From Prevotella aurantiaca JCM 15754 (GTDB lineage Bacteria > Bacteroidota > Bacteroidia > Bacteroidales > Bacteroidaceae), in the NCBI RefSeq assembly GCF_000614025.1, contig NZ_BAKF01000006.1, positions 1 to 64,000 on the forward strand: a stretch of DNA of 64,000 nt, written 5' to 3'. Numbering within the stretch: the stretch's first letter is position 1; each line of letters starts with the position of its first letter. The position numbers and the translations under genes are program-made. The notes beneath the pieces were generated by a model that did no database searches, was not told the DNA's origin, and saw nothing but the letters and a program-made list of their open reading frames with translations. Shown here piece by piece: positions 1 through 64,000 of the stretch.

Positions 1-3
1 AAC

Positions 4-39
4 AAAACGGAGAAGTTCAAATTTTAACTTCTCCGTTTT
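4..39. terminator. Bidirectional terminator at the 3' end of valS
   Basis: Perfect 14-bp inverted repeat (arms at 4-17 and 26-39, 8-base loop) with a T-run after either arm. It lies downstream of valS on the minus strand and could also end a plus-strand gene left of the window. Confidence 0.75.
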
Positions 40-107
40 TATTGTTTATTACGATACGAACATCGTAGAAATCGTATGCGTAAATATTGTTTCAGTGTAA
101 ACGAAAC

Positions 108-2801
108 TTATTTCTTGCGTAGTTCTTCTATGTTTGCTTTGATGGTTTCTATCTTTTCTTCCGAGTCACTTTGCTTCTTACGTTCCTTAGCAATCACTGC
201 TTCGGGAGCGTGTGCAACAAAGTTATCATTAGAGAGTTTTGCTTTTATACCTTTCAAGAAACCTTCTAAGTGCGCAAGTTCCTTTTCTAATTTCTCGATT
301 TCAGCCTTTACATCAATCAGGTTTCCAAGCGGAACTGCAAAACCGTCAGTGCCGACCATAAAGCCAGAAGCGTCAGAACTCTTTTCGTTTACTACATTAA
401 TGCTTTCGAGATTGCCCATTTTCGCAATCACGCAGTTGTATGCCTCATAGTTGTTTTTACCCACAACCTCTAAAGAAAGCAATACTTTTGGAGCAATGTT
501 CTTTTGGTTGCGAACGGTGCGAATGCCGCCAACTATTTGCTTCATATTCTCTATTTCGGCAATCAAAGTCTTTTCTTCGTTGGTAGGAAGTGCCAATTCG
601 AGTTTCTCCAACATAATGCTTTCGCCTTCGTTACGATTGTAGATGTGTTGCCAAAGTTCCTCTGTAATGAATGGCATGAATGGGTGTAGCATCTTCAAGA
701 GGGTATTAAAGAAACGGAGCGTTGCGTCGTAGGTCTGCTTGTCAATGGGTTTGCCATATTCAGGTTTAATCATTTCTAAGTACCAACTTGAGAACTCGTC
801 CCAGAAAAGCTTGTAAACTGTCATCAAAGCTTCTGATATGCGATAGCTCTTGAATTGTTCTTCCATTTCAGAATTCACTTCTTTTAGCTTTGAATCGAAC
901 CATTTTATAGCTATTTTATTAGCTTCGGGCTGTTCTATATCTGCTGTTTCCCAACCTTGAACAAGGCGGAAGGCATTCCATATCTTGTTGTTGAAGTTAC
1001 GTCCTTGCTCGCAAAGACTTTCATCAAATAATATATCGTTACCTGCTGGTGCAGAAAGCATCATTCCCATACGTACACCATCAGCTCCATATTTATCTAT
1101 TAACTCTAATGGGTCGGGAGAATTGCCAAGGCTCTTACTCATCTTTCGTCCGATATTGTCGCGCACGATGCCTGTGAAATAAACGTGCTTGAATGGGAAA
1201 GTCTGGCGGTATTCATAGCCAGCCATAATCATACGAGCAACCCAGAAGAAAATTATATCTGGACCTGTAACTAAGTCACTCGTTGGATAATAATACTTTA
1301 TTTCTTCATTGTCGGGGTTGTTAATTCCATCAAATACTGAGATTGGCCATAACCAACTAGAGAACCACGTATCTAGACAATCGCTTTCTTGTTCCAAGTC
1401 AGCCATTGTTATGTTAGGATTTAAAACCTTTGCTTGTTCAAGTGCCTTTTCGTCGGTTTCTGCTACCACAGTTGTAGGTTTGCCACTTTCGTCTTTAAAG
1501 TAATAGGCAGGGATTCGATGTCCCCACCAAAGTTGGCGGCTGATACACCAATCCTTTATATTCTCCAGCCAATGACGATAGGTGTTCTTGTACTTCTTTG
1601 GATAGAACTCAATCTCATCATTCATTACAGGATCGAGTGCGATGTCTGCAAAATGTTGCATTTTCAAGAACCATTGTGTTGAAAGCTTCGGTTCGATAGG
1701 CACGTTAGTACGTTCAGAGTAGCCCACCTTATTATCGTAATCTTCCACTTTCTCCATTAAGTCAGCAGTTTTAAGGTCAATGGCAATTTGCTTGCGTACC
1801 TCCATACGATCCTTACCAATATATAGGCCAGCAGCTTCGGATAATGTTCCATTATCATTAAATATATCAATGGTTTCTAAGCCGTGCTTCAAACCGAGTG
1901 CGTGGTCGTTGATATCGTGGGCAGGAGTAACCTTTAAACAACCCGTACCAAACTGAATATCTACATACGAGTCCTCTATGATAGGAATACAACGACCTAC
2001 CAATGGTACAATAACACGCAATCCTTTCAGCCAAGTATTCTTTATATCGTCTGGATTGATACACATAGCTGTGTCGCCCATAATAGTTTCTGGACGTGTG
2101 GTAGCTACTACTGCGTAATAACCCTTTTCATCTTTATGCATCACATTGTCGTCATGTTTGCGTTCAACCTTAGATTGGTCTTCTGGCGCAATGTAATATT
2201 TAAGATTGTAAAGCTTTGAATGTTCATCTTTGTAAATAACTTCCTCGTCGGAAAGAGCAGTTTCTGCACTAGGGTCCCAATTCACCATGCGTACACCACG
2301 ATAGATTAAGCCCTTCTTATATAAATCGCAGAATACCTTAATAACACCTTCGCTACGCTTCTCGTCCATTGTAAAGGCAGTACGTTCCCAATCACATGAA
2401 CAACCAAGTTTACGTAACTGCTTTAAAATAATACCTCCATGTTCGTCAGTCCATGCCCATGCGTGCTTTAAAAATTCTTCTCTTGTAAGGTCGGCTTTAT
2501 TTATTCCTTCTTGTGCGAGTTTGTTTACAACTTTCGCTTCGGTAGCAATGCTAGCGTGGTCAGTACCAGGAACCCAGCAAGCATTCTTTCCTTCCATACG
2601 TGCATGACGTACAAGAATATCTTGAATGGTGTTATTGAGCATATGTCCCATATGCAATACTCCCGTTACGTTGGGCGGTGGTATAACCACAGTATAAGGC
2701 TCACGTCCGTCTGGCTTAGAGCTGAAAAGTTTATTGTTGAGCCAATACTCATACCACCTCGCTTCCACGTTTTGTGGGTCGTACTTACTTGCTAATTCCA
2801 T
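108..2801 (-). CDS. valS: Valyl-tRNA synthetase
   Basis: Class I aminoacyl-tRNA synthetase that charges tRNA-Val in the cytoplasm. The 897-residue protein has the usual full length. The HIGH-type signature HMGH is at residues 50-53, after the family motif [12 protein letters not shown]. The KMSKS loop is near residue 553. The middle holds the CP1 editing domain, with TTRPET near the expected place, and the last ~70 residues form the charged coiled-coil arm typical of ValRS. The start [13 protein letters not shown] matches the usual N-terminus of Bacteroidetes ValRS. A TAnnTTTG promoter element lies 43 bases upstream, divergent from mazG. Confidence 0.98.
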
Positions 2802-2843
2802 AAGTTGTATATTATTATTTCTTTATTATCTTTAAAAACGATG

Positions 2844-2851
2844 CAAATTTA
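2844..2851 (-). promoter_or_regulatory. -7 element of the valS promoter
   Basis: TAAATTTG on the minus strand matches the Bacteroidetes TAnnTTTG -7 consensus. It predicts a leader of about 40 bases before valS. No clear TTTG is seen at the -33 position. Confidence 0.6.
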
Positions 2852-2873
2852 CGAAAAAATCAGTTGAAATCTG

Positions 2874-2881
2874 TATCTTTG
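2874..2881 (+). promoter_or_regulatory. -7 element of the mazG operon promoter
   Basis: TATCTTTG fits the TAnnTTTG consensus. It is back-to-back with the valS promoter, so the 120-bp gap is a divergent promoter region. It probably drives mazG, the lipoprotein gene and rnz. Confidence 0.6.
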
Positions 2882-2932
2882 CATAACAATTAGCAGTACA
2901 CTGTACTTCTTTTAACTTTAAATTTGATAAGA

Positions 2933-3838
2933 TTGCATACAAAAGAAGAAAAAATTGCGGCATTTGAACGTTTGCTTGATATACAAGAACGATTGAGAAA
3001 GGAATGTCCATGGGATAGGAAACAAACCTTTGAAAGTTTGCGTCCCAATACAATAGAAGAAACGTTTGAACTTGCTGATGCTTTGATGAAGCACGACAAG
3101 AAGAATATCTGTAAAGAACTCGGTGATGTTATGGAGCACGTTGTATTTTATGCGTTGCTTGGTAGCGAAACAAACGATTTCGATATTGCTGACGTTTGTA
3201 ATGCTCAATCGGATAAACTGATGTTCCGTCATGATTTTATAGATTGGACCGGATGGATAGTTGATGATGATAAAATGGCAATTAACAAACAAGGTCAGGT
3301 TGTTTATAAGGACGAATTAAATACAGATAGTCAAGCAGCAACCTCTTCAAATGGTAATGTACCGTCTACTGCGACACAAGTTGAATCTACATGGGAACAG
3401 CGAAAACAAAAAGAAAGAGAAGGTAATAAGATGGTTTTGTCTGGAGTTCCTGACTCACTGCCCAGTCTTATAAAGGCATATAGAATACAAGATAAAGCCC
3501 GAAATGTTGGTTTTGATTGGGAAAAGAAAGAAGATGTTTGGGAAAAAGTAAGCGAAGAACTTAAAGAACTGAAAGTAGAATTGGCACGAGAAGATAAGGA
3601 GAACTCAACAAAAGAGTTGGGAGATTTCCTATTTTCAGTTATCAATGCTGCTCGATTATATAAACTCAATCCTGACAATGCTCTCGAACATACTAATCAA
3701 AAGTTTATATCACGCTTTACATATGTTGAGAAACAGGCAAAGGAACTTGGTAAAGAATTGAAAGATATGACTTTGGAAGAAATGGATAAACTATGGGATG
3801 AAGCAAAAAACATAGAAAAAACAAGTAACATTACTTAA
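2933..3838 (+). CDS. mazG: Nucleoside triphosphate pyrophosphohydrolase MazG
   Basis: MazG-family all-alpha NTP pyrophosphatase with two MazG repeats. It hydrolyses (d)NTPs to NMP and pyrophosphate, a house-cleaning role. The first repeat has the ECPWDRKQT...SLRPNTIEETFEL signature and a KELGDVMEHVVF helix. The second has the matching KELGDFLFSVINAARLY. There is no ATG; I chose TTG at 2933 (reading MHTKEEK, the usual family N-terminus) over a TTG three codons upstream. Oddity: the usual RHPHVF segment between the repeats is replaced by a longer low-similarity insertion of about 45 residues, making the protein about 301 residues instead of about 260. First gene of an operon with the lipoprotein and rnz. 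Confidence 0.93.
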   Translation: MHTKEEKIAAFERLLDIQERLRKECPWDRKQTFESLRPNTIEETFELADALMKHDKKNICKELGDVMEHVVFYALLGSETNDFDIADVCNAQSDKLMFRHDFIDWTGWIVDDDKMAINKQGQVVYKDELNTDSQAATSSNGNVPSTATQVESTWEQRKQKEREGNKMVLSGVPDSLPSLIKAYRIQDKARNVGFDWEKKEDVWEKVSEELKELKVELAREDKENSTKELGDFLFSVINAARLYKLNPDNALEHTNQKFISRFTYVEKQAKELGKELKDMTLEEMDKLWDEAKNIEKTSNIT

Positions 3839-3848
3839 TATTAATAAT

Positions 3849-4406
3849 ATGAAAAGATTGCAAATAATAATTGTTTTTGCACTGATAGCAACAATTTTTA
3901 CTGGTTGTAAGAACGATAAAGCAAACAAAGTAATAAGTCCAACTGCTAATAAGACTGATTCGCTTAATGCGGGCGATACAACCATCTATGGTACAATGCT
4001 TGATGGCGGTATGAACTCTATATTGTTATTGACCGATGCGGGTGATACATTAGAGATTATTCAAAATCCTAACGATACTACTGAAGTTGTAAAAGGTGGC
4101 AAACTCAGTGGTGATCGTTTTGCTGTAATCGCTTATAAAGAGTATGGTGATATGATTTTACGTAATGCAATTAACATAACATCGTTACTTGGGAATTGGA
4201 CAAGTCTTGATAAAAACTTTGAAATAAAAGAGGGTGGGGAAGTAACATCTATACTTCAGTCAGAGAAGAATGTATGGACATCATGGAAGATATTCAATGG
4301 CAAACTTTTGCTGTCAAGAGATACTTTCGACGTGATAGAACTTGGCGCAGACTCAATGGCACTTGAAAATAAAGCCGGGATATTTGTATTCGAGCGTAAG
4401 AAATAG
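3849..4406 (+). CDS. Lipocalin-like lipoprotein
   Basis: A 185-residue exported lipoprotein. An N-terminal hydrophobic stretch ends in a lipobox-like FTGC (Cys about residue 20). The C-terminal half (LLGNWTSLDKNFEI...GGEVTSI...WKIFNGKLLLS) has the short beta-strand pattern of Bacteroidetes lipocalin-like domains. It sits 10 bases after mazG and 2 bases before rnz, so it is almost certainly co-transcribed. Ligand and role are unknown. Confidence 0.75.
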   Translation: MKRLQIIIVFALIATIFTGCKNDKANKVISPTANKTDSLNAGDTTIYGTMLDGGMNSILLLTDAGDTLEIIQNPNDTTEVVKGGKLSGDRFAVIAYKEYGDMILRNAINITSLLGNWTSLDKNFEIKEGGEVTSILQSEKNVWTSWKIFNGKLLLSRDTFDVIELGADSMALENKAGIFVFERKK

Positions 4407-4408
4407 TC

Positions 4409-5323
4409 GTGACTCCTTTTAAAATACATATATTGGGTTGTGGAAGTGCTTTACCCACGCTCCATCATAATGCAACTTGTCAAATAGTAGAAATACGTGG
4501 TAAGTTTTTTATGATAGATTGCGGAGAGGGTACGCAAATTCAAGTGCGTCGATCAAAGGTGCATTTCTCGAAAGTACAAGCAGTATTTATTTCGCATCTT
4601 CATGGCGACCATTGTTTTGGACTATTCGGCATGATTTCTACTTTTGGTATGACAGGACGTACCGCGCCTCTTCAGATATATGCACCGAAAGAGTTTGAAG
4701 ACTATTTTAAGCTCTCAATGGAACTATTCTGTAAAGGTCTTGAATATAAAGTTACTTTCCACCCTGTAGATACGACAGAAACAAATGTTATCTATGAAGA
4801 CAAAAGTCTTACGGTAGAAACGATTCCATTAGAACATCGAGTACCTTGTTGCGGATTTTTGTTTCGCGAAAAGCCTACAGCACCGCATATTCGCCGTGAT
4901 ATGATAGATTACTACAATATTCCTATCAGTCAAATCAATAATGTAAAGGCCGGAGCAGATTGGACTACTATTGATGGAGACATTATTCCTAATAATCGTC
5001 TTACAACCCCAGCAGACAATCCACGTAGCTATGCCTATTGTTCTGATACAAGATATATGAAGCAGCTATATAAAAAGGTGAGTGGTGTAAATGTGCTCTA
5101 CCATGAAAGTACTTATGCTAGCGAACATAAGGACCGTGCAAAAACATATTATCACAGCACATCGCAAGAAGCTGCAACAGTAGCTCATGAAGCTTGTGTC
5201 GGAAAATTACTTTTGGGCCATTATTCCGCACGTTATATAAACGAAGATGTACTTTTAAGCGAGGCAAAGGCTATTTTTCCTAATAGTTTCCTTACCAACG
5301 AAGGTATGGTGTTCGAAGTATAA
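4409..5323 (+). CDS. rnz: Ribonuclease Z (tRNA 3'-processing endonuclease)
   Basis: Metallo-beta-lactamase-fold endonuclease that removes 3' trailers from tRNA precursors. The zinc-binding motif HLHGDH is at residues 63-68. Further family marks are CGSALPTLHHNATCQ at the N-terminus, SYAYCSDTRY, YHESTY and the late LGHYSARY histidine motif. The length of 304 residues is normal for a bacterial short-form RNase Z. The start is GTG, 2 bases after the stop of the lipoprotein gene, which indicates translational coupling. Confidence 0.96.
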   Translation: MTPFKIHILGCGSALPTLHHNATCQIVEIRGKFFMIDCGEGTQIQVRRSKVHFSKVQAVFISHLHGDHCFGLFGMISTFGMTGRTAPLQIYAPKEFEDYFKLSMELFCKGLEYKVTFHPVDTTETNVIYEDKSLTVETIPLEHRVPCCGFLFREKPTAPHIRRDMIDYYNIPISQINNVKAGADWTTIDGDIIPNNRLTTPADNPRSYAYCSDTRYMKQLYKKVSGVNVLYHESTYASEHKDRAKTYYHSTSQEAATVAHEACVGKLLLGHYSARYINEDVLLSEAKAIFPNSFLTNEGMVFEV

Positions 5324-5359
5324 TCTAACATTACTTTTCTCTCTAACTGCAGAATATAT

Positions 5360-5394
5360 AAAGTCGCCACAGTAAGAAATACTGTGGCGACTTT
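5360..5394 (+). terminator. Terminator of the mazG-rnz operon
   Basis: A 15-bp perfect stem (aaagtcgccacagta and its complement) with a 5-base loop, 37 bases after the rnz stop. The T-run is short. Confidence 0.75.
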
Positions 5395-5566
5395 ACGTTT
5401 AAGGCTTTCTTGCTTAGATTAGTGTGAGTTCGAGACAAAAGAAAGTCGTGTGAAGAATTGTGGAACTGAATGTCGAAAATGAAAAATTAATTATATTGAA
5501 CTTATCTCTCTTTGTTAATGTTAGAAAACACTCTCAACATATTTAAAAATTAATAAGACCATTTAG

Positions 5567-5651
5567 AAAAAACGTAATTACATTACATCGAAAATGTAAT
5601 TACATTTTTTTATTTTATAATTATATTTTCTGATTTTGTAATTATAATTTT
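5567..5651. repeat. Phased palindrome array A (TAATTA cores, 21-22-bp period)
   Basis: Four 8-base dyads, three of them exact palindromes, are centred at about 5577, 5599, 5620 and 5641 (GTAATTAC, GTAATTAC, ATAATTAT, GTAATTAT), i.e. spaced 22, 21 and 21 bp. Each is flanked by A- and T-tracts. A separate 22-bp near-palindrome built on TAATTA is at 5744-5765. The array lies in the 459-bp gap between the convergent rnz and the secreted-protein gene; apart from the terminator nothing else is visible there. Confidence 0.75.
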
Positions 5652-5782
5652 TTACACGACTTATTTATTTCGAATTTATGTTCGCATAGAAATTTGTAGA
5701 TTGTTATATCCTATCTATCTTTCTAATTTTTTATAATTCTATCGTAATACATAATTACGTATTACTTGTAAACTGTTTCTGG

Positions 5783-6604
5783 CTACTTTTTTACAACTTT
5801 CGTACCATTCACAATATAGATTCCCTTTGGAAGGTCTTTCAAATCTTTATCCAATCTCATTCCACTCATAGAGTAAATACCTTTTGGAGCTACTGCATTC
5901 ACAACTGGTGTAGCGATTGCAGTAGGATCTTTCGTTATAACAATCTTACTTTTTACCACATTGTTACCAACTGTTACACAACGCATAGATGGATTATAGA
6001 CAGCTCCAACTGGTTGAGTAATACTGCAGCCATTTAATGTAAGCGATGCTATATCAAGTATCGAACCGGTTTCTTTACCTTCTACTGTTACCGTAGCATT
6101 TTGGATAGTTACATGCTCTATCATGCCGTCATTTCCGGTGATACCATATTTACCACTTTTTGCATTTACGATACAATTGTCAATGGTCAAATCAGTTCCC
6201 ATTGCAAAGAAAGCACAATTATCTCCACCTTCTACATTGAGGGTTCCACCACCAGTGATAAACATTGGAGCTCTAAATCCAACAGCTGTACGTATTGAGG
6301 TTAGATTATTAGTGCCGATGACTTTTACTGTTAGTCCATCAATTTTTGAAGAAATTGCATCATTTTCTCCAGAATTGATAGTTGCATTTTCCAGTGTTAA
6401 GGTCTTGGTTTCTGGGTCATAACTTACTTTTCCGCTAACTCCAGCTATCATCGAGAGATCATTACAATTGTTTGAGCTTACTTGTGAGTTAGAAATCCAG
6501 AGATCGTACATGGTTTGCGCCTGAACTGGTGATGTTAGTGTCAACATTGCGATAAATAATACAATAACTATTGCACATTTGTCTTTAAGTAATGTTTTAT
6601 ACAT
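5783..6604 (-). CDS. Secreted beta-helix-like protein with T9SS-type C-terminus (paralogue 1)
   Basis: A 273-residue exported protein of unknown function. Residues 1-30 are a signal peptide ending around VQAQ. The body has repeated short strands with GVSGKVSYDPETKTLTLENATI and turn-rich repeats, resembling the putative carbohydrate-binding right-handed beta-helix proteins of Bacteroidetes. The C-terminus (GIYSMSGMRL...LPKGIYIVNGTKVVKK) resembles T9SS sorting tails of Prevotella. It is a clear paralogue of the gene at 8269-9138 and shares a structured 5' leader with it. Surface location and sugar binding are inferences. Confidence 0.75.
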   Translation of the reverse strand: MYKTLLKDKCAIVIVLFIAMLTLTSPVQAQTMYDLWISNSQVSSNNCNDLSMIAGVSGKVSYDPETKTLTLENATINSGENDAISSKIDGLTVKVIGTNNLTSIRTAVGFRAPMFITGGGTLNVEGGDNCAFFAMGTDLTIDNCIVNAKSGKYGITGNDGMIEHVTIQNATVTVEGKETGSILDIASLTLNGCSITQPVGAVYNPSMRCVTVGNNVVKSKIVITKDPTAIATPVVNAVAPKGIYSMSGMRLDKDLKDLPKGIYIVNGTKVVKK

Positions 6605-6674
6605 TTAAATTTATACCTCCCTATTGAAACTCTTGATAGAGTAACGCCGTGTCGAAGGTTTGGGCGTTTAGGTT
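6605..6674 (-). promoter_or_regulatory. Structured 5' leader with predicted pseudoknot (copy 2)
   Basis: On the minus strand a 6-bp stem P1 (AACGCC at 6668-6663 with GGCGTT at 6648-6643) is followed at once by a 5-bp hairpin P2 (ACTCT/AGAGT, loop ATCA). After 8 bases comes a purine-rich segment (6620-6615) that can pair with the P1 loop (6659-6654; 6 bp, one G-U). The purine segment lies 10 bases before the ATG and overlaps the likely ribosome-binding site. The same architecture and spacings occur before the paralogue at 9138. Confidence 0.65.
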
Positions 6675-6922
6675 AACTTTTGAATATTTGATGGTATCTA
6701 AATAATTAGTATTTTATAGCATTCTCCTCAAGACCTTTTACAGAATTGAATTATCAGCATAATTGCTATTTATGATATTTAGGGGTGTTCAACTAGAGAA
6801 TGCAAAAGTACAAAATGTTTTTCAATTGGCTTTATTTGTTATATGGAATCTTCTGGTATAAACTATTTATGTATAATCACCCATGGTATATAAATTTAAT
6901 ACCATGATGATAATTCTTTTGA
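6675..6922. other. Non-coding AT-rich stretch with one hairpin
   Basis: No credible gene is seen. An 8-bp inverted repeat (CATGGTAT...ATACCATG, 6882-6906) lies just downstream of the paralogue remnant and may be its old terminator, although there is no T-run. No TAnnTTTG element is visible for the gene at 6604. Confidence 0.4.
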
Positions 6923-7140
6923 CTACTTCTTTACGGTTTTTTGCCGTTAATGATGTAGATACCCTTTGACAAGTCTTTTTCGTTCCCATTGAGTTTCACA
7001 CCACTAAGAGTATAGATTTCTTGTGGAGCTACAGAGTTGCTGGTTGTAGTATTGATACCTGTTGGGTCTCTCACGATGAGAATTTTGGTCTTTACAACTT
7101 TCCTATTGACAACTAGACCACCACTTGAACGGTCGAATCT
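6923..7140 (-). pseudogene. 3' remnant of a third secreted paralogue
   Basis: On the minus strand about 70 codons read VVNRKVVKTKILIVRDPTG, then VAPQEIYTLSGVKLNG and LSKGIYIINGKK. This aligns with the C-terminal quarter of the neighbouring secreted paralogues (DPTAIATPVVNAVAPKGIYS). A missing base in an A-run near 6935 replaces the expected ending TVKK-stop by P-stop. The 5' part is absent: an in-frame stop lies just upstream, and beyond it plus-strand regulator sequence begins. A recombination or deletion relic. Confidence 0.75.
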
Positions 7141-7236
7141 TCATTCTTCAGGTTCCTTTATATAGAACCTATGAGAGAAAAATCATCGTAGTATAGGATA
7201 GAACCCTCTTTTGTTCCTGTAAGTTGTCAACAACAA

Positions 7237-8095
7237 ATGTCACTCAAGGCAATTACTAATGAGCCGCTTCTTCCTAAAACCGCAGAAACTCCTACTGATA
7301 GTACTGAAAATGACAATACATGTCGTTTACTTATCGTTGAAGATAATTACGATATAGCGACTTACATTGGTTCACTCTTTTCCCAAAGCTATGCTATTTC
7401 CTATGCTGGGAATGGAAAGGAAGGATTGGAAAAAACATTAGACCTTATGTCTGACCTTATCATTACCGACTTGATGATGCCTGGCATTGATGGTTTAGAA
7501 TTGTGCCGACAAGTATGGGGGAACGATGTCGTCAATCATGTTCCAATTATCGGGGTAACAGCTAAGATAACTGAAGAAGAACGTATTAAAGGTATAGAAG
7601 CTGGTGCTGACGCTTATCTTTCAAAACCTTTCAATACTGATGAACTGCGTATTCGAGTAGAGAAATTATTGGCAGGGCGTAAATTGTTACAGGAGAAGTT
7701 TACAAAAATACTGGTAAGTAGCAAGAAAGGTACAGACCAAGAAACCGATTTGTCTAAAGAAACTGATTTACGTTTCCTTAGCAAAGTAACAAGTTTAGTG
7801 TATATGCAGCTAAACCGAAACAAAGAAACAGATGTACCGATAATAGCTTCGTAAATGTGTGAGTCCTCGTCAGTTTTATCGTAAAATAAATGTATTGACG
7901 GGTTATGCACCATCAGCTTATATTCAACATCTTAAAATTAAGAAAGCCTGCAATCTGGTGGAGAAAGACCCCAATATAACTTTTACAGAAGTAGCCGACC
8001 AATGTGACTTTGATGCATATCCTAACTTTGTTAGAGCATTAAAGAATGTTTGCGGCATAACTCCAACCGATTATCGCAGAAAGCAACTTCTCTGA
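7237..8095 (+). pseudogene. Broken C-terminal part of a hybrid two-component regulator (receiver + AraC HTH)
   Basis: The first reading frame (7237-7854) encodes a response-regulator receiver: LLIVEDNYDIATYIG, phospho-acceptor DLIITDLMMPGIDG, and the conserved K of LSKPF. After a stop at 7852-7854 the second frame (to 8095) encodes an AraC-type helix-turn-helix: SPRQFYRKINVLTGYAPSAYI ... TEVADQCDFDAYPNFVRALK. In intact Bacteroidetes hybrid systems these are contiguous. Here a stop codon plus what looks like loss of a GT dinucleotide near 7856-7861 separates them. The periplasmic sensor, membrane and kinase parts are missing. Not likely functional, though a free receiver fragment cannot be excluded. 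Confidence 0.85.
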
Positions 8096-8158
8096 TTAAT
8101 CTTTAAATACGTTGCCCATTATCTGCCTTGAGAAATATAGCAATATAAAAATACACTT

Positions 8159-8192
8159 AAAAGCCGCCTAAGAAACTCCTGAAGCGGCTTTT
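8159..8192 (+). terminator. Terminator after the regulator relic
   Basis: 9-bp stem AAAAGCCGC/GCGGCTTTT with a 16-base loop, ending in TTTT. It is symmetrical enough to serve the convergent minus-strand gene too. Confidence 0.7.
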
Positions 8193-8268
8193 GTATTTTC
8201 AAATAAATCCCCACGAGCGAGGTCTCCTGTTACTTGATCGTGTGATAATGAAACTGGAAATAAACTTT

Positions 8269-9138
8269 TTATTTCTTCACTGTCTTTTGTCCATCTACAA
8301 TGTAGATACCTGCAGGTAGATGTTTGAGCTTCTGATTTACTCGCCCTCCGTCTAATGTGTATATACCTTTCTTCTTAGCAGTTGTATCCATATTAGCTGA
8401 CTTAATGCCAGAAGCACCCTTGGTGATTACAACCCAATCAGTAACTACTTCTCGGTTTGCACCATAAAGATAGAAGTAAGGATATTCGTATTCTTCAATT
8501 TCTTCCCAATAGGTTCCAGTAGGCGAAGTAATTGCACAATTAGTAAAGACAGGCGGATTGTCCCATACCCAACCAATACTACCTTTGTGAGAGCTATTAC
8601 TCTTGGCACCACCTTTAGTACGCACGTCGCAGTTATCGAATACCCAATAGCCACCATAGAGCCCATTGCTTCCACCAGTTGCTTCCACGCTACAATCTTT
8701 TATCATAATAGAGCCTTGGTTGAAAACAGCCTTGTTATATTTATCGTCAGTTGCTTTTGTCGAACCTGTTAGTATAAGTTTATCATCGCCTATTATAGAC
8801 ACTTCTTTGTCCATATTCCATATTGCAGTATGATTATCAGAAATAATTGAACTTTCTTTGTTTACACGAATAACAAGTCCGTCAACCCTGTTCTCAAGTC
8901 CATGTGTTGTTGTGGCATGTATGGTTGCGCCATCAAGAGTCAACACCTTATTTTCATTGTTGTACTTCGCCTTACCAGTTACACCCTTTATCGTGCTAAG
9001 GTCGTCGCAGTTAGCCGAAGTGACAGCAACACCAGCAATCTTTAGGTTATAAACACTTTGTGCAAGTCCTTGCTGCGGTATAGCAAAGAACAGCGCAGCA
9101 ACTGCTGCATACATACTTTTAGTAAAATTGTTTTTCAT
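8269..9138 (-). CDS. Secreted beta-helix-like protein with T9SS-type C-terminus (paralogue 2)
   Basis: A 289-residue exported protein of unknown function. The signal peptide covers about residues 1-27, ending QQGLAQ. It is related along its length to the product of 5783-6604: NCDDLSTIKGVTGKAKYNN, KVLTLDGATI, and a tail (KKGIYTLDGGRV...LPAGIYIVDGQKTVKK) of the T9SS-like type. Repeated short strands suggest a parallel beta-helix. Its 5' leader carries the same pseudoknot as paralogue 1, and a -7 promoter element lies just upstream. Sugar or surface binding is inferred only from similarity to Bacteroidetes carbohydrate-binding-annotated proteins. Confidence 0.75.
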   Translation of the reverse strand: MKNNFTKSMYAAVAALFFAIPQQGLAQSVYNLKIAGVAVTSANCDDLSTIKGVTGKAKYNNENKVLTLDGATIHATTTHGLENRVDGLVIRVNKESSIISDNHTAIWNMDKEVSIIGDDKLILTGSTKATDDKYNKAVFNQGSIMIKDCSVEATGGSNGLYGGYWVFDNCDVRTKGGAKSNSSHKGSIGWVWDNPPVFTNCAITSPTGTYWEEIEEYEYPYFYLYGANREVVTDWVVITKGASGIKSANMDTTAKKKGIYTLDGGRVNQKLKHLPAGIYIVDGQKTVKK

Positions 9139-9209
9139 TGTTCAACGTTGCCTCTCCATTTACCCTTTATTAAGGGAACGCCTTACCGAGGCAGGGGCGT
9201 TTAGGTTAA
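9139..9209 (-). promoter_or_regulatory. Structured 5' leader with predicted pseudoknot (copy 1)
   Basis: Minus strand: P1 AACGCC (9201-9196) with GGCGTT (9182-9177); immediately next P2 CCCTT/AAGGG with loop AATA (9176-9163); 8 bases; then GAGGCA (9154-9149) pairs perfectly with TGCCTC in the P1 loop (9193-9188). The GAGG lies 10 bases from the ATG, so the pseudoknot would cover the ribosome-binding region. Spacings are identical to copy 2, while P2 and the pseudoknot helix differ in sequence but keep pairing. Confidence 0.7.
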
Positions 9210-9225
9210 GTAATGTAATCGGTTA

Positions 9226-9233
9226 CAAATATA
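9226..9233 (-). promoter_or_regulatory. -7 element for the gene at 8269-9138
   Basis: TATATTTG on the minus strand fits TAnnTTTG. It would start the transcript about 10 bases before the structured leader, placing the whole pseudoknot in the 5' UTR. Confidence 0.55.
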
Positions 9234-9288
9234 GTTTTTTTTTCTGAAAATCTATCCTTAATGGTCAAAAAATGAGAGGACATAGCAA

Positions 9289-10131
9289 ATGTCATGGGAT
9301 ACGGTAAAGGAAATACACTCCTCTTACCTTGAGCGTCATTATAGCCCTCCATCTTTGGATAAGGTGGATAATATTGGTATAGATGAGTTTGCTGTTAAGA
9401 AAGGACATGTTTATAAGACCATCGTCGTGGATTTGGATAATGGCAGGGTAATCTATGTTGGCGATGGAATGGGTACGAAAGCTCTGAAGAAATTCTGGCA
9501 GAAAGTCAAACGTAAGAATATAAAGATAAAACATGTGGCAACAGACTTGTCTGTGGCTTTCATAGCCTCTGTCATGGAGAATTGTCCCGATGCAGTACAT
9601 GTGTTTGATCATTTCCATGTAGTGAAGTTAATGAACGAGAGACTTGACGATATCAGACGTAAAGTTTATAGTATGGAAAAAGATATAAATAAGCGTAAAG
9701 TACTCAAAGGAACAAGGTATCTGCTACTGGGCAATGGTGCAGACATCTTTGATAAACAGCACAAGACAAGGCTTGAGAATGCTTTAGCTATGAATGAGCC
9801 ATTGTCAAAAGCATACTATTTGAAGGAACAACTGCATCAGATATGGTCGCAATCTACGAAAGATATGGCAGAAAAAGTGCTTGATGACTGGATAAGGCAG
9901 GCAGAACAAAGCAAGATAGCTCAACTACAGAAAATGGCTGTTATCGTAAGAAACTATAAGAAAGGAATCCTTACTTGGTACGATTGCCATCTATCAACAG
10001 GAAAAGTCGAAGGCATCAATGACAAGATTAAAGTAATGAAACGAAATGCCTATGGATTCAGGGAGGAGAGGTACTTTACACTAAGACTCTATGCACTGCA
10101 TGACTGCCGTAACACTCGAAATGTCGGATGA
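9289..10131 (+). CDS. ISL3-type transposase, N-terminally truncated
   Basis: 280 residues covering the catalytic domain of an ISL3-family (IS204/IS1001/IS1096/IS1165-type) DDE transposase. D32 in GIDEF, D86 in ATDLS and E241 in KVEGIND form the DDE triad. The family's N-terminal zinc-finger/HTH part (over 100 residues) is missing. Just upstream another frame reads DIANV, which would fit the end of that HTH, suggesting a small internal deletion. No terminal inverted repeats were found. Probably an inactive IS relic in a degraded accessory patch. Confidence 0.85.
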   Translation: MSWDTVKEIHSSYLERHYSPPSLDKVDNIGIDEFAVKKGHVYKTIVVDLDNGRVIYVGDGMGTKALKKFWQKVKRKNIKIKHVATDLSVAFIASVMENCPDAVHVFDHFHVVKLMNERLDDIRRKVYSMEKDINKRKVLKGTRYLLLGNGADIFDKQHKTRLENALAMNEPLSKAYYLKEQLHQIWSQSTKDMAEKVLDDWIRQAEQSKIAQLQKMAVIVRNYKKGILTWYDCHLSTGKVEGINDKIKVMKRNAYGFREERYFTLRLYALHDCRNTRNVG

Positions 10132-10262
10132 ACCCAAAAACTTGCAGATATAAGCAAATAATTTACAGGATAATATACTATGAATCAGAGGAATATTAGG
10201 TTTTTAAGGGAGGACTACTTATTTCTTGAAAATAGAAGTACATAAATAATAATTATAAATTT

Positions 10263-10306
10263 AAAAAACGTAATTACATTTTTTGAAAAATGTAATTACG
10301 TTTTTT
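10263..10306. repeat. Phased palindrome pair B forming a 21-bp perfect inverted repeat
   Basis: Two GTAATTAC palindromes centred at about 10273 and 10295 (22 bp apart). The flanks make arms 10263-10283 and 10286-10306 exact reverse complements with a 2-base spacer. T-runs on both outer sides mean it may also act as a bidirectional terminator between the convergent transposase and the gene at 10393. It shares core and period with arrays A, C and D. Confidence 0.75.
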
Positions 10307-10392
10307 TTGTAAAGTATATACTTTTTCTTATATTCTAAATTCAAAGGATAATTCTTTTCATTACAACTTCATATGCATTAATAAAATCTCTA

Positions 10393-11274
10393 TCATAATA
10401 TATTTGCATTGGGATATTCCGTTTGTAATTTCATTTTAGCTTTTTCTATTAATTCTACTTTTGGAACGTCTATTTTTAGCGTATTATAATTGTTAATAGG
10501 CATTTTCATAAGCTCATTATTGGGAATATACTCAGGAAGTCCTATGCGTTCACGAATATTTAACCAAAGAAGAATATCTATAAGGAATACAAAATAATCA
10601 GAAGATGGGAAGTCTGGAATATGATTTTTGTATTCATCTTCATCTGATTCTAAAATATGAAAACTAACCATTTCATTTACAATTTCAGTTAGCAAGGTTT
10701 TATCTTTAGTATTCCAATATTGAATAGCTTTTTCATATACACCCATCTCCTTACGAAAATTTAAACGAGTGTAATCAAGTTCTATACCTTGCCATTTACA
10801 AAATATTGATAACATAAACCAAGGGTGTTTATATGCAGAATTCCATCCTTTATATTGTTTGCCGTAAAGCATCTTTAATAACACATCTCCTAATTTTAAT
10901 GCTATAGAATCCCAGCCTAAAAGCAATGCCTGAGCAAGATACTTAATCGCATTTATGAAAGAAATAGATTCTTTATATTGTTCAACTGTTGTTCCTAAAA
11001 AATAATCCCATGTAATAGACTCTATTGCATAATATGTTGATAATGCTAATAAATAATGATCTAGTTTATTCTCTTTAAAAAAAGAATAAATAAAATTCCA
11101 ATGTTGCCAATTAGAAATTCTTTCTAATTTAAGACCAATAATAGCTCGACTCTTATTACCACTTATATAGCTATTTATATCTTCGTTAGAAGTGAAATAG
11201 AAATGTGTAAGCTTTTCTAGTTGATATTCCTTTTTTTTAAGAACATACTGTACTGCCTTCTCTATATTTTCCAT
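10393..11274 (-). CDS. Hypothetical all-helical protein
   Basis: 293 residues, no signal peptide, rich in Trp and Tyr and predicted largely helical. I do not recognise a family with confidence. Size and aromatic helical character (SNWQHWNFIYSFF, ITWDYFLG, HPWFMLSIFCKW) recall immunity-type proteins of contact-dependent or type VI toxin systems, but no toxin gene is adjacent. It stands alone between an IS relic and a 444-bp non-coding region, which suggests acquired DNA. The immunity idea is weak inference. Confidence 0.6.
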   Translation of the reverse strand: MENIEKAVQYVLKKKEYQLEKLTHFYFTSNEDINSYISGNKSRAIIGLKLERISNWQHWNFIYSFFKENKLDHYLLALSTYYAIESITWDYFLGTTVEQYKESISFINAIKYLAQALLLGWDSIALKLGDVLLKMLYGKQYKGWNSAYKHPWFMLSIFCKWQGIELDYTRLNFRKEMGVYEKAIQYWNTKDKTLLTEIVNEMVSFHILESDEDEYKNHIPDFPSSDYFVFLIDILLWLNIRERIGLPEYIPNNELMKMPINNYNTLKIDVPKVELIEKAKMKLQTEYPNANIL

Positions 11275-11537
11275 AATTTATCTATTGTTTTCTTTCATAG
11301 GTGTAAGATATAACACACAACAAACAACTACAAATATAGTAATTTACTTTGATATATGCTCATCTTTTTCCATAAATCCTATTGCTTGTTTATATTTACT
11401 TCTGCATTTTATATTACAAAACACATGTAAATAATATTAAACAATTAAGATAGCTTTTTTTATATTCATCAACAAACTGTAAAAATTATTTCGGTAAATT
11501 ACGCTTATTTTACACTCGTGTAAACACTTATGTAACC

Positions 11538-11565
11538 TTTGTTTATTGGAAATATTGTAAATTTG
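11538..11565 (+). promoter_or_regulatory. Candidate promoter of the GH16 gene in a 444-bp gap
   Basis: TTTG (11538-11541) and TAAATTTG (11558-11565) resemble the Bacteroidetes -33/-7 pair, but the spacing of 16 is shorter than the usual 19-21. A leader of about 150 bases follows, with a small hairpin GAGTAG...CTACTC shortly before the gene. Nothing else is seen in 11275-11718. Confidence 0.45.
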
Positions 11566-11718
11566 CAGCCAAAGGTTATAACCTCTTTAAATTTGACATT
11601 ATAATAGTCTTATTCTTTAAGTTTTTAAATACCTTTCTATTTCACGAGGATAATTCTTCAAATAATCACATAACACGAGTAGCTTACAACTACTCTTCAC
11701 ATATAAAAATAAAAGCAT

Positions 11719-13689
11719 ATGAAAAAAGTAGTAATTACTATTTGTGCTTTAAGTTTAGTTCATTTAGGACTTTCAGCACAGAAAAATCAAGGAGTTGTCC
11801 CTTCATTAGTGGGGTGGAGTTATTATGGAGGTGATGAGTTTAATGGAACAATTATAAATAAAAGTTTATGGGGAATCTATGGTGATAAAACAAAACATTA
11901 TAGTTATGAACTTTATGGTAATAACAAGAAACAAGGTAATGCTCAGATATATCGCGACCAAATGGTAACGGTAAATAATGGTTTATTATCTATTCGTGCT
12001 ACTCGTGAACCTATAAAGACAGGACTCCGCAAATACGAAGATGATCCAGCAAATACTGATTATAGTATAAAGATGCGAAACCCTATAAAACCTAAACATG
12101 GTTATACAAAATATGGTTGGTGGTCAGGTGCACTCTCTAGCAGAGATGCAGAGAATGGAGGCAACTATTATCCACTTTACTCTCGTATTGAGATAAAAGC
12201 CAAGATACCTTTCTCTATTGGTACTTGGATGGCATTGTGGCTTCGTCATTGCAATGGGTCTAGTACTTTTGAAATTGATTTGCAAGAATTCTTTGTACAT
12301 GATGATGCAAGAACCTTTGCAAAAGATAATATTGATAAAAAACGACGCTATGTTCATCAATCCATACATGGTATAGATTATAATTTAGGTACAAGATACG
12401 ATCAAGATAAGAAAAAGTATGTACTTAAAAACGGATATAATCATAATAATTATAGTGATAGAATAAAAGAAATAATGTTTGACCCTTCAGAAGATTTCCA
12501 TGTTTATGGGGCACAGATTGACCCTGAGCCAGGTGATTCTTCTCGTAATATAGCTGTATCATTCCTCTTGGATGGTAGAGTAAGATCTGTTTTCATTACA
12601 TCATACTATAAAACGTCTGGTGAGGCAGTAGATTCTGCTGATATGAAGCCAATGAAAGATAAGTATCCATATCGATACAATGCTCTCTTGAGAAAAGAAA
12701 ATTTCAAGAATGGTATTGATCGTGTGTGGGATGTTGCTATTACAGGACAAATAGGAGGAAAACCAGACGGAAAAGGTGGTGGTATACTTTATCCAGAAAT
12801 GGATCCTCAGTATGGTGGAGATATAAATAAAGTGCCTAAGGACTATGTAATGGATATTGACTGGATGCGTGTTTATAAACGTGCAAATAAGCTGATTTGG
12901 ATTGGTGCTCAGCCATTACCTGGTGATATGAAACAGACAAAAGCTAAAATAGAAATACCTACTAAACGATTGGGTAGTCTTAAAATAGGAGACAAACTTA
13001 TATTGGATATTGATACGCTCTCTTCATCTAAACATCGTAAAGTTGGACTATCTTCTATTGATATTTATAATAAGTATGGTAAGAGCATAACAACGCTAAA
13101 ACCTCAACTATCAAGAAATGATGCGCAGGTAACATTCTTCATTACAGATAAAAATATGCTAGAAGAATTAAAAAAGGAGGGTTGTTATATAGAAGGTGAA
13201 AATATACGTATATTCTCTTTAGCAAGCGAAAAAAAGGAAAGCAGTATATGGAATGGCTTTAAGCAAATAAATAAAGATAAAGTTATCATTCCTAAGGAGA
13301 TGTTCGAAAGAGTATACCGTAACCAAATATTAGAATTTACTGTTCTTGATGTTGAATCGCAAGGTAAGATAATACTTCCACAAGTTAACAAGAGTATAAA
13401 CCTATCAGCTGCACGTGATGAAAAGCAATACGTTATTGAGTTAGACGATGAGAGTGCTAAAACAATTAATAAGTATGGTTTGCAGATATCTGGAGAGGGA
13501 TATTATTTAAGAAATGTAAGATTGATTGATAAAAAGACTGTTACTGGTATAACTGAAATCGATTCTCCTAAAGAAGATACAGATGAAATATATACAATTA
13601 GTGGTATGAAGGTAAAAGAGGCAAAAGAAAAAGGCGATTTGCGTCCAGGAATTTATATTATTGATGGAAAGAAGGTTCTCGTGAGATAA
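11719..13689 (+). CDS. Secreted glycoside hydrolase family 16 protein
   Basis: 656-residue exported glycosidase. Signal peptide MKKVVITICALSLVHLGLSA, then a GH16 jelly-roll domain (residues about 30-390) with the catalytic ExDxxE signature EIDLQE at residues 185-190 (E185 nucleophile, D187, E190 acid/base). This is the retaining beta-glucanase family (laminarinase, agarase, carrageenase types); the exact substrate cannot be read. The last ~40 residues (EIYTISGMKVKEA...LRPGIYIIDGKKVLVR) form a T9SS-like sorting tail. It lies convergent to a polysaccharide locus, so trimming of the cell's own exopolysaccharide is possible but unproven. Confidence 0.88.
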   Translation: MKKVVITICALSLVHLGLSAQKNQGVVPSLVGWSYYGGDEFNGTIINKSLWGIYGDKTKHYSYELYGNNKKQGNAQIYRDQMVTVNNGLLSIRATREPIKTGLRKYEDDPANTDYSIKMRNPIKPKHGYTKYGWWSGALSSRDAENGGNYYPLYSRIEIKAKIPFSIGTWMALWLRHCNGSSTFEIDLQEFFVHDDARTFAKDNIDKKRRYVHQSIHGIDYNLGTRYDQDKKKYVLKNGYNHNNYSDRIKEIMFDPSEDFHVYGAQIDPEPGDSSRNIAVSFLLDGRVRSVFITSYYKTSGEAVDSADMKPMKDKYPYRYNALLRKENFKNGIDRVWDVAITGQIGGKPDGKGGGILYPEMDPQYGGDINKVPKDYVMDIDWMRVYKRANKLIWIGAQPLPGDMKQTKAKIEIPTKRLGSLKIGDKLILDIDTLSSSKHRKVGLSSIDIYNKYGKSITTLKPQLSRNDAQVTFFITDKNMLEELKKEGCYIEGENIRIFSLASEKKESSIWNGFKQINKDKVIIPKEMFERVYRNQILEFTVLDVESQGKIILPQVNKSINLSAARDEKQYVIELDDESAKTINKYGLQISGEGYYLRNVRLIDKKTVTGITEIDSPKEDTDEIYTISGMKVKEAKEKGDLRPGIYIIDGKKVLVR

Positions 13690-13730
13690 TGAATCCTTCA
13701 AAAAAATAGTGTAAAATGTAAGTAAAAATA

Positions 13731-13764
13731 AAAGAGAGTGTGTCTAATATGACACACTCTCTTT
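13731..13764. terminator. Bidirectional terminator between GH16 gene and glycan locus
   Basis: 14-bp perfect stem AAAGAGAGTGTGTC/GACACACTCTCTTT with a 6-base loop and a T-run, between convergent genes. The same 12-bp stem core recurs downstream of ppdK. Confidence 0.85.
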
Positions 13765-13789
13765 TTTCTGTTGCTTTATATTTTACAAA

Positions 13790-14899
13790 TCACCTTTTAA
13801 TTGCTTCAAAAATCTTTTTCGGTATTTCTTTCGAAATTAAGGCTATATTTTCCTTTTTACTTAGATTAAAGAGGTGATAATAGTGTGATAGTTTTATTGC
13901 TGTTTGTTCAATATAATACTTTAATCCAGACCTTACTTCCGTCGTTCGACCATATTTACCAAAGTTTCCTCTTTTATACACAACGCTTAAAATATATTTC
14001 TTTCTTTTATAGTCTTTTTGTGTTAATGTATAGGGAAAATAATTTTTAGATAATCCTAAATCGTCAACAAGAATAGTACCTATTGCTGTGAAAGCTTTTT
14101 GAAAATCTAAGTGTGATAAAATCTCAGCAAGCCTTTCTTTATCTATACTTCTCTCTTTATTCTGATCTTGTTCAGCCATAGCAGCCGTATAACATAAGAC
14201 TGCTATATCGCAAAATTGTCTTAGTCCCACACCTAATTCTATAAGATGGTGATAAAGATGTAAAAAAGTATAAGCGAGATTTAACGTTGGACTTAAAATC
14301 GGAACTTTCTTATTATCAATTAGAGTATAACTTAGGGGCTCTGTATTTATTAAGTTATCAAAGTATTGTTGGTTTTCAGAATTTGCAAACTTAAATAGTG
14401 TAAAGTGTAGTTCGAATAAAGTCTTATTGAAGTGAAAACTATAATGCTGTTCAGATTCGTCTCGCTCTAATTCTACTTTTAATTCCTTATGTAGTATGTT
14501 AATAAGTTTTTCCAAATCATTTGGAAAACAATAGAAGTCAATATCTCCACCTATTCGATGGAGTGGGTGAGGGTATAAATTTGCAATTGTTTGCCCTTTT
14601 ACAATAAAAAACTTTATATCATGCTTTTCTAATAGCTCCGTTAGTAATATTAGGTTGCTATTAAGAAGTAGATTTGTCTTCTTAATATTTTCTAAACTAC
14701 CAAAAGCTGCTAAAGCTTCTTGCTGTGGTAGTTTTATGTTATTGTTGATGAGTGATGAAAAGACTAATCCACTAACAGTTTGCATACTCGCAATTCTCTG
14801 TAAGTCAGAAAAGTCCTTTTTATCTAAGGATGGAAAGCTTAGAATCCCTCCCCATAACTCATTTTTAATTAATTCTTTTAGAAGCTTCTCCGCACTCAT
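13790..14899 (-). CDS. Nucleotidyltransferase family protein (NTP_transf_5 type)
   Basis: 369 residues resembling the uncharacterised nucleotidyltransferase family found in polysaccharide loci. The core is FIVKGQTIANLYPHP followed by RIGGDIDFYCF, the G-D-x-D metal-binding pattern. It is the last gene of the minus-strand glycan cluster, 27 bases after the aminotransferase, and ends before a strong terminator. The substrate is unknown; in such loci it may modify a sugar or phosphate group. Confidence 0.75.
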   Translation of the reverse strand: MSAEKLLKELIKNELWGGILSFPSLDKKDFSDLQRIASMQTVSGLVFSSLINNNIKLPQQEALAAFGSLENIKKTNLLLNSNLILLTELLEKHDIKFFIVKGQTIANLYPHPLHRIGGDIDFYCFPNDLEKLINILHKELKVELERDESEQHYSFHFNKTLFELHFTLFKFANSENQQYFDNLINTEPLSYTLIDNKKVPILSPTLNLAYTFLHLYHHLIELGVGLRQFCDIAVLCYTAAMAEQDQNKERSIDKERLAEILSHLDFQKAFTAIGTILVDDLGLSKNYFPYTLTQKDYKRKKYILSVVYKRGNFGKYGRTTEVRSGLKYYIEQTAIKLSHYYHLFNLSKKENIALISKEIPKKIFEAIKR

Positions 14900-14926
14900 A
14901 AAGTTTCTTATTAGTAGAAGAGAATT

Positions 14927-16275
14927 TTATTCAACAATAGACCTTCTTATTGATTCGATTATAAACTTGGCATCTTCCTCACTTACCATAGGGCCTGATG
15001 GAAGACAAAGACCAGTTTTAAATAGCTCTTCGCTAATACCATTTACATAAGCTGGACTATTCTTATAGACTGGTTGTAAGTGCATTGGTTTCCAAAGTGG
15101 GCGACTTTCTATACCTAATTTATCTAATGCTATTCGCATTGCTTCTACATTTGTATTTGGCTCACAGTTAGTATGAACAGCTCCAGTTGAATGAACAACA
15201 CCAGCTGCTCCACCAACAGCACCAGCAATAGCTTCTTTATAAGCATTTGCTTGACCAACTACCTTTGTATCTTTATCAATTGTTATGGTGTTAAGCCAGA
15301 AGTTAGAATCATAATTTTCGTCTGGATTCCCATGGAAGGTAATACCTTTCACATCTTTAAACCCTTCTTTGTATAGTCTAGCAATGAATTTGTGATGTGA
15401 AATGTGTTCATCGAGAACTGTCATTTGTCCACGTCCTATGCCTGCGCAAACATTACTTAGACGATAATTGTAGCCTATCTCTTCGTGTTGGTAGTATGGA
15501 AAAGCCTCACGCGCTTGTGTTGCAAAGAACATAATACGATTCTTTGCTTCTTTATTTGGACAAATTAAGGCTCCTCCTCCTGATGTAGTAATCATTTTAT
15601 TACCATTAAAGCTCATTACCCCATAATTGCCAAATGTGCCTACAACCTTTCCATTGTAACGACTACCCAAACCTTCTGCTGCATCTTCTATTAATGGAAT
15701 ATTATAGCGTTCGGCAATTTTCATAATTTCTTTTATTTTTGCAGGCATTCCATAGAGGTAAACAGCAATGATGGCTTTTGGTTTTTTACCTGTTTTTTCA
15801 ATTCTATCCTTGATAGCTTCTTCAAGTAATACAGGGCACATATTCCATGTGTCAACTTCTGAGTCAACAAAAACAGGAGTTGCACCAAGATAAGCTACAG
15901 GGTGTGAGCTTGCACAAAAAGTAAAACTCTGACAAATTACCTCATCGCCTGCCTTAACACCCAAGTTAATCAGTGCCAAATGAATGGCAGCTGTACCCGA
16001 GCATAAAGCAACAACTTCTTTTTCTTCCAAATCATTATATCCGTTATGCCATAATTCATCTGGATTATTGTTGTGTGCTTGTATGCTTTGTGGGTAACTT
16101 CGTTAGAAAAATCTATATTATTAGGCTTAGATTTACAAAAACGGCTTAATTCTTCTTCAAATGCATTTACATTCGGTCCTAATGGCACGATCCAGTTTGT
16201 ATCAAATGCTTCTTGAATGAACTTTTGTTCGTTGCCACTCATATGGGCAAGACATAAATATTTTCTCTCCATCAT
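14927..16275 (-). pseudogene. DegT/DnrJ/EryC1 sugar aminotransferase, frameshifted
   Basis: PLP-dependent aminotransferase of nucleotide-sugar synthesis (PglE-like). The N-terminal frame (from 16275: KYLCLAHMSGNEQKFIQEAF, WIVPLGPNVNAFE) and the rest (ALCSGTAAIHLALINLG, SFNGNKMITTSGGGAL with the PLP lysine, YNYRLSNVCAGIGRGQM) lie in different frames. The second frame continues sensibly upstream (YPQSIQAHNNNPDELW), so one base appears missing near 16095, within the TT of the GTTACC context. With it restored the protein would be about 449 residues. It may be intact in the cell if this is a sequence error. With the neighbouring PGT and GNAT it suggests an acetamido-amino-sugar. Confidence 0.85.
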
Positions 16276-16280
16276 AACAA

Positions 16281-16940
16281 TTATATAATTTCACCTGCAT
16301 AGTTCATCTTCTTACCGAGAACTGTACAGATAATCATTTGAATGTCTTTTATAAATGAATAATTCCGTAAATAATAAAGATTTAGTTTGACCTTATCAGG
16401 GAAAATTATTTCATCATTATACTGTGTTGGATTATCAACAGAAGCCAATAGTTCTTCCTCATTTCTATATTTAAGACTTGCAGGTCCTGTAATTCCAGGC
16501 TTTAATTTAAGTATGTCTCGGTCTTTACCTTTTAATTGATCAGCATAACCAGGGACATCTGGACGAGGTCCAACAAAACTCATATCTCCTTTAAGAACAT
16601 TCCAAAGTTCTGGTAATTCATCTAATTTATATCGTCTAAGCTTTTCTCCAAAAGGAGTTATCCTACTTTGTTCCGTTGAAGCTATAGAAGTTGCTTCAGA
16701 GTCTTTACTCGCAATTGATGCTTCAGCTTTAACTGTCATTGATCTAAACTTATATACCGTAAATAACTTACCATTCTGCCCTACACGTTTTTGACAGAAT
16801 AATATAGGTCCTGGCATTTTCACCTTTAAAAGTATAGATACGATTACTAAAATAGGGCTTAACAATAATAACCCAATAAATGACATTATTTTATCAAAGA
16901 GCCATTTTAATATCATAATTTTAAATGATCTTATTATCAA
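16281..16940 (-). CDS. Initiating sugar transferase (PglC/WbaP C-terminal type)
   Basis: 219-residue monotopic phosphoglycosyl transferase that moves a sugar-1-phosphate from a nucleotide sugar to undecaprenyl phosphate, starting a lipid-linked glycan. An N-terminal hydrophobic re-entrant helix (FIGLLLLSPILVIVSILL) is followed by family motifs GPILFCQKRVGQNGKLF, YKFRSM, LDELPELWNVLKGDMSFVG, PRPDVPG and LKPGITGPASL. Length fits the short PglC class rather than full WbaP. It lies between the aminotransferase and GNAT genes, an arrangement like bacillosamine-type pgl clusters. Confidence 0.92.
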   Translation of the reverse strand: MIIRSFKIMILKWLFDKIMSFIGLLLLSPILVIVSILLKVKMPGPILFCQKRVGQNGKLFTVYKFRSMTVKAEASIASKDSEATSIASTEQSRITPFGEKLRRYKLDELPELWNVLKGDMSFVGPRPDVPGYADQLKGKDRDILKLKPGITGPASLKYRNEEELLASVDNPTQYNDEIIFPDKVKLNLYYLRNYSFIKDIQMIICTVLGKKMNYAGEII

Positions 16941-16953
16941 TATTGTTTCTTAA

Positions 16954-17601
16954 TTAGTTCTTCTTTGGTAGGTATTCAACAAAAAAGTCTCCATTACCTA
17001 AGGTTTCTATTATTTTAACATCATTGGCATTTTGCGCTGATTTTAAAGATGCAATATTTTCTGGAGCTATTGTTCCAAATACGCGAAGATCTAATAGCGA
17101 AGATATTTCTGTTGCGCAAAGATTCATTAACTTATTGATCCCACGTCTTTGCCATCTATAATCCGTCATATAACCTCTGAAGGATCTGCCCCAAAAGAAG
17201 CTGCGTTGAAAGAAATATCCAATACAAACTCGTTCTATAACTTTTGTATCTGTAGAGACGATGTATGCAAGAAAGCTTTTGTCATTAGCTAATTTATACA
17301 ATGTTGATTCATCAAAATTATGAGGTTTAAAGAAATCAAATGCTGTTTTAGGTTGTTCTACAAACATTTTATTTAATAAGTATACATTATCTTTGCAGAG
17401 TTCTTCTATTTTATATTTCTGTGTTTGACCATCTTCTTTTTTATCTATAATAGGAATAGTTGAATATTTTAAAAGAACCTTGGCTATACTTTCCATTCTT
17501 TTTCCATATCTTATTCCAAATAATAAAGAATTGAGGACTCCTATTATATCCCATATCCAAGGGATTTTATCACGGAGGAGGTGCGCAATCTTATAAAGCA
17601 T
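16954..17601 (-). CDS. GNAT-like acetyltransferase
   Basis: 215 residues. The C-terminal part (GYFFQRSFFWGRSFRG, DYRWQRRGINKLMNL, then FGTIAPENIASLKSAQ) has the order of a GNAT fold, with the acetyl-CoA loop near R-R-G-I-N and a typical N-x-x-S-L-K helix. It overlaps the upstream glycosyltransferase gene by 11 bases and is followed by the PglC-like gene, so it probably acetylates an amino sugar in this locus. The target is inferred. Confidence 0.7.
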   Translation of the reverse strand: MLYKIAHLLRDKIPWIWDIIGVLNSLLFGIRYGKRMESIAKVLLKYSTIPIIDKKEDGQTQKYKIEELCKDNVYLLNKMFVEQPKTAFDFFKPHNFDESTLYKLANDKSFLAYIVSTDTKVIERVCIGYFFQRSFFWGRSFRGYMTDYRWQRRGINKLMNLCATEISSLLDLRVFGTIAPENIASLKSAQNANDVKIIETLGNGDFFVEYLPKKN

Positions 17602-18718
17602 CGTAAAATTCTTTTAAAGCTTTCCAGACAGCTTTTTGTTCAAATCTTTCTTGTATCATAGGGCGAGCATTAACTCCCATTCTTTTTGATTCTTCTTGAT
17701 GTTCAATGAACCATTTCATAGTACTTAATAATGCTTTTTGCATTGATTCAGAACCTTCTTCTAATGGTGCGGAAATAATTTTTCCGTTTAATCCATCTTT
17801 AATAATTTCATTGCAACCATTAATGTTTGTAACGATTGAAGGTATTCCCATTGCTCCAGCCTGCATAGGAACATTTGGAAATCCTTCTCGATAGCTAGGA
17901 AAGACAAGTACATCTGCTTCTGCTAAATATGGACGAACGTCTTGTTGCCATCCTACAAACTTAACTTTTTCAGATGTAGTTAAAAAATTCTTATCTTCTA
18001 ATGATATAGGATCATCTTCTTCAAATGAACCAACTAAAATTAATTTACAATTCAGTTGTCTCATACATTCTGTTAGTTCATGAATGCCTTTGTCTTTTAC
18101 AATCCTGCCAATAAAAATGAAGTTTAATTTTTTACTTGTTTCTTTATTTTCATTTTCAATAGGTTTGAAGAACTCAGTATCTATACCGTTGATATTTCCA
18201 TTCAATATAACACGTAATGGTTTCTTCGTTATTTTATCTTTACGCAATGAATGTAAAACTCCATTTCCTTCTGGGATAACTTTTGTTGAAAAAAGACATG
18301 AAAGCCTTTCCATTGACTTAAGAATAAATCTAAGAATTCCACGAGCACCTTGATATCTTAGACCTGTGACAGTATATATTCTATTTGGTACACGTGCACA
18401 CCATGCAGCCATCATAGCTAATAAACTTCCTTTTGGAGTATTAGCGTGAACACACCAAGGCTTTTCATTTCTAAATAGACGATATAATAAACATAAGCCC
18501 TTAATATCCTTAAAAAGACTAATTGGACGTTCTAAAGGAACATTCAAAACACGAATACCCTCTCTCTCACTAACTTTTTGTAAAAGACCAGTATCTTTTG
18601 CAACACCAATGACATCAAAGTACTGATTCAAGAACTTTAATTGTCCTTTTAGTAAACTATCTAAAGAAATGTCAGCTGTTGTTACCCTAATTAGCTTCTT
18701 TTTTTGAATATCTTTCAT
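17591..18718 (-). CDS. Glycosyltransferase family 4 (1)
   Basis: 375-residue GT-B glycosyltransferase. The N-domain has HANTPKGSLLAMMAA; the nucleotide-sugar-binding C-domain has FIFIGRIVKDKGIHEL and PSYREGFPNVPMQAGAMGIP, close to the family's EX7E motif (here E-G-F then a degenerate second position), then VTNINGCNEII. Similar to PglA-type enzymes that add the second sugar on undecaprenyl-linked glycans. Overlaps the GNAT gene downstream. Donor and acceptor unknown. Confidence 0.9.
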   Translation of the reverse strand: MKDIQKKKLIRVTTADISLDSLLKGQLKFLNQYFDVIGVAKDTGLLQKVSEREGIRVLNVPLERPISLFKDIKGLCLLYRLFRNEKPWCVHANTPKGSLLAMMAAWCARVPNRIYTVTGLRYQGARGILRFILKSMERLSCLFSTKVIPEGNGVLHSLRKDKITKKPLRVILNGNINGIDTEFFKPIENENKETSKKLNFIFIGRIVKDKGIHELTECMRQLNCKLILVGSFEEDDPISLEDKNFLTTSEKVKFVGWQQDVRPYLAEADVLVFPSYREGFPNVPMQAGAMGIPSIVTNINGCNEIIKDGLNGKIISAPLEEGSESMQKALLSTMKWFIEHQEESKRMGVNARPMIQERFEQKAVWKALKEFYDAL

Positions 18719-18771
18719 TCTATTAATGAAAATGGATTATCAATTATATTGAAGAAAATTATTTTGAAATA

Positions 18772-19875
18772 TTATTTTAATAAATTTCTATATATATCAG
18801 CATAGCCATTAACCATCTTACTAATGTCAAATTCTAATGCTCGATTATAACAATGGTCAGTAATTTCATCATAGTATTCTTTATTTTCTACTAATTGTTC
18901 AATCTCATTTGCCAAGGTTTTTGCATCTTCGTGAGGGAAAAGAATACCATATCCTTTAGTAACTTCACGTAAACCATTTACATCAGAAGCTATAAAAGGC
19001 TTATGTGCACTCATACCTTCAACATTACTAAGACTTAATCCCTCCCAATGAGAAGACATAACGATAATATCTGCAGCTTTCAAAACATTCGGTATGTCTG
19101 TTCTTAATCCGAGAAACCTAACTCTATCATCTACTCCTAATGATTTCGCTAACTGTTGAACATTCTTCATTCGTTCGCCAATTCCAGCAAACCAAACTTC
19201 AGATTTATTTTTATCCAATAAAGTTAATGCTTTAAGAATTGTATCTTGATCTTTTTGTTTACGGAATCCTGCAACCATCAAGATAGCTTTACGATTTTCT
19301 TTTAAGTCTAATAGTTCCTTACAAGGTACAGCTTCTGAAATAGCTTTTACATCTATTCCATTATTTATTGTAGTAATTGACCAATACCTTTTTGATCTTT
19401 CGTTAAGCCATTCCCCTCCCATATATTCTCGAAGTTTTTCTTCTGCAATCTTGCTGATACATATCACATGATTGTATCTTCCATACATCCAACTTTCAAT
19501 CGGACGATACCACTTCCAATTTCGTTTCCGATTTGATGTGTTATGTTCTGTAGAAACAAGATTAATGTGACTAAACAAACTGGCGATTGCTACAAATAAT
19601 TGTGGTGAAGAATTATGCGTATGAACAATATCATAATTCTTCATTATCTTTATTAGCTTTAATATATAGAGAGGATTATAAACCCCATTTCCTAACGCAT
19701 ATATCTTTGTCTGTGGACTCTCTTTTCTTAATCGCTGAGTCAATGGTGTTTCTTTTCCATTAAAGATACATAGATCCACAGTATTCCCTAAAGCCTGCAA
19801 CCTTGGTATCAAATTAACTACCAACGTTTCAGCCCCGCCCATATCTAAAGATGTTATGACTTGTAATATTCTCAT
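18772..19875 (-). CDS. Glycosyltransferase family 4 (2)
   Basis: 367-residue GT-B glycosyltransferase. The start MRILQVITSLDMGGAETLV is classic GT4. Further motifs are HTHNSSPQLF, STEHNT, INNGID, LMVAGFRKQKDQD and SSHWEGLSLSNVEGMSAHKP (the EX7E region), then DVNGLREV. It lies 53 bases upstream of the other GT4 gene in the same direction. It probably extends the same glycan. Substrate unknown. Confidence 0.92.
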   Translation of the reverse strand: MRILQVITSLDMGGAETLVVNLIPRLQALGNTVDLCIFNGKETPLTQRLRKESPQTKIYALGNGVYNPLYILKLIKIMKNYDIVHTHNSSPQLFVAIASLFSHINLVSTEHNTSNRKRNWKWYRPIESWMYGRYNHVICISKIAEEKLREYMGGEWLNERSKRYWSITTINNGIDVKAISEAVPCKELLDLKENRKAILMVAGFRKQKDQDTILKALTLLDKNKSEVWFAGIGERMKNVQQLAKSLGVDDRVRFLGLRTDIPNVLKAADIIVMSSHWEGLSLSNVEGMSAHKPFIASDVNGLREVTKGYGILFPHEDAKTLANEIEQLVENKEYYDEITDHCYNRALEFDISKMVNGYADIYRNLLK

Positions 19876-19957
19876 TATCAGCTGCGTTTATTCTACAATA
19901 ATAATCCTGTTTTAATCGTATTCCAAATAAGAATACTACATTAAGTTTAAAAACTAT

Positions 19958-20041
19958 TTGCTGTCACTTTTAACATTCCTACATAAATAAATGAGAACCA
20001 GTAAGTTGGAACCTACTTTCGAATGACAGGAATGACAGCAA
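19958..20041. repeat. Imperfect long inverted repeat inside the glycan locus
   Basis: In the 186-bp gap between two glycosyltransferase genes, TTGCTGTCA plus CATTCCT (19958-19980) matches the reverse complement of AGGAATGACAGCAA (20028-20041), with 7 extra bases in the left arm. A smaller dyad (AAGT..TTGG/AACC..ACTT) lies in the loop. No T-run, so it is not an obvious terminator. It may be a small mobile-repeat relic or an RNA element. Confidence 0.45.
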
Positions 20042-20061
20042 AGTTGAATTACTTTTCAGAT

Positions 20062-21120
20062 TCAAAGCTGTTCACCAACCTTTTTTAATAACCGTTGAAT
20101 GACAATCTCTGGAGCAATCCACTTTTCATAATACTCTCTTGCCCCTTCTTCTAACTGCTTGCGATAATGTTCATCAGAATTAATCTTCACCACAGCATCA
20201 TATATTTCATCTATAGAATTTACAAAATGTACATGCTTCCCATGTTCCAGAGCAGCAGGCATCTCTCGTGTTAAAGGTGTGGAGATAATTGCTTTTCCCA
20301 TACAAAGGTATTCGGCTAGTTTCCACCCATGACATTCGCATACGCTTGGTGTATTGAATACAAGCACACTCTCCTTGGTCTTTTTAATATATTCGTCCAT
20401 CGAAAGGCGATTCTCATAGATAAAGTCTTTGTATTCTTCCTTATATTTAGGATAGTCCGGCATTTCCTTTAATACAGAATTACTTTTAACATAAAATAAT
20501 TCACCCTCAATTTCTAGGTCAGCCTTTTTACAAGCTTTTAAAAATTCTCCGCGATACATATTTGTATCAGTTGCTGCAAATTGATTATACCATAATGTAG
20601 AAGCATGAAAAATATAATTTGAACGGATTTCTATTTTATGTTCATATTTTTCAATGGGGCGACGTCGAATATTGGTATAGAGATAATCACGGAGATATTC
20701 TTTAAACGAGATTGAAGTTAATTTAAATCCTTTGAAGAAAAGTTTAATGCAAAGTAGAAATGTAACTAAACGACTTCTAAGTGTTACACTAAATTCAGGA
20801 CCAATTGCTAATAACTTACTATATTTTTCTAATTGTTCCTTAGTTGGGTTAACCATTCCATAAACGTCACACCATTCATATCTGTCTAAGAATATTTTTG
20901 CAACGTCTTCGGTATCTATAAATATTTTTTTTTCTTGAGATTTATCTCTGATAATAAAGGCGAATCCACTATTATAGTCTGCAGTGTTTTCATATTTTAT
21001 TTCTTTAAATGAATTTACATCATAGATAATACTCTCTCCTCTTAATATTTTTTCTATCCCTAAAAGATACCAAGAAGCATAGTTATACTTCAAGCGTGGA
21101 TCGATAATAACCTGTTTCAT
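20062..21120 (-). CDS. Putative glycosyltransferase (GT-B, C-terminal GT1/GT4-like domain)
   Basis: 352 residues. The first half is not recognisable (MKQVIIDPRLKYNYASWYLLG). The C-terminal third (VLVFNTPSVCECHGWKLAEYLCMGKAI, then TPLTREMPAALEHGKHV and NSIDEIYDAVVKI) has the donor-binding pattern of GT-B enzymes, with the glutamate of LAEYLCMG in the place of the family's conserved acidic residue. It overlaps the GT2 gene by 4 bases (ATGA-type coupling), so it belongs to the same operon. Confidence 0.75.
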   Translation of the reverse strand: MKQVIIDPRLKYNYASWYLLGIEKILRGESIIYDVNSFKEIKYENTADYNSGFAFIIRDKSQEKKIFIDTEDVAKIFLDRYEWCDVYGMVNPTKEQLEKYSKLLAIGPEFSVTLRSRLVTFLLCIKLFFKGFKLTSISFKEYLRDYLYTNIRRRPIEKYEHKIEIRSNYIFHASTLWYNQFAATDTNMYRGEFLKACKKADLEIEGELFYVKSNSVLKEMPDYPKYKEEYKDFIYENRLSMDEYIKKTKESVLVFNTPSVCECHGWKLAEYLCMGKAIISTPLTREMPAALEHGKHVHFVNSIDEIYDAVVKINSDEHYRKQLEEGAREYYEKWIAPEIVIQRLLKKVGEQL

Positions 21121-22004
21121 ATATGATTTTTTTTATCATTCAAATGCATTAATAAACCAAAAGGTTGGAAAATAAACCAAAACCACTTTACTTCGGTCGC
21201 TTGCATTTTTTTATCTTTTATACAATACCTAAACCGCCAGTAATTAATTGCAGACTTTATCTTCCAAATCAAAGAAATATCATATTTTAACATTTCGGCA
21301 TATGTCATAGTAGAAGCAATAGGACTATTCATTCTTATCTTAACTATTTTGCTTGTAAGTCCATTCTCTAAATAGTCTCTATAATAAATAATTTTATTGA
21401 AACAAAGCAGCTTATATTTCTTGGCTATTCTATTCCACACAAGAGCTTCTGGACAAAATTTTTCATTTGGAAATTCTGGAAAAGGAAATTCTTTCATAAC
21501 TGAAGTCTTAAAGACCTCTAATAAATCTCCTTTTACATTATCTTTATATCGAAATTTCAATACACTTTCATATAAAGTATTTTTGGGAAATCCTGAACCT
21601 ATTAATTTTCCGTTATGATGAGCCATTAATCCGCATACTCCTCCGCAATTCTCAAATTTTTTGCTTTGTTCATAGTATTGAACAATTGTTTCTAAAGAAT
21701 CTGATGGTAAAGTGTCATCACTATCAAGTATTACAATAAGTTCACCGTTAGCTTCTTTTACTCCCAGATTAATTGCTGTATGTTTTCCACCATTACTTTT
21801 TTTTATATAACGAATTGCAAAAGAACCATTATCGTTGTTATTAGCTATCCATGGTAAAACTATCTCTTCAGTATTATCTATTGAGCCATCATCTATAAGA
21901 ATCCATTCAAAGTCTTTAAATGTAAGATTTCTTAAGCTTTTATAGATAGATTCGAGAAGTCTACCTCTATTATATGTAGGTGTAAGGATGGAAAATAAAG
22001 GCAT
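21117..22004 (-). CDS. Glycosyltransferase family 2
   Basis: GT-A inverting glycosyltransferase of about 295 residues. I chose the internal ATG giving MPLFSILTPTYNRGRLL; the open frame extends 19 codons further to 22061, but those residues (SCVIKLIIISS) are not typical. Motifs: ILIDDGSIDNTEEIV, NGGKHTAINLGV, and DSDD as the metal-binding aspartates. It is coupled to the glycosyltransferase downstream by a 4-base overlap and follows the EpsG-like polymerase. Confidence 0.9.
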   Translation of the reverse strand: MPLFSILTPTYNRGRLLESIYKSLRNLTFKDFEWILIDDGSIDNTEEIVLPWIANNNDNGSFAIRYIKKSNGGKHTAINLGVKEANGELIVILDSDDTLPSDSLETIVQYYEQSKKFENCGGVCGLMAHHNGKLIGSGFPKNTLYESVLKFRYKDNVKGDLLEVFKTSVMKEFPFPEFPNEKFCPEALVWNRIAKKYKLLCFNKIIYYRDYLENGLTSKIVKIRMNSPIASTMTYAEMLKYDISLIWKIKSAINYWRFRYCIKDKKMQATEVKWFWFIFQPFGLLMHLNDKKNHI

Positions 22005-22061
22005 AAATTCTATGTCTTGGAATAAAGACGATATTATTATTAGTTTTATAACGCAGGACAA

Positions 22062-23267
22062 TTACTTACGATAAAATTTATCATAGGTATACATTAAATC
22101 ATATTCATATGTCTTAAATATCACACCATCTCCTGAGGGTTTTCCGTTTGTTAAAAATGTTTTATATGGGGCATTCATAGGTAACCATACATACGTAATT
22201 CGTAGAAATAAAATAAAACTCATACAGAAGGTAAGTTGCCTCATCCAGTTATATCTATATCTTGCTTTACATAATTTACTAAACATATAAATAATACCAA
22301 TCATGTAGTACCAACTGAAACGACCTCCTTGTCCAAATCTCATGAAACATAAAAGGACTGCACAAAAAACAAAACACATATTTAAAAAGATGAGTGTTTT
22401 GCGTGTGTTATCAATTCTGTTATAATGTTTAAATAAAATCCATACAAAAATAATTACTTCAAATATATATTCAATTCGAAATCCTTGATTCTGTTCAATA
22501 TAGCTTGCTGTTCTGTCAGACATACCCGAAAAATCTCCTGAATTTTCAATTAACATATTTGGCAATGGTGTCATTCCTATAAGAAAAGCAAATCCTAAAA
22601 CAAAAAGGACTGTTTGTTTAGAATACTTACGTACAGGTAAAAAGTATATCGGTGCAAAAATAAGAACTGAATTATGAAAGCCATATGCAAATAGTAAAAT
22701 AATAAAAAATTTTAAAGCTTTTCTTTCCCATATAAATCTAATTCCTTGCCATGCTATTCCTACTGCAATGACTTGCCTTAGGTAAGTCATTGTGAAATAA
22801 TATAACAATCCCATGAATATTATCAAAGCCCACGAATAATCTTCTATATATTTCCGAAATGCATTAAAAAATAGAAGATAAATTAATATTGTTGTTACGA
22901 ATATAAATATATAGCGATTTGAAGTAAACTGTGCGATTATAAATTGCCACGCAAAAAAACCATACTCAGACCCATTAACTAAAAATAGCATTGTTTGATA
23001 ACCTTGACCGATACTAGATTCGTCAGCGATATAGTCAAATGAAGAGCCATATACATAACGATCATATCCTCCAATCATATCACCTAAACCAACAAAAAAT
23101 GCAAGAAATAATAAAGATAAAAACAAGCCAGTTTCTTTTGTGCTGTTGGCTTTAGCTATTAAATAATATATTAAAATAGCTATAAAAAAACAGAAGTATA
23201 AAGTAGCATTGATTAAAGATTCGAAATAAATAATTAATAATTTATTATAAAAATAATTCAAATTCAT
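22062..23267 (-). CDS. EpsG-family polysaccharide polymerase (Wzy-like)
   Basis: 401-residue integral membrane protein with about 10 hydrophobic segments. The second segment is followed by FFVGLGDMIGGYDRYVYG, the EpsG-like (G-x-D-x-x-Y) region, and later by YLRQVIAVGIAWQGIRF and GFHNSVLIFAPIYFLP, both typical of EpsG/Wzy polymerases. It would join lipid-linked repeat units in the periplasm. Its start overlaps the acyltransferase stop by 4 bases. Confidence 0.87.
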   Translation of the reverse strand: MNLNYFYNKLLIIYFESLINATLYFCFFIAILIYYLIAKANSTKETGLFLSLLFLAFFVGLGDMIGGYDRYVYGSSFDYIADESSIGQGYQTMLFLVNGSEYGFFAWQFIIAQFTSNRYIFIFVTTILIYLLFFNAFRKYIEDYSWALIIFMGLLYYFTMTYLRQVIAVGIAWQGIRFIWERKALKFFIILLFAYGFHNSVLIFAPIYFLPVRKYSKQTVLFVLGFAFLIGMTPLPNMLIENSGDFSGMSDRTASYIEQNQGFRIEYIFEVIIFVWILFKHYNRIDNTRKTLIFLNMCFVFCAVLLCFMRFGQGGRFSWYYMIGIIYMFSKLCKARYRYNWMRQLTFCMSFILFLRITYVWLPMNAPYKTFLTNGKPSGDGVIFKTYEYDLMYTYDKFYRK

Positions 23268-24256
23268 TTATATTGATTGCCATACATAAATATATTTAGT
23301 ATTTTATTTTTTTTCGTATATAGAATTAAAAAGTAACATATGAGTAAGGTTATTATAGCTATCGTAGGTACAATAACAAAGTCTGATATCCATTCTGGTA
23401 AAAAGCCAAGATTAATACGAAGATAATGTACAAATAACCTTTGTAGAATAATTGATTGTAATCCATATATTCCTAAAGTATATTTTCCAATATTAGCTAT
23501 TTTTTGAATTATAATGTTATTATTCCCCAACAACATGCAAAAATAATAAGTACAACCTATAATTGAAAGTGTCCCTGATAACCCAGTAAGTAATTGTCTA
23601 GGTAGTACATTTGGTGTTATTAAAAGAACATCATATGTGAGTACTTGTGGGACTTTATGTTCACAAAAAAAGATAAATATTATTAAAGAACTAATTGTAA
23701 AGATGGACAAATATTTTTCATAAAATTTATAGTAAGCTTTAAAGAAATATCCCGCCCAAAAAATAATTAGCATCCAATTAAATTGCAGGAAGTAACCATG
23801 TGGAAAGAATAGTCCTACAAGTATAGACCCTATTGCAGCTAAAATATCGTTACTACATAATCGTTTGATTACGTAAGAATAAATAGAACATAAAAATAAA
23901 GTTCTCAAAAACCACATTCCACCTATTATTTCACTTTTTGCAATTATCTTTATATTAGGGGAACCGATAATAACACAAACTAATATGGTAATTAAGGAAA
24001 TACTAATTGCAGGAACTATTAGCTGAATGCTTTTCTGTTTTAAGAATTCTTTAAAAGGTTTCTTATATGAATGAGAAGAAAAATATCCACAAAGAAACAT
24101 AAATAATGGCATGTGAAAAGAATAAATCCATTGATATAAATTTGAAGGTTGAACCAAATCTACCAGATAGTATGAGTGGCCTATACAAACCATCCAAACA
24201 GCCAAAAATTTGACCGCATCAAAATAAATGATTCGTTCAGATTTAAACTTCGTCAT
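23264..24256 (-). CDS. Membrane acyltransferase (family 3)
   Basis: 330-residue polytopic protein starting with the family signature: ERIIYFDAVKFLAVWMVCIG followed by H, then FHMPLFMFLCGYF. About ten membrane helices. Acyltransferase-3 enzymes add acetyl or other acyl groups to surface sugars. It overlaps the upstream gene by 14 bases and the polymerase by 4, indicating tight operon organisation. The acyl group and sugar are unknown. Confidence 0.9.
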   Translation of the reverse strand: MTKFKSERIIYFDAVKFLAVWMVCIGHSYYLVDLVQPSNLYQWIYSFHMPLFMFLCGYFSSHSYKKPFKEFLKQKSIQLIVPAISISLITILVCVIIGSPNIKIIAKSEIIGGMWFLRTLFLCSIYSYVIKRLCSNDILAAIGSILVGLFFPHGYFLQFNWMLIIFWAGYFFKAYYKFYEKYLSIFTISSLIIFIFFCEHKVPQVLTYDVLLITPNVLPRQLLTGLSGTLSIIGCTYYFCMLLGNNNIIIQKIANIGKYTLGIYGLQSIILQRLFVHYLRINLGFLPEWISDFVIVPTIAIITLLICYFLILYTKKNKILNIFMYGNQYK

Positions 24257-25277
24257 ACCTTAATTTAATTTCTTCATAAGGAGCATTATTTAGCATTGCT
24301 GCTCTATGTGGAAATCCGCTTTTAAATAAAAATTTATCAGTCATTTGATATACTTTTTTTGCATAACTTAACATAAAGTAATCAACAAAAGATTTCATAT
24401 AAGTATCTTGACTTGCATCAAAAGTAAATCCCATGTGTACTATAGTACCAGGAATAGTATAAATATAATCAAGACTAGTTAATCGTTTCAAGAAGGTTTC
24501 ACTGTCACTTGTTACTAAAATTCGTTCATTTGGAAATAAAGAATGTAAGTACTCAACGCCTTTGATGCATTTTTGAATATAATCTTCTCTTTGAGATAAT
24601 GGCAATATATATCCTCCTTCCTTAAAATCACCTAATAGTTGTCGGAACCTAAAAGTTAATGAAATATATTCTCTTTTACCTCCTAACTCATTTAAATGAT
24701 AATCAAGTTGTTCTTGTAATTTGTCAGATGGACGAAATAACTCATTAAACAAAGCACTAAAATTATTCTCTGCAATTGCCATATTAGAATAGATGTGTAT
24801 CTGCTTATACCGTTTTTTTGAAAAGTACCTTAACATCTTTTTTTGAGCTATGTATTGAGCTTTGTTATTTAAGTTTTTGTTGTAAGTTAATATAGTGCAA
24901 GGATATACTTTCTTTGTATCCCAACATATGTCCTTCTGATCCATCTGCCAATTATAATTGTTAGGAATTAAATAGTCTTGTAAATGTAATGGTTCAAAGA
25001 TTATTTTGAAAGGTAATTTTTGCTTCTTACATTCTGCATAAATGGAAATAATACCTCTGAGACGATCGGATAAACCACCCGAAAAAGTAGTCTCAGGTTG
25101 CACCATATATATTATAGTTCTTTGATCTAAGTAGCATTTATTGTAAGAATATTTCTTATTATATAAAGGCAAAAGTAAATGCTTTCTGCATAAGAAATTA
25201 TGTCGAATAAGAAGTGTTAAATAAAATAACGAAGAAATGAAAGATAGTATTTGTTTTATCATTTTTTTTAATATCAA
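24243..25277 (-). CDS. Putative glycosyltransferase, fucosyltransferase-like fold
   Basis: 344 residues. The N-terminal hydrophobic stretch (ILSFISSLFYLTLLI) may be a membrane anchor. The GGLSDRLRGIISIYAECKK motif and the late LVTSDSETFLKRL plus VDYFMLSYAKKVYQM resemble GT-B fucosyltransferases of the NodZ/O-FucT type, which share the G-G-L-x-D-R/N-L loop and a C-terminal D-x-x-x-L segment. With a GDP-fucose synthase gene (fcl) in the same cluster, fucose transfer is plausible. Medium certainty. Confidence 0.6.
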   Translation of the reverse strand: MILKKMIKQILSFISSLFYLTLLIRHNFLCRKHLLLPLYNKKYSYNKCYLDQRTIIYMVQPETTFSGGLSDRLRGIISIYAECKKQKLPFKIIFEPLHLQDYLIPNNYNWQMDQKDICWDTKKVYPCTILTYNKNLNNKAQYIAQKKMLRYFSKKRYKQIHIYSNMAIAENNFSALFNELFRPSDKLQEQLDYHLNELGGKREYISLTFRFRQLLGDFKEGGYILPLSQREDYIQKCIKGVEYLHSLFPNERILVTSDSETFLKRLTSLDYIYTIPGTIVHMGFTFDASQDTYMKSFVDYFMLSYAKKVYQMTDKFLFKSGFPHRAAMLNNAPYEEIKLRYDEV

Positions 25278-25295
25278 TTCTGTATCTGCTGTTAT

Positions 25296-26500
25296 TTATT
25301 GGTTTACAAATATTTGAAATAGTTGTTTCGAAATTATGCTACCATCATGTAATTCTAATACAGCTTGTCGTCCTTTCTTAGCAATATCTTCATAATGCTT
25401 GGTTTTTAAGAAAATATCTTGAAGAATAGGAATTATTTCATCTACGTTGTTGTATTGTAGGCAAGAAATTTTGTTTTCTATTGCAATATTTTCTAATGCA
25501 TACCATGAACCAATCACTAATAAACCATTTGCTACGGCATCAAGGACTTTTCCTTTAGTTCCTGTACCAATACTGATTGGAGTTATCTGAATGTCATGTT
25601 TATTAATTTCCTCTATATAATTAGGTGCAAATTTTATATGATTAACTTCATATCCACTATTTCTAAGATCTTTAACATGTTTTTCCCATCCTTTACCTAA
25701 AAAAGTAATTGTATAATTCTTTTTTAACTCAGTAATGTCTGGGGTATTAGTCAGACATTCAACCAATGTGTCCGAATCTTGTTTCATATACAGATTGTAT
25801 TGTCCAGCTATTAATAATTTTATTTTTTGCGATGAGAAAGAGATTGTCTTTATAGGCATCGCAACTTGATAATGAGGATGTCTTAAAAAAATTGCTTGAA
25901 CTGATGGTTTTATCTCTTTTAGGAAAGAAACATCAGATTTTCCTACCAAATGATAATAAACTAAAGGAGAATCATCAAAACTTCTTTCCATATTTATATA
26001 TTTTGGATACATAAATAAAAGTCTTAGAAACCTCATTTTATCATTCATTGCAAATCGTTTACCTAGTACCCTATAATAATAAAGAGACTCACAGTCTGGT
26101 AAAGTATGTACACGTTTAAAATCCTTTAATTGTTCACTGATACGAGAAAGCTCTTCTCCATAGATCCAAATCCCATCAGGATTTTTTTCATAATCTCATT
26201 TACCTGTCCGTTATTTAAACGAATGTAATTCCCAATAGGATTTTTAAGAAATAATCTAAAGGATGAAAGATAATTAAGAATAAACGTATACCACCAAGGT
26301 GTAGGTAATATATGTATCTTAAGATTCAACTCTTTAGCAATAGTTTCAATTTGTTCATTGGATAGCTTATTTAAGTTATAAGAATATAACTCAATTTCAA
26401 TACTTTTATCTCTATCTAATAATAGATGATAAGGCAGTGCACTAGTCCCACGAATATTTTCTGTTGCAGGCATCATTACTGATATAAAAACTATCTTCAT
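25296..26500 (-). pseudogene. Glycosyltransferase family 4 (3), frameshifted at an A7 tract
   Basis: The N-domain (26500-26126: KIVFISVMMPATENIRGTSA) and C-domain (TFLGKGWEKHVKDLRNSGYE, SIGTGTKGKVLDAVANGLLV) lie in different frames. The second frame reads on upstream as NPDGIWIYGEELSRISEQLK, so one A appears missing from the run of seven A at 26186-26192; eight would restore about 401 residues in one frame. This is either a homopolymer sequence error or slippage-mediated switching. The protein resembles GT4 enzymes with a DUF1972/GT1-like donor domain. It lies between a GT8 gene (1 base away) and the fucosyltransferase-like gene. Confidence 0.8.
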
Positions 26501-26501
26501 A

Positions 26502-27542
26502 TTATTTATATCTTGAAATCCAAATATTAAATAAGAGTCTACTTAATTTATGTGGTTTAAAAATTATAGTATAAATTATTTTAAGTAGGTTTATTATGTC
26601 CTGTAATAAAATTTCTATAATTTTAGGAATAAATGGTCGAAGGTACCTATTTGCATAATATCTAATTACATTTTTGTAATAAAAAAGTCGTTTTGATATT
26701 CCTACTCTCTGTATCTTAGGATTTGGAAATTGAGATAGTACAAGGTATTTATCATATTCCTTTTTTTCAGGGAACCATACATTGGTCCATGGCTTAAGAG
26801 GACTAGCATAGTGGAAAATGATTGGTTGATTCAGAAATTCATCCATATCAAATAATTTCTGATTAGTATCTAATGGTACTATCGATAAAGGGGTTTTATT
26901 CCATTTATATGGAAGTTTAAACCATCTTCCCTTAAATACATAATTAAGAGAATCTTGATCGTGCAGATAAATTTCACCTCGTTCCTTTTTAGAAAATGCT
27001 AGAAGTTTTTCAGTTGCATCATGTTCTCTCCAATATTTTAGATTAATCATCATTACACCGGAACAGAAAGCTTTATTAGAAAGATCCATGTTTAATTGCT
27101 TTCTATGAAGAGAATTATATGGTGCAGGGTCTTCACATGCAGCAAGAGCAAACTCTGTTAAATCAAACTCAAATAATTCTTTAATCTTACCAATAACAAC
27201 AATATCACAGTCCAAGTACAAAATCTTGTTTATTGATAGGTCAAGTACCTCAGGTAATAAGACTCGATAATACGCTGCTTTAGTCAATGGTCTGTTTTTC
27301 CTAAAAACAACTCCTTCTAATTTAGTCTCATCAACTGTATATATAGTTATCTTATGATGATATTGTAGGACTAACTTTTTTAGAATTTCAGATGAATTTA
27401 GAGATAGATTATGTGTAAGAATGTGAATATGAAAACATAAATCTTTATTATTCTCAAAAAGTGAACACAGCATTACGCAACAATGTTGGGCATAATTATC
27501 ATCTGTATTGCATGTTATATTATATATATCAGTTTCTTTCAT
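26502..27542 (-). CDS. Glycosyltransferase family 8
   Basis: 346-residue GT-A retaining glycosyltransferase (LgtC/galactosyltransferase type). The start NITCNTDDNYAQHCCVMLCS, the KAAYYRVLLPEVL helix, the DxD motif in LYLDCDIVVIG, and later FCSGVMMINLKYWRE and HDQDSLNYVFKGRW are all diagnostic. The C-terminal 60 residues are basic and hydrophobic and probably bind the membrane. A 166-bp AT-rich gap with no visible gene separates it from the flippase gene. Confidence 0.92.
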   Translation of the reverse strand: MKETDIYNITCNTDDNYAQHCCVMLCSLFENNKDLCFHIHILTHNLSLNSSEILKKLVLQYHHKITIYTVDETKLEGVVFRKNRPLTKAAYYRVLLPEVLDLSINKILYLDCDIVVIGKIKELFEFDLTEFALAACEDPAPYNSLHRKQLNMDLSNKAFCSGVMMINLKYWREHDATEKLLAFSKKERGEIYLHDQDSLNYVFKGRWFKLPYKWNKTPLSIVPLDTNQKLFDMDEFLNQPIIFHYASPLKPWTNVWFPEKKEYDKYLVLSQFPNPKIQRVGISKRLFYYKNVIRYYANRYLRPFIPKIIEILLQDIINLLKIIYTIIFKPHKLSRLLFNIWISRYK

Positions 27543-27708
27543 TTGTTATATTTATTGTCTCATCAGTGTTCAGTATATCGCAATCATTATTAAGCCGATG
27601 ACTTATTTATTATTAGTTTGATGTAAAATAACATCTAAGAGCACTATCTTTTTATTATTACATTAATATTATTTTAGATATATATATCATAAAGATAGTT
27701 TAATACCT

Positions 27709-29244
27709 TTATAGTTGATTGAATTTTAATATCTTTGTTTTTAATGCTTCCAAGAGGAAAATCTTTTCGTTCTTATTTAATCCTAACAGCCAAATAGAAA
27801 TCATACAGCTTGCAATGGATATTATCAATAATAACAAAAAATTTAAAATTTCATTTTCTACACCTATAGTGGCTAACATTAATGGTAATAATGGCGCTGT
27901 AAAGAAAACCAATAGTAAAGGCTTAATAACTTCTCTGGTATAATCTAAATACCGATGATTAATTAATGGAAGAACAACTATTATTCTAGCAATATACTCA
28001 ATTAATTTGAAGAAAACTAAGATTAAGAATATCCAATAAGAGGGTGCATGAAGATACTTAAAAACAATATATGCAATAGGTAGTATCGATGCCTGCACAA
28101 GACTATCAATTAATTGGTATTTTTTTAGCTTTCCAGTTGCTAATACAGATACCCAAAGTGGATTTGTTAATGTTCCTAGCAGAGAATATAGCAATATTAT
28201 TCTAAAATAAATAACAGTATTATCGGGAACTATTTTTAGCCACCATTTTAGTATAACGGGTGCTTCTATAAAGACGGGAACACTCATTACAAACATTAGT
28301 AAAAAGGAAAATTTACTATTCAATTGTAAAAGGTGATGCATTCTTGTACTATTCCCATCTGCATAAGATTTCGTTATCTGTGGGTTTATTGCTGTTTGGA
28401 AATTAGCAACAAATTGAGACATTGCTCCTTGAGCTTGCGTAGCAATTCCACGAGCAGCATTTACAATAGGACCAAAAAAGATATTTAGTAAAAGATTAAC
28501 TCCTTGGGTATTTAAGATCCAAAACAAATTTCCCATTAAAGTATATACAGACATTGAAAGGACTTCTTTTAACTTAGTTCTATCTAGCCTAGCTTTACTA
28601 TGTACTTCTTCAAAATGCCTATTACAATATACTGCATAAATAATTCTATCAATAACTTCAACAATGAAGAATAGGAAAGCATACGTCCCTAATCTGTCAT
28701 AAGGAATGATTTGTAGTAGAAAACAAATTAGCAATTTCAAAAAAGAATCAAGTAATGAAGTATAGGCAAATGCTGACATCTTTTCATGAGCAATGATCGT
28801 AGATATATATGGAACACTTATGAGCCCTAATACAGCTGAAAGTATAGAAAATTGAAAAACCCAAAAGGCCGCATCCATTCTCTCAGCAGGAATAGTCATC
28901 TTATTATATAAGAACCATAATCCAACTGTCTCTGCTAATAAAACAATAATTACACATAAAGCATAATATATTACTTTAATATTTCCAAAGGTCTGATTAG
29001 TGAAAGTTTGATCACCTCGTCCAATTGCTATTGTAATAAATCTTGATGTGGCGTTACCTAATGATGTTGAGATAAAGCCAAACATTGCAACTACTCCCCC
29101 TACGGCATTATAAATACCAAAATCAGTTACTCCTAAGGAACGAAGAATAACACGAGATGTATATAGACCTATTCCCATCATAAGAATAGTTCTCATATAC
29201 AGCATCAAGGTGTTTTTTGCTATTCTCTTATTATTCTCTTCCAT
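27709..29244 (-). CDS. Polysaccharide flippase (Wzx-like, MATE/MOP superfamily)
   Basis: 511-residue protein with about 12-14 membrane helices. The start region (KNTLMLYMRTILMMGIGLYT, SRVILRSLGVTDFGIYNAVG, GGVVAMFGFISTSLGNATSR) is characteristic of Bacteroidetes polysaccharide exporters. It would flip undecaprenyl-linked glycan units to the periplasm for the EpsG-like polymerase or a protein-glycosylating enzyme. It follows fcl by 83 bases in the same direction. Confidence 0.92.
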   Translation of the reverse strand: MEENNKRIAKNTLMLYMRTILMMGIGLYTSRVILRSLGVTDFGIYNAVGGVVAMFGFISTSLGNATSRFITIAIGRGDQTFTNQTFGNIKVIYYALCVIIVLLAETVGLWFLYNKMTIPAERMDAAFWVFQFSILSAVLGLISVPYISTIIAHEKMSAFAYTSLLDSFLKLLICFLLQIIPYDRLGTYAFLFFIVEVIDRIIYAVYCNRHFEEVHSKARLDRTKLKEVLSMSVYTLMGNLFWILNTQGVNLLLNIFFGPIVNAARGIATQAQGAMSQFVANFQTAINPQITKSYADGNSTRMHHLLQLNSKFSFLLMFVMSVPVFIEAPVILKWWLKIVPDNTVIYFRIILLYSLLGTLTNPLWVSVLATGKLKKYQLIDSLVQASILPIAYIVFKYLHAPSYWIFLILVFFKLIEYIARIIVVLPLINHRYLDYTREVIKPLLLVFFTAPLLPLMLATIGVENEILNFLLLLIISIASCMISIWLLGLNKNEKIFLLEALKTKILKFNQL

Positions 29245-29327
29245 ATTCTTTTTACTTTCAGCTTCAGAATAGATCTAATAATACTATAGATTTAAAAGTT
29301 TATTTTCAGTATTCTTTTTAAAACTTA

Positions 29328-30535
29328 TTAGTTCTTTAGTGATTCTTGATACCAGTCATAGAGTTGTTTTACTCCTTCTTCTATTTCAACTTTATGTTTC
29401 CAACCTAAAGAATGGAGTTTATCTACATTGATGAGTTTTCGTGGTGTACCATCGGGTTTTGTTTCGTCCCAGATAATTTCGCCTGTAAAGTTTGCTGCTT
29501 TTGCTACTAATGCAGAAAGTTCCTTGATGGTTAGTTCCTTACCGGTACCAACATTGATATGACAGTTTCTTATTTCTCCAAGACTTGGTATTGCGCCACC
29601 ACGACCATCGCTGTTGTTTCTATCTACATTTCCATCAGCTTTTACTCCATAGAATACGCTTGAATATTTCTCAATGCCAATAATATCCTTAAAGTCAACA
29701 TTAAGTAATACGTGAACAGAAGCATCTGCCATATCTTCGCTCCACAGGAATTCTCGTAAAGGTGAGCCTGTTCCCCATAGAGTGACCTTATTATTTTCTA
29801 TTCCGTAGAAAGCTAAAGCTTTTAAAATGCGCTCTTTTGGTGAATTGCCGTCTACATTCTCGCTACCAATTTGCTCGCTTAACTTAGCAACTGGTTGATA
29901 GGACGTTTATTCATATCCACTTTTATTGCATTCCAGTTCTCTTCGTGAATAAGTTTTGCTAAATAAACCTTACGCATCATAGCTGGCATTACATGACTAT
30001 TCTCCAAATGGAAATTATCGTTCGGTCCATAAAGATTGGTCGGCATAACGGCGATAAAGTTAGTTCCGTATTGAAGATTATAGCTTTCACACATCTTTAG
30101 ACCTGCAATTTTTGCAATTGCATATTCTTCGTTACTATATTCCAAAGGAGAAGTTAGTAAAGCCTCTTCTTTCATTGGTTGTGGAGCATTCTTAGGATAA
30201 ATACATGTTGAACCTAAGAACAATAGTTTCTTAACTTTATATTTGTAAGCAGAAGAGATAACATTGCACTGCATCTTCATGTTCTGCATAATAAAGTCGG
30301 CACGATACAGACTATTTGCCATGATACCCCCAACAAAAGCTGCTGCTAAAACTACAGCATCTGGCTGTTCTTTTTCGAAAAAGTCCTCTACTGATTGCTG
30401 ATTTGTAAGATCGAGTTCGTGATGTGTACGACCAATAAGGTTGTTATATCCACGTGCTTTTAGATTATTCCAAATAGCCGAACCCACCAAGCCTCTATGC
30501 CCAGCGATATATATCTTTGATGATTTTTCTAACAT
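29328..30535 (-). pseudogene. fcl: GDP-L-fucose synthase, frameshifted
   Basis: Short-chain dehydrogenase-type epimerase/reductase making GDP-L-fucose from GDP-4-keto-6-deoxymannose. The N-terminal frame has the NADP loop [18 protein letters not shown] and the catalytic YAIAKIAG (Y-x-x-x-K). The remainder (TLWGTGSPLREFLWSEDMAD, NVGTGKELTIKELSALVAKA) is in another frame, which reads upstream through [15 protein letters not shown]. One base appears missing near 29891-29896. Restored length is about 402 residues. No gmd gene is in the window, so GDP-mannose dehydratase must be elsewhere. First gene of the glycan locus. Confidence 0.9.
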
Positions 30536-30863
30536 CGTAATAAAAAGTATTTTTGATTATTTGTAAAGAATGTTCTAATAAATCCTATTGTAGTAAATCT
30601 GTTACAATATACTTTAACTATTTGAACCTTATGTTATTATCCTAATACGATAAAAGTAATTATTAGAACGACTTAAATAACTTTATTTATAGTTGAGAAT
30701 GTGTTTTAGTCTTAATTTATGTGGTTATTTTAGAGTACAATTCCTCCTCCCTTCTTTGTAAAAGGTTTGGAACGATATCTCTAACACATTCTCCGCCTAT
30801 AGGTTTTGTGATGCCCGCAGAGTTATTTAGTCAGATTCCTTATTTATATTGTTTGCAAAGATA
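30536..30863 (-). promoter_or_regulatory. Promoter and long leader of the glycan locus
   Basis: TATCTTTG at 30863-30856 (minus) fits the -7 consensus, with ATTG 20 bases upstream. It predicts a leader of about 310 bases before fcl. Inside, 30720-30830 is an open minus-strand frame of 37 codons without a standard start, less AT-rich than its surroundings and containing a GGGAGGAGG purine run. Whether this is an old gene remnant or a regulatory leader is unclear. The plus-strand frame at 30721-31008 looks spurious. Nothing else is visible in 30864-31228. Confidence 0.45.
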
Positions 30864-31222
30864 CATATTTTATTTTATAGAAACAATGTTTATCATATAT
30901 AATTTCGTAGGTAAAATAACTTTCTTTTGGATTTTTGTAATTGGCATAAATATAAATCATTGTTTTCCTAATAGCGGTTTTGTTAGGAGGTTATTACAGG
31001 ACTTTTGAAAAGCACTTTGCGATAGAACAAATTTGATATAAAAACCACTTTGAAAAGAAGTAAAAAAGGGTATATGTTGATACAAACTGATAATATAGTA
31101 TTTATTGAAGAAAACTATTTTTTTATATGATGGGAAATTGCTACTGCCACTTCATAATATAAGAAAATGATAGGTGGGTGGGATATAATTTTGATTTGAA
31201 AAATTATAATAACAAATCATCA

Positions 31223-31302
31223 AAAACGTAATTACGTTTTTAAAATTTATAATTATGTTTTTGCGAGTTTTTAATTATGTTTTTCATACATCTAATTATG
31301 TG
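31223..31302. repeat. Phased palindrome array C (TAATTA cores, 21-22-bp period)
   Basis: Four TAATTA-core sites centred at about 31232, 31253, 31275 and 31296 (GTAATTAC, ATAATTAT, TTAATTAT, CTAATTAT), spaced 21, 22 and 21 bp, the first two exact palindromes. T-tracts (often gTTTTT) follow each. It lies between the leader of the glycan locus and the dnaJ-like gene, both minus strand. Confidence 0.75.
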
Positions 31303-31402
31303 CTGTATATTTTTCTATATATACGTTCGTTTTTTATACCCTTCTCCAGTTTTTCTTTCTATAAAAAAGAATGAATATTAGATATAGGTGTGTGGATAAA
31401 AA

Positions 31403-31439
31403 TACCCCGTTCGTAAAAATAAACAGTACGAACGGGGTA
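31403..31439 (-). terminator. Terminator of the DnaJ-domain gene
   Basis: 13-bp perfect stem (TACCCCGTTCGTA and complement) with an 11-base loop, followed on the minus strand by a T-rich run, 13 bases past the stop. Confidence 0.88.
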
Positions 31440-31451
31440 GATAATTCTGAT

Positions 31452-32105
31452 TTAAATATTATCACGCATTTTGCGAAGATAATCCTTTTGGTTTTCTGTC
31501 AAGACAGTTGGCAGTTTTATGTTATATCTCAGTATAGTGTCGCCTGAACTGTCTTTACCTTTTAGTCTTACTTTAGTTCCATTTTGTGTATAAGGTTTCA
31601 CCTTTAATTTTACTTTTCTACCTTCAGGAAGCATAACTACAATTTCACCTCCCAGTAAGGCTGTATATAAATCAATACTAACTACCACTTCATTTGATGG
31701 AGGAGGTGTATTGTTTTGACTTGTTCTCCTACCAAAACCACCTCTTGAACTACCACCAAATAAATCTTGGAAGAAACTACTAAATCCGCCACCCATTCCG
31801 TTAAAGTCAAAACCATCAAATGCCGTGTTATAACTATTGCGATTTTGCCAGCCACCACCAGAATTTTCGAAAGCTTCAGCATTACGCCATTGCTCACCAT
31901 ACTTATCATATTTAGCGCGCTTTTCCGGATCGCTAATCACTTCGTAAGCTTCAGATAAAGCTTGAAACTTTGCTTTTGCTTTAGCATCGTTAGGGTGAAG
32001 GTCAGGGTGAAATTGTTTTGCACGCTTTCGATAAGCTGCGCGTACATCCTTTTGTGGAATATCTTTTTTTACACCTAGAATTTTATAGTAATCTATAAAT
32101 GCCAT
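31452..32105 (-). CDS. DnaJ-domain co-chaperone (CbpA-like)
   Basis: 217-residue J-domain protein. The N-terminal J domain has YYKILGVKK, the HPD tripeptide (residues about 33-35) and AYEVISDPEKRAKYDKYGEQ. A Gly/Phe-rich linker (residues about 85-125) and one C-terminal substrate-binding domain (SIDLYTALLGGEIVVMLPEG) follow. No zinc-finger, so it is CbpA/DnaJ-class B-like but shorter (about 217 versus 300 residues, one beta-domain). It should stimulate DnaK. Unusually for this phylum, a full AGGAGG Shine-Dalgarno lies 4 bases before the ATG. Confidence 0.9.
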   Translation of the reverse strand: MAFIDYYKILGVKKDIPQKDVRAAYRKRAKQFHPDLHPNDAKAKAKFQALSEAYEVISDPEKRAKYDKYGEQWRNAEAFENSGGGWQNRNSYNTAFDGFDFNGMGGGFSSFFQDLFGGSSRGGFGRRTSQNNTPPPSNEVVVSIDLYTALLGGEIVVMLPEGRKVKLKVKPYTQNGTKVRLKGKDSSGDTILRYNIKLPTVLTENQKDYLRKMRDNI

Positions 32106-32218
32106 TTTTATCCTCCTGCTTTATGTTTTCTTCAATTTAACAAAGCAAAATATATGCCATAGTGTAAAAATCAACATTTTGACAGATATTTTTATAAGAA
32201 AATAGCATTTAATCTGAA

Positions 32219-33382
32219 TTAATCCATACGTTGTTTATAGTCGTTATATGTAAAACTGCGTAAGATTTCCACTTCTCCGTCTTGTTTCAGTAAAGCAATA
32301 TCAGGGTGAGTGATGCCATTAAACATATTAGTTTTTACTATTGTATAATGCAACATATCTTCGAAAATTATGTTTTCACCTATCTTCAGTTCGTGGTCGA
32401 ACTTCCAATCTCCGAGCCAATCACCACTCAAACAACTATTTCCTCCTAAGCGGTAAATATTGTGATTATGTTGTTCATTATTTTCAACATGCTCAGCTGT
32501 ACGAACAGTAGGGTAGTAAGGCATTTCTAAACAGTCGGGCATGTGGCAAGTGAAACTAACATTTAAGATGGCAGTAGTTATTCCTTTGTCTTCTACAATA
32601 TCTATAACTTGAGAAACAAGAGGTCCTGTTTGCCAAGCAAATGCACTTCCTGGTTCTAATATTACTTTAAGCCATGGATACTTAATTCTAAACTGCTTAA
32701 GTAAGCCAATTAAACGTTTAATATCGTAGTCCTTACGTGTCATAAGATGGCCACCACCAAAGTTAATCCATTTAATTTGTTTGAGCCACGGAGAAAACTT
32801 TTCCTCAATATGTTGTAATGTGCGTTCGAAAACATCACTACCATTTTCGCAGTGGCAATGAATGTGGAGCCCTTCTATATCTGTTGGTAAAGTCTGGGGT
32901 AATTTGTCTGCCGACACTCCAAACCGAGTTCCAGGTGCACAAGGATTATAAAGTAGTGTCTCTACTTCCGAATATTCTGGATTTACACGTAAGCCAAAAC
33001 TAATATTGTTATTAGCTTGTTTCGCTTTTAACTGAAGTCTATTAAACTGAGAAAGCGAGTTGAATACTAAATGCGATGAACATTTTGCTATTTCGTCTAT
33101 TTCGTAGTCGGTATAAGCAGGCGAAAAAGTGTGAGTAGGTGCACCAAATTCATTATATCCTAATTTTGCTTCGTAAAGAGATGAAGCTGTTGTGGCATTG
33201 ATATATTCGCGAAAAATGGGAAAAGTCTTCCAAAGAGCATAAGCTTTGAAAGCTAAAATTATTTCAATATCAGCCTCTTTCGCTATCGATGATATAAGCG
33301 ATAGATTGTTGCGTAACTTCGCTTCCTCTAAAATATAGGTAGGGCGTTGCAACTCCTCGAATGTTATTGCGTTTATTTTCAT
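32219..33382 (-). CDS. nspC: Carboxynorspermidine decarboxylase
   Basis: Fold III PLP enzyme that decarboxylates carboxy(nor)spermidine in the alternative polyamine pathway. PLP lysine K46 in AFKAYALW; substrate and PLP motifs HIHCHCENGSD, INFGGGHLMTR, LEPGSAFAWQTG and GGNSCLSGDWLGDW are all present. The 387-residue length fits. A TATATTTG element ends only 4 bases before the ATG, so the transcript may be leaderless. It is divergent from the ThiE-like gene. No partner carboxynorspermidine synthase is in this window. Confidence 0.95.
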   Translation of the reverse strand: MKINAITFEELQRPTYILEEAKLRNNLSLISSIAKEADIEIILAFKAYALWKTFPIFREYINATTASSLYEAKLGYNEFGAPTHTFSPAYTDYEIDEIAKCSSHLVFNSLSQFNRLQLKAKQANNNISFGLRVNPEYSEVETLLYNPCAPGTRFGVSADKLPQTLPTDIEGLHIHCHCENGSDVFERTLQHIEEKFSPWLKQIKWINFGGGHLMTRKDYDIKRLIGLLKQFRIKYPWLKVILEPGSAFAWQTGPLVSQVIDIVEDKGITTAILNVSFTCHMPDCLEMPYYPTVRTAEHVENNEQHNHNIYRLGGNSCLSGDWLGDWKFDHELKIGENIIFEDMLHYTIVKTNMFNGITHPDIALLKQDGEVEILRSFTYNDYKQRMD

Positions 33383-33386
33383 TTTG

Positions 33387-33394
33387 CAAATATA
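33387..33394 (-). promoter_or_regulatory. -7 element of nspC, next to the start codon
   Basis: TATATTTG on the minus strand is followed by CAAA and then the ATG. With the normal Bacteroidetes start site a few bases downstream of this box, the mRNA would begin at or within a few bases of the start codon. No convincing -33 TTTG. Confidence 0.5.
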
Positions 33395-33402
33395 CAGAAA
33401 AG

Positions 33403-33434
33403 TTTGTAAAACTCAGAAATAATATCTACCTTTG
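33403..33434 (+). promoter_or_regulatory. Promoter of the ThiE-like gene
   Basis: TTTG (33403-33406), 20 bases, TACCTTTG (33427-33434): a textbook Bacteroidetes promoter. The ATG follows 16 bases later, giving a short leader. It lies only 8 bases from the divergent nspC element, so the two promoters may compete. Confidence 0.75.
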
Positions 33435-33450
33435 CAACAAATTATTGGGT

Positions 33451-34062
33451 ATGAAATTGGTCGTTATGACTAAATCCACATATTTTGTGGAGGAAGATAA
33501 GATATTGACTGCACTCTTCGAGGAAGGACTTGATAATCTCCATATCTCGAAGAATGAAAATTCTACCCTTTATTTGGAGCGATTACTATCGCTTATTCCT
33601 AATACCTATCATAGGTATATTACAGTCCATCAGCATTATCGTTTGAAGAACGAAAAATCGTTGGCAGGTATTCATCTTGATACCGAAAATGCAGTTCCAC
33701 CTGTTGGTTATAAAGGATTGATAGGTAGGACTTGCAAGAACTCAATGCGACTGAAAGAAATGCGAAAAGTTTCGGACTACGTATTTTTAGCCAATATGTA
33801 TAGTACTGAACATAAAGACACCAACGAAGAACATACGTTTTCTGATTTAGAACTGACCGAACTTAAAAACCAAGGACTACTTGGAAAACGAGTTTATGCT
33901 ATGGGAGGAATAACCTTAGATCGAATTTCAGAATTAAAACAATATGGATTTGGAGGAGTCGTTGTAGATGAAGAATTTTGGAATCAGTTTGATTTACATT
34001 CCGATATAGACTTTAAAGGTATTATAAAATACTTCCAAAAACTGCAGAAAGCAATAGAATAA
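33451..34062 (+). CDS. ThiE/TenI-like TIM-barrel protein
   Basis: About 203 residues from the ATG giving MKLVVMTKSTYF; the longer open frame to 33361 overlaps the promoter and is rejected. The fold resembles thiamine phosphate synthase: IHLDTENAVP, GLIGRTCKNSMRLKEM, SDYVFLANMYST and the phosphate-binding AMGGITLDRISELKQYGFGG. Several classic ThiE pyrophosphate-binding residues are replaced, so it is more likely a ThiE/TenI-type homologue common in Prevotella than a proven ThiE. It lies 35 bases before prs. Confidence 0.75.
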   Translation: MKLVVMTKSTYFVEEDKILTALFEEGLDNLHISKNENSTLYLERLLSLIPNTYHRYITVHQHYRLKNEKSLAGIHLDTENAVPPVGYKGLIGRTCKNSMRLKEMRKVSDYVFLANMYSTEHKDTNEEHTFSDLELTELKNQGLLGKRVYAMGGITLDRISELKQYGFGGVVVDEEFWNQFDLHSDIDFKGIIKYFQKLQKAIE

Positions 34063-34097
34063 TCAACATAACACCCACATTTAACAACTAATAGAAA

Positions 34098-35035
34098 ATG
34101 AGTGAAGAAAACTCTTTTTTAGTATTCTCGGGAACAAAGACGAGATACTTGGCAGAAAAAATTTGTGCAAGTTTGGGTTGTCCTTTAGGCAACTCTTTAA
34201 TGACACGCTTCTCTGATGGAGAGTTTGTTGTTTCTTACGAAGAAGTATTCGTGGAAAGGACATATACCTTGTGCAAAGTACATTCCCTAACTCTGATAAT
34301 CTGATGGAATTGCTATTGATGATAGATGCTGCAAAGCGTGCATCTGCTCGTAATATCATAGCTGTTATTCCTTATTTTGGCTGGGCACGTCAGGATAGAA
34401 AGGATAGACCACGTGTGAGTATTGGCGCAAAATTAGTTGCTGACTTACTAAGTGTTGCAGGTATAGACCGTCTTATCACAATGGACTTGCACGCTGATCA
34501 GATTCAAGGTTTCTTTGATGTACCTGTAGATCACCTTTATGCAAGTGGTGTATTACTTCCTTATTTGCAGAGCTTACGTTTAAAAGATATGGTTATTGCC
34601 AGTCCTGATGTTGGTGGTTCTAAGCGTGCAAATACATACGCAAAGTATCTTGGTTGCCCATTAGTCCTTTGTAATAAAACACGTGCACGTGCTAACGAAG
34701 TTGCTTCTATGCAGATTATTGGTGACGTAAAGGACAAAAATGTTGTTATTATAGACGACATGGTAGATACTGCAGGAACAATGACAAAAGCTGCAGATAT
34801 TATGAAAGAAGCAGGAGCAAAGAGTGTACGTGCTTGTGCATCTCATTGTGTTATGAGTGGTCCTGCAAGCGAACGCGTTGGAGCATCTGCTATAGAAGAA
34901 ATTGTATTTACTGATTCTATCCCATATACAGATAGATGTTCAAAGGTTAAGCAGATTTCTGTTGCAGATATGTTTGCTGAAACTATCCGTCGTGTTGTAA
35001 ATAACGAAAGTATTTCTAATCAATACCTCGTTTAA
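34098..35035 (+). pseudogene. prs: Ribose-phosphate pyrophosphokinase, frameshifted by one missing base
   Basis: PRPP synthase, source of PRPP for nucleotides, His and Trp. The first frame encodes VFSGTKTRYLAEKICASLG and MTRFSDGEFVVSYEEVF. The second encodes VQSTFPNSDNLMELLLMIDA, PYFGWARQDRKDRPR, MDLHADQIQGFFDVP and the PRPP loop VVIIDDMVDTAGT. At 34249-34252 the text reads TTCGTGGA; one extra C (TTC CGT GGA) restores VFRGKDIYLV and a 312-residue enzyme. Because prs is normally essential, this most likely reflects a sequence error rather than gene loss. Confidence 0.93.
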
Positions 35036-35100
35036 TTTTTAGTAAATAAATTGTTTGACAACTTATCTTTTATAGTAGTCAAACATCCAATAAATTATTT

Positions 35101-35128
35101 AGGACATACCATTTAAATGGTGTGTCCT
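35101..35128 (+). terminator. Terminator of prs
   Basis: A stem of about 12 bp (AGGACATACCAT/ATGGTGTGTCCT, one G-T pair) with a 4-base loop and TTTTATTTTTT after it. Confidence 0.8.
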
Positions 35129-35181
35129 TTTATTTTTTCTTGTTAAATTAAGTTATAATTCACTGATAACTAGGCTTTATA

Positions 35182-35213
35182 TTTGGTTTATATTATAAAC
35201 AACATTACTTTTG
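35182..35213 (+). promoter_or_regulatory. Promoter of the DUF2141/receptor operon
   Basis: TTTG (35182-35185), 20 bases, TACTTTTG (35206-35213): consensus Bacteroidetes promoter. The leader to the ATG is about 30 bases. Confidence 0.75.
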
Positions 35214-35245
35214 TAGTATGATTAATAAATTAAAGGAAACCAATT

Positions 35246-35623
35246 ATGAGACGATTACTATTATCTATTATTACTTTTGCCGTATGCGCATTGTGTAGCG
35301 GTAAAACCGTAACGTTATCCATTAACGGGATTAGAGAAACAGAAGGGACGCTTTTAATAATGGTAGAGAATATTGAGGCGACCGACAATGCAGCTAACCC
35401 TGTAATGTTGATGGAAGTTGTGAAAGGGCATAAAATGGATATAAAATTTGAAATACCTGAATGGAGTAAGTTTAAAGTGAGTGCCTTTATTGATGGAAAT
35501 GGAAATAAGCAGATTGATAAAGACGAATACGGACGTCCAACAGAAGGTTTTATTCAGCAGGTTTATACAGAAAAAGATATAAAGAAAGGTGTACTCAATG
35601 CAAATGTTACCTATTTACAATAA
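35246..35623 (+). CDS. DUF2141 exported protein
   Basis: 125-residue secreted protein with a signal peptide (RRLLLSIITFAVCALCSG). The body matches the small beta-sandwich DUF2141 family: VTLSINGIRETEGTLLIMVE, IDGNGNKQIDKDEYGRPTEG. Function unknown. In Bacteroidetes it often pairs with outer membrane beta-barrel receptors, as here (63 bases before one). The DGNGNKQID part looks like a calcium-type loop. Confidence 0.82.
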   Translation: MRRLLLSIITFAVCALCSGKTVTLSINGIRETEGTLLIMVENIEATDNAANPVMLMEVVKGHKMDIKFEIPEWSKFKVSAFIDGNGNKQIDKDEYGRPTEGFIQQVYTEKDIKKGVLNANVTYLQ

Positions 35624-35685
35624 AAGATAAGAATGTATTTTGAGTGAGTTGTTACTGAATGCACTAATCTTTAAAAGAAATACCA

Positions 35686-37797
35686 ATGTTGTTTTTGAGT
35701 ATTATGCTTTCAATGTTCGTATCGTCTTCAGATACTGTGAATGTGTCGAAGGAACATACTTTGCAAGAAGTTGTTGTTGTAGCAAGTAGGATAAGAAATA
35801 AAGGTAACAAGATAATTGTGCAAATGCGTGAGGACGAAAACAAAACAATGGACGAAGTTTTGGAGTCTGTTCCTCACGTAACAGTAACGGAGAGTGGTAT
35901 TAGCATAGATGGAAGAGGGAAAGTAAAGGTTCTTCTCAATGGACACGAGGTGCGAATGGAAGGTGCAGCATTGATAAGCTACTTGCAAAGTCTGCGTTCT
36001 TCGGACATCAGCAAGGTGGAAGTCCAGACTGTTGCCGATGCTTCTCAAGATGCTAATGTTCAAGGTGGTGTGATTAATATTGTTCTTCGGAAGCAGAAAG
36101 ATAACGGAGTGAATGGCTCGATAGAAAACCGTTTGAACGTTGCCAACACATTTTTCCGCAATACTGCAGCCGTTTCGGTGTTTTCAAGATGGAACAACGT
36201 AAACCTGTATGCTTCGTTTTCCAACCCCATTACTGCCAAGAATAATGGCGAAGGTCATATAAATCGAGTTTTCAACCAGCCTTTATATGATTATAATTCT
36301 GAAAGTAACAACCGCATTCCAGCGAGAGACTATTATTGGAGAGTAGGCGGATTTGCTGATTTAAGTACTCGTTGGAATATCGGAGCAGAGTATGCGTTCA
36401 CGCTGAACCGTTTGAAAAGAACAACCAACGACCGCACATCTATGCAGACACCAGAGATAAGTATGCACGATATATTGAGTACTTACACGCAAAAGTTACG
36501 AAATCATTTGCATTCTCTGCAGGCAGATGTATCATATAAGGTAGATAATGAAGGCTCAAAAATAAAGTTTTCTACTTCATGTGATGTCAGACGATTGCGT
36601 GGCGATAATGTTAATCTGTTTGAAAACAGGTGCGATTCGAGCAACACTGCATCTATATATAAGGTATTGACAATGGATTTATCGGTGTTTAAATGGTTCT
36701 CAAAGACTAGTAGTTTGCTGTTTGGACTGAAACACAATTCCATATCGGCAGACAATAATACTATGTATAGCAGTGTTTCGTCGAACCCAAACAGCAACTA
36801 CAGTGCTGCTTTTGAGCAGAAAGAACGCATATTTGCAGGGTATGTACAGTTTGCAGCTGCTTACAAGAAACTGAATTACGAAGTGGGACTGCGATATGAA
36901 TATGTAGCCACCAAAGAGTTTCCGACGAACATAAAGCGAAATTACAGCGACTTGTTCCCTTACATTTCGATGGGCTATGACATAGACGAGTATGGCAAAT
37001 GGAAAGTTATCGCATCGTATTCTCGAAAGATAGCCCGCCCATTGTTCAGTCAGCAGAACCCTACGAAAACGCAGACATCGTTGTTTACTTATACGATAGG
37101 CAATGTTGCCTTGCGCCCTGAATACGTAAACAGCCTTCGTTCGACGTTCGTTTACAACAACGTGTATTCGCTGACGTTGGGCGTTGATATGCACAGCGAC
37201 CTGATTAGAGAGTTCTCTTTTGAAACACCAGACAACCCTATGGGCAGTTATGTTACTTACATTAACCACCATCAGGAAAACCATTGGTACGCTTATCTTA
37301 GCTTGCCTTTCCAGCCTTGCTATTGGTTCAACATAAACTTCAATTCGCTTCTGTGCTATCAAACCATTCAGATAACGAAGGGAGAAAGCATAAAAGGACA
37401 TTTCCTATATATGAACAACACGAAGGCAACCTTCCGACTGCCGCACAATTTCAATGTGGAAGTATCGTTAAACGCCACTTCGCGCTTGCATTCGGGCAAC
37501 TCGATGATTAGGTCTTATCAGCGTGTAGACCTACTGTTGTCGAAAGCTTTCAAACCAAGAGTAAATTTGTCGTTGGCAGTGAAGAATGTATTCAACAAGC
37601 AGTACGGATTCATTGAAACGCACAGCCGCTATTCCAACTTCTACGATACGATGCAAGGAAGCAACAGTAGGAACATTCAACTTACGCTTACTTACAACTT
37701 CGGCAAAGGAAAAGGTGGCAGAAAGCTGAAGCGCGACGACAATGGCGAGGCGGAACGCTTGAACGATTTCAATAAAAATAACAATATAAAACTATGA
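35686..37797 (+). CDS. TonB-dependent receptor-like outer membrane beta-barrel protein
   Basis: 703 residues. A short signal-like start (MLFLSIMLSMFVSSSDTV), a TonB-box-like LQEVVVVASR, a plug domain (VLESVPHVTVTESGISIDGR, VLLNGHEVRMEG, VEVQTVADASQDANVQGGVI) and a barrel of the OMP_b-brl_3 type ending in ...NIQLTLTYNFGKG, followed by a charged tail of about 30 residues. The usual N-terminal carboxypeptidase-regulatory repeat is absent. Substrate unknown. The 4-base overlap with the next gene shows operon coupling. Base composition in the 3' half is noticeably less AT-rich than the neighbouring genes. Confidence 0.85.
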   Translation: MLFLSIMLSMFVSSSDTVNVSKEHTLQEVVVVASRIRNKGNKIIVQMREDENKTMDEVLESVPHVTVTESGISIDGRGKVKVLLNGHEVRMEGAALISYLQSLRSSDISKVEVQTVADASQDANVQGGVINIVLRKQKDNGVNGSIENRLNVANTFFRNTAAVSVFSRWNNVNLYASFSNPITAKNNGEGHINRVFNQPLYDYNSESNNRIPARDYYWRVGGFADLSTRWNIGAEYAFTLNRLKRTTNDRTSMQTPEISMHDILSTYTQKLRNHLHSLQADVSYKVDNEGSKIKFSTSCDVRRLRGDNVNLFENRCDSSNTASIYKVLTMDLSVFKWFSKTSSLLFGLKHNSISADNNTMYSSVSSNPNSNYSAAFEQKERIFAGYVQFAAAYKKLNYEVGLRYEYVATKEFPTNIKRNYSDLFPYISMGYDIDEYGKWKVIASYSRKIARPLFSQQNPTKTQTSLFTYTIGNVALRPEYVNSLRSTFVYNNVYSLTLGVDMHSDLIREFSFETPDNPMGSYVTYINHHQENHWYAYLSLPFQPCYWFNINFNSLLCYQTIQITKGESIKGHFLYMNNTKATFRLPHNFNVEVSLNATSRLHSGNSMIRSYQRVDLLLSKAFKPRVNLSLAVKNVFNKQYGFIETHSRYSNFYDTMQGSNSRNIQLTLTYNFGKGKGGRKLKRDDNGEAERLNDFNKNNNIKL

Positions 37798-38413
37798 TTA
37801 TGAAAGAAAAAGAATTAACAGTAGCAGAGAGTTTGAAACTCATTGAGAGAACGATAGAGCAGAGTAGGAGAGACGTTGCCAAGGCTTCGGCACAGCCGTT
37901 GCTTGTTTGGGGCGGATTGGTATTATCTACTTCACTCATCATTTGGTTGCTCATAACGAACACACCGAAGGGAGAAGGCGGTGGCAGTTGGCATTTGCTT
38001 TGGATACTGATGTCGCTGATAGGTGGTATATACCAGTACTATTTCAACCGTTCTTGGTCTGTTCCCGACACCATCGTCAGCCGTACCATTGGCTACATGT
38101 GGGGTGTATTCGGAATATCGGTATTTGTTTTGTGGGCAATCAATATATGTGCGATAACTTTTGGTGGAATCTCCGTAAGGCAAATCATACCGATGACGCC
38201 AACCATCATTCTGTTTATGGGCTTGTCGGTTGCCGTTACTGGCTGGTGATTAATCGTTTGTTTATCTCTGTCATCGGTGCGGTGGCGTGTGCGATATGTG
38301 CTTACTTCTCACTTGTTAATCAGGGTGTGAACGAATTACTGTGCATAGCCGTTACAGCCGTGTTCACACTGATAGTTCCAGGTTTATATTTAGAGTTCAG
38401 CAATGGCAGATAA
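37794..38413 (+). pseudogene. Four/five-helix membrane protein, frameshifted
   Basis: A cytoplasmic helical N-terminus (ESLKLIERTIEQSRRDVAKA) is followed by hydrophobic helices. The first frame stops after VAVTGW at 38247-38249, but another frame continues without break as VINRLFISVIGAVACAICAY and later VFTLIVPGLYLEFSNGR. One base appears missing near 38246 (TGG TTG ATT AAT expected). Restored length is about 206 residues. It lies between the receptor gene and a small winged-helix regulator with overlaps on both sides, so the three work together; it may be a sensor or anti-regulator. Function unknown. Confidence 0.75.
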
Positions 38414-38699
38414 CGATTTCCTCCCCCTCGACCCTTTGATGAACAACGAATTGCGTTTGGCAATAATGTCGATACTGATGAGTGCCGACAGTGCCGACTT
38501 CACCTACATAAAGAACACCACGAAGGCTACATCGGGCAACATAAGTGTGCAGATAGACAAGTTGGAAAAGGCGAAGTATATAAAGGTGAAGAAAGGGTAC
38601 AAGGGCAAAGTGCCCCAAACCGTTTGCCGTATAACGCCACAAGGAATACAGGCATTGGCAAACCACGTACAGGCGTTAAAGTCGTATTTGAACATATAG
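38403..38699 (+). CDS. Winged-helix transcriptional regulator
   Basis: 98-residue DNA-binding protein of the HTH_34/MarR-like winged-helix type: NNELRLAIMSILMSADSADF, TKATSGNISVQIDKLEKAKY, then the wing VKKGYKGKVPQTVCRITPQG. Such small regulators pair with membrane proteins like the one whose end it overlaps by 11 bases. Probably controls this operon. Ends before a strong terminator. Confidence 0.85.
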   Translation: MADNDFLPLDPLMNNELRLAIMSILMSADSADFTYIKNTTKATSGNISVQIDKLEKAKYIKVKKGYKGKVPQTVCRITPQGIQALANHVQALKSYLNI

Positions 38700-38710
38700 G
38701 CATATAAAGT

Positions 38711-38740
38711 AATAGTATACGGAAAGCTCCGTATACTATT
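38711..38740. terminator. Bidirectional terminator between convergent genes
   Basis: 13-bp perfect stem AATAGTATACGGA/TCCGTATACTATT with a 4-base loop, lying between the plus-strand regulator and the minus-strand P-loop gene. Confidence 0.85.
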
Positions 38741-38753
38741 TACATTTAATTAT

Positions 38754-39197
38754 CTATCTTCCATAGTTGGAAATAATTTCTAAAGTTATCTTTTTTATCT
38801 CTATCGCCTTCTGTGTATTTTCTATTCGTTGCAATGAATCCTTTTCACTTTCTTCTTTAAGTATGAATATAGATTCTGGATAATCTTCAATAGCCTCTTC
38901 AATTTTCTTTTTGTGATATCCGACAGTGCATGCACAAATTGCAATATCACACTCGAATTCTTCCAAATTTTTCAAATGATTCTTTACAGAGCAGTCTCCT
39001 ATTGCATAATCTCCTTGTGTTACAATGCCTATGGTTTTACCTTTAAATGTCAATACGTCTATAAAGTCTCTGTTATATAAATCCTCAAACTTATCGGGAG
39101 ATTGAACACAACCAGCTTCCAGCAAAAGGGAATATACTATATTCAGAGTTTGGGTCTTTCCACAATTAGATGCTCCTTTTAATGCAATAACTTTCAT
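38754..39197 (-). CDS. Small P-loop NTPase
   Basis: 147 residues starting MKVIALKGASNCGKTQTLNI, a Walker A motif (G-A-S-N-C-G-K-T). A possible Walker B aspartate lies in CDIAICACTVG. Similar to small single-domain ATPases of unknown role in Bacteroidetes. Stands alone between two terminators. No target can be named. Confidence 0.7.
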   Translation of the reverse strand: MKVIALKGASNCGKTQTLNIVYSLLLEAGCVQSPDKFEDLYNRDFIDVLTFKGKTIGIVTQGDYAIGDCSVKNHLKNLEEFECDIAICACTVGYHKKKIEEAIEDYPESIFILKEESEKDSLQRIENTQKAIEIKKITLEIISNYGR

Positions 39198-39226
39198 GTT
39201 ATTTTAATTTTTAAAATGAATAAATT

Positions 39227-39252
39227 GCTGCGACAGGCTCACCCATCGCAGC
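39227..39252 (-). terminator. Terminator of the HU-related gene
   Basis: 7-bp stem GCTGCGA/TCGCAGC with a 12-base loop, followed on the minus strand by an AT-rich run, 24 bases after the stop. Confidence 0.55.
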
Positions 39253-39275
39253 GATAATAATCAGCAAACAGCGAT

Positions 39276-39734
39276 TTATGGGTGTTCGCTTCCTCCGCCT
39301 TCGTCAGACGGTTTCTTCTTAGGTTTCTTTGTAGGTGCTTCCACTCGCTCGTAACTTACGTTGGTAAGTGTGAAGTATTTCTTCGAGGGCGAGAGTCGCA
39401 CGACGGGCTTTGTGATGTGAGTGTTAGGATTGAATTTCGTCTTTCCTTTCTCAACAATTTTGCTTTGGAACGATGGAGTGAGCGTACCAATGTCGCCAAA
39501 TTCCACGATGTCACCGTTTTCTACATATCGTTTTGCTATTTCTGCTGCAAGTCGCAGCACGGCTTCTACCTCTGCACCCGTAAATGTTGTTGCTCTTGCC
39601 ACTTCGTCGCAGAAATTGCGGTGGTCAATGCGTTTGCGCCCAGTTGGGCGTGCCTGAAGCACTGTTTTTCCTGCCATCTTGCCGAAGGATGATTTACGCT
39701 CGGTGAGCGTATAGGCTAATGGTTTGTTTGCCAT
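39276..39734 (-). CDS. HU/IHF-related DNA-binding protein
   Basis: 152-residue protein of the Bacteroidetes HU-related histone-like family. The pattern includes KTVLQARPTGRKRIDHRNFC, VARATTFTGAEVEAVLRLAA, and the DNA-binding arm region ENGDIVEFGDIGTLTPSFQS. A C-terminal charged tail (PTKKPKKKPSDEGGGSEHP) is extra to HU. It would bend or compact DNA. Its promoter region lies just before the phased TGACGTCA repeats (39873-39928), an intriguing neighbour. Confidence 0.88.
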   Translation of the reverse strand: MANKPLAYTLTERKSSFGKMAGKTVLQARPTGRKRIDHRNFCDEVARATTFTGAEVEAVLRLAAEIAKRYVENGDIVEFGDIGTLTPSFQSKIVEKGKTKFNPNTHITKPVVRLSPSKKYFTLTNVSYERVEAPTKKPKKKPSDEGGGSEHP

Positions 39735-39870
39735 AGTCTTTCTGTATTAAATGTTGTCCCTAAAAATTTTAATTTTACCAACACGCAGAGCGAGGGATTT
39801 TCTCTATCGTGGGCATGGTATTTTCTTATTTGTAAGCAAAGGTATAAAAAATTAACGACATTTCCAAAAG

Positions 39871-39930
39871 AATATGACGTCATATTTGCGCAAATATGAC
39901 GTCATATTTTCCAGAAAATGACGTCATATT
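39871..39930. repeat. Phased palindrome array E (TGACGTCA cores, exact 22-bp period)
   Basis: Three TGACGTCA palindromes centred at about 39878, 39900 and 39922, each 22 bp apart. The first two extend to perfect palindromes of 16 and 18 bp (AATATGACGTCATATT core); the third is perfect over 10 bp. A- and T-tracts flank each. The array lies in the 393-bp gap between the HU-related gene start and the 3' end of folA. Confidence 0.85.
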
Positions 39931-40061
39931 TTTCGGGATATGATAATCGCTTATTTATCAAGTAGTTACAAAGTTGATTTTTTTAGATAGAAATATGCTT
40001 ATTTTTTGGTAAAAAAAGCGATGTTTGATAGTGTGTTTTCGACTTGTTTATGACAAAAAAA

Positions 40062-40095
40062 GAGGGCGTGCCATATTGTTTATTAGCACGTCCTC
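40062..40095 (-). terminator. Terminator of the folA operon
   Basis: 10-bp stem (GAGGGCGTGC with GCACGTCCTC, one G-T pair), loop of 14, followed on the minus strand by seven T, 33 bases after folA. Confidence 0.85.
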
Positions 40096-40127
40096 AAGGA
40101 TGTTTTAGGTTTATTACTTTAATTTTT

Positions 40128-40628
40128 TTATTCTTCTTTTTTGTTTTTGCGTACATAATCAACGTATGCATATGCTGGTGTGTCGTCGGTTTCAGCACGT
40201 TCTTGTCTCGTTTCTACTTCCCAAGTTCCATCGTTGTATTCTGGAAAGAAGACATCGGCATGGGGAGGAATGCCTTCTATTTCGGTTAGATAAAGGCGGT
40301 CGGCTACAGCCAGTCCTTCTTTGTACAAACTTGCGCCGCCTATGATGAAAGCTTTTTCGTTGTCGGAAATGTGCTTTAACGCTTCGCTAAGAGAGGTGTA
40401 GACGTCGCAGCCTGGAAAATTGTTTTCGGTGCGACTTAATACAATGTTTCTGCGATTGGGTAATGCACCTTTCGGAAGTGAGTGGAATGTGCGTCGGCCC
40501 ATGATAACGGTATTACCTGTTGTTAATTGTTTGAATCTGCGAAGGTCTTCTTTGATGAAGTAAACCATATCGTTATTGTAACCGATGGCACGATTTTTTG
40601 CTACTGCAGCAATTATGTTTATTTCCAT
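40128..40628 (-). CDS. folA: Dihydrofolate reductase
   Basis: 166-residue DHFR reducing dihydrofolate with NADPH. INIIAAVAKNRAIGYNNDM, the acidic substrate-binding E in IKEDLRRFKQLT, the cofactor motif VIMGRRTFHSLPKGALPNR, and FIIGGASLY are present. It lies 24 bases after thyA in the same direction, the classical thyA-folA pairing, since thymidylate synthase produces dihydrofolate. Confidence 0.97.
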   Translation of the reverse strand: MEINIIAAVAKNRAIGYNNDMVYFIKEDLRRFKQLTTGNTVIMGRRTFHSLPKGALPNRRNIVLSRTENNFPGCDVYTSLSEALKHISDNEKAFIIGGASLYKEGLAVADRLYLTEIEGIPPHADVFFPEYNDGTWEVETRQERAETDDTPAYAYVDYVRKNKKEE

Positions 40629-40652
40629 ATTTCTTTGTGTGTTGATTTTGTT

Positions 40653-41447
40653 TTAAACCGATACTTCGGCTGCTATATGTGGATACGGGTTGTAGTCTAT
40701 CAGTTCGAAATCCTCGAATTTGAAGTCGAAGATGCTTTTCACCTCAGGATTTATTATCATTTTGGGCAGTGGGCGAGGTGTGCGTGTTAGTTGTAACTTT
40801 GCTTGTTCCAGATGGTTCAGATACAAGTGTGTGTCGCCAGTTGTATGTATAAATTCGCCTGCTTCAAACCCAGTAACCTGTGCCATCATCTGCAACAAGA
40901 GTGCATAAGATGCAATGTTGAATGGTACACCAAGGAAGGTGTCGGCAGAACGTTGATAAAGCTGAAGAGAGAGTTTGCCGTCGGCTACGTAAAACTGGAA
41001 TAAACAATGGCAAGGAGGCAACGCCATGTCGTCTACTTCTGCAGGGTTCCATGCTGTAACGAGCATTCGGCGTGAGTTCGGGTTGTTGCGAAGTGCGTCT
41101 ACAACTTGTTGAATTTGGTCGATAGTTCCACCTTTATAGTTTGGCCACGAACGCCATTGATGCCCGTATACAGGGCCGAGCTCGCCGTTTTCGTCTGCCC
41201 ATTCGTTCCATATTCTTACTCCATGTTCTTGCAAATATTTTACGTTTGTATCGCCCCTTAAGAACCATAACAACTCGTAGATGATACTTTTAAGATGGAG
41301 TTTCTTCGTAGTAAGAAGAGGAAAACCTTCTTGCATGTTGAAACGCATTTGATGTCCGAACACCGATAGTGTGCCAGTTCCTGTTCGGTCGCCTTTCTGT
41401 GCACCTTCGGTAACAATGCGATGAAGTAGGTTGAGATATTGTTTCAT
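40653..41447 (-). CDS. thyA: Thymidylate synthase
   Basis: 264-residue ThyA converting dUMP and methylene-THF to dTMP. The catalytic Cys is in [33 protein letters not shown] and [16 protein letters not shown] are the standard dUMP-binding segments. Length is that of the short (E. coli-like) form. It lies between the RNA methyltransferase gene (9 bases) and folA. Confidence 0.98.
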
Positions 41448-41456
41448 GTTGTATGT

Positions 41457-42803
41457 CTATGTTAGAATGATCTGTTCGTTGGGAATATGGCTACTTTTTA
41501 TGCGCCATTCTTGTGGATAAAGGTTGTTGGCACGATTACCAAGATTATTGGCAAAACCAATGGCATATGCACGATATGTAAGTGTAACAATTCCTTTGGG
41601 AGCCGACACTGGGAGCATAATAGCTTCGTGACGCAGATATTTTATAGCAGTTTCATAGTCAATTTCTACATTTGGATAACTGCTTCTGTCGCCATTTATA
41701 GCGAGTGCCAAACTATGGTCGGGTATTATTTTCTTGCCTTTGATGGTGTCTTGCTTTACTCCATGTACCATGACCTTAAGTTTCTTGTTAGCTTCTGCCA
41801 CGAGTTTCTCTGCATTTGGCTCAACATTTGTGCTTGTTCCACCTTTCTTTATAATAGCCATAAACAAGCCTTCGCCTTGAGTAAAGCCAGGAATAAACCG
41901 ATAAACTGGGAAAGGTTTGTCTTCTCCTAACGGATTGTTGATGAGTGAACCCGTTATGTTCCAAGTCTTTTCAGTCGGTACTTCCAATAGCTGCGCATCA
42001 TATTCGTTTAATATCCACGCAACGTTTTCCTCGTTTTCATGAGCATTGAACGTACAAGTTGAATAGATAAGCAAACCTCCAGGCTTAAGGTTATCCCATA
42101 TATCAGCTATAATGCTACGTTGTAGTTGCCAACAATTCGCTACATTTTGCTCGCTCCATTCTGCAATAGCCTGTGGGTCTTTCCGAAACATTCCTTCGCC
42201 TGAACAAGGCACATCGGCTACAATGACGTCAAAAGAGAGTTTTGTTTTCTTGTAATCTCGTGGATAATTATTGGTAACAACTACATCAGAGTGACCAAAC
42301 TTTTGTACATTTTCTGCTAATATCTGAGCACGTTTATTGATTGGCTCGTTTGAGAATACAATACTACCATCAGAAATAGCAGTTCGTGCGCAAGTGGTTT
42401 TACCACCAGGGGCAGCACAAAGGTCGAGTAGCGCGACAGGTTTTTTTACTAAGTGGCGTAGAACATGAGATAGGAACATTGATGAAGCTTCTTGAACATA
42501 ATATGCCCCAGCATGAAAGAGTGGGTCGAAAGTAAAGTTGGGACGTACATTTAAATAAAAACCTTCTTTACACCACGCTATAGGAATGGGCTCAAAACTA
42601 TTTGCAATTTGTGTAGTTTCGCTTGTCTTAAAAGGATTTAGACGTATGCTAACGGACGAAGATTGCTGTAAACCTTTGAAAAAAATGTTGTAACGTTCCT
42701 CTCCAAACAATTGCTTGGTGTAAACTTCAAAAGCCGTTGGAAGAGTAATTCCAACGACTTCTTTGTTTAAACTTGTTTCAATGGTTTGATAGTTCTTGCT
42801 CAT
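41457..42803 (-). CDS. RsmF/NOL1-NOP2-Sun family RNA m5C methyltransferase
   Basis: 448-residue SAM-dependent RNA (cytosine-5) methyltransferase. Motif I LLDLCAAPGGKTT binds SAM; motif IV DVPCSGEGMF and motif VI LIYSTCTFNAHENE carry the two catalytic cysteines. The C-terminal part has a RsmF-like extension (PUA-like). Target probably a 16S rRNA cytosine. In operon with porE and thyA. Confidence 0.9.
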   Translation of the reverse strand: MSKNYQTIETSLNKEVVGITLPTAFEVYTKQLFGEERYNIFFKGLQQSSSVSIRLNPFKTSETTQIANSFEPIPIAWCKEGFYLNVRPNFTFDPLFHAGAYYVQEASSMFLSHVLRHLVKKPVALLDLCAAPGGKTTCARTAISDGSIVFSNEPINKRAQILAENVQKFGHSDVVVTNNYPRDYKKTKLSFDVIVADVPCSGEGMFRKDPQAIAEWSEQNVANCWQLQRSIIADIWDNLKPGGLLIYSTCTFNAHENEENVAWILNEYDAQLLEVPTEKTWNITGSLINNPLGEDKPFPVYRFIPGFTQGEGLFMAIIKKGGTSTNVEPNAEKLVAEANKKLKVMVHGVKQDTIKGKKIIPDHSLALAINGDRSSYPNVEIDYETAIKYLRHEAIMLPVSAPKGIVTLTYRAYAIGFANNLGNRANNLYPQEWRIKSSHIPNEQIILT

Positions 42804-42823
42804 TATAACTCCTGTTCAGATGT

Positions 42824-44938
42824 TTATTTGAAATCGAAATATACATCGCCTTCGTCTTCTAAGCGTTCTTTTTCTTTTGGTTTAGGCGGATTTTTTAAGT
42901 TGCCCTTATCGTCGAACATTCCATAAGTAGTACGCAAAACTGTAAATTCAGTGCGGCGGTTCATCTGATTTGCCGTTTCTTGCTTATCCTTTGGTAGTGC
43001 TTTTATAAACTCTTCAGTTAGAACATCGCCCTCTTTTAACCACGGATTCTTCTCAGCAATTTTCTTACGAATTTTCTTTGGCTTTTCTTTTCCATATCCA
43101 ACAGGAGACAAGCGATCAGCTGCAATACCTTTCTTTATAAGATAAGTAACCACCGCATCTGCACGACGTTGCGATAATCGCTTATTATAGTCTGCCGAAC
43201 CTTTATAGTCTGTGTGGGCTGAAAGCTCAATAGTAATATTCGGATTCTCTTCAAGAAGCTTCACAAGTTTATCCAAAGCTGCTTCCGATTCAGGACGGAG
43301 CGTAGCCTTATCAAAGTCGTAGAAGATGTTATCTATCAATACGGGTACACGAATACTTGCCAATGGGAATTGCAACGTGTATTCTTTTGACACTGTAACA
43401 GGGTCAACTTTTAATTCTTCTTTATGGTTTAAATAGCCTTGACAGGTTGCCAGAACTATATAATTCACGTTCGGACGTATCTCTTGTTCAAATGATCCAT
43501 CACCCTTTACTGATAGTTTTAAGTTTGTTCCATCGTCGCCTACCAAGAAAACTTGAGCAGCAGGAAGTTCGTATCCTTCCATTTCGTACACCCAGCCCTT
43601 AATGGTTTGTACCACTTCGGGAAGTTCAAAACTATAAATATGGTCCCATCCACGAGCGTCTCCACGATTGGAAGAGAAGAAACCACGATTGTGTTTTCCT
43701 TCGAATGTCATACCAAAATCATCTCCCTGTGAGTTCAAAGGAAAGCCAGGGTGTTCAATATGATAACGTCTATCTTTACCTACCTTGGCAATGAATATGT
43801 CTAAACCGCCCAAACCACCATGCCCATCTGATGAAAAATAAAAATCACCATTAGGTCGGAAAGTAGGAAACATCTCATTTCCTGCTGTGTTAATAGGTGC
43901 ACCAAGATTCTCTACACCTCCTGTTGTACCGCCAATGAGACGTACACGCCAAATATCAAGTCCTCCTTTACCACCAGGCATATCGCTTACAAAATAAAGC
44001 CAATTACCATCTGGTGATAGGGCAGGATGTGCAAAACTCGACAGAGTATCGCGCGTGATTTCCAATTTCTTAGGCTTTCCCCATGCAGCATCTGCACGAC
44101 TGCTTACAGATATTTGTGCAAAGCGAGGGTAAGTAGGGTCCGTCAGACATTGAGTAATATACATTTCCCTACCATCAACAGAGAATGCAGGTGTACCTTC
44201 GTCTGCTTCAGAGTTCAGTCCACTTTCAATTGCATGAGGAATTCCCCATTTCCCCTTTTCATCTTTTTCACTGACGAAGATGTCTCCAGGCTTAACGCCT
44301 GTGATTCCACTAATTTCATCACCTTGCGCCTCATTTCGTGTTGAGGTGAAATATAGTTGATTATACTGGTCGCCAAACAACATTGGTGAGTAGTCTTGCC
44401 TACGCGAGTTAAACTTATCCATCTTTTTAACTTGATAATAAGAACCTTGTTCTTTTATTGTAGGAGCCTTAGTAGCTGCAGCTAAACCCTCTCTTGCTAT
44501 ATCGTTGTCAGGCATAGAGTCTAAAGCTATGCTGTATTCTTTTATTGCTTCTGGATAAGAACCAGTCTTCATGAGGTTGGCAGCCAACTTTAAGTGTGTA
44601 TCTTTGTCGTCTTGTTTATATCTAATAACATTTCGATAGGCTGCTATAGCTCTTTGGGACAAGCTAATTTGGTCGTAGCATAATGCCATTTTTGCAGCTA
44701 ATTGTCCTCTTTGAGCACGATTTTTTGCTGGAGTACGCTGGTAAGCACTCTTGAATTCCGTTGCAGCGTCGTAGTATTCGCCAATTGCAAGGAATTTTTC
44801 ACCTTTCTTTATGTTCCGATCTATGCCGCAACTAAATAAAAACAATGCAATGGTGCACAATACTAATAATCCAAGAACCTGTTTATTACAAAGTCTTTGG
44901 AATTTTATTCTGTTGCATGAAAATTGGCGTTTATTCAT
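42824..44938 (-). CDS. porE: PorE-like T9SS component (TPR, beta-propeller, CRD, OmpA domains)
   Basis: 704-residue lipoprotein. A lipobox-like LFLFSCG ends the hydrophobic segment (the first ~19 residues are basic, so the true start may be a later Met). Domain order is TPR repeats (about 40-160), a WD40/PD40-like beta-propeller with repeated FSVDGREMYIT and LSPDGNWLYFVSD and FRPNGDFYFSSDG (about 190-470), a carboxypeptidase-regulatory-like strand domain (IKGWVYEMEGYELPAAQVFL) and an OmpA-C peptidoglycan domain (IELSAHTDYKGSADYNKRLS). This order is that of PorE of the type IX secretion system. It fits the T9SS-tailed proteins encoded in this window. Confidence 0.8.
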   Translation of the reverse strand: MNKRQFSCNRIKFQRLCNKQVLGLLVLCTIALFLFSCGIDRNIKKGEKFLAIGEYYDAATEFKSAYQRTPAKNRAQRGQLAAKMALCYDQISLSQRAIAAYRNVIRYKQDDKDTHLKLAANLMKTGSYPEAIKEYSIALDSMPDNDIAREGLAAATKAPTIKEQGSYYQVKKMDKFNSRRQDYSPMLFGDQYNQLYFTSTRNEAQGDEISGITGVKPGDIFVSEKDEKGKWGIPHAIESGLNSEADEGTPAFSVDGREMYITQCLTDPTYPRFAQISVSSRADAAWGKPKKLEITRDTLSSFAHPALSPDGNWLYFVSDMPGGKGGLDIWRVRLIGGTTGGVENLGAPINTAGNEMFPTFRPNGDFYFSSDGHGGLGGLDIFIAKVGKDRRYHIEHPGFPLNSQGDDFGMTFEGKHNRGFFSSNRGDARGWDHIYSFELPEVVQTIKGWVYEMEGYELPAAQVFLVGDDGTNLKLSVKGDGSFEQEIRPNVNYIVLATCQGYLNHKEELKVDPVTVSKEYTLQFPLASIRVPVLIDNIFYDFDKATLRPESEAALDKLVKLLEENPNITIELSAHTDYKGSADYNKRLSQRRADAVVTYLIKKGIAADRLSPVGYGKEKPKKIRKKIAEKNPWLKEGDVLTEEFIKALPKDKQETANQMNRRTEFTVLRTTYGMFDDKGNLKNPPKPKEKERLEDEGDVYFDFK

Positions 44939-45002
44939 ATTATATTAAACGTAGCAATATTAATTATATTGCAAGATAGCACGTTTCTATTTTTTCTTTA
45001 TC

Positions 45003-46862
45003 TTATTTGCTCTGTTTCGTTTCTCCAATTTTTCGGTTGGAATTATCTGCAAGCACATCGTTTACAATGTTAGATATCTGTTCTTTCAGTTCGTTTATAA
45101 ACTGCTTGGCATCGTATTTTTTGTGTTCAATATCGCGTAATTTCTTTTCCCAAATACCAGTGAGTTCTGCAGAGGTAAGTAATTTCTCATGAATGGTGTC
45201 TATAAGTGCAATACCTGTATCGGTTGCAATTAGATTTTTGCGTTGTCTTCGAATATAATTGCGTTTGAAAAGAGTCTCAATAATACCTGCTCGTGAAGAA
45301 GGACGACCAATTCCATTCTCCTTTAGAGCGGCTCTCAGCTCTTCGTCGTCTACTAATTTGCCAGCTGTTTCCATTGCACGAAGCAATGAAGCATCTGTAT
45401 AATATTTTGGTGGAACTGTCTGTTTCTCAGTAAGAGTAGGTGTATGCTCGCCTTTTTCTCCTTTGATGAATGTTGGAAGGATTTTCTCATCCGCATCATT
45501 ATTTTCTGTCACTTCTATTGTAGGTTGCCTTTCAGCCTGTTGATTGTAAACTATTCTCCATCCTTCGTTGAGTATTTCTTTTCCTGAAGCTTTGAATTCT
45601 ATTTCATCTACCTTACCGAGAACAGTGGTTGTAGAGAATTTGCAATCAGGATAGAACACCGAAATAAAACGTCTTGCAATGAGGTCGTACACATTTCGTT
45701 CAGCATCTGTTAAGCCTTGAGGAATTACATTAGTAGGTATGATAGCATGGTGGTCTGTTACCTTAGATGAATCAAAAACTCGTTTACTTTTAAGAAGTGG
45801 TTTTCCCCCTAAAGATTTAACCAAGTTTGCATATGGTTTTTTGGCTGCAAAGGTTGCCTGAAATAGAGAATTCATTATCTGTGGGCACTCTTTGTAAATG
45901 TCATCGGTAAGGTGTTGTGTGTCAACGCGAGGATATGTGGTATATTTACGTTCGTATAAACTTTGAATTGTATTGAGTGTCATCTCAGCAGAATATCCAA
46001 ACTTGCGATTACAATCTACTTGTAAGGATGTTAAATCGTAAAGTTGTTTTGGCTGTTCGGTACCTTTTTTCTTTGTAACACTTGTTATTTCAAAAGGTTT
46101 ATTCTCTATTAATGCAAAGGCTTCTTCCCCTTCTTCTTTAGATGTTAACTTTCCCTTGGTAGCTATAAACTGAGTATCACGAAAAATAGTTGCTAATACC
46201 CAGTATGGTTCTGGCTTGAAATTATCTATCTCTTTCTGTCGTTCAACAATTAAAGCCAATGTAGGAGTTTGCACACGTCCAATGGAAAGGACCTGCGCAT
46301 TCTTACCAAAACGGTTATTTCCATATTTTAATGTGTAAAGACGGGTAGCATTCATACCAAGCAACCAATCGCCAATGGCACGCGAAAGTCCTGCCAAATA
46401 AAGAGGTTCATACTCTTTTTGGTCTTTCAAATTGGCAAATCCGTTGCGTATAGCCTCATCAGTCATTGACGAAATCCACAAACGTTTTACGGGGCAAGTT
46501 ATTTTTGCCTTTTGCATTACCCAACGTTGAATAAGTTCTCCTTCCTGTCCAGCATCACCACAGTTAATGATTTCATCTGCATTTTGATAGAGACGTTCAA
46601 TAATAGCAAACTGTTTTTTTATTCCTTCGTCATCTATTAGCTTTATCCCAAACCTTAATGGAACCATAGGAAGGGCTGCCAAGCTCCAATGTTTCCAATT
46701 AACAGCATAATCGTTAGGTTCTTTAAGCTCACACAGATGTCCGAAGGTCCATGTTACTTGATACCCGTTACCTTCTAAGTATCCATCCTTTGAACTTGTT
46801 GCTCCAAGTATTCGGGCAATATCACGTGCAACACTTGGCTTTTCGGCAATGCAAACTTTCAT
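45003..46862 (-). CDS. topB: DNA topoisomerase III
   Basis: 619-residue type IA topoisomerase. The N-terminal TOPRIM domain starts MKVCIAEKPSVARDIARILG with EINC-type acidic metal sites (INCGDAGQEGEL). The active-site tyrosine is in YTTYPRVDTQHL. It decatenates DNA. Length is typical of TopB without a C-terminal zinc region. A consensus promoter lies just upstream. It may read through into porE, 64 bases downstream. Confidence 0.95.
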   Translation of the reverse strand: MKVCIAEKPSVARDIARILGATSSKDGYLEGNGYQVTWTFGHLCELKEPNDYAVNWKHWSLAALPMVPLRFGIKLIDDEGIKKQFAIIERLYQNADEIINCGDAGQEGELIQRWVMQKAKITCPVKRLWISSMTDEAIRNGFANLKDQKEYEPLYLAGLSRAIGDWLLGMNATRLYTLKYGNNRFGKNAQVLSIGRVQTPTLALIVERQKEIDNFKPEPYWVLATIFRDTQFIATKGKLTSKEEGEEAFALIENKPFEITSVTKKKGTEQPKQLYDLTSLQVDCNRKFGYSAEMTLNTIQSLYERKYTTYPRVDTQHLTDDIYKECPQIMNSLFQATFAAKKPYANLVKSLGGKPLLKSKRVFDSSKVTDHHAIIPTNVIPQGLTDAERNVYDLIARRFISVFYPDCKFSTTTVLGKVDEIEFKASGKEILNEGWRIVYNQQAERQPTIEVTENNDADEKILPTFIKGEKGEHTPTLTEKQTVPPKYYTDASLLRAMETAGKLVDDEELRAALKENGIGRPSSRAGIIETLFKRNYIRRQRKNLIATDTGIALIDTIHEKLLTSAELTGIWEKKLRDIEHKKYDAKQFINELKEQISNIVNDVLADNSNRKIGETKQSK

Positions 46863-46882
46863 ACTGTTTTCTTATTTTTCTG

Positions 46883-46914
46883 CAAAGTTAATTATAATTC
46901 TTCTGTTTCGCAAA
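46883..46914 (-). promoter_or_regulatory. Promoter of topB
   Basis: Minus strand: TTTG, 20 bases, TAACTTTG (46890-46883). A perfect fit to the Bacteroidetes consensus; the ATG lies 20 bases downstream. Confidence 0.8.
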
Positions 46915-47061
46915 CTATGGTTCTGTAGAATGTTAATATGATTAATTTTCATTCTTAAGATTACGATGGTTTCTCTAAAAACCTCTTTCATTTTGTAAAA
47001 ATAAGACATGCCTTTTTATTATGTGATGTTTTCACATTGTAATAAAGCTTGTTTTGCAATG

Positions 47062-47100
47062 CAATAGTGCCTGTTTAACATGGCAAAACAGACACTATTG
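47062..47100. repeat. Long hairpin in the topB / adhesin gap
   Basis: Inverted repeat of about 15 bp (CAATAGTG + CTGTTT against AAACAG + CACTATTG, one internal mismatch) with a ~10-base loop. No T-run, about 200 bases upstream of topB. The rest of the 485-bp gap 46863-47347 holds the topB promoter and the terminator at 47223-47257, no gene. Confidence 0.55.
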
Positions 47101-47222
47101 GAATGTAAAATAATAGGAATGGTAAAACGTTTATATTGAGATTGTTAGAATTTCAATCTCTCTTGGTAAAATCTTTACGTTTTTAGTAGAAGAAAAATTA
47201 GTGTAAAGAGACAATAAAAGAA

Positions 47223-47257
47223 TCGGTCTGATTATTATAAAGGAATAATCAGACCGA
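47223..47257 (-). terminator. Terminator of the large adhesin-like gene
   Basis: 14-bp perfect stem TCGGTCTGATTATT/AATAATCAGACCGA with a 7-base loop; the minus strand then reads TTCTTTTATTG. It lies 90 bases after the stop. Confidence 0.8.
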
Positions 47258-47347
47258 AGACTTATAATTTTTTTATGTTCCGTTTATAGGAAAATGATAC
47301 TAAAAACATTCCCTTTCATTTTGAATTAGAAATGGAAGCTTTTCTTG

Positions 47348-50300
47348 TTATTTAATAACTACCTTCTGTATCTTGTTACCTTGCTTGACAATATAGATAC
47401 CTGCGGGAAGTGATGCTGTACTATTGCCAACAAGAATACCTGACGCAGTATATACTTGAACAAGGTAATTAGAAGTTGTTTCTGTTGATACATTGCTGAT
47501 ATTTGAAGGAACTGCAGAAGCAATATTAGATGGACCAGATTCGCCAACATTATATAATGTAACAACATAATATTTGTCATTCTCGGTGCCATCTGGATCC
47601 ATAGCAATTAGTTCGTTCATACTATTGGTACTAGCAATGAGTTTGGAGTCACGATAAACATTATAACCGATTATCTGAAGCGGTGCACTTTCATATGTAA
47701 CATCATCAATTAACATACCAGCAGGTTCATAACCATATGATGTTTGAGGTATTGTTGATGTGTGAACAATTGCAAAGTATTTTGCGCCTTCAGGAAGATT
47801 AACAGATATTTTTTTCCAGTTGATATTGTCTGCAACGTTATCAGTAAGCACTTTTTTAAAGTTGCCAGCTGTTTTATCGCTCATAGAGTAAGCTACATAG
47901 AAATCTTCTGGTCCATAGTTTGCGTAGTCGCATTGTGGTGCCTTAGTGAAGAAGGTTATAGTTTGTGCCTTACCTGAAAGCTCTGGTGAGATAATCCAGT
48001 CGTTGTTTCCTGTTGACGCATCGCCTAAATTACCAAAACTCATCATAGACTGATCGCTGCCATGTCCCGCAAAACGTTGCTTGAATATTTGAGTTGTAGC
48101 AGCATCCATGCCATGTGTAGTACCATCACAATTGAAAACAATGTAAGCAAAAGGCACACCATTTCCAGGGAAACTGATGCCACTAAATGTGTGCGTACGG
48201 CACTTATCAGCATCGTAGAGTGTCCATGGATCAATCTCATCAATGAGGAATGGTGCATATGTTTCGAAAGATTCAGTAATTGTGCACTTTTCTACAGCTG
48301 GAGCAGTCCACTCAAGTTTTATCTTACCACCTTCTTTGCTGGCCCTCAAATCATTGATAGCTGGATATGGGGCAGTGACAATCTTTATAGTTTTCTTCTC
48401 TGAAACATTATTGCCTTGATTTTGATCAGAGGTCCAATCAGCTTCTCCCCATACTTGGAAATCTTTGTTGTCGAAAGGTGCTGCATAGTTGAATGTGTAT
48501 TCCTGAGTTTCACCTGGAGCAATTGTACCACTTTCGGTTGCTGTTGTCGATCCATTACTTGTGTTAAGTTTTACTTGGAATCCTTCTGCATCTTTTAAAC
48601 CAACGTTACGGACATGAATGGTTATTTCTGCTTGTTCTCCTACTTGTGTATGTAATGGTGCGGTAATAGTAGTGATTACGTTGTAGTCAATAGCATCGTT
48701 TACATTTACATCATCAACCATGATATTCTCTCCATCTGAGATGGCATGGATGAGGACACGGCCATAACCATTTGCTTTCTTGTAGTCTACATCAGAGCAA
48801 TCTACATTTATAGTACGCCAACCTGCATTGCCAGTTAGTGTTGCGTAATCTACTTCTGAAGCAAGTTTACGATGCTGTCCGTTGACATCAAGATATACTT
48901 GTAATTTACTTTTACTACCTGGATAAGCATAGAATTGGAATGAAAGGCGTGGATTGGTAGCTTTACCCATATTCATCTTAGGACCTACAATTGTTGCAGC
49001 ATCGCCTGCTTTTTCTGGCGTAAACATCAATGAACCTTCATCATCATCAGCTGAGAAGTCGCGAGAAAGCTTAAAATGTTTCTTTGTATCATTGTAGCTG
49101 GCACTCCATGGCCCCTTCTCCCAAGATCCATAAGGCCATGATTCGTGGAATGGGAAGTCGTATGGGATCCCGTAGAAGAATGGATCGGCAAAACCTCCAG
49201 CACCTATGTGCTCAGTATCTGTATATGCAACAACTTGATAGTATTTATGGCTTTGCGCCCCATTGAGTGGAATATCTTTGATTACGAACTCAGTTCCTGT
49301 AATATTCTCAGCAATGGCTTGCTCATAGATTCCTTCAAAGATTCCGTATTGTATAGTTGTAGGATCTATGTAGCCACCATTTGCTCCAATTTTAACAGGA
49401 TCCCATTTCAAAGTTATTGTTCCATCAAGATTATCGTAAACAATAACATTCTTGACTTTTCCAGGAGTCGTTTCGCTACCAACATAAACTTTGGCTGCGG
49501 CTTTAGCACTCTTTAAATCGCCTACATAAGTGTATACTTCATACGAATGCTCACCAGTAGTGACATTATTATCTACCCATTCGATTTTCTGTCCTATAGA
49601 AGGATTTTCTATCTTGTGGATAGGTAATGCGCCACCATCACGATAGATTGCTGCAGAAGTGATTGATGTCAAGTCTCGTCCGATAATATCCTTTGTAGGC
49701 GTTGTAAATGATACTTTTACCATTTGCCGACCATTTGGATCAGCCTGCAATGCTAAATCTGAAATAGCAACAGGTGTTCCTGAGGTTGTAGTGGTTATAT
49801 CTACTTTTACAGGCCTCATGATTATGTATCCTGGTCGATCACTAACAGCATGGAATCCAATACGATAATCTCCTGTAGCTGTAGGAGTGAATGTTGCCTT
49901 TAAAGGAGTAGGACTACCGAAAGCAGTTCCAGAAATTGGGCTAATAGGAATAATTTCGCTATATGTAGTTGGGTCGTCTCCTATTCCATAAGCTACGTTC
50001 ATGCGCTGACCAGTACCAGAATAGCCACCAACAACAGCGCTAGATTCAAGTGTGTAAGTTTGACCAGCAGTTAGGTGAAGAGGAGGTGAAATGAGCCAGT
50101 CGTCCGCTTCTACAGTGGCGTTTGCTCCATTGTATGCTGGTGCTCCTGCACCCATGTCCTCCCATGTGTGACCATCATTATTTTTATCTTCTATAGTCCA
50201 CACTTTTTTGTTGAGTACTGTTCCGATACTGCCCCAATTCTCTTTGTAAGGATTCTCTTTTGTAATAGTGTACGGAGAGGCTGTAGAAGCAGTTTGGCAG

Positions 50301-50370
50301 AACTTGTTTGAGGAAGCATCGTTACGGCAAGGCTTCCTCCAATAAGTAAAGCATAAATTCTTTTCTTCAT
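47348..50370 (-). CDS. Large secreted cleaved-adhesin/Fn3 protein with T9SS tail (apparent 5' frameshift)
   Basis: About 1,007 residues if one base is restored. The main frame is open from 50203, but the signal peptide (MKKRIYALLIGGSLAVTMLP) starts at 50370 in another frame; the main frame continues upstream as TASTASPYTITKENPYKENW, so one A seems missing near 50293-50295. Domains: choice-of-anchor-J/cleaved-adhesin domain (DDWLISPPLHL), two Fn3-like segments, a second anchor-J domain, a CARDB-like repeat (ITAPLHTQVGEQAEITIHVR), a third anchor-J domain (NDWIISPELSG), and a T9SS type A tail (VQVYTASGILVGNSTASLPA, GIYIVKQGNKIQKVVIK). Probably a surface adhesin or proteinase-associated protein. 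Confidence 0.85.
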
Positions 50371-50469
50371 AGGAAATGGTTTTTACGTTATTTGTTTAAT
50401 TATACCTTGTAGTATTTATATACTTACAAGAGTTTTGTTGAAGGTTCATCTAAAACTAAATATTTTAAG

Positions 50470-52119
50470 TTATTTGTTAATTCGCTTTGTACCGTTTTGA
50501 ATAATGATTCCCTTGTAGTTCTTTTGTATACGCTGACCTGTAGTATTATACATCTGAATATTTTTTTTAGAAGTAGACGATGTTATATTACCAATGCCGG
50601 CAGTTATGTCACCTTGAACAACAGTAATTGGTCTTTCTGATACAACACCCTTACCATGAATTAAGATATCACATTTGCGGCCTTGAACATTTGAAGGGAG
50701 TGGCTCACATGTAAATTTGATAATAGTAAGTCCATATTCTCTATAACTTTCTTCATCTATTTTGTAACTCTTAATCCAACTTGCCATTCCAGAAAGAGTG
50801 TATTCTTCTTGATTATTGTCGTCATACCAAACTCCATTTAATTGAGCAACGGCACCAGGGAATACCAATCCTTGTGTACATGTAGTTTGTCCTTCAGTAC
50901 CTTCGTTATTCATTTGTACTAGACCATAGTTAAATGAAGTAGAAGTGCCCATATCTACATAACCATTGGCATAGTCAAACTTTGCAGAGAAAGTAACACC
51001 TAAAGCGATGTTATTATCAGAATATATGTTTGCTGCCTTCTTTTTGCCATCTTTAGTGGTTATTAGACAGAGAGCAGGAGTTAATGTTTTGTTATAATAA
51101 GGTATTCCGACACCAGACAATCCCATATCAACTCCAGTTTGATCAAATCCCCGTACTACAACTGCGAATTCTTTGTCAATAAGAAAACCTTTACCTTCAG
51201 GCTTAAAAATAGCTACAAATTTGTTGTAAGTAGTTCCATTATTATCTTTAATGGGATCATTTTCTTCAAGGTCTGAAGAAGTACATTTAAGCTCAGCAAT
51301 GGTTTCGCTTCCTGGCTTCTTAACACCTTGTGCATCTGTGTCAACGTTAGTTATAAGCATAGTTAATTCAGTACCTACAGGTAGTGGTTTGTTACTTTTA
51401 GAGATGATAGGGAGAAAAACATCTTCAACCCACAATGGCGCCATTGGTTTCTCTAATACTTGTTGTACTCCACGTGAAGTATATTGTCCATTTGAAACTG
51501 TACCTGATCCAAATAGATAACCATTATCCATACCACCAAGATAGTAGCCATTAACTTTATCATCTGTAAATTGCAATGGGCGGATATGGCTTTCTGTAGC
51601 TGTTAACGTACCGCTTTTTATTCTTGGATACCAATACATTACAGCAGGTTTGTCATAATCAAGAGGTCCCCAATGAGGATTTTCCTCAGAAAGCGTAAAA
51701 CTATCCGTGGCACATACAATAGTCGGTAGTGCATCAGCTCCATTAAAACGAGTAGTCAAACAGAAGTTACCCTCGTTGTCAATATTGAAAGCATTTCCTG
51801 TTTTACCTGTACGATCAAAAGTTGAACAATTGCCATTCATATCGAAAATGTTCTGATGCCAAAAGTATTCAGTTCCCTTTGATACAACAGGTATAAATTT
51901 TGTCTTGCTATAACCAGGAACGTAGAGATAACTTGTGCCGATCATTTTACCAGATTTAGGTGTTGACTCAAAAAGCGCACCTTCTGGTTTTAGATAATAA
52001 ACAGTCTTTTGCGTTTCCTTTCTTGGTGTTTGACGCCCAACGCAAAGAGCTTCTTTTTGTGAAAATACAGTTGTGGCAATCGCCATAACGATTACACTGG
52101 AGAATAGTTTTTTAATCAT
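50470..52119 (-). CDS. Secreted protein with T9SS-like tail
   Basis: 549 residues with a signal peptide (KKLFSSVIVMAIATTVFSQ). The body is beta-rich and not recognised (VYYLKPEGALFESTPKSG, LYVPGYSKTKFIPVVS). The last ~30 residues (NIQMYNTTGQRIQ...GIIIQNGTKRINK) are a divergent T9SS-type sorting tail. It is followed, 99 bases on, by the adhesin-like gene in the same direction, so both may be one transcript. No enzymatic motif seen. Confidence 0.7.
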   Translation of the reverse strand: MIKKLFSSVIVMAIATTVFSQKEALCVGRQTPRKETQKTVYYLKPEGALFESTPKSGKMIGTSYLYVPGYSKTKFIPVVSKGTEYFWHQNIFDMNGNCSTFDRTGKTGNAFNIDNEGNFCLTTRFNGADALPTIVCATDSFTLSEENPHWGPLDYDKPAVMYWYPRIKSGTLTATESHIRPLQFTDDKVNGYYLGGMDNGYLFGSGTVSNGQYTSRGVQQVLEKPMAPLWVEDVFLPIISKSNKPLPVGTELTMLITNVDTDAQGVKKPGSETIAELKCTSSDLEENDPIKDNNGTTYNKFVAIFKPEGKGFLIDKEFAVVVRGFDQTGVDMGLSGVGIPYYNKTLTPALCLITTKDGKKKAANIYSDNNIALGVTFSAKFDYANGYVDMGTSTSFNYGLVQMNNEGTEGQTTCTQGLVFPGAVAQLNGVWYDDNNQEEYTLSGMASWIKSYKIDEESYREYGLTIIKFTCEPLPSNVQGRKCDILIHGKGVVSERPITVVQGDITAGIGNITSSTSKKNIQMYNTTGQRIQKNYKGIIIQNGTKRINK

Positions 52120-52447
52120 AGATCATTAAATTTTAAATTAAGTTAATATATATAGTATAAGGTTTTTTTATTAAGCCAAAAACATTTTATGCCTATAACA
52201 AGGCTTCCTATAGACTCACAAATGATATTTTTCTTGTTAGGATAGTTAGGTTGCTCAATTTAAATTCATAATCTTAAATCCTTAAAATATGCATTATATT
52301 TGAGCTCTAAAGCTAAAAATGCATGGTATTTGGGCAAGTATTTAGACGTTAAAGTTGCATTTATTTTAATACTTCTTTTTTGTCTTTTGTTTATTAATGT
52401 TTTCTTTATTTGTGTGGCAAAGATAAGAAAAAAAAAGAAAACGCAAA
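52120..52447 (-). promoter_or_regulatory. Promoter and long leader of the secreted-protein genes
   Basis: TATCTTTG at 52425-52418 (minus) with TTTG 18 bases upstream. This predicts a leader of about 290 bases, unusually long. It contains GCCTTGTTATAGGC, a small hairpin, and two ATGCAT sites, but no other structure I can support and no open frame. Confidence 0.5.
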
Positions 52448-52526
52448 AAGTTTTCTATAATTTTTTTTAATTTTGAAACTTTTTGCATGTTTAAAGATCG
52501 ATTTATAATTTATCAATAATATACAA

Positions 52527-52559
52527 AAAGAGAGTGTGTCATAAAAGCACACTCTCTTT
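52527..52559 (-). terminator. Terminator of ppdK
   Basis: 12-bp perfect stem AAAGAGAGTGTG/CACACTCTCTTT with a 9-base loop, T-run on both sides, 21 bases after ppdK. Its stem is the same as that of the terminator at 13731. Confidence 0.85.
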
Positions 52560-52580
52560 CATTATAATCTTTTATCAAGT

Positions 52581-55304
52581 TTATTTCTCTTCCAGTGCTG
52601 CCTGTGCTGCAGCCAATCTTGCAATAGGTACACGGAATGGAGAACAACTTACATAATTCAATCCAACACGATGACAGAACTTAACAGAGCTTGGTTCACC
52701 ACCATGTTCACCGCAGATACCACATTTAAGATTCTTACGTGTTTTACGTCCTTTCTCTACTGCTGTCTTAATAAGTTGACCTACACCTTCTTGATCAAGA
52801 ACCTGGAATGGGTCTACATCCAAAATCTTCTTTTCAAGATAGCTTGGCAAGAAACTTGCAATATCGTCGCGGCTGTAACCAAAGGTCATCTGTGTTAAGT
52901 CGTTTGTTCCGAAACTAAAATATTCCGCCTTGCTAGCAATTAAGTCGGCAGTAAGTGCTGCACGTGGAATCTCAATCATTGTACCTACCTTGAATGGAAC
53001 TTCAACACCTTCAGCCTTAAAAATCTTATCAGCTGTTTTGCGAATAATAGCTTCCTGATTATCAAGTTCATGTACAATACCCACGAGCGGTACCATAATT
53101 TCAGGCATAGGATTAAATCCTTCCTTCTTTAATTGAACAGCTGCTCCAAGGATTGCTCGAGTCTGCATAGCAGTAATTTCAGGGAAAGTGTTACCAAGAC
53201 GGCAACCACGTAGACCTAACATAGGATTGTGTTCAGATAAAGAGTTTACACGATTACGGATAAACTGAACGCTAACGCCCATTTCTTTAGCCATAATTTC
53301 TTGTCCTTCATCATCGTGTGGTACAAATTCATGCAATGGAGGGTCAAGCAAGCGAATATTTACAGGCATTCCATCCATACATTTCAAGATACCATAGAAA
53401 TCTTGCTTTTGATAAGGCAATAACTTTTCAAGAGCCTTCTCTCTGTCCTCAACTGTATCTGCAAGAATCATTTCACGCATGGCTTTAATCTTCAAGTCCT
53501 CAAAGAACATGTGCTCTGTACGGCAAAGACCGATACCAACGGCACCAAATGTTCGTGCAACTTCTGCATCATGCGGTGTATCAGCATTTGTTCGGACACG
53601 TAACTTTGTGTATTTATCACAAAGTTCCATCAATTGAGCAAAATCTCCTGTAACTTCAGCAGCTTTTGTATTAACTTCACCAGCGTATACTTCACCTGTA
53701 GAACCATTTAAAGATAAGTAATCACCTTCGTGTAAAACTTTTCCATCTATTTCTACTGTACGCTTTTTGTAGTTTACAATAACACCACCAGCTCCACTTA
53801 CACAGCACTTACCCATACCGCGAGCAACTACCGCTGCGTGTGAAGTCATACCGCCACGAGCGGTAAGAATTCCTTCTGCAGCTGTCATACCTGCTAAGTC
53901 TTCAGGAGATGTCTCAATACGCACCATGATTACTTTGTGACCATCTTCGTGCCATTTAGCAGCATCATCTGCAAAGAACACGATCTGTCCTGTTGCTGCA
54001 CCTGGAGATGCTGGCAAACCACGTGTTAAAACTTTTGCTTGTGCTAATGCAGCTTTATCAAATATAGGGTGAAGAAGTTCATCAAGTTTGTTTGGCTCAC
54101 ATCTTTTTATAGCTGTTTTTTCATCAATTTCTCCTTCTTTAAGTAAGTCTATTGCAATTTTTACCATTGCAGTACCAGTGCGCTTACCATTACGAGTCTG
54201 CAAAAACCAGAGCTTACCATCTTGTACAGTGAACTCCATATCTTGCATATCGTGGTAGTGTTTTTCCAATTTCTCTTGGATAGCATTGAGTTGTGCATAA
54301 ATCTCAGGCATTGTCTCTTCCATTGAAGGGAATTTTGTACGACGAATTTCTTCGTCTACACCTTGTTGAATTGCCCATTTGCGTGAACCTTCTAATGTTA
54401 TTTGTTGTGGAGTGCGGATACCTGCAACAACGTCTTCACCTTGTGCATTTACCAAATACTCACCATTGAAAACATTTTCTCCATTTCCAGCATCGCGAGA
54501 GAAACAAACACCCGTTGCTGAAGTATCGCCCATATTTCCAAATACCATAGCTTGAACTGTAACAGCGGTACCCCATTCTTGAGGAATTCCTTCCATCTTA
54601 CGATAAAGAATAGCACGCTCGTTCATCCAAGATGTAAATACAGCACAGATAGCACCCCAAAGTTGTTTCATTGGGTCAGTAGGGAAATCATTACCAGTCT
54701 GAGCTTTTATGGCTTTCTTAAATTCACTAACTAATTCTTTTAAGTCAGCAACATTCATTTCATTGTCTAACTTAATGCCACGTTTAGCCTTAATATTTTG
54801 GATAATAGCTTCAAATGGGTCAATTTCTTCCTTATTTTCTGGTTTCATACCCAATACAACATCACCATACATCTGTACGAAACGACGGTAGCTGTCGTAT
54901 GCAAAACGTTCGTTACCAGTCTTCTTAGCCAGACCTTCTACTACTTCATCATTTAAACCAAGGTTCAGAATGGTATCCATCATACCTGGCATTGATGCTC
55001 GTGCTCCTGAACGAACACTTAGCAACAAAGGATTTGATGGGTCGCCAAACTTTGAATTCATTAAGTCTTCAATATGCTTAACGCTTTTTGTTACCTCTGA
55101 AGTTAAAACTTTGATAACAGTATCTTTACCTTTTTCAAAATATTCGTTACAAACATCGGTTGTGATTGTAAATCCTGGAGGTACAGGAACTCCGATTAAA
55201 TTCATTTCTGCGAGATTAGCACCCTTGCCTCCCAATAAATTCCTCATGTCAGCTTTTCCTTCAGCTTTTCCATTGCCGAAGGTGTAAACTCTTTTCTCAG
55301 TCAT
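52581..55304 (-). CDS. ppdK: Pyruvate, phosphate dikinase
   Basis: 907-residue enzyme interconverting pyruvate, ATP and Pi with PEP, AMP and PPi. The N-terminal ATP-grasp domain has GGKGANLAEMNLIGVPVPPG. The swivelling phospho-histidine is H489 in GGMTSHAAVVARGMG. The C-terminal PEP/pyruvate barrel carries GLCRTEHMFF and GICGEHGGEPSSVKFC with the catalytic Cys. Full length. Strong promoter upstream, terminator downstream, so a single-gene unit. Common in Prevotella, where it supports gluconeogenic or glycolytic flux. Confidence 0.98.
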   Translation of the reverse strand: MTEKRVYTFGNGKAEGKADMRNLLGGKGANLAEMNLIGVPVPPGFTITTDVCNEYFEKGKDTVIKVLTSEVTKSVKHIEDLMNSKFGDPSNPLLLSVRSGARASMPGMMDTILNLGLNDEVVEGLAKKTGNERFAYDSYRRFVQMYGDVVLGMKPENKEEIDPFEAIIQNIKAKRGIKLDNEMNVADLKELVSEFKKAIKAQTGNDFPTDPMKQLWGAICAVFTSWMNERAILYRKMEGIPQEWGTAVTVQAMVFGNMGDTSATGVCFSRDAGNGENVFNGEYLVNAQGEDVVAGIRTPQQITLEGSRKWAIQQGVDEEIRRTKFPSMEETMPEIYAQLNAIQEKLEKHYHDMQDMEFTVQDGKLWFLQTRNGKRTGTAMVKIAIDLLKEGEIDEKTAIKRCEPNKLDELLHPIFDKAALAQAKVLTRGLPASPGAATGQIVFFADDAAKWHEDGHKVIMVRIETSPEDLAGMTAAEGILTARGGMTSHAAVVARGMGKCCVSGAGGVIVNYKKRTVEIDGKVLHEGDYLSLNGSTGEVYAGEVNTKAAEVTGDFAQLMELCDKYTKLRVRTNADTPHDAEVARTFGAVGIGLCRTEHMFFEDLKIKAMREMILADTVEDREKALEKLLPYQKQDFYGILKCMDGMPVNIRLLDPPLHEFVPHDDEGQEIMAKEMGVSVQFIRNRVNSLSEHNPMLGLRGCRLGNTFPEITAMQTRAILGAAVQLKKEGFNPMPEIMVPLVGIVHELDNQEAIIRKTADKIFKAEGVEVPFKVGTMIEIPRAALTADLIASKAEYFSFGTNDLTQMTFGYSRDDIASFLPSYLEKKILDVDPFQVLDQEGVGQLIKTAVEKGRKTRKNLKCGICGEHGGEPSSVKFCHRVGLNYVSCSPFRVPIARLAAAQAALEEK

Positions 55305-55345
55305 AATAATTTATGTAAATATTTAAATCTTTTTATTCGTCAGTG

Positions 55346-55377
55346 CAAATATAACTATAATTTAGCATACAAGCAAA
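55346..55377 (-). promoter_or_regulatory. Promoter of ppdK
   Basis: Minus strand: TTTG, 20 bases, TATATTTG (55353-55346). Full match to the Bacteroidetes consensus. The leader is about 40 bases. Confidence 0.8.
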
Positions 55378-55714
55378 CTTTTAGAAAGGAAAAAACTTAG
55401 TAAACTTGACATTTGCTATTAAATCCTTGTTTTTATGTATCTTGCAATTGTCTTTTATATTATTATTTTATTTATAATGTTACTTGGTGTTTTTATTATT
55501 CTTCATAACATAACCGATTTTTATCTGATATTTTTTAAGTAGAATAAAACTCCTGTCTTATGTATGAGAGAATATATGAATTAAGAATTAATTATATTTT
55601 TAATTATAATTTGTAATTAACTTTTAATCAATATATTATAATGTATTCTTTATAAGGTAGAACAATGATGAAAAAAATAATTAGTCGAAATTGGAGCTTA
55701 TAGAGACCTTGCTA

Positions 55715-55795
55715 ATTTATAATTATAAAATAAAAAATTGTAATTATAAATTTTAAAATCGTAATTATAATTTTTTGGTAATATAATTACATTTT
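55715..55795. repeat. Phased palindrome array D (TAATTA cores, 21-22-bp period)
   Basis: Four TAATTA-core sites centred at about 55722, 55743, 55764 and 55786 (ATAATTAT, GTAATTAT, GTAATTAT, ATAATTAC), spaced 21, 21 and 22 bp. A looser cluster of three TAATTA sites with 12-13-bp spacing lies nearby at 55588-55620. Both are in the 793-bp gap between the ppdK promoter and the convergent end of the small-protein operon; otherwise only AT-rich DNA is seen there. Confidence 0.75.
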
Positions 55796-56014
55796 CTTTT
55801 ATCAGAAGTTTGTCTAGTTTAAATGATTGTATTTCTAAAAAAGTAAAAGTCGAGAAATACCATTATATAATTATGACACATTCAAATTATGGAATTTTGA
55901 AGGATTTAGTCTATCACAAAAATTTTTTATATCTTGATTAAACGGCTTTTATTATTATGGAATATACATTAGATTAATGTTTGACTTTTCATTTTAGATG
56001 GGTTGATAAAACAT

Positions 56015-56048
56015 AAATGCCGAATTTTATAAAAACAATTCGGCATTT
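56015..56048 (-). terminator. Terminator of the small envelope-protein operon
   Basis: 12-bp perfect stem AAATGCCGAATT/AATTCGGCATTT, 10-base loop, about 50 bases past the last stop. Confidence 0.8.
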
Positions 56049-56097
56049 ATAGTTAATCTTAAGTAAATGTTGAAACCCTATTCTCGGTAGTATATTC

Positions 56098-56391
56098 TCA
56101 CTTCTTTTTTTTCTTTTTACTGAAAAAACTAAAAAGACTTGGTTTGCCATTAAGGCGTCTATAGAGCTTCCAGCCCAATATAGCAGCATCAACAATACTT
56201 ACACTTGAAGACATTAAGTTAGAAAGTTTCTTCGTTGGAGCAGACGATTTCTTAGGTTTATGGAAAACATTATTCCATAAAATAGAAATCTGTTTACTCT
56301 CTTTATTAATGTCGGTAAGCAATTGTGTCTTCCGTAAACGAATTTCGCTCAAACTTTTATATACGAGTTCATTTTCTGAATTACTATACAT
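56098..56391 (-). CDS. Small basic protein of unknown function
   Basis: 97 residues, ending in KKKKKK. A helical N-terminal half (YKSLSEIRLRKTQLLTDINK) resembles small proteins that often follow YtxH and holin-X-like genes in Bacteroidetes. Third gene of a tight operon (7 bases after the holin-X-like gene). No domain assigned. Confidence 0.65.
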   Translation of the reverse strand: MYSNSENELVYKSLSEIRLRKTQLLTDINKESKQISILWNNVFHKPKKSSAPTKKLSNLMSSSVSIVDAAILGWKLYRRLNGKPSLFSFFSKKKKKK

Positions 56392-56398
56392 AAGAAAC

Positions 56399-56752
56399 TT
56401 ATTTTGACATTAATAAACTTGCCAAGAACTTAACAAGTGGTCTTTCAATAAACCGATGGCGGAAGACAATAATTAAAATAAGAAGTAGTATATAACTTCC
56501 ACCAACAAGGAGGAAAGCATAAACTAATGAGCCTACTAATGTTTGTAACGCATAAGCAGCAGCGAACGAGAAGTAGATAAGTGCTAATGAAAACAAGCCC
56601 ACTATTGCGAAAAATATAGCGATAGCCGTGCATATGTGCACCACCTTTTCTATTACATCAAGCTTAATATATTCTGTTTGAAGCCCAATATAATGCCTCA
56701 GTCGCTCAATGAGCTGTGCAAGCGTTTCTACATTGTTATCGTTCGAGAACAT
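56399..56752 (-). CDS. Holin-X-like (PhageHolin_X) membrane protein
   Basis: 117 residues with two membrane helices (ICTAIAIFFAIVGLFSLALI and VYAFLLVGGSYILLLILIIV). An amphipathic N-terminus (NVETLAQLIERLRHYIGLQT) precedes them. This matches the putative superfamily III holin-X family common in Bacteroidetes and actinobacteria, usually a membrane-stress or general protein rather than a phage holin. No phage genes nearby. Middle gene of three. Confidence 0.8.
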   Translation of the reverse strand: MFSNDNNVETLAQLIERLRHYIGLQTEYIKLDVIEKVVHICTAIAIFFAIVGLFSLALIYFSFAAAYALQTLVGSLVYAFLLVGGSYILLLILIIVFRHRFIERPLVKFLASLLMSK

Positions 56753-56760
56753 AATATCGT

Positions 56761-56985
56761 TTAGAGAACGTCAGAAGCTGCGTCCTTAATATCTTCTACA
56801 AACTCTTCTGCTTCTTTGCGGCTAAGTTTAATATCGTGCTTCTTGCAGAAGTCATCTACAGCATCAGAAATTTTTGTACGTGTATCAGCACCTTTTTCTG
56901 GAGCCATTAATATACCTAATGCAGCACCAGCAATAGCACCTCCCAAAAAGCGCCAATATAACCTAAAGTTTTCATAATTTATCAA
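56761..56985 (-). CDS. YtxH-domain protein
   Basis: 74-residue protein with a glycine-rich membrane segment (FLGGAIAGAALGILMAPEKG) followed by a charged helix, the YtxH signature (G-x-x-x-A-x-x-x-x-P-x-x-G). Often stress-induced. First gene of the operon with the holin-X-like and basic proteins. Confidence 0.82.
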   Translation of the reverse strand: MINYENFRLYWRFLGGAIAGAALGILMAPEKGADTRTKISDAVDDFCKKHDIKLSRKEAEEFVEDIKDAASDVL

Positions 56986-57203
56986 TTTTATTTGTTAAAC
57001 ATAAATCTTATCAAACGCAAATATACCATTTTATTCTGAGTTATAATAATTATTGGCAGCTTTTTTGTGTTAATTTCTTTGTAAATTGTTTATTTAACAA
57101 ACTTTAGTTAGTATAATCTGTTTAGTTTGCAGCTAAATTCGTACTTTCGCACAATCGAATATTGAAATAAAGAGAATATTATCAAATAAAAACAGAAAAG
57201 AAT

Positions 57204-57704
57204 ATGAAGAAATTGATGATTTTTGGCGCAGCTATGTGTGTTGCGATGGCATTTACAGGTTGTAAATCAAGCGAGAGTGCATACAAAAAGGCATATGAAA
57301 AAGCTAAGGCACAAGAGCGCTCAGGCTATACAACCGACGAAACTGCAACTGGGTCATCAGATGTTCCTGTAGTTGCTCCAGTTGAAACACAAACTGTAAC
57401 TGATACACGTGTTGAAGACAACTATGACAATGTACCTGTTCGCCATGAAGAGGTTTCAGTTGTTGACGGAGCAGGCTTGAAGTCTTATAGTGTTGTTGTT
57501 GGGTCATTTGGTGTAAAAGCAAATGCTTACAATTTCCAACAAAGATTGAAGAATACAGGATACGATGCGCAGGTTGCTTTTAATAGTGGTAATAGCATGT
57601 ATCGTGTTGTGGCGTCTACATTTGATAGCAAAGCTTCCGCTGTTCAGAGCCGTAACCAATTACGTTCTCAGTATCCTGATGCGTGGTTACTTTATTCTAG
57701 ATAA
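57204..57704 (+). CDS. SPOR-domain lipoprotein
   Basis: 166 residues. Lipobox FTGC at about residue 20 (MAFTGCKSSES). A low-complexity linker (about 30-90) precedes a C-terminal SPOR domain: YSVVVGSFGVKANAYNFQQR ... YRVVASTFDSKASAVQSRNQ. SPOR domains bind septal denuded peptidoglycan, so a role at the cell wall or division site is likely. Its stop overlaps the ruvX start by one base (TAATG). Confidence 0.88.
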   Translation: MKKLMIFGAAMCVAMAFTGCKSSESAYKKAYEKAKAQERSGYTTDETATGSSDVPVVAPVETQTVTDTRVEDNYDNVPVRHEEVSVVDGAGLKSYSVVVGSFGVKANAYNFQQRLKNTGYDAQVAFNSGNSMYRVVASTFDSKASAVQSRNQLRSQYPDAWLLYSR

Positions 57705-58123
57705 TGAGCAGAATTTTATCTGTTGATTACGGAAAAATAAGAACAGGTTTAGCAGTTACCGACCCATTGCAAATTATTGCTAATGGATTGGTAACTGTTG
57801 CTACATCTAAACTATTTGATTTCCTTAAAGATTATATAGCAAAAGAGGAAGTTGAACGCATTGTGATTGGTCGTCCAGTGCAATTAAATGGACAACCAAG
57901 TGAAAATTTAGCAAGAGTAGGGCAATTTGTTAATCGTTGGAAAAAGGAAATTCCTCATATTCCAATTGAGTATTATGATGAACGTTTTACTTCTGTGCTT
58001 GCTCAACAAGCTATCTTAGCTAGCGGAGTGAAGAAAAAGACACGCAAAGAGGATAAAGGACTTGTAGATGAAATTTCTGCTACTATTATTTTGCAAGATT
58101 ATATGCGGTCCAAAAGATTTTAA
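57704..58123 (+). CDS. ruvX: Holliday junction resolvase-like RuvX/YqgF
   Basis: 139-residue RNase H-fold nuclease for 16S rRNA 5' maturation and possibly Holliday junctions. The acidic catalytic sites are seen in LSVDYGKIRTGLAVTDPLQI, VIGRPVQLNGQ, YYDERFTS and KGLVDEISATIILQ. Full length. It shares a TAATG junction with the SPOR gene, then def follows after 44 bases. Confidence 0.93.
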   Translation: MSRILSVDYGKIRTGLAVTDPLQIIANGLVTVATSKLFDFLKDYIAKEEVERIVIGRPVQLNGQPSENLARVGQFVNRWKKEIPHIPIEYYDERFTSVLAQQAILASGVKKKTRKEDKGLVDEISATIILQDYMRSKRF

Positions 58124-58167
58124 ACAGGTATTGAATTTACATACCTATTTATAATGATTAAGAAAAA

Positions 58168-58731
58168 ATGATATTACCAATATATACTTTAGGTCAACCA
58201 GTGCTTCGTAAAGTGGCTGAAGACATTCCGTTGGACTATCCTAACTTACAGCAGCTGATAGCTGACATGTTCGAAACTTGTACTGCCTGTGATGGTATCG
58301 GTTTAGCAGCTCCTCAGATTGGTAAGCCAATTCGTGTAGTTGTTATTGATTTAGATGTAATTTCAGAGCATTTTCCTGAATATAAAGGATTTCGTCGTGC
58401 ATTTATAAATGGACATATATTAGAATTTGATGATACAGAAACAGAAACCATTGAAGAAGGATGTTTGTCATTACCAGGAATACATGAAAATGTAACTCGT
58501 CCTACTCGAATTCATGTGAAGTATTTTGATGAAGAACTTAAAGAGCATGATGAGTGGATAGATGGATATTTGGCTCGGGTTATTCAACATGAATTTGATC
58601 ATATTGAAGGTAAAGTCTTTACTGATAGAATTTCATCTTTCCGCAAACAAATGATAAATAAGAAGATGAAAGCTTTGGTATCGGGTAGTTTTAATTGCCA
58701 CTATAAAGTGAAACCAGCTAACCGAAAATAA
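58168..58731 (+). CDS. def: Peptide deformylase
   Basis: 187-residue iron/zinc hydrolase removing the N-formyl group from nascent proteins. Motif 1 GIGLAAPQIG, motif 2 EEGCLSLPGI (Cys ligand), and motif 3 QHEFDHIEG (HExxH). All three intact. One base separates it from the TPR gene, so they are co-transcribed, with ruvX upstream. Confidence 0.97.
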   Translation: MILPIYTLGQPVLRKVAEDIPLDYPNLQQLIADMFETCTACDGIGLAAPQIGKPIRVVVIDLDVISEHFPEYKGFRRAFINGHILEFDDTETETIEEGCLSLPGIHENVTRPTRIHVKYFDEELKEHDEWIDGYLARVIQHEFDHIEGKVFTDRISSFRKQMINKKMKALVSGSFNCHYKVKPANRK

Positions 58732-58732
58732 G

Positions 58733-59392
58733 ATGTTTCGGAGCCTCGTAATATCCATATTGACTTTAATTACCTTGCCTTCCTTTGCTCAATACAACAT
58801 TAAAAAACTAATGGAGGAGGGAAGACATTCGATTGATAATGGATATTTCATTCTTTCTATTGAGATATTCCAACGAATTGTCGCTTTAAAACCAAACCTT
58901 TATGAAGCATGGTATTTAATGGCACTATCCAAATATCATCTTGAAGATTATAAAGGTGCTGATGATGACTGTCAAAAGGCATTACAACTACAGCCTTATA
59001 TTGCTGATATTTACGATCTTTATGGTATGGTTTGTATTCGTGAGGGAGATTATGATAATGCTTTTAAAGCCTATACAAAAGCTCTAGAAATTGATCAAAA
59101 TAATCAGGAATATTGTTTTAATAGAGCATATTGCTTGTATATGACAGACAGAAATAATGAGGCATTATCGTATTTGTTGCTTATAATTAAAAGGTGGCCA
59201 AAGTTTTCTGCTGCTCAAAAATTAATTGAAGAAGTTAAATCTGGACGTAAGCCTAAAGAAAAAAGTATCAGAAGTGCAAAGAACGATTCATGGAAACTAA
59301 ATTCATTGACTAATAGCTCTTTGTTAATGCAGAAAGTTGATAAAGCAAATACACATCAACAATCGAAGGCAATAAAGATGAAACTTAATTGA
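58733..59392 (+). CDS. Exported TPR protein
   Basis: 219 residues. Signal peptide (LVISILTLITLPSFAQ). Then TPR-type helical repeats: GYFILSIEIFQRIVALKPNL, YEAWYLMALSKYHLEDYKGA, YGMVCIREGDYDNAFKAYTK. Likely a periplasmic scaffold. It follows def by 1 base. No specific partner seen. Confidence 0.82.
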   Translation: MFRSLVISILTLITLPSFAQYNIKKLMEEGRHSIDNGYFILSIEIFQRIVALKPNLYEAWYLMALSKYHLEDYKGADDDCQKALQLQPYIADIYDLYGMVCIREGDYDNAFKAYTKALEIDQNNQEYCFNRAYCLYMTDRNNEALSYLLLIIKRWPKFSAAQKLIEEVKSGRKPKEKSIRSAKNDSWKLNSLTNSSLLMQKVDKANTHQQSKAIKMKLN

Positions 59393-59460
59393 TGGTTTCA
59401 ACTTTTATATTTATATTGGTTGTGTTTTATAATATAAAAATTAGATAAACTTGGAGAATA

Positions 59461-59493
59461 TTGGCTTATTCTCATAAGAAAGTTGTACCTTTG
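59461..59493 (+). promoter_or_regulatory. Promoter of thrS
   Basis: TTGG, 21 bases, TACCTTTG (59486-59493). The -7 part is a good match, the -33 less so. The leader to the ATG is about 27 bases; no T-box or leader peptide is visible. Confidence 0.6.
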
Positions 59494-59525
59494 TACCATA
59501 TTGATTTATAAAACTAATTTGTATT

Positions 59526-61475
59526 ATGGTTAAAATCACTTTTCCAGATGGTTCTGTTCGAGAATTTGAACAGGGAGTAACTGGGCTTCAAATAGCAGAG
59601 AGTATTTCACCGGCTCTTGCTCGCAATGTTGTATCTTGTGGGATTAATGGTGTAACAACTGAGTTAAATCGTCCTATTAATGAGGACGCAACGATAGTTT
59701 TTTATAAGTTTGAGGATGAAGAAGGAAAACACACATTTTGGCATTCATCTGCTCACTTACTTGCAGAAGCATTAAAAGAACTCTATCCAGGTATTCAGTT
59801 CGGTTTTGGTCCTGCAATTGAAAATGGATTTTTCTACGATGTGCAAACAGCTAATGGGCAAGTTATTTCAGAAACAGACTTTCCTAAAATTGAGCAGAAG
59901 ATGCTTGAATTAGCAAAAAAAGATTCTAAAATTATTCGTAGAGAAGTAGCAAAGGCTGATGCCGTTAAGGAATTTACTGCTGATGGACAGGAATATAAAG
60001 TTGAACATATAGTTGAAGATCTTGAGGATGGTACAATTTCAACTTATTCACAAGGTAATTTTACAGATCTTTGTCGTGGTCCGCATCTTATGTCTACAGG
60101 AGCAATTAAAGCAGTTAAACTAACAAGTGTTGCTGGAGCATTTTGGCGTGGCGATGCAAAGAGTGATCAGCTAACACGAATTTATGGTATAACTTTCCCC
60201 AAAAAGAAGATGCTTGACGAGTATCTTGTAATGTTGGAAGAGGCAAAGAAGCGTGACCATCGCAAAATTGGTAAAGAGATGGAACTCTTTATGTTCTCAG
60301 ATCGTGTTGGTAAGGGACTTCCTATTTGGTTACCTAAAGGTACACAACTTCGTCTCCGTTTACAAGAAGTACTACGTAAATTACAACGTCCGTACAATTA
60401 CCAAGAAGTTATTACACCTGGAATTGGTGGTAAAAATCTTTATGTAACATCAGGACACTATGCTCATTATGGTAAAGATGCATTCCAGCCAATCCAAACA
60501 CCCGAAGAAGGTGAGGAATATATGCTCAAGCCTATGAACTGTCCTCACCATTGTGAAGTATTTGCATATAAACCCCGTTCTTATAAGGATCTTCCTCTGC
60601 GTATTGCCGAATTTGGAACTGTATTCCGTTATGAAAAAAGTGGAGAATTACACGGTTTGACTCGTGTTCGTACTTTTACTCAAGATGATGCTCACCTTTT
60701 TGTACGTCCTGAACAAGTAAAGAAAGAGTTTGAAGATGTTATTGATATTATCTTAAAAGTATTCGTAACATTTGGTTTTAAAAACTATGAAGCACAGATT
60801 TCGCTTCGTGATCCAGCTGACAAAGAAAAATACATAGGTTCTGACGATGTTTGGGAAGAAAGCGAACGTGCCATTAAGGAGGCTTGTACAGAAAAAGGAC
60901 TGAATGCGAGAGTGGAAATTGGAGAAGCCGCATTCTATGGTCCTAAACTTGACTTTATGGTGAAAGATGCCATTGGTCGTCGTTGGCAGTTAGGTACAAT
61001 CCAAGTTGATTATAATTTGCCTAACCGATTTAAATTGGAATATACAGCAGAGGACAACACAAAACAGACTCCTGTTATGATTCATCGTGCTCCATTTGGT
61101 TCTTTGGAGCGCTTTACTGCTGTACTTATTGAACATACAGCAGGGCACTTCCCGTTGTGGTTGACACCAGACCAAGTTGCTATTCTTCCTATTTCAGAGA
61201 AATACAACGAATATGCACAAGAATTACGACAATTCTTTGATGCGCATGACGTACGAGCTTTGGTAGATGATCGCAATGAAAAGATAGGACGCAAGATTCG
61301 TGATAACGAATTAAAGCGTATTCCTTACATGGTTATTGTTGGTGAAAAAGAAATGGCAGATGGCTTAGTTTCTATGCGCCAGCAAGGTGGTGGCGATCAA
61401 GCAACTATGAGTAAAGAGGAATTTGTACAGCGTATTCTAAATGAAGTAGCTGAACAGATGAAGAACTTAGACTAA
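59526..61475 (+). CDS. thrS: Threonyl-tRNA synthetase
   Basis: 649-residue class II synthetase. N-terminal TGS domain ([20 protein letters not shown]), editing domain with [11 protein letters not shown] (H-x-x-x-H), catalytic core with [10 protein letters not shown] (zinc Cys), motif 2 [20 protein letters not shown], motif 3 near [11 protein letters not shown], then the C-terminal anticodon domain. Full length, single-gene unit with promoter and terminator. Confidence 0.98.
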
Positions 61476-61525
61476 CCTTTTCCCCAATATAAAATAGGTG
61501 TAAAAGGATTAGACTTATAAATATT

Positions 61526-61599
61526 AATCGAGATACAAACCCTAAAAGATTTTATTGAGCAATCGATATAGTTTTGAAGAGTTAGTATCTCGATTTTTT
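61526..61599 (+). terminator. Terminator of thrS with a long loop
   Basis: 11-bp perfect stem AATCGAGATAC/GTATCTCGATT separated by 48 bases, followed by a T-run. The large loop is unusual for a simple terminator. Confidence 0.7.
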
Positions 61600-61742
61600 C
61601 ATTTAGTTTATTAGGCATTAATATCCTTAAAAAAATTATCACATATAATCATTAAAAATTAACTTTGAATAAGCTTAAATACGCTCTTTTTTCTATTTTT
61701 TACGTATAATTTTGTATATAATAGAAAAAAGGTTGGTTAAAA

Positions 61743-61774
61743 ATTGACTTTGCAAAAAAAAATATTTAAATTTG
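61743..61774 (+). promoter_or_regulatory. Promoter of the AraC-type regulator
   Basis: ATTG, 20 bases, TAAATTTG (61767-61774). Because this -7 box overlaps an upstream TTG start candidate (61772), the true start must be downstream, at ATG 61817. Confidence 0.6.
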
Positions 61775-61816
61775 CAAAAGAAACAGCTTAACAGTAACTT
61801 ATCTAAATTAGCTATT

Positions 61817-62266
61817 ATGGGAAAGTATAATATAACAGGAAAAAAGGAAAAAGCAGCCACGTATCGTGGTCTTGTAAGTCCAAAATTAATGGAAGAGTTA
61901 AAAGACCAAATCCTAAATATAATACTCTTTCAACAGAGATATCGGGATAAGGATTATTCCGCAAAACAACTTGCGGAGGACTTGGAAACCAACACAAGAT
62001 ACATCTCTGCAGTTGTGAATGTAAAGTTCAATATGAACTATACTTCATTTGTAAATAAATTCAGAATAGAAGAGGCTATGGCTATTCTTTCATCAAAGAA
62101 GTATAAAGACTTGAATATGGAAGATATAAGCACTATGGTAGGCTTTGCAAATCGTCAATCATTTTATGCTTCTTTCTATCGTATTAATGGAATGACTCCT
62201 CGTGAATTTAAACTAAATGCTTTGCGTCCACTAAGTAAAGAAACTGTAGATGTTGAAGCGAAGTAG
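61817..62266 (+). CDS. AraC-type helix-turn-helix regulator
   Basis: About 149 residues from the ATG giving MGKYNITGKKEK. The C-terminal ~100 residues are an AraC/XylS DNA-binding domain with two helix-turn-helix motifs: YSAKQLAEDLETNTRYISAV, FRIEEAMAILSSKKYKDLNM, ISTMVGFANRQSFYASFYRI and GMTPREFK. No ligand domain. It lies 26 bases before the dipeptidyl peptidase III gene. Targets unknown. Confidence 0.87.
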   Translation: MGKYNITGKKEKAATYRGLVSPKLMEELKDQILNIILFQQRYRDKDYSAKQLAEDLETNTRYISAVVNVKFNMNYTSFVNKFRIEEAMAILSSKKYKDLNMEDISTMVGFANRQSFYASFYRINGMTPREFKLNALRPLSKETVDVEAK

Positions 62267-62292
62267 GGGAGTTAGTAAATAATGTTATAAAA

Positions 62293-64000
62293 ATGGATGA
62301 AGATTCTTTTAGTTATTCGTCGGAACGATTTGACGATATACAAATGCTACGCTATCGTTTAGATGGATTTAAGGACCTCACGTTAAAACAAAAACTATAT
62401 ATTTATTGTCTTGCACAAGCTACATTGTGGGGACGAGATATAACTTTCCATCAGTTTGGTCAGTATAACTTGAAAATTAGAAAAGCCTTAGAGTGTATTG
62501 TTAAAGAAAGGTATAAAGATGATAACGATGACTTTAAAGCTTTAGAGTTGTATCTAAAAAAAGTTTGGTTTGCAAATGGTATTCATCATCATTATGCAAT
62601 GGATAAATTTACACCAACTTTTTCTCGCAATTATTTTATAGAAGCACTAAATAATGTTGGTAAAACTAAACTAGGTCTTTCTACTAAAGAATCTCTTTCT
62701 GAATTCATTAATACATTAAGCGAAGTAATATTCAATCCGGACTGCATGCCAAAAAGAGTAAACAAGGCAGAAGGAACTGATGTTATATTAACTTCGGCAA
62801 ACAATTATTACGAAGGTGTTAGCCAGAAAGAAGTAGAATACTACTATTCTGAACAAAAAAATAAAGCAATTGATAAACGTTTATCATTTGGATTAAATTC
62901 CACATTAGTAAAGCATGGAGACTTTATTGAAGAAATTGTTTGGAAGCTTAATGGACGTTATGGAAAAACTATAGAGCAGATTATTCATTGGTTGGAAAAA
63001 GCTATTGATTACTGTGAAAATGACGATCAAAAAGAAATAATCCGATTACTCATTACATATTATACATCAGGAGAACTTTCAGATTTTGATAAGTACTCTA
63101 TTAAATGGGTAACTGAATGTAATGGTCAAGTAGATTTTATTAATGGATTTATAGAAGTTTATGGTGATGCACTAGGTTTAAAAGGTTCGTGGGAAGGCAT
63201 AGTACATTACAAAAACTTAGAGGCGACAAAGCGAACACAAACAATTTCAACTAATGCTCAATGGTTTGAGGACCATTCTCCTATAGATAAAGAATTTAAA
63301 AAAGAAGTGGTGAAAGGAGTTACTGCAAATGTTGTTTGTGCTGCAATGCTTGGTGGAGATGAATACCCAGCATCTGCAATAGGTATAAATTTGCCTAATG
63401 CAGATTGGATAAGAGCTGAATATGGTTCAAAAAGTGTTACCATTTCTAATCTTACTCATGCTTACGATATGGCTGCGAAAGGAAATGGTTTTTTAGAAGA
63501 ATTTGTTATTGATAATCAAACTCGAGCGTTAATAAAAACCTTTGGTAATTTAACTGACGAATTACATACGGATTTGCATGAATGCTTAGGACATGGTAGT
63601 GGAAAACTACTTCCAGGAATAGATCCAGACTCACTTAAAAACTATGGTAATACCATAGAAGAAGCACGAGCAGACTTATTTGGGCTTTATTATATAGCTG
63701 ATGAAAAGCTTTTAGAGTTAGGATTGTTAAATTCTAAAGAAGCATTTAAGGCACAATACTATTCTTACATTATGAATGGTTTGATGACACAATTAGCCCG
63801 CATCAAACCTGATAAACAAATAGAAGAATCGCACATGCAGAATCGTGCTTTAATATCATGGTGGGCATTCGAATTAGGTAAAGAGCAAAATGTAATAGAG
63901 TTTATCAAACAAACTGATAGTATCACGAATGAACTTAAAACCTTTATTCGCATCAATGACTATACTTTGTTACGCCAAATTTTTGCTCAACAGCTTTCAG
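62293..64000 (+). CDS. Dipeptidyl peptidase III (family M49), partial at the window end
   Basis: 569 codons from ATG 62293, running off the right edge without a stop. Zinc metallopeptidase that removes dipeptides from N-termini. The HExxxH-type zinc motif HECLGH (in LHTDLHECLGHGSGKLLPG) and the EARADLFGLYY (third ligand glutamate) place it in family M49. No signal peptide is seen, so it is probably cytoplasmic (some Bacteroidetes DPP IIIs are exported). Full family members have about 650-700 residues, so perhaps 100 remain beyond the window. Confidence 0.92.
   Translation, partial: MDEDSFSYSSERFDDIQMLRYRLDGFKDLTLKQKLYIYCLAQATLWGRDITFHQFGQYNLKIRKALECIVKERYKDDNDDFKALELYLKKVWFANGIHHHYAMDKFTPTFSRNYFIEALNNVGKTKLGLSTKESLSEFINTLSEVIFNPDCMPKRVNKAEGTDVILTSANNYYEGVSQKEVEYYYSEQKNKAIDKRLSFGLNSTLVKHGDFIEEIVWKLNGRYGKTIEQIIHWLEKAIDYCENDDQKEIIRLLITYYTSGELSDFDKYSIKWVTECNGQVDFINGFIEVYGDALGLKGSWEGIVHYKNLEATKRTQTISTNAQWFEDHSPIDKEFKKEVVKGVTANVVCAAMLGGDEYPASAIGINLPNADWIRAEYGSKSVTISNLTHAYDMAAKGNGFLEEFVIDNQTRALIKTFGNLTDELHTDLHECLGHGSGKLLPGIDPDSLKNYGNTIEEARADLFGLYYIADEKLLELGLLNSKEAFKAQYYSYIMNGLMTQLARIKPDKQIEESHMQNRALISWWAFELGKEQNVIEFIKQTDSITNELKTFIRINDYTLLRQIFAQQLS

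Follow-up and report, generated by a model that had tools for sequence, protein, structure and literature searches.

Among the described RNA classes closest to the leaders considered here, SAM-II riboswitches are small H-type pseudoknots controlling translation, and preQ1-II riboswitches carry an extra hairpin in loop 3. SAM-V is likewise described, in the part of the literature available, as a small H-type pseudoknot that acts on translation. In preQ1-II (RF01054), according to the accessible part of its description, SD bases are held in the knot helix of an H-type pseudoknot and control is exerted on translation (PMC11625349). Autoregulation through an extended SD was described for rpsU (bS21), where a strong complement of the anti-SD occurs in a class of bacteria with masked anti-SD (PMC9976891). 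In the accessible sections of the same report, no Bacteroidales met the criteria for this rpsU system, while strong SDs before rpsR are mentioned for this order (PMC9976891). Several candidate structured RNAs were reported from the same phylum: Bacteroidales-1, Bacteroides-1, Bacteroid-trp, and GUCCY-hairpin (PMC2864571, as excerpted). Also, two motifs found only in Prevotella, HMP2_6893 and HMP2_905, were located near uvrC (PMC8040213, as excerpted).

The DNA analysed here (the window) is a stretch of 64,000 nucleotides from Prevotella aurantiaca JCM 15754. It contains two mRNA leaders, A and B, which share with preQ1-II the architecture only: P1, P2, and the pseudoknot are supported by covariation, and the tail pairs with the anti-SD core. 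Unlike preQ1-II, however, the leaders match no Rfam model, occur in Bacteroidota rather than Bacillota, and are often intercistronic. The preQ1-II-associated gene queT (COG4708) was not recognised among the 25 groups of downstream proteins, the main ones of which were domain-scanned. By sequence, genes, and taxon, the leaders do not belong to preQ1-II. They differ from SAM-II and SAM-V by the absence of an Rfam match and of a recognised SAM or methionine gene downstream, and by insertion of P2 directly after P1. In the rpsU system, an extended SD is reported and the accessible text mentions no knot (PMC9976891); the leaders, by contrast, hold the SD in a pseudoknot and precede metabolic and secreted-protein genes. 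Those motifs listed in the available part of PMC2864571 that have an Rfam entry do not match the leaders; GUCCY-hairpin is listed there without such an entry. The gene uvrC, near which the two HMP2 motifs are described (PMC8040213), was not recognised among the downstream groups.

A cmscan search against Rfam 15 at gathering thresholds gave 0 matches in the 64,000 bases of the window and 30,596 bases from ten relatives. At E up to 5, the regions around both leaders yielded no riboswitch and no credible weak match. A known Rfam class was rejected, since neither the window nor the ten other loci matched, and the element remains as unassignable as the initial annotation had judged it. Searches of the open-licence literature of PubMed Central gave no description of the leader family; a 2017 screen of 224 motifs was covered to the extent that its motifs have entered Rfam. 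The leader family is without a match in the public RNA-family library.

Anatomy of the two leaders

Leaders A and B both lie on the minus strand and, as read from the window sequence, agree to the base with the initial annotation (Table 1). The claimed features were all seen: P1 (AACGCC/GGCGTT) is common to both leaders, and P2 is swapped from CCCTT/AAGGG to ACTCT/AGAGT with loops of four bases. The P1 loop pairs with a downstream purine segment, forming six Watson-Crick pairs in leader A (TGCCTC/GAGGCA) and including one G-U pair in leader B (ACCTTC/GGAGGT). Spacings are the same in both: 0 nt from P1 to P2, 8 nt from P2 to the knot strand, and 10 nt from the knot to the ATG.

The Bacteroidota -7 promoter motif is TAnnTTTG, and a sequence that fits it is located upstream of leader A (Table 1). 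Homologues of gene A occur in the named organisms Prevotella nigrescens, P. pallens, and Alloprevotella tannerae. Public sources call the homologues P0002, P0014, and P0018 'ribosomal protein L7/L12' or 'L7/L12 domain protein'; a Pfam scan of gene A revealed no L7/L12 domain.

Table 1. Positions of leader elements, genes, and neighbouring features in the window
Feature	Position	Strand	Basis
Leader A, P1 5' strand AACGCC	9196..9201	-	sequence; P1 kept in 95.0% of cells, 104 leaders
Leader A, pseudoknot 5' strand TGCCTC, inside P1 loop	9188..9193	-	sequence; pseudoknot 92.6% of cells paired
Leader A, P1 3' strand GGCGTT	9177..9182	-	sequence
Leader A, hairpin P2 CCCTT-AATA-AAGGG, abutting P1	9163..9176	-	P2 96.6% of cells paired
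Leader A, P2 arms CCCTT / AAGGG, loop AATA	9176-9172 / 9167-9163	-	sequence
Leader A, 8-nt linker from P2 to knot strand	9155..9162	-	A-rich across the family
Leader A, pseudoknot 3' strand GAGGCA, SD-like, ATG 10 nt on	9149..9154	-	sequence; anti-SD pairing
Leader B, P1 5' strand AACGCC	6663..6668	-	sequence
Leader B, pseudoknot 5' strand ACCTTC	6654..6659	-	sequence
Leader B, P1 3' strand GGCGTT	6643..6648	-	sequence
Leader B, hairpin P2 ACTCT-ATCA-AGAGT	6629..6642	-	sequence
Leader B, P2 arms ACTCT / AGAGT, loop ATCA	6642-6638 / 6633-6629	-	sequence
Leader B, pseudoknot 3' strand GGAGGT, SD-like, ATG 10 nt on	6615..6620	-	sequence; anti-SD pairing
Gene A, secreted paralogue, 289 aa, under leader A	8269..9138	-	ORF; signal peptide read by eye
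Gene B, secreted paralogue, 273 aa, under leader B	5783..6604	-	ORF; signal peptide read by eye
TATATTTG, fits -7 motif TAnnTTTG	9226..9233	-	sequence; 24 nt 5' of leader A P1
C-terminal remnant of a third paralogue (...GIYIINGKK), between genes A and B	6930..7040	-	by eye
ISL3-type transposase (PF01610), opposite direction, start 88 nt upstream of leader A P1	9289..10131

Folded as single sequences, the leaders are unremarkable: the nested-fold z-scores are -0.92 (leader A) and -0.77 (leader B), and the minimum-energy nested fold of leader B pairs the knot strands in place of P1. The case for structure therefore rests on comparison.

Covariation in the leader family

Alignment A6 comprises 104 distinct leaders, in which 95.0% of cells in P1, 92.6% in the pseudoknot, and 96.6% in P2 are paired (94.5% overall). 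Double changes numbered 208 as compared to 76.8 in shuffles; this control, like the permutations reported below, ignores relatedness among the leaders. All six pseudoknot pairs change on both sides. The covariation score was 0.383 (0.190 in shuffled alignments), and only 41-65% of cells remained paired once the partners were slid by 1-3 columns. The models used for searching (R1-R3) contained no pseudoknot, which was therefore not built into the alignment. The same pattern was seen outside A6 in 24 further matches, most of them from other genera and none identical to an A6 row: 89.8% of cells were paired (85.4% in the pseudoknot), with 39 double changes versus 11.1 in shuffles. Compensatory changes in every helix, both in A6 and in these further matches, are what is expected of a cis-acting structured leader. 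The initial annotation had read compensatory change between leaders A and B as good evidence of RNA structure. The 104-leader alignment bears this out, although the two sequences alone were insufficient and single folds are weak.

Two types of leaders were distinguished by GGGGGG in the tail; the split is one of convenience, some leaders from other genera being intermediate. In the less G-rich type (47 leaders), the mean pairing energy of each leader's own loop and tail was -10.5 kcal/mol versus -8.9 kcal/mol after permutation, and 0 of 5000 permutations were as good. For the G-rich type, the corresponding values were -14.20 and -14.35 kcal/mol, with 4274 of 5000 permutations as good as the native combination. 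The C-runs and G-runs of this type are nearly invariant, and the swap test is silent because both strands hardly vary. Pairing between the 5' strand of P2 and the tail would be possible in 97% of cells of the G-rich type and in 69% of those of the other type; an alternative fold between these two segments could thus exist in the G-rich type. Since its swap test is silent and this P2-tail pairing is possible, the register of the knot rests on the less G-rich type.

G-U pairs occupy 61 of 616 cells in the knot and 29 of 415 in P2, which points to a probable RNA rather than DNA element. Several unpaired bases are nearly invariant, namely a C after P1 (97%) and three A columns in the linker (96%, 93%, and 85%). 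Their location may be that of loops 1 and 3 in an H-type pseudoknot containing groove triples. The near-invariance of these unpaired C and A residues would also suit a metabolite riboswitch, whose aptamer would be the pseudoknot and whose small-molecule ligand would stabilise or open it. The fold itself resembles preQ1-II as given in the available part of the source: loop 3 of an H-type pseudoknot accommodates a hairpin, and the knot helix contains SD-like bases (PMC11625349). We nevertheless regard a riboswitch as unlikely: helix sequences vary freely, with few fixed positions in the loops, no Rfam riboswitch matched, and the 25 downstream groups reveal no evident common pathway.

Distribution, genomic position, and inheritance

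The search of relatives with a covariance model, which the initial annotation had proposed, revealed a family whose three helices all covary. When the window's own genome (3.0 Mb) was searched with a pattern of P1 alone, five more hairpins came up: four belong to full leaders before a paralogous secreted-protein gene, and one is unrelated. Model R1, made from five leaders with P1 and P2 only, gave 12 matches in this genome at E 1e-3 or better (15 at E up to 1) and matched at least 12 of 60 genomes of the genus, own genome included (E up to 0.01). Other forms of P1 were found before core genes, with GACC/GGTC, GGCC/GGCC, or GCC/GGC replacing CGCC/GGCG. Model R2 (31 leaders) matched at least 76 of 249 genus genomes, again including the window's own (E up to 0.001; matches read in part). 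With model R3 (105 leaders), 12 copies were counted in the window's genome; one of the ten closely searched genomes contained none. In a draw from the bacterial family, R3 matched at least 41 of 301 genomes, representing 11 of 30 genera (E up to 1e-4). In the phylum-wide draw, the only match among 247 genomes was to the window's own genome; the other 246, with 18-92 candidates scored per genome, gave none at E up to 1e-5. All searches of more than 40 genomes scored 18-92 candidates per genome, so their counts are lower bounds, and weak model matches include half-elements and chance matches.

Inspection of the 28 new loci from the family draw identified 21 as leaders before a start codon, distributed over seven genera (g1, g10, g14, g15, g19, g21, and g24). 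The remaining seven (L148-L154) are not leaders before a start codon, and neither are L031-L033 and L037 from the R1 genus search; L141 and L142, located at contig ends, are leaders. A merged pattern applied to named genomes gave 17 matches in 16 stretches; Prevotella pallens ATCC 700821 and P. falsenii DSM 22864 are among the genomes matched. Of the 17 matches, 15 read as leaders and two (L175, L181) lie in other sequence. Leaders A and B are members of a pseudoknot RNA family in Prevotella and neighbouring genera. Loss of P2 or of the loop-purine pairing in relatives, or a match to a characterised RNA, had been named at the outset as grounds for abandoning the proposal. The relatives keep both elements and no characterised RNA matched; the description as a covarying pseudoknot RNA that spans the start region and falls outside known classes holds.

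In 100 of the 104 leaders, an ORF of at least 50 aa begins with an ATG located 1-14 nt past the knot (5-13 nt in 98 of these 100). Such an ATG was present at 1441 of 5200 random places in the same loci (27.7%). In the four other leaders, an ATG is similarly placed, but its frame is shorter within the sequence examined. A fixed sense position before start codons, as in 100 of 104 cases here, characterises a cis-acting leader.

The downstream proteins (n = 101) formed 25 BLAST groups; they were named by scanning one member per main group against NCBIfam or Pfam, and the sample represents the best-scoring leaders. The largest group comprises the secreted paralogues (36 proteins; the similarity linking them may include signal-peptide regions), followed by a zinc-ribbon protein (10), AraA (10), GH57 (8), SdhB (4), and LpxA (4). 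Icd, AmtB, AraD, DapL, prephenate dehydrogenase, acyl-CoA dehydrogenase, a sodium symporter, and an RND pump occur as singles or pairs. Leaders from other genera precede genes for glutamine synthetase III, PurC, galactokinase, and a class-III aminotransferase. These 25 groups rule out a family limited to the two secreted paralogues. Of the initial placement of the element at the start of those genes, the start-region position was retained; the tie to the paralogues was not, the leader being often intercistronic. No ribosomal-protein gene, as expected for a ribosomal-protein autoregulatory leader, was recognised among the 25 groups by eye and by domain scans.

Some individual loci deserve mention. 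L140 contains two leaders in tandem (714-772 and 1501-1559), before araD and araA. In L014, from the window's genome, a leader precedes a 59-aa frame that starts like the secreted paralogues and is probably a broken gene. L016 and L017, compared with L023 and L040, are alike in the leader and the signal-peptide region (MKPNLL...) but differ in the mature proteins, as if a 5' cassette had been shuffled.

Among leaders with at least 400 nt of upstream sequence, a sense ORF of at least 100 aa ends within 60 nt of P1 in 29 of 54 of the G-rich type, some of these ORFs being doubtful, and in 9 of 39 of the other type; three and eight leaders, respectively, were left out for having too little upstream sequence. 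Ten hand-picked upstream ORFs all contained Pfam domains. Six of the resulting pairs are textbook partners: AraD-AraA, SdhA-SdhB, EtfA-acyl-CoA dehydrogenase, HlyD-RND, P-II-AmtB, and DAHP synthase/chorismate mutase-prephenate dehydrogenase. The other four are NIF3-zinc ribbon, OEP-LpxA, glycosyltransferase-GH57, and ArgR-acetyltransferase (the acetyltransferase named by eye). In seven zinc-ribbon cases, the stop codon of the nif3-like gene overlaps P1 or lies close to it (-3 to +8 nt). A promoter-like motif was present within 120 nt upstream of P1 in 26 of 104 leaders, and matches to this motif in the 250 nt upstream numbered 39 in sense and 18 in antisense orientation.

Because many copies are intercistronic, control of translation rather than of transcription is favoured. 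A transcription attenuator was rejected on account of the AUG 1-14 nt past the knot and the many copies inside operons. The intercistronic location, together with stable GC-rich hairpins before start codons, could also be explained by an mRNA-stability or processing element that would shield the downstream message and leave translation unaffected. This explanation seems very unlikely, since the distance from the upstream stop codon to P1 is loose (-3 to 56 nt within the 60-nt limit) while the start codon follows the knot within a narrow range (5-13 nt in 98 of 100), and since covariation reaches the pseudoknot covering the initiation region.

Within the genus, the zinc-ribbon gene is almost universal (35 of 40 genomes); of the 30 loci fetched from 40 genus genomes, one has a leader before it and 29 do not. 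This patchy presence shows the leader to be dispensable. When leader presence (12) and absence (17) were mapped on a tree of 29 zinc-ribbon proteins, four changes of state were required as compared to 9.6 after shuffling, and one of 500 shuffles was as low. The leader before the zinc-ribbon gene is inherited clade-wise, with few gains or losses.

A half-element consisting of P2 and tail without P1 occurs away from start codons in a few genomes. Half-elements of the form CCCCC..GGGGGATAAGAGGGGGGC without full P1 and loop were noted in L191, L192, L194-L197, L200-L203, and L148-L154; the copy in L150 seems to lie within a coding frame. The exact 18-base core was found 0-5 times per genome in 14 genomes, and a single G-rich repeat spread everywhere was rejected for this rarity. 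A phage-borne origin was rejected, as two exact patterns had no match in viral contigs. The dispersed half-element and the patchy presence at the same gene could reflect a mobile or REP-like DNA repeat that settled near genes by chance. REP and MITE elements would be present in many copies, in either orientation and independent of starts, but the full leaders are sense-oriented and start-proximal, and only the half-element is dispersed, in some genomes. The constant spacing from the start codon, the compensatory changes found throughout the helices, the G-U pairs, clade-wise inheritance before the zinc-ribbon gene, the rarity of the exact core, and the lack of a match to two exact patterns in viral contigs all argue against a DNA repeat, which we consider highly improbable.

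The ribosome-binding region and a putative translational lock

The 3' strand of the knot is purine-rich, with A or G in 100 to 105 of 105 rows in each of the six columns. Pairing energies were calculated for a ten-base sequence which we take to be the anti-SD. Mean pairing with the anti-SD core was -9.3 kcal/mol (43 leaders) and -11.3 kcal/mol (58 leaders) in the two types. The values for comparison were 0.03 kcal/mol in 29 leaderless zinc-ribbon orthologues and -2.1 kcal/mol in 40 unvetted window ORFs, genes A and B included. A 4-nt SD core, which not all leaders possess, was present in 34 of 43 and 47 of 58 leaders, in 1 of 29 leaderless orthologues, and in 7 of 40 window ORFs.

According to PMC3155529 (available in part), SD sequences and structure are both avoided 5' of start codons in Bacteroidota. 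In P. bryantii, the accessible results of that study indicate that addition of an SD had no effect on translation, while a structure of -5.2 kcal/mol holding the SD decreased protein about fivefold; a hairpin of -9 kcal/mol at -21 had no such effect (PMC3155529). Ribosomes of Bacteroidia hide the anti-SD behind bS21, bS18, and bS6, according to the available part of PMC9976891. The suggestion of the initial annotation that the ribosome-binding region would be sequestered fits the anatomy of the leaders and these published Prevotella data.

We consider it fairly probable that this family of pseudoknotted mRNA leaders in Prevotella and neighbouring genera acts as a translational lock. The P1 loop would pair with the purine-rich, SD-like segment a few bases 5' of the start codon, and the knot would keep ribosomes off the downstream cistron until something opens it, thereby setting the amount of protein made from each gene. 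Initiation would be blocked by default; a low default level is suggested by the knot helix near the AUG, the sensitivity of P. bryantii to structure, and the hidden anti-SD. Genes of unrelated pathways carry this one RNA, which suggests that the knot may be opened by a single trans-acting condition or factor common to all of them. Candidate openers are a ligand, an RNA-binding protein, or ribosomes with exposed anti-SD. For the zinc-ribbon gene only, a ribosome terminating on nif3 may be added as a further candidate.

As an alternative to the lock, the knot could be the binding site through which an RNA-binding protein runs a post-transcriptional regulon, with the zinc-ribbon coiled-coil protein as the leading candidate. 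Zinc-ribbon genes and araA are the commonest single genes after the paralogue family (10 of 101 each in the sample of best-scoring leaders), and the zinc-ribbon gene itself often carries the leader. Its product contains a C4 zinc-ribbon domain (PF02591) and shows a weak CdsZ-like match far below the cut-off; from these two features, a kinship to HP0958 and BB0713 may be proposed. The candidacy as a binder follows from what the available reports say of these relatives: HP0958 binds flaA mRNA (PMC5947703), and Borrelia BB0713, a coiled-coil protein with a C4 zinc ribbon, has RNA chaperone activity (PMC13285594). However, nearly every genome of the genus contains the zinc-ribbon gene, in contrast to the patchy occurrence of the leader, and the window's genome possesses the gene with no leader found before it. 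The protein-site explanation appears decidedly unlikely.

A broader version of the translational lock can be formulated as a single post-transcriptional regulon of Prevotella and its neighbours, in which an SD-masking pseudoknot before unrelated cistrons would respond to one dedicated trans-acting opener, either the zinc-ribbon RNA chaperone or 30S subunits with exposed anti-SD. This version is speculative, and we give it a small chance of being correct. An SD-bearing, GC-rich, conserved pseudoknot sits exactly where Bacteroidota reportedly avoid SD sequences and structure. If the regulon reading is true, it would reveal a use for SD sequences in a lineage thought to ignore them. The pseudoknot, repeated before genes of central metabolism and of secreted proteins in Prevotella and neighbouring genera, would represent a layer of post-transcriptional control for which the literature searches gave no earlier description. 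The leader is small and modular, and may offer a handle on why Bacteroidia retain a seemingly unused anti-SD.
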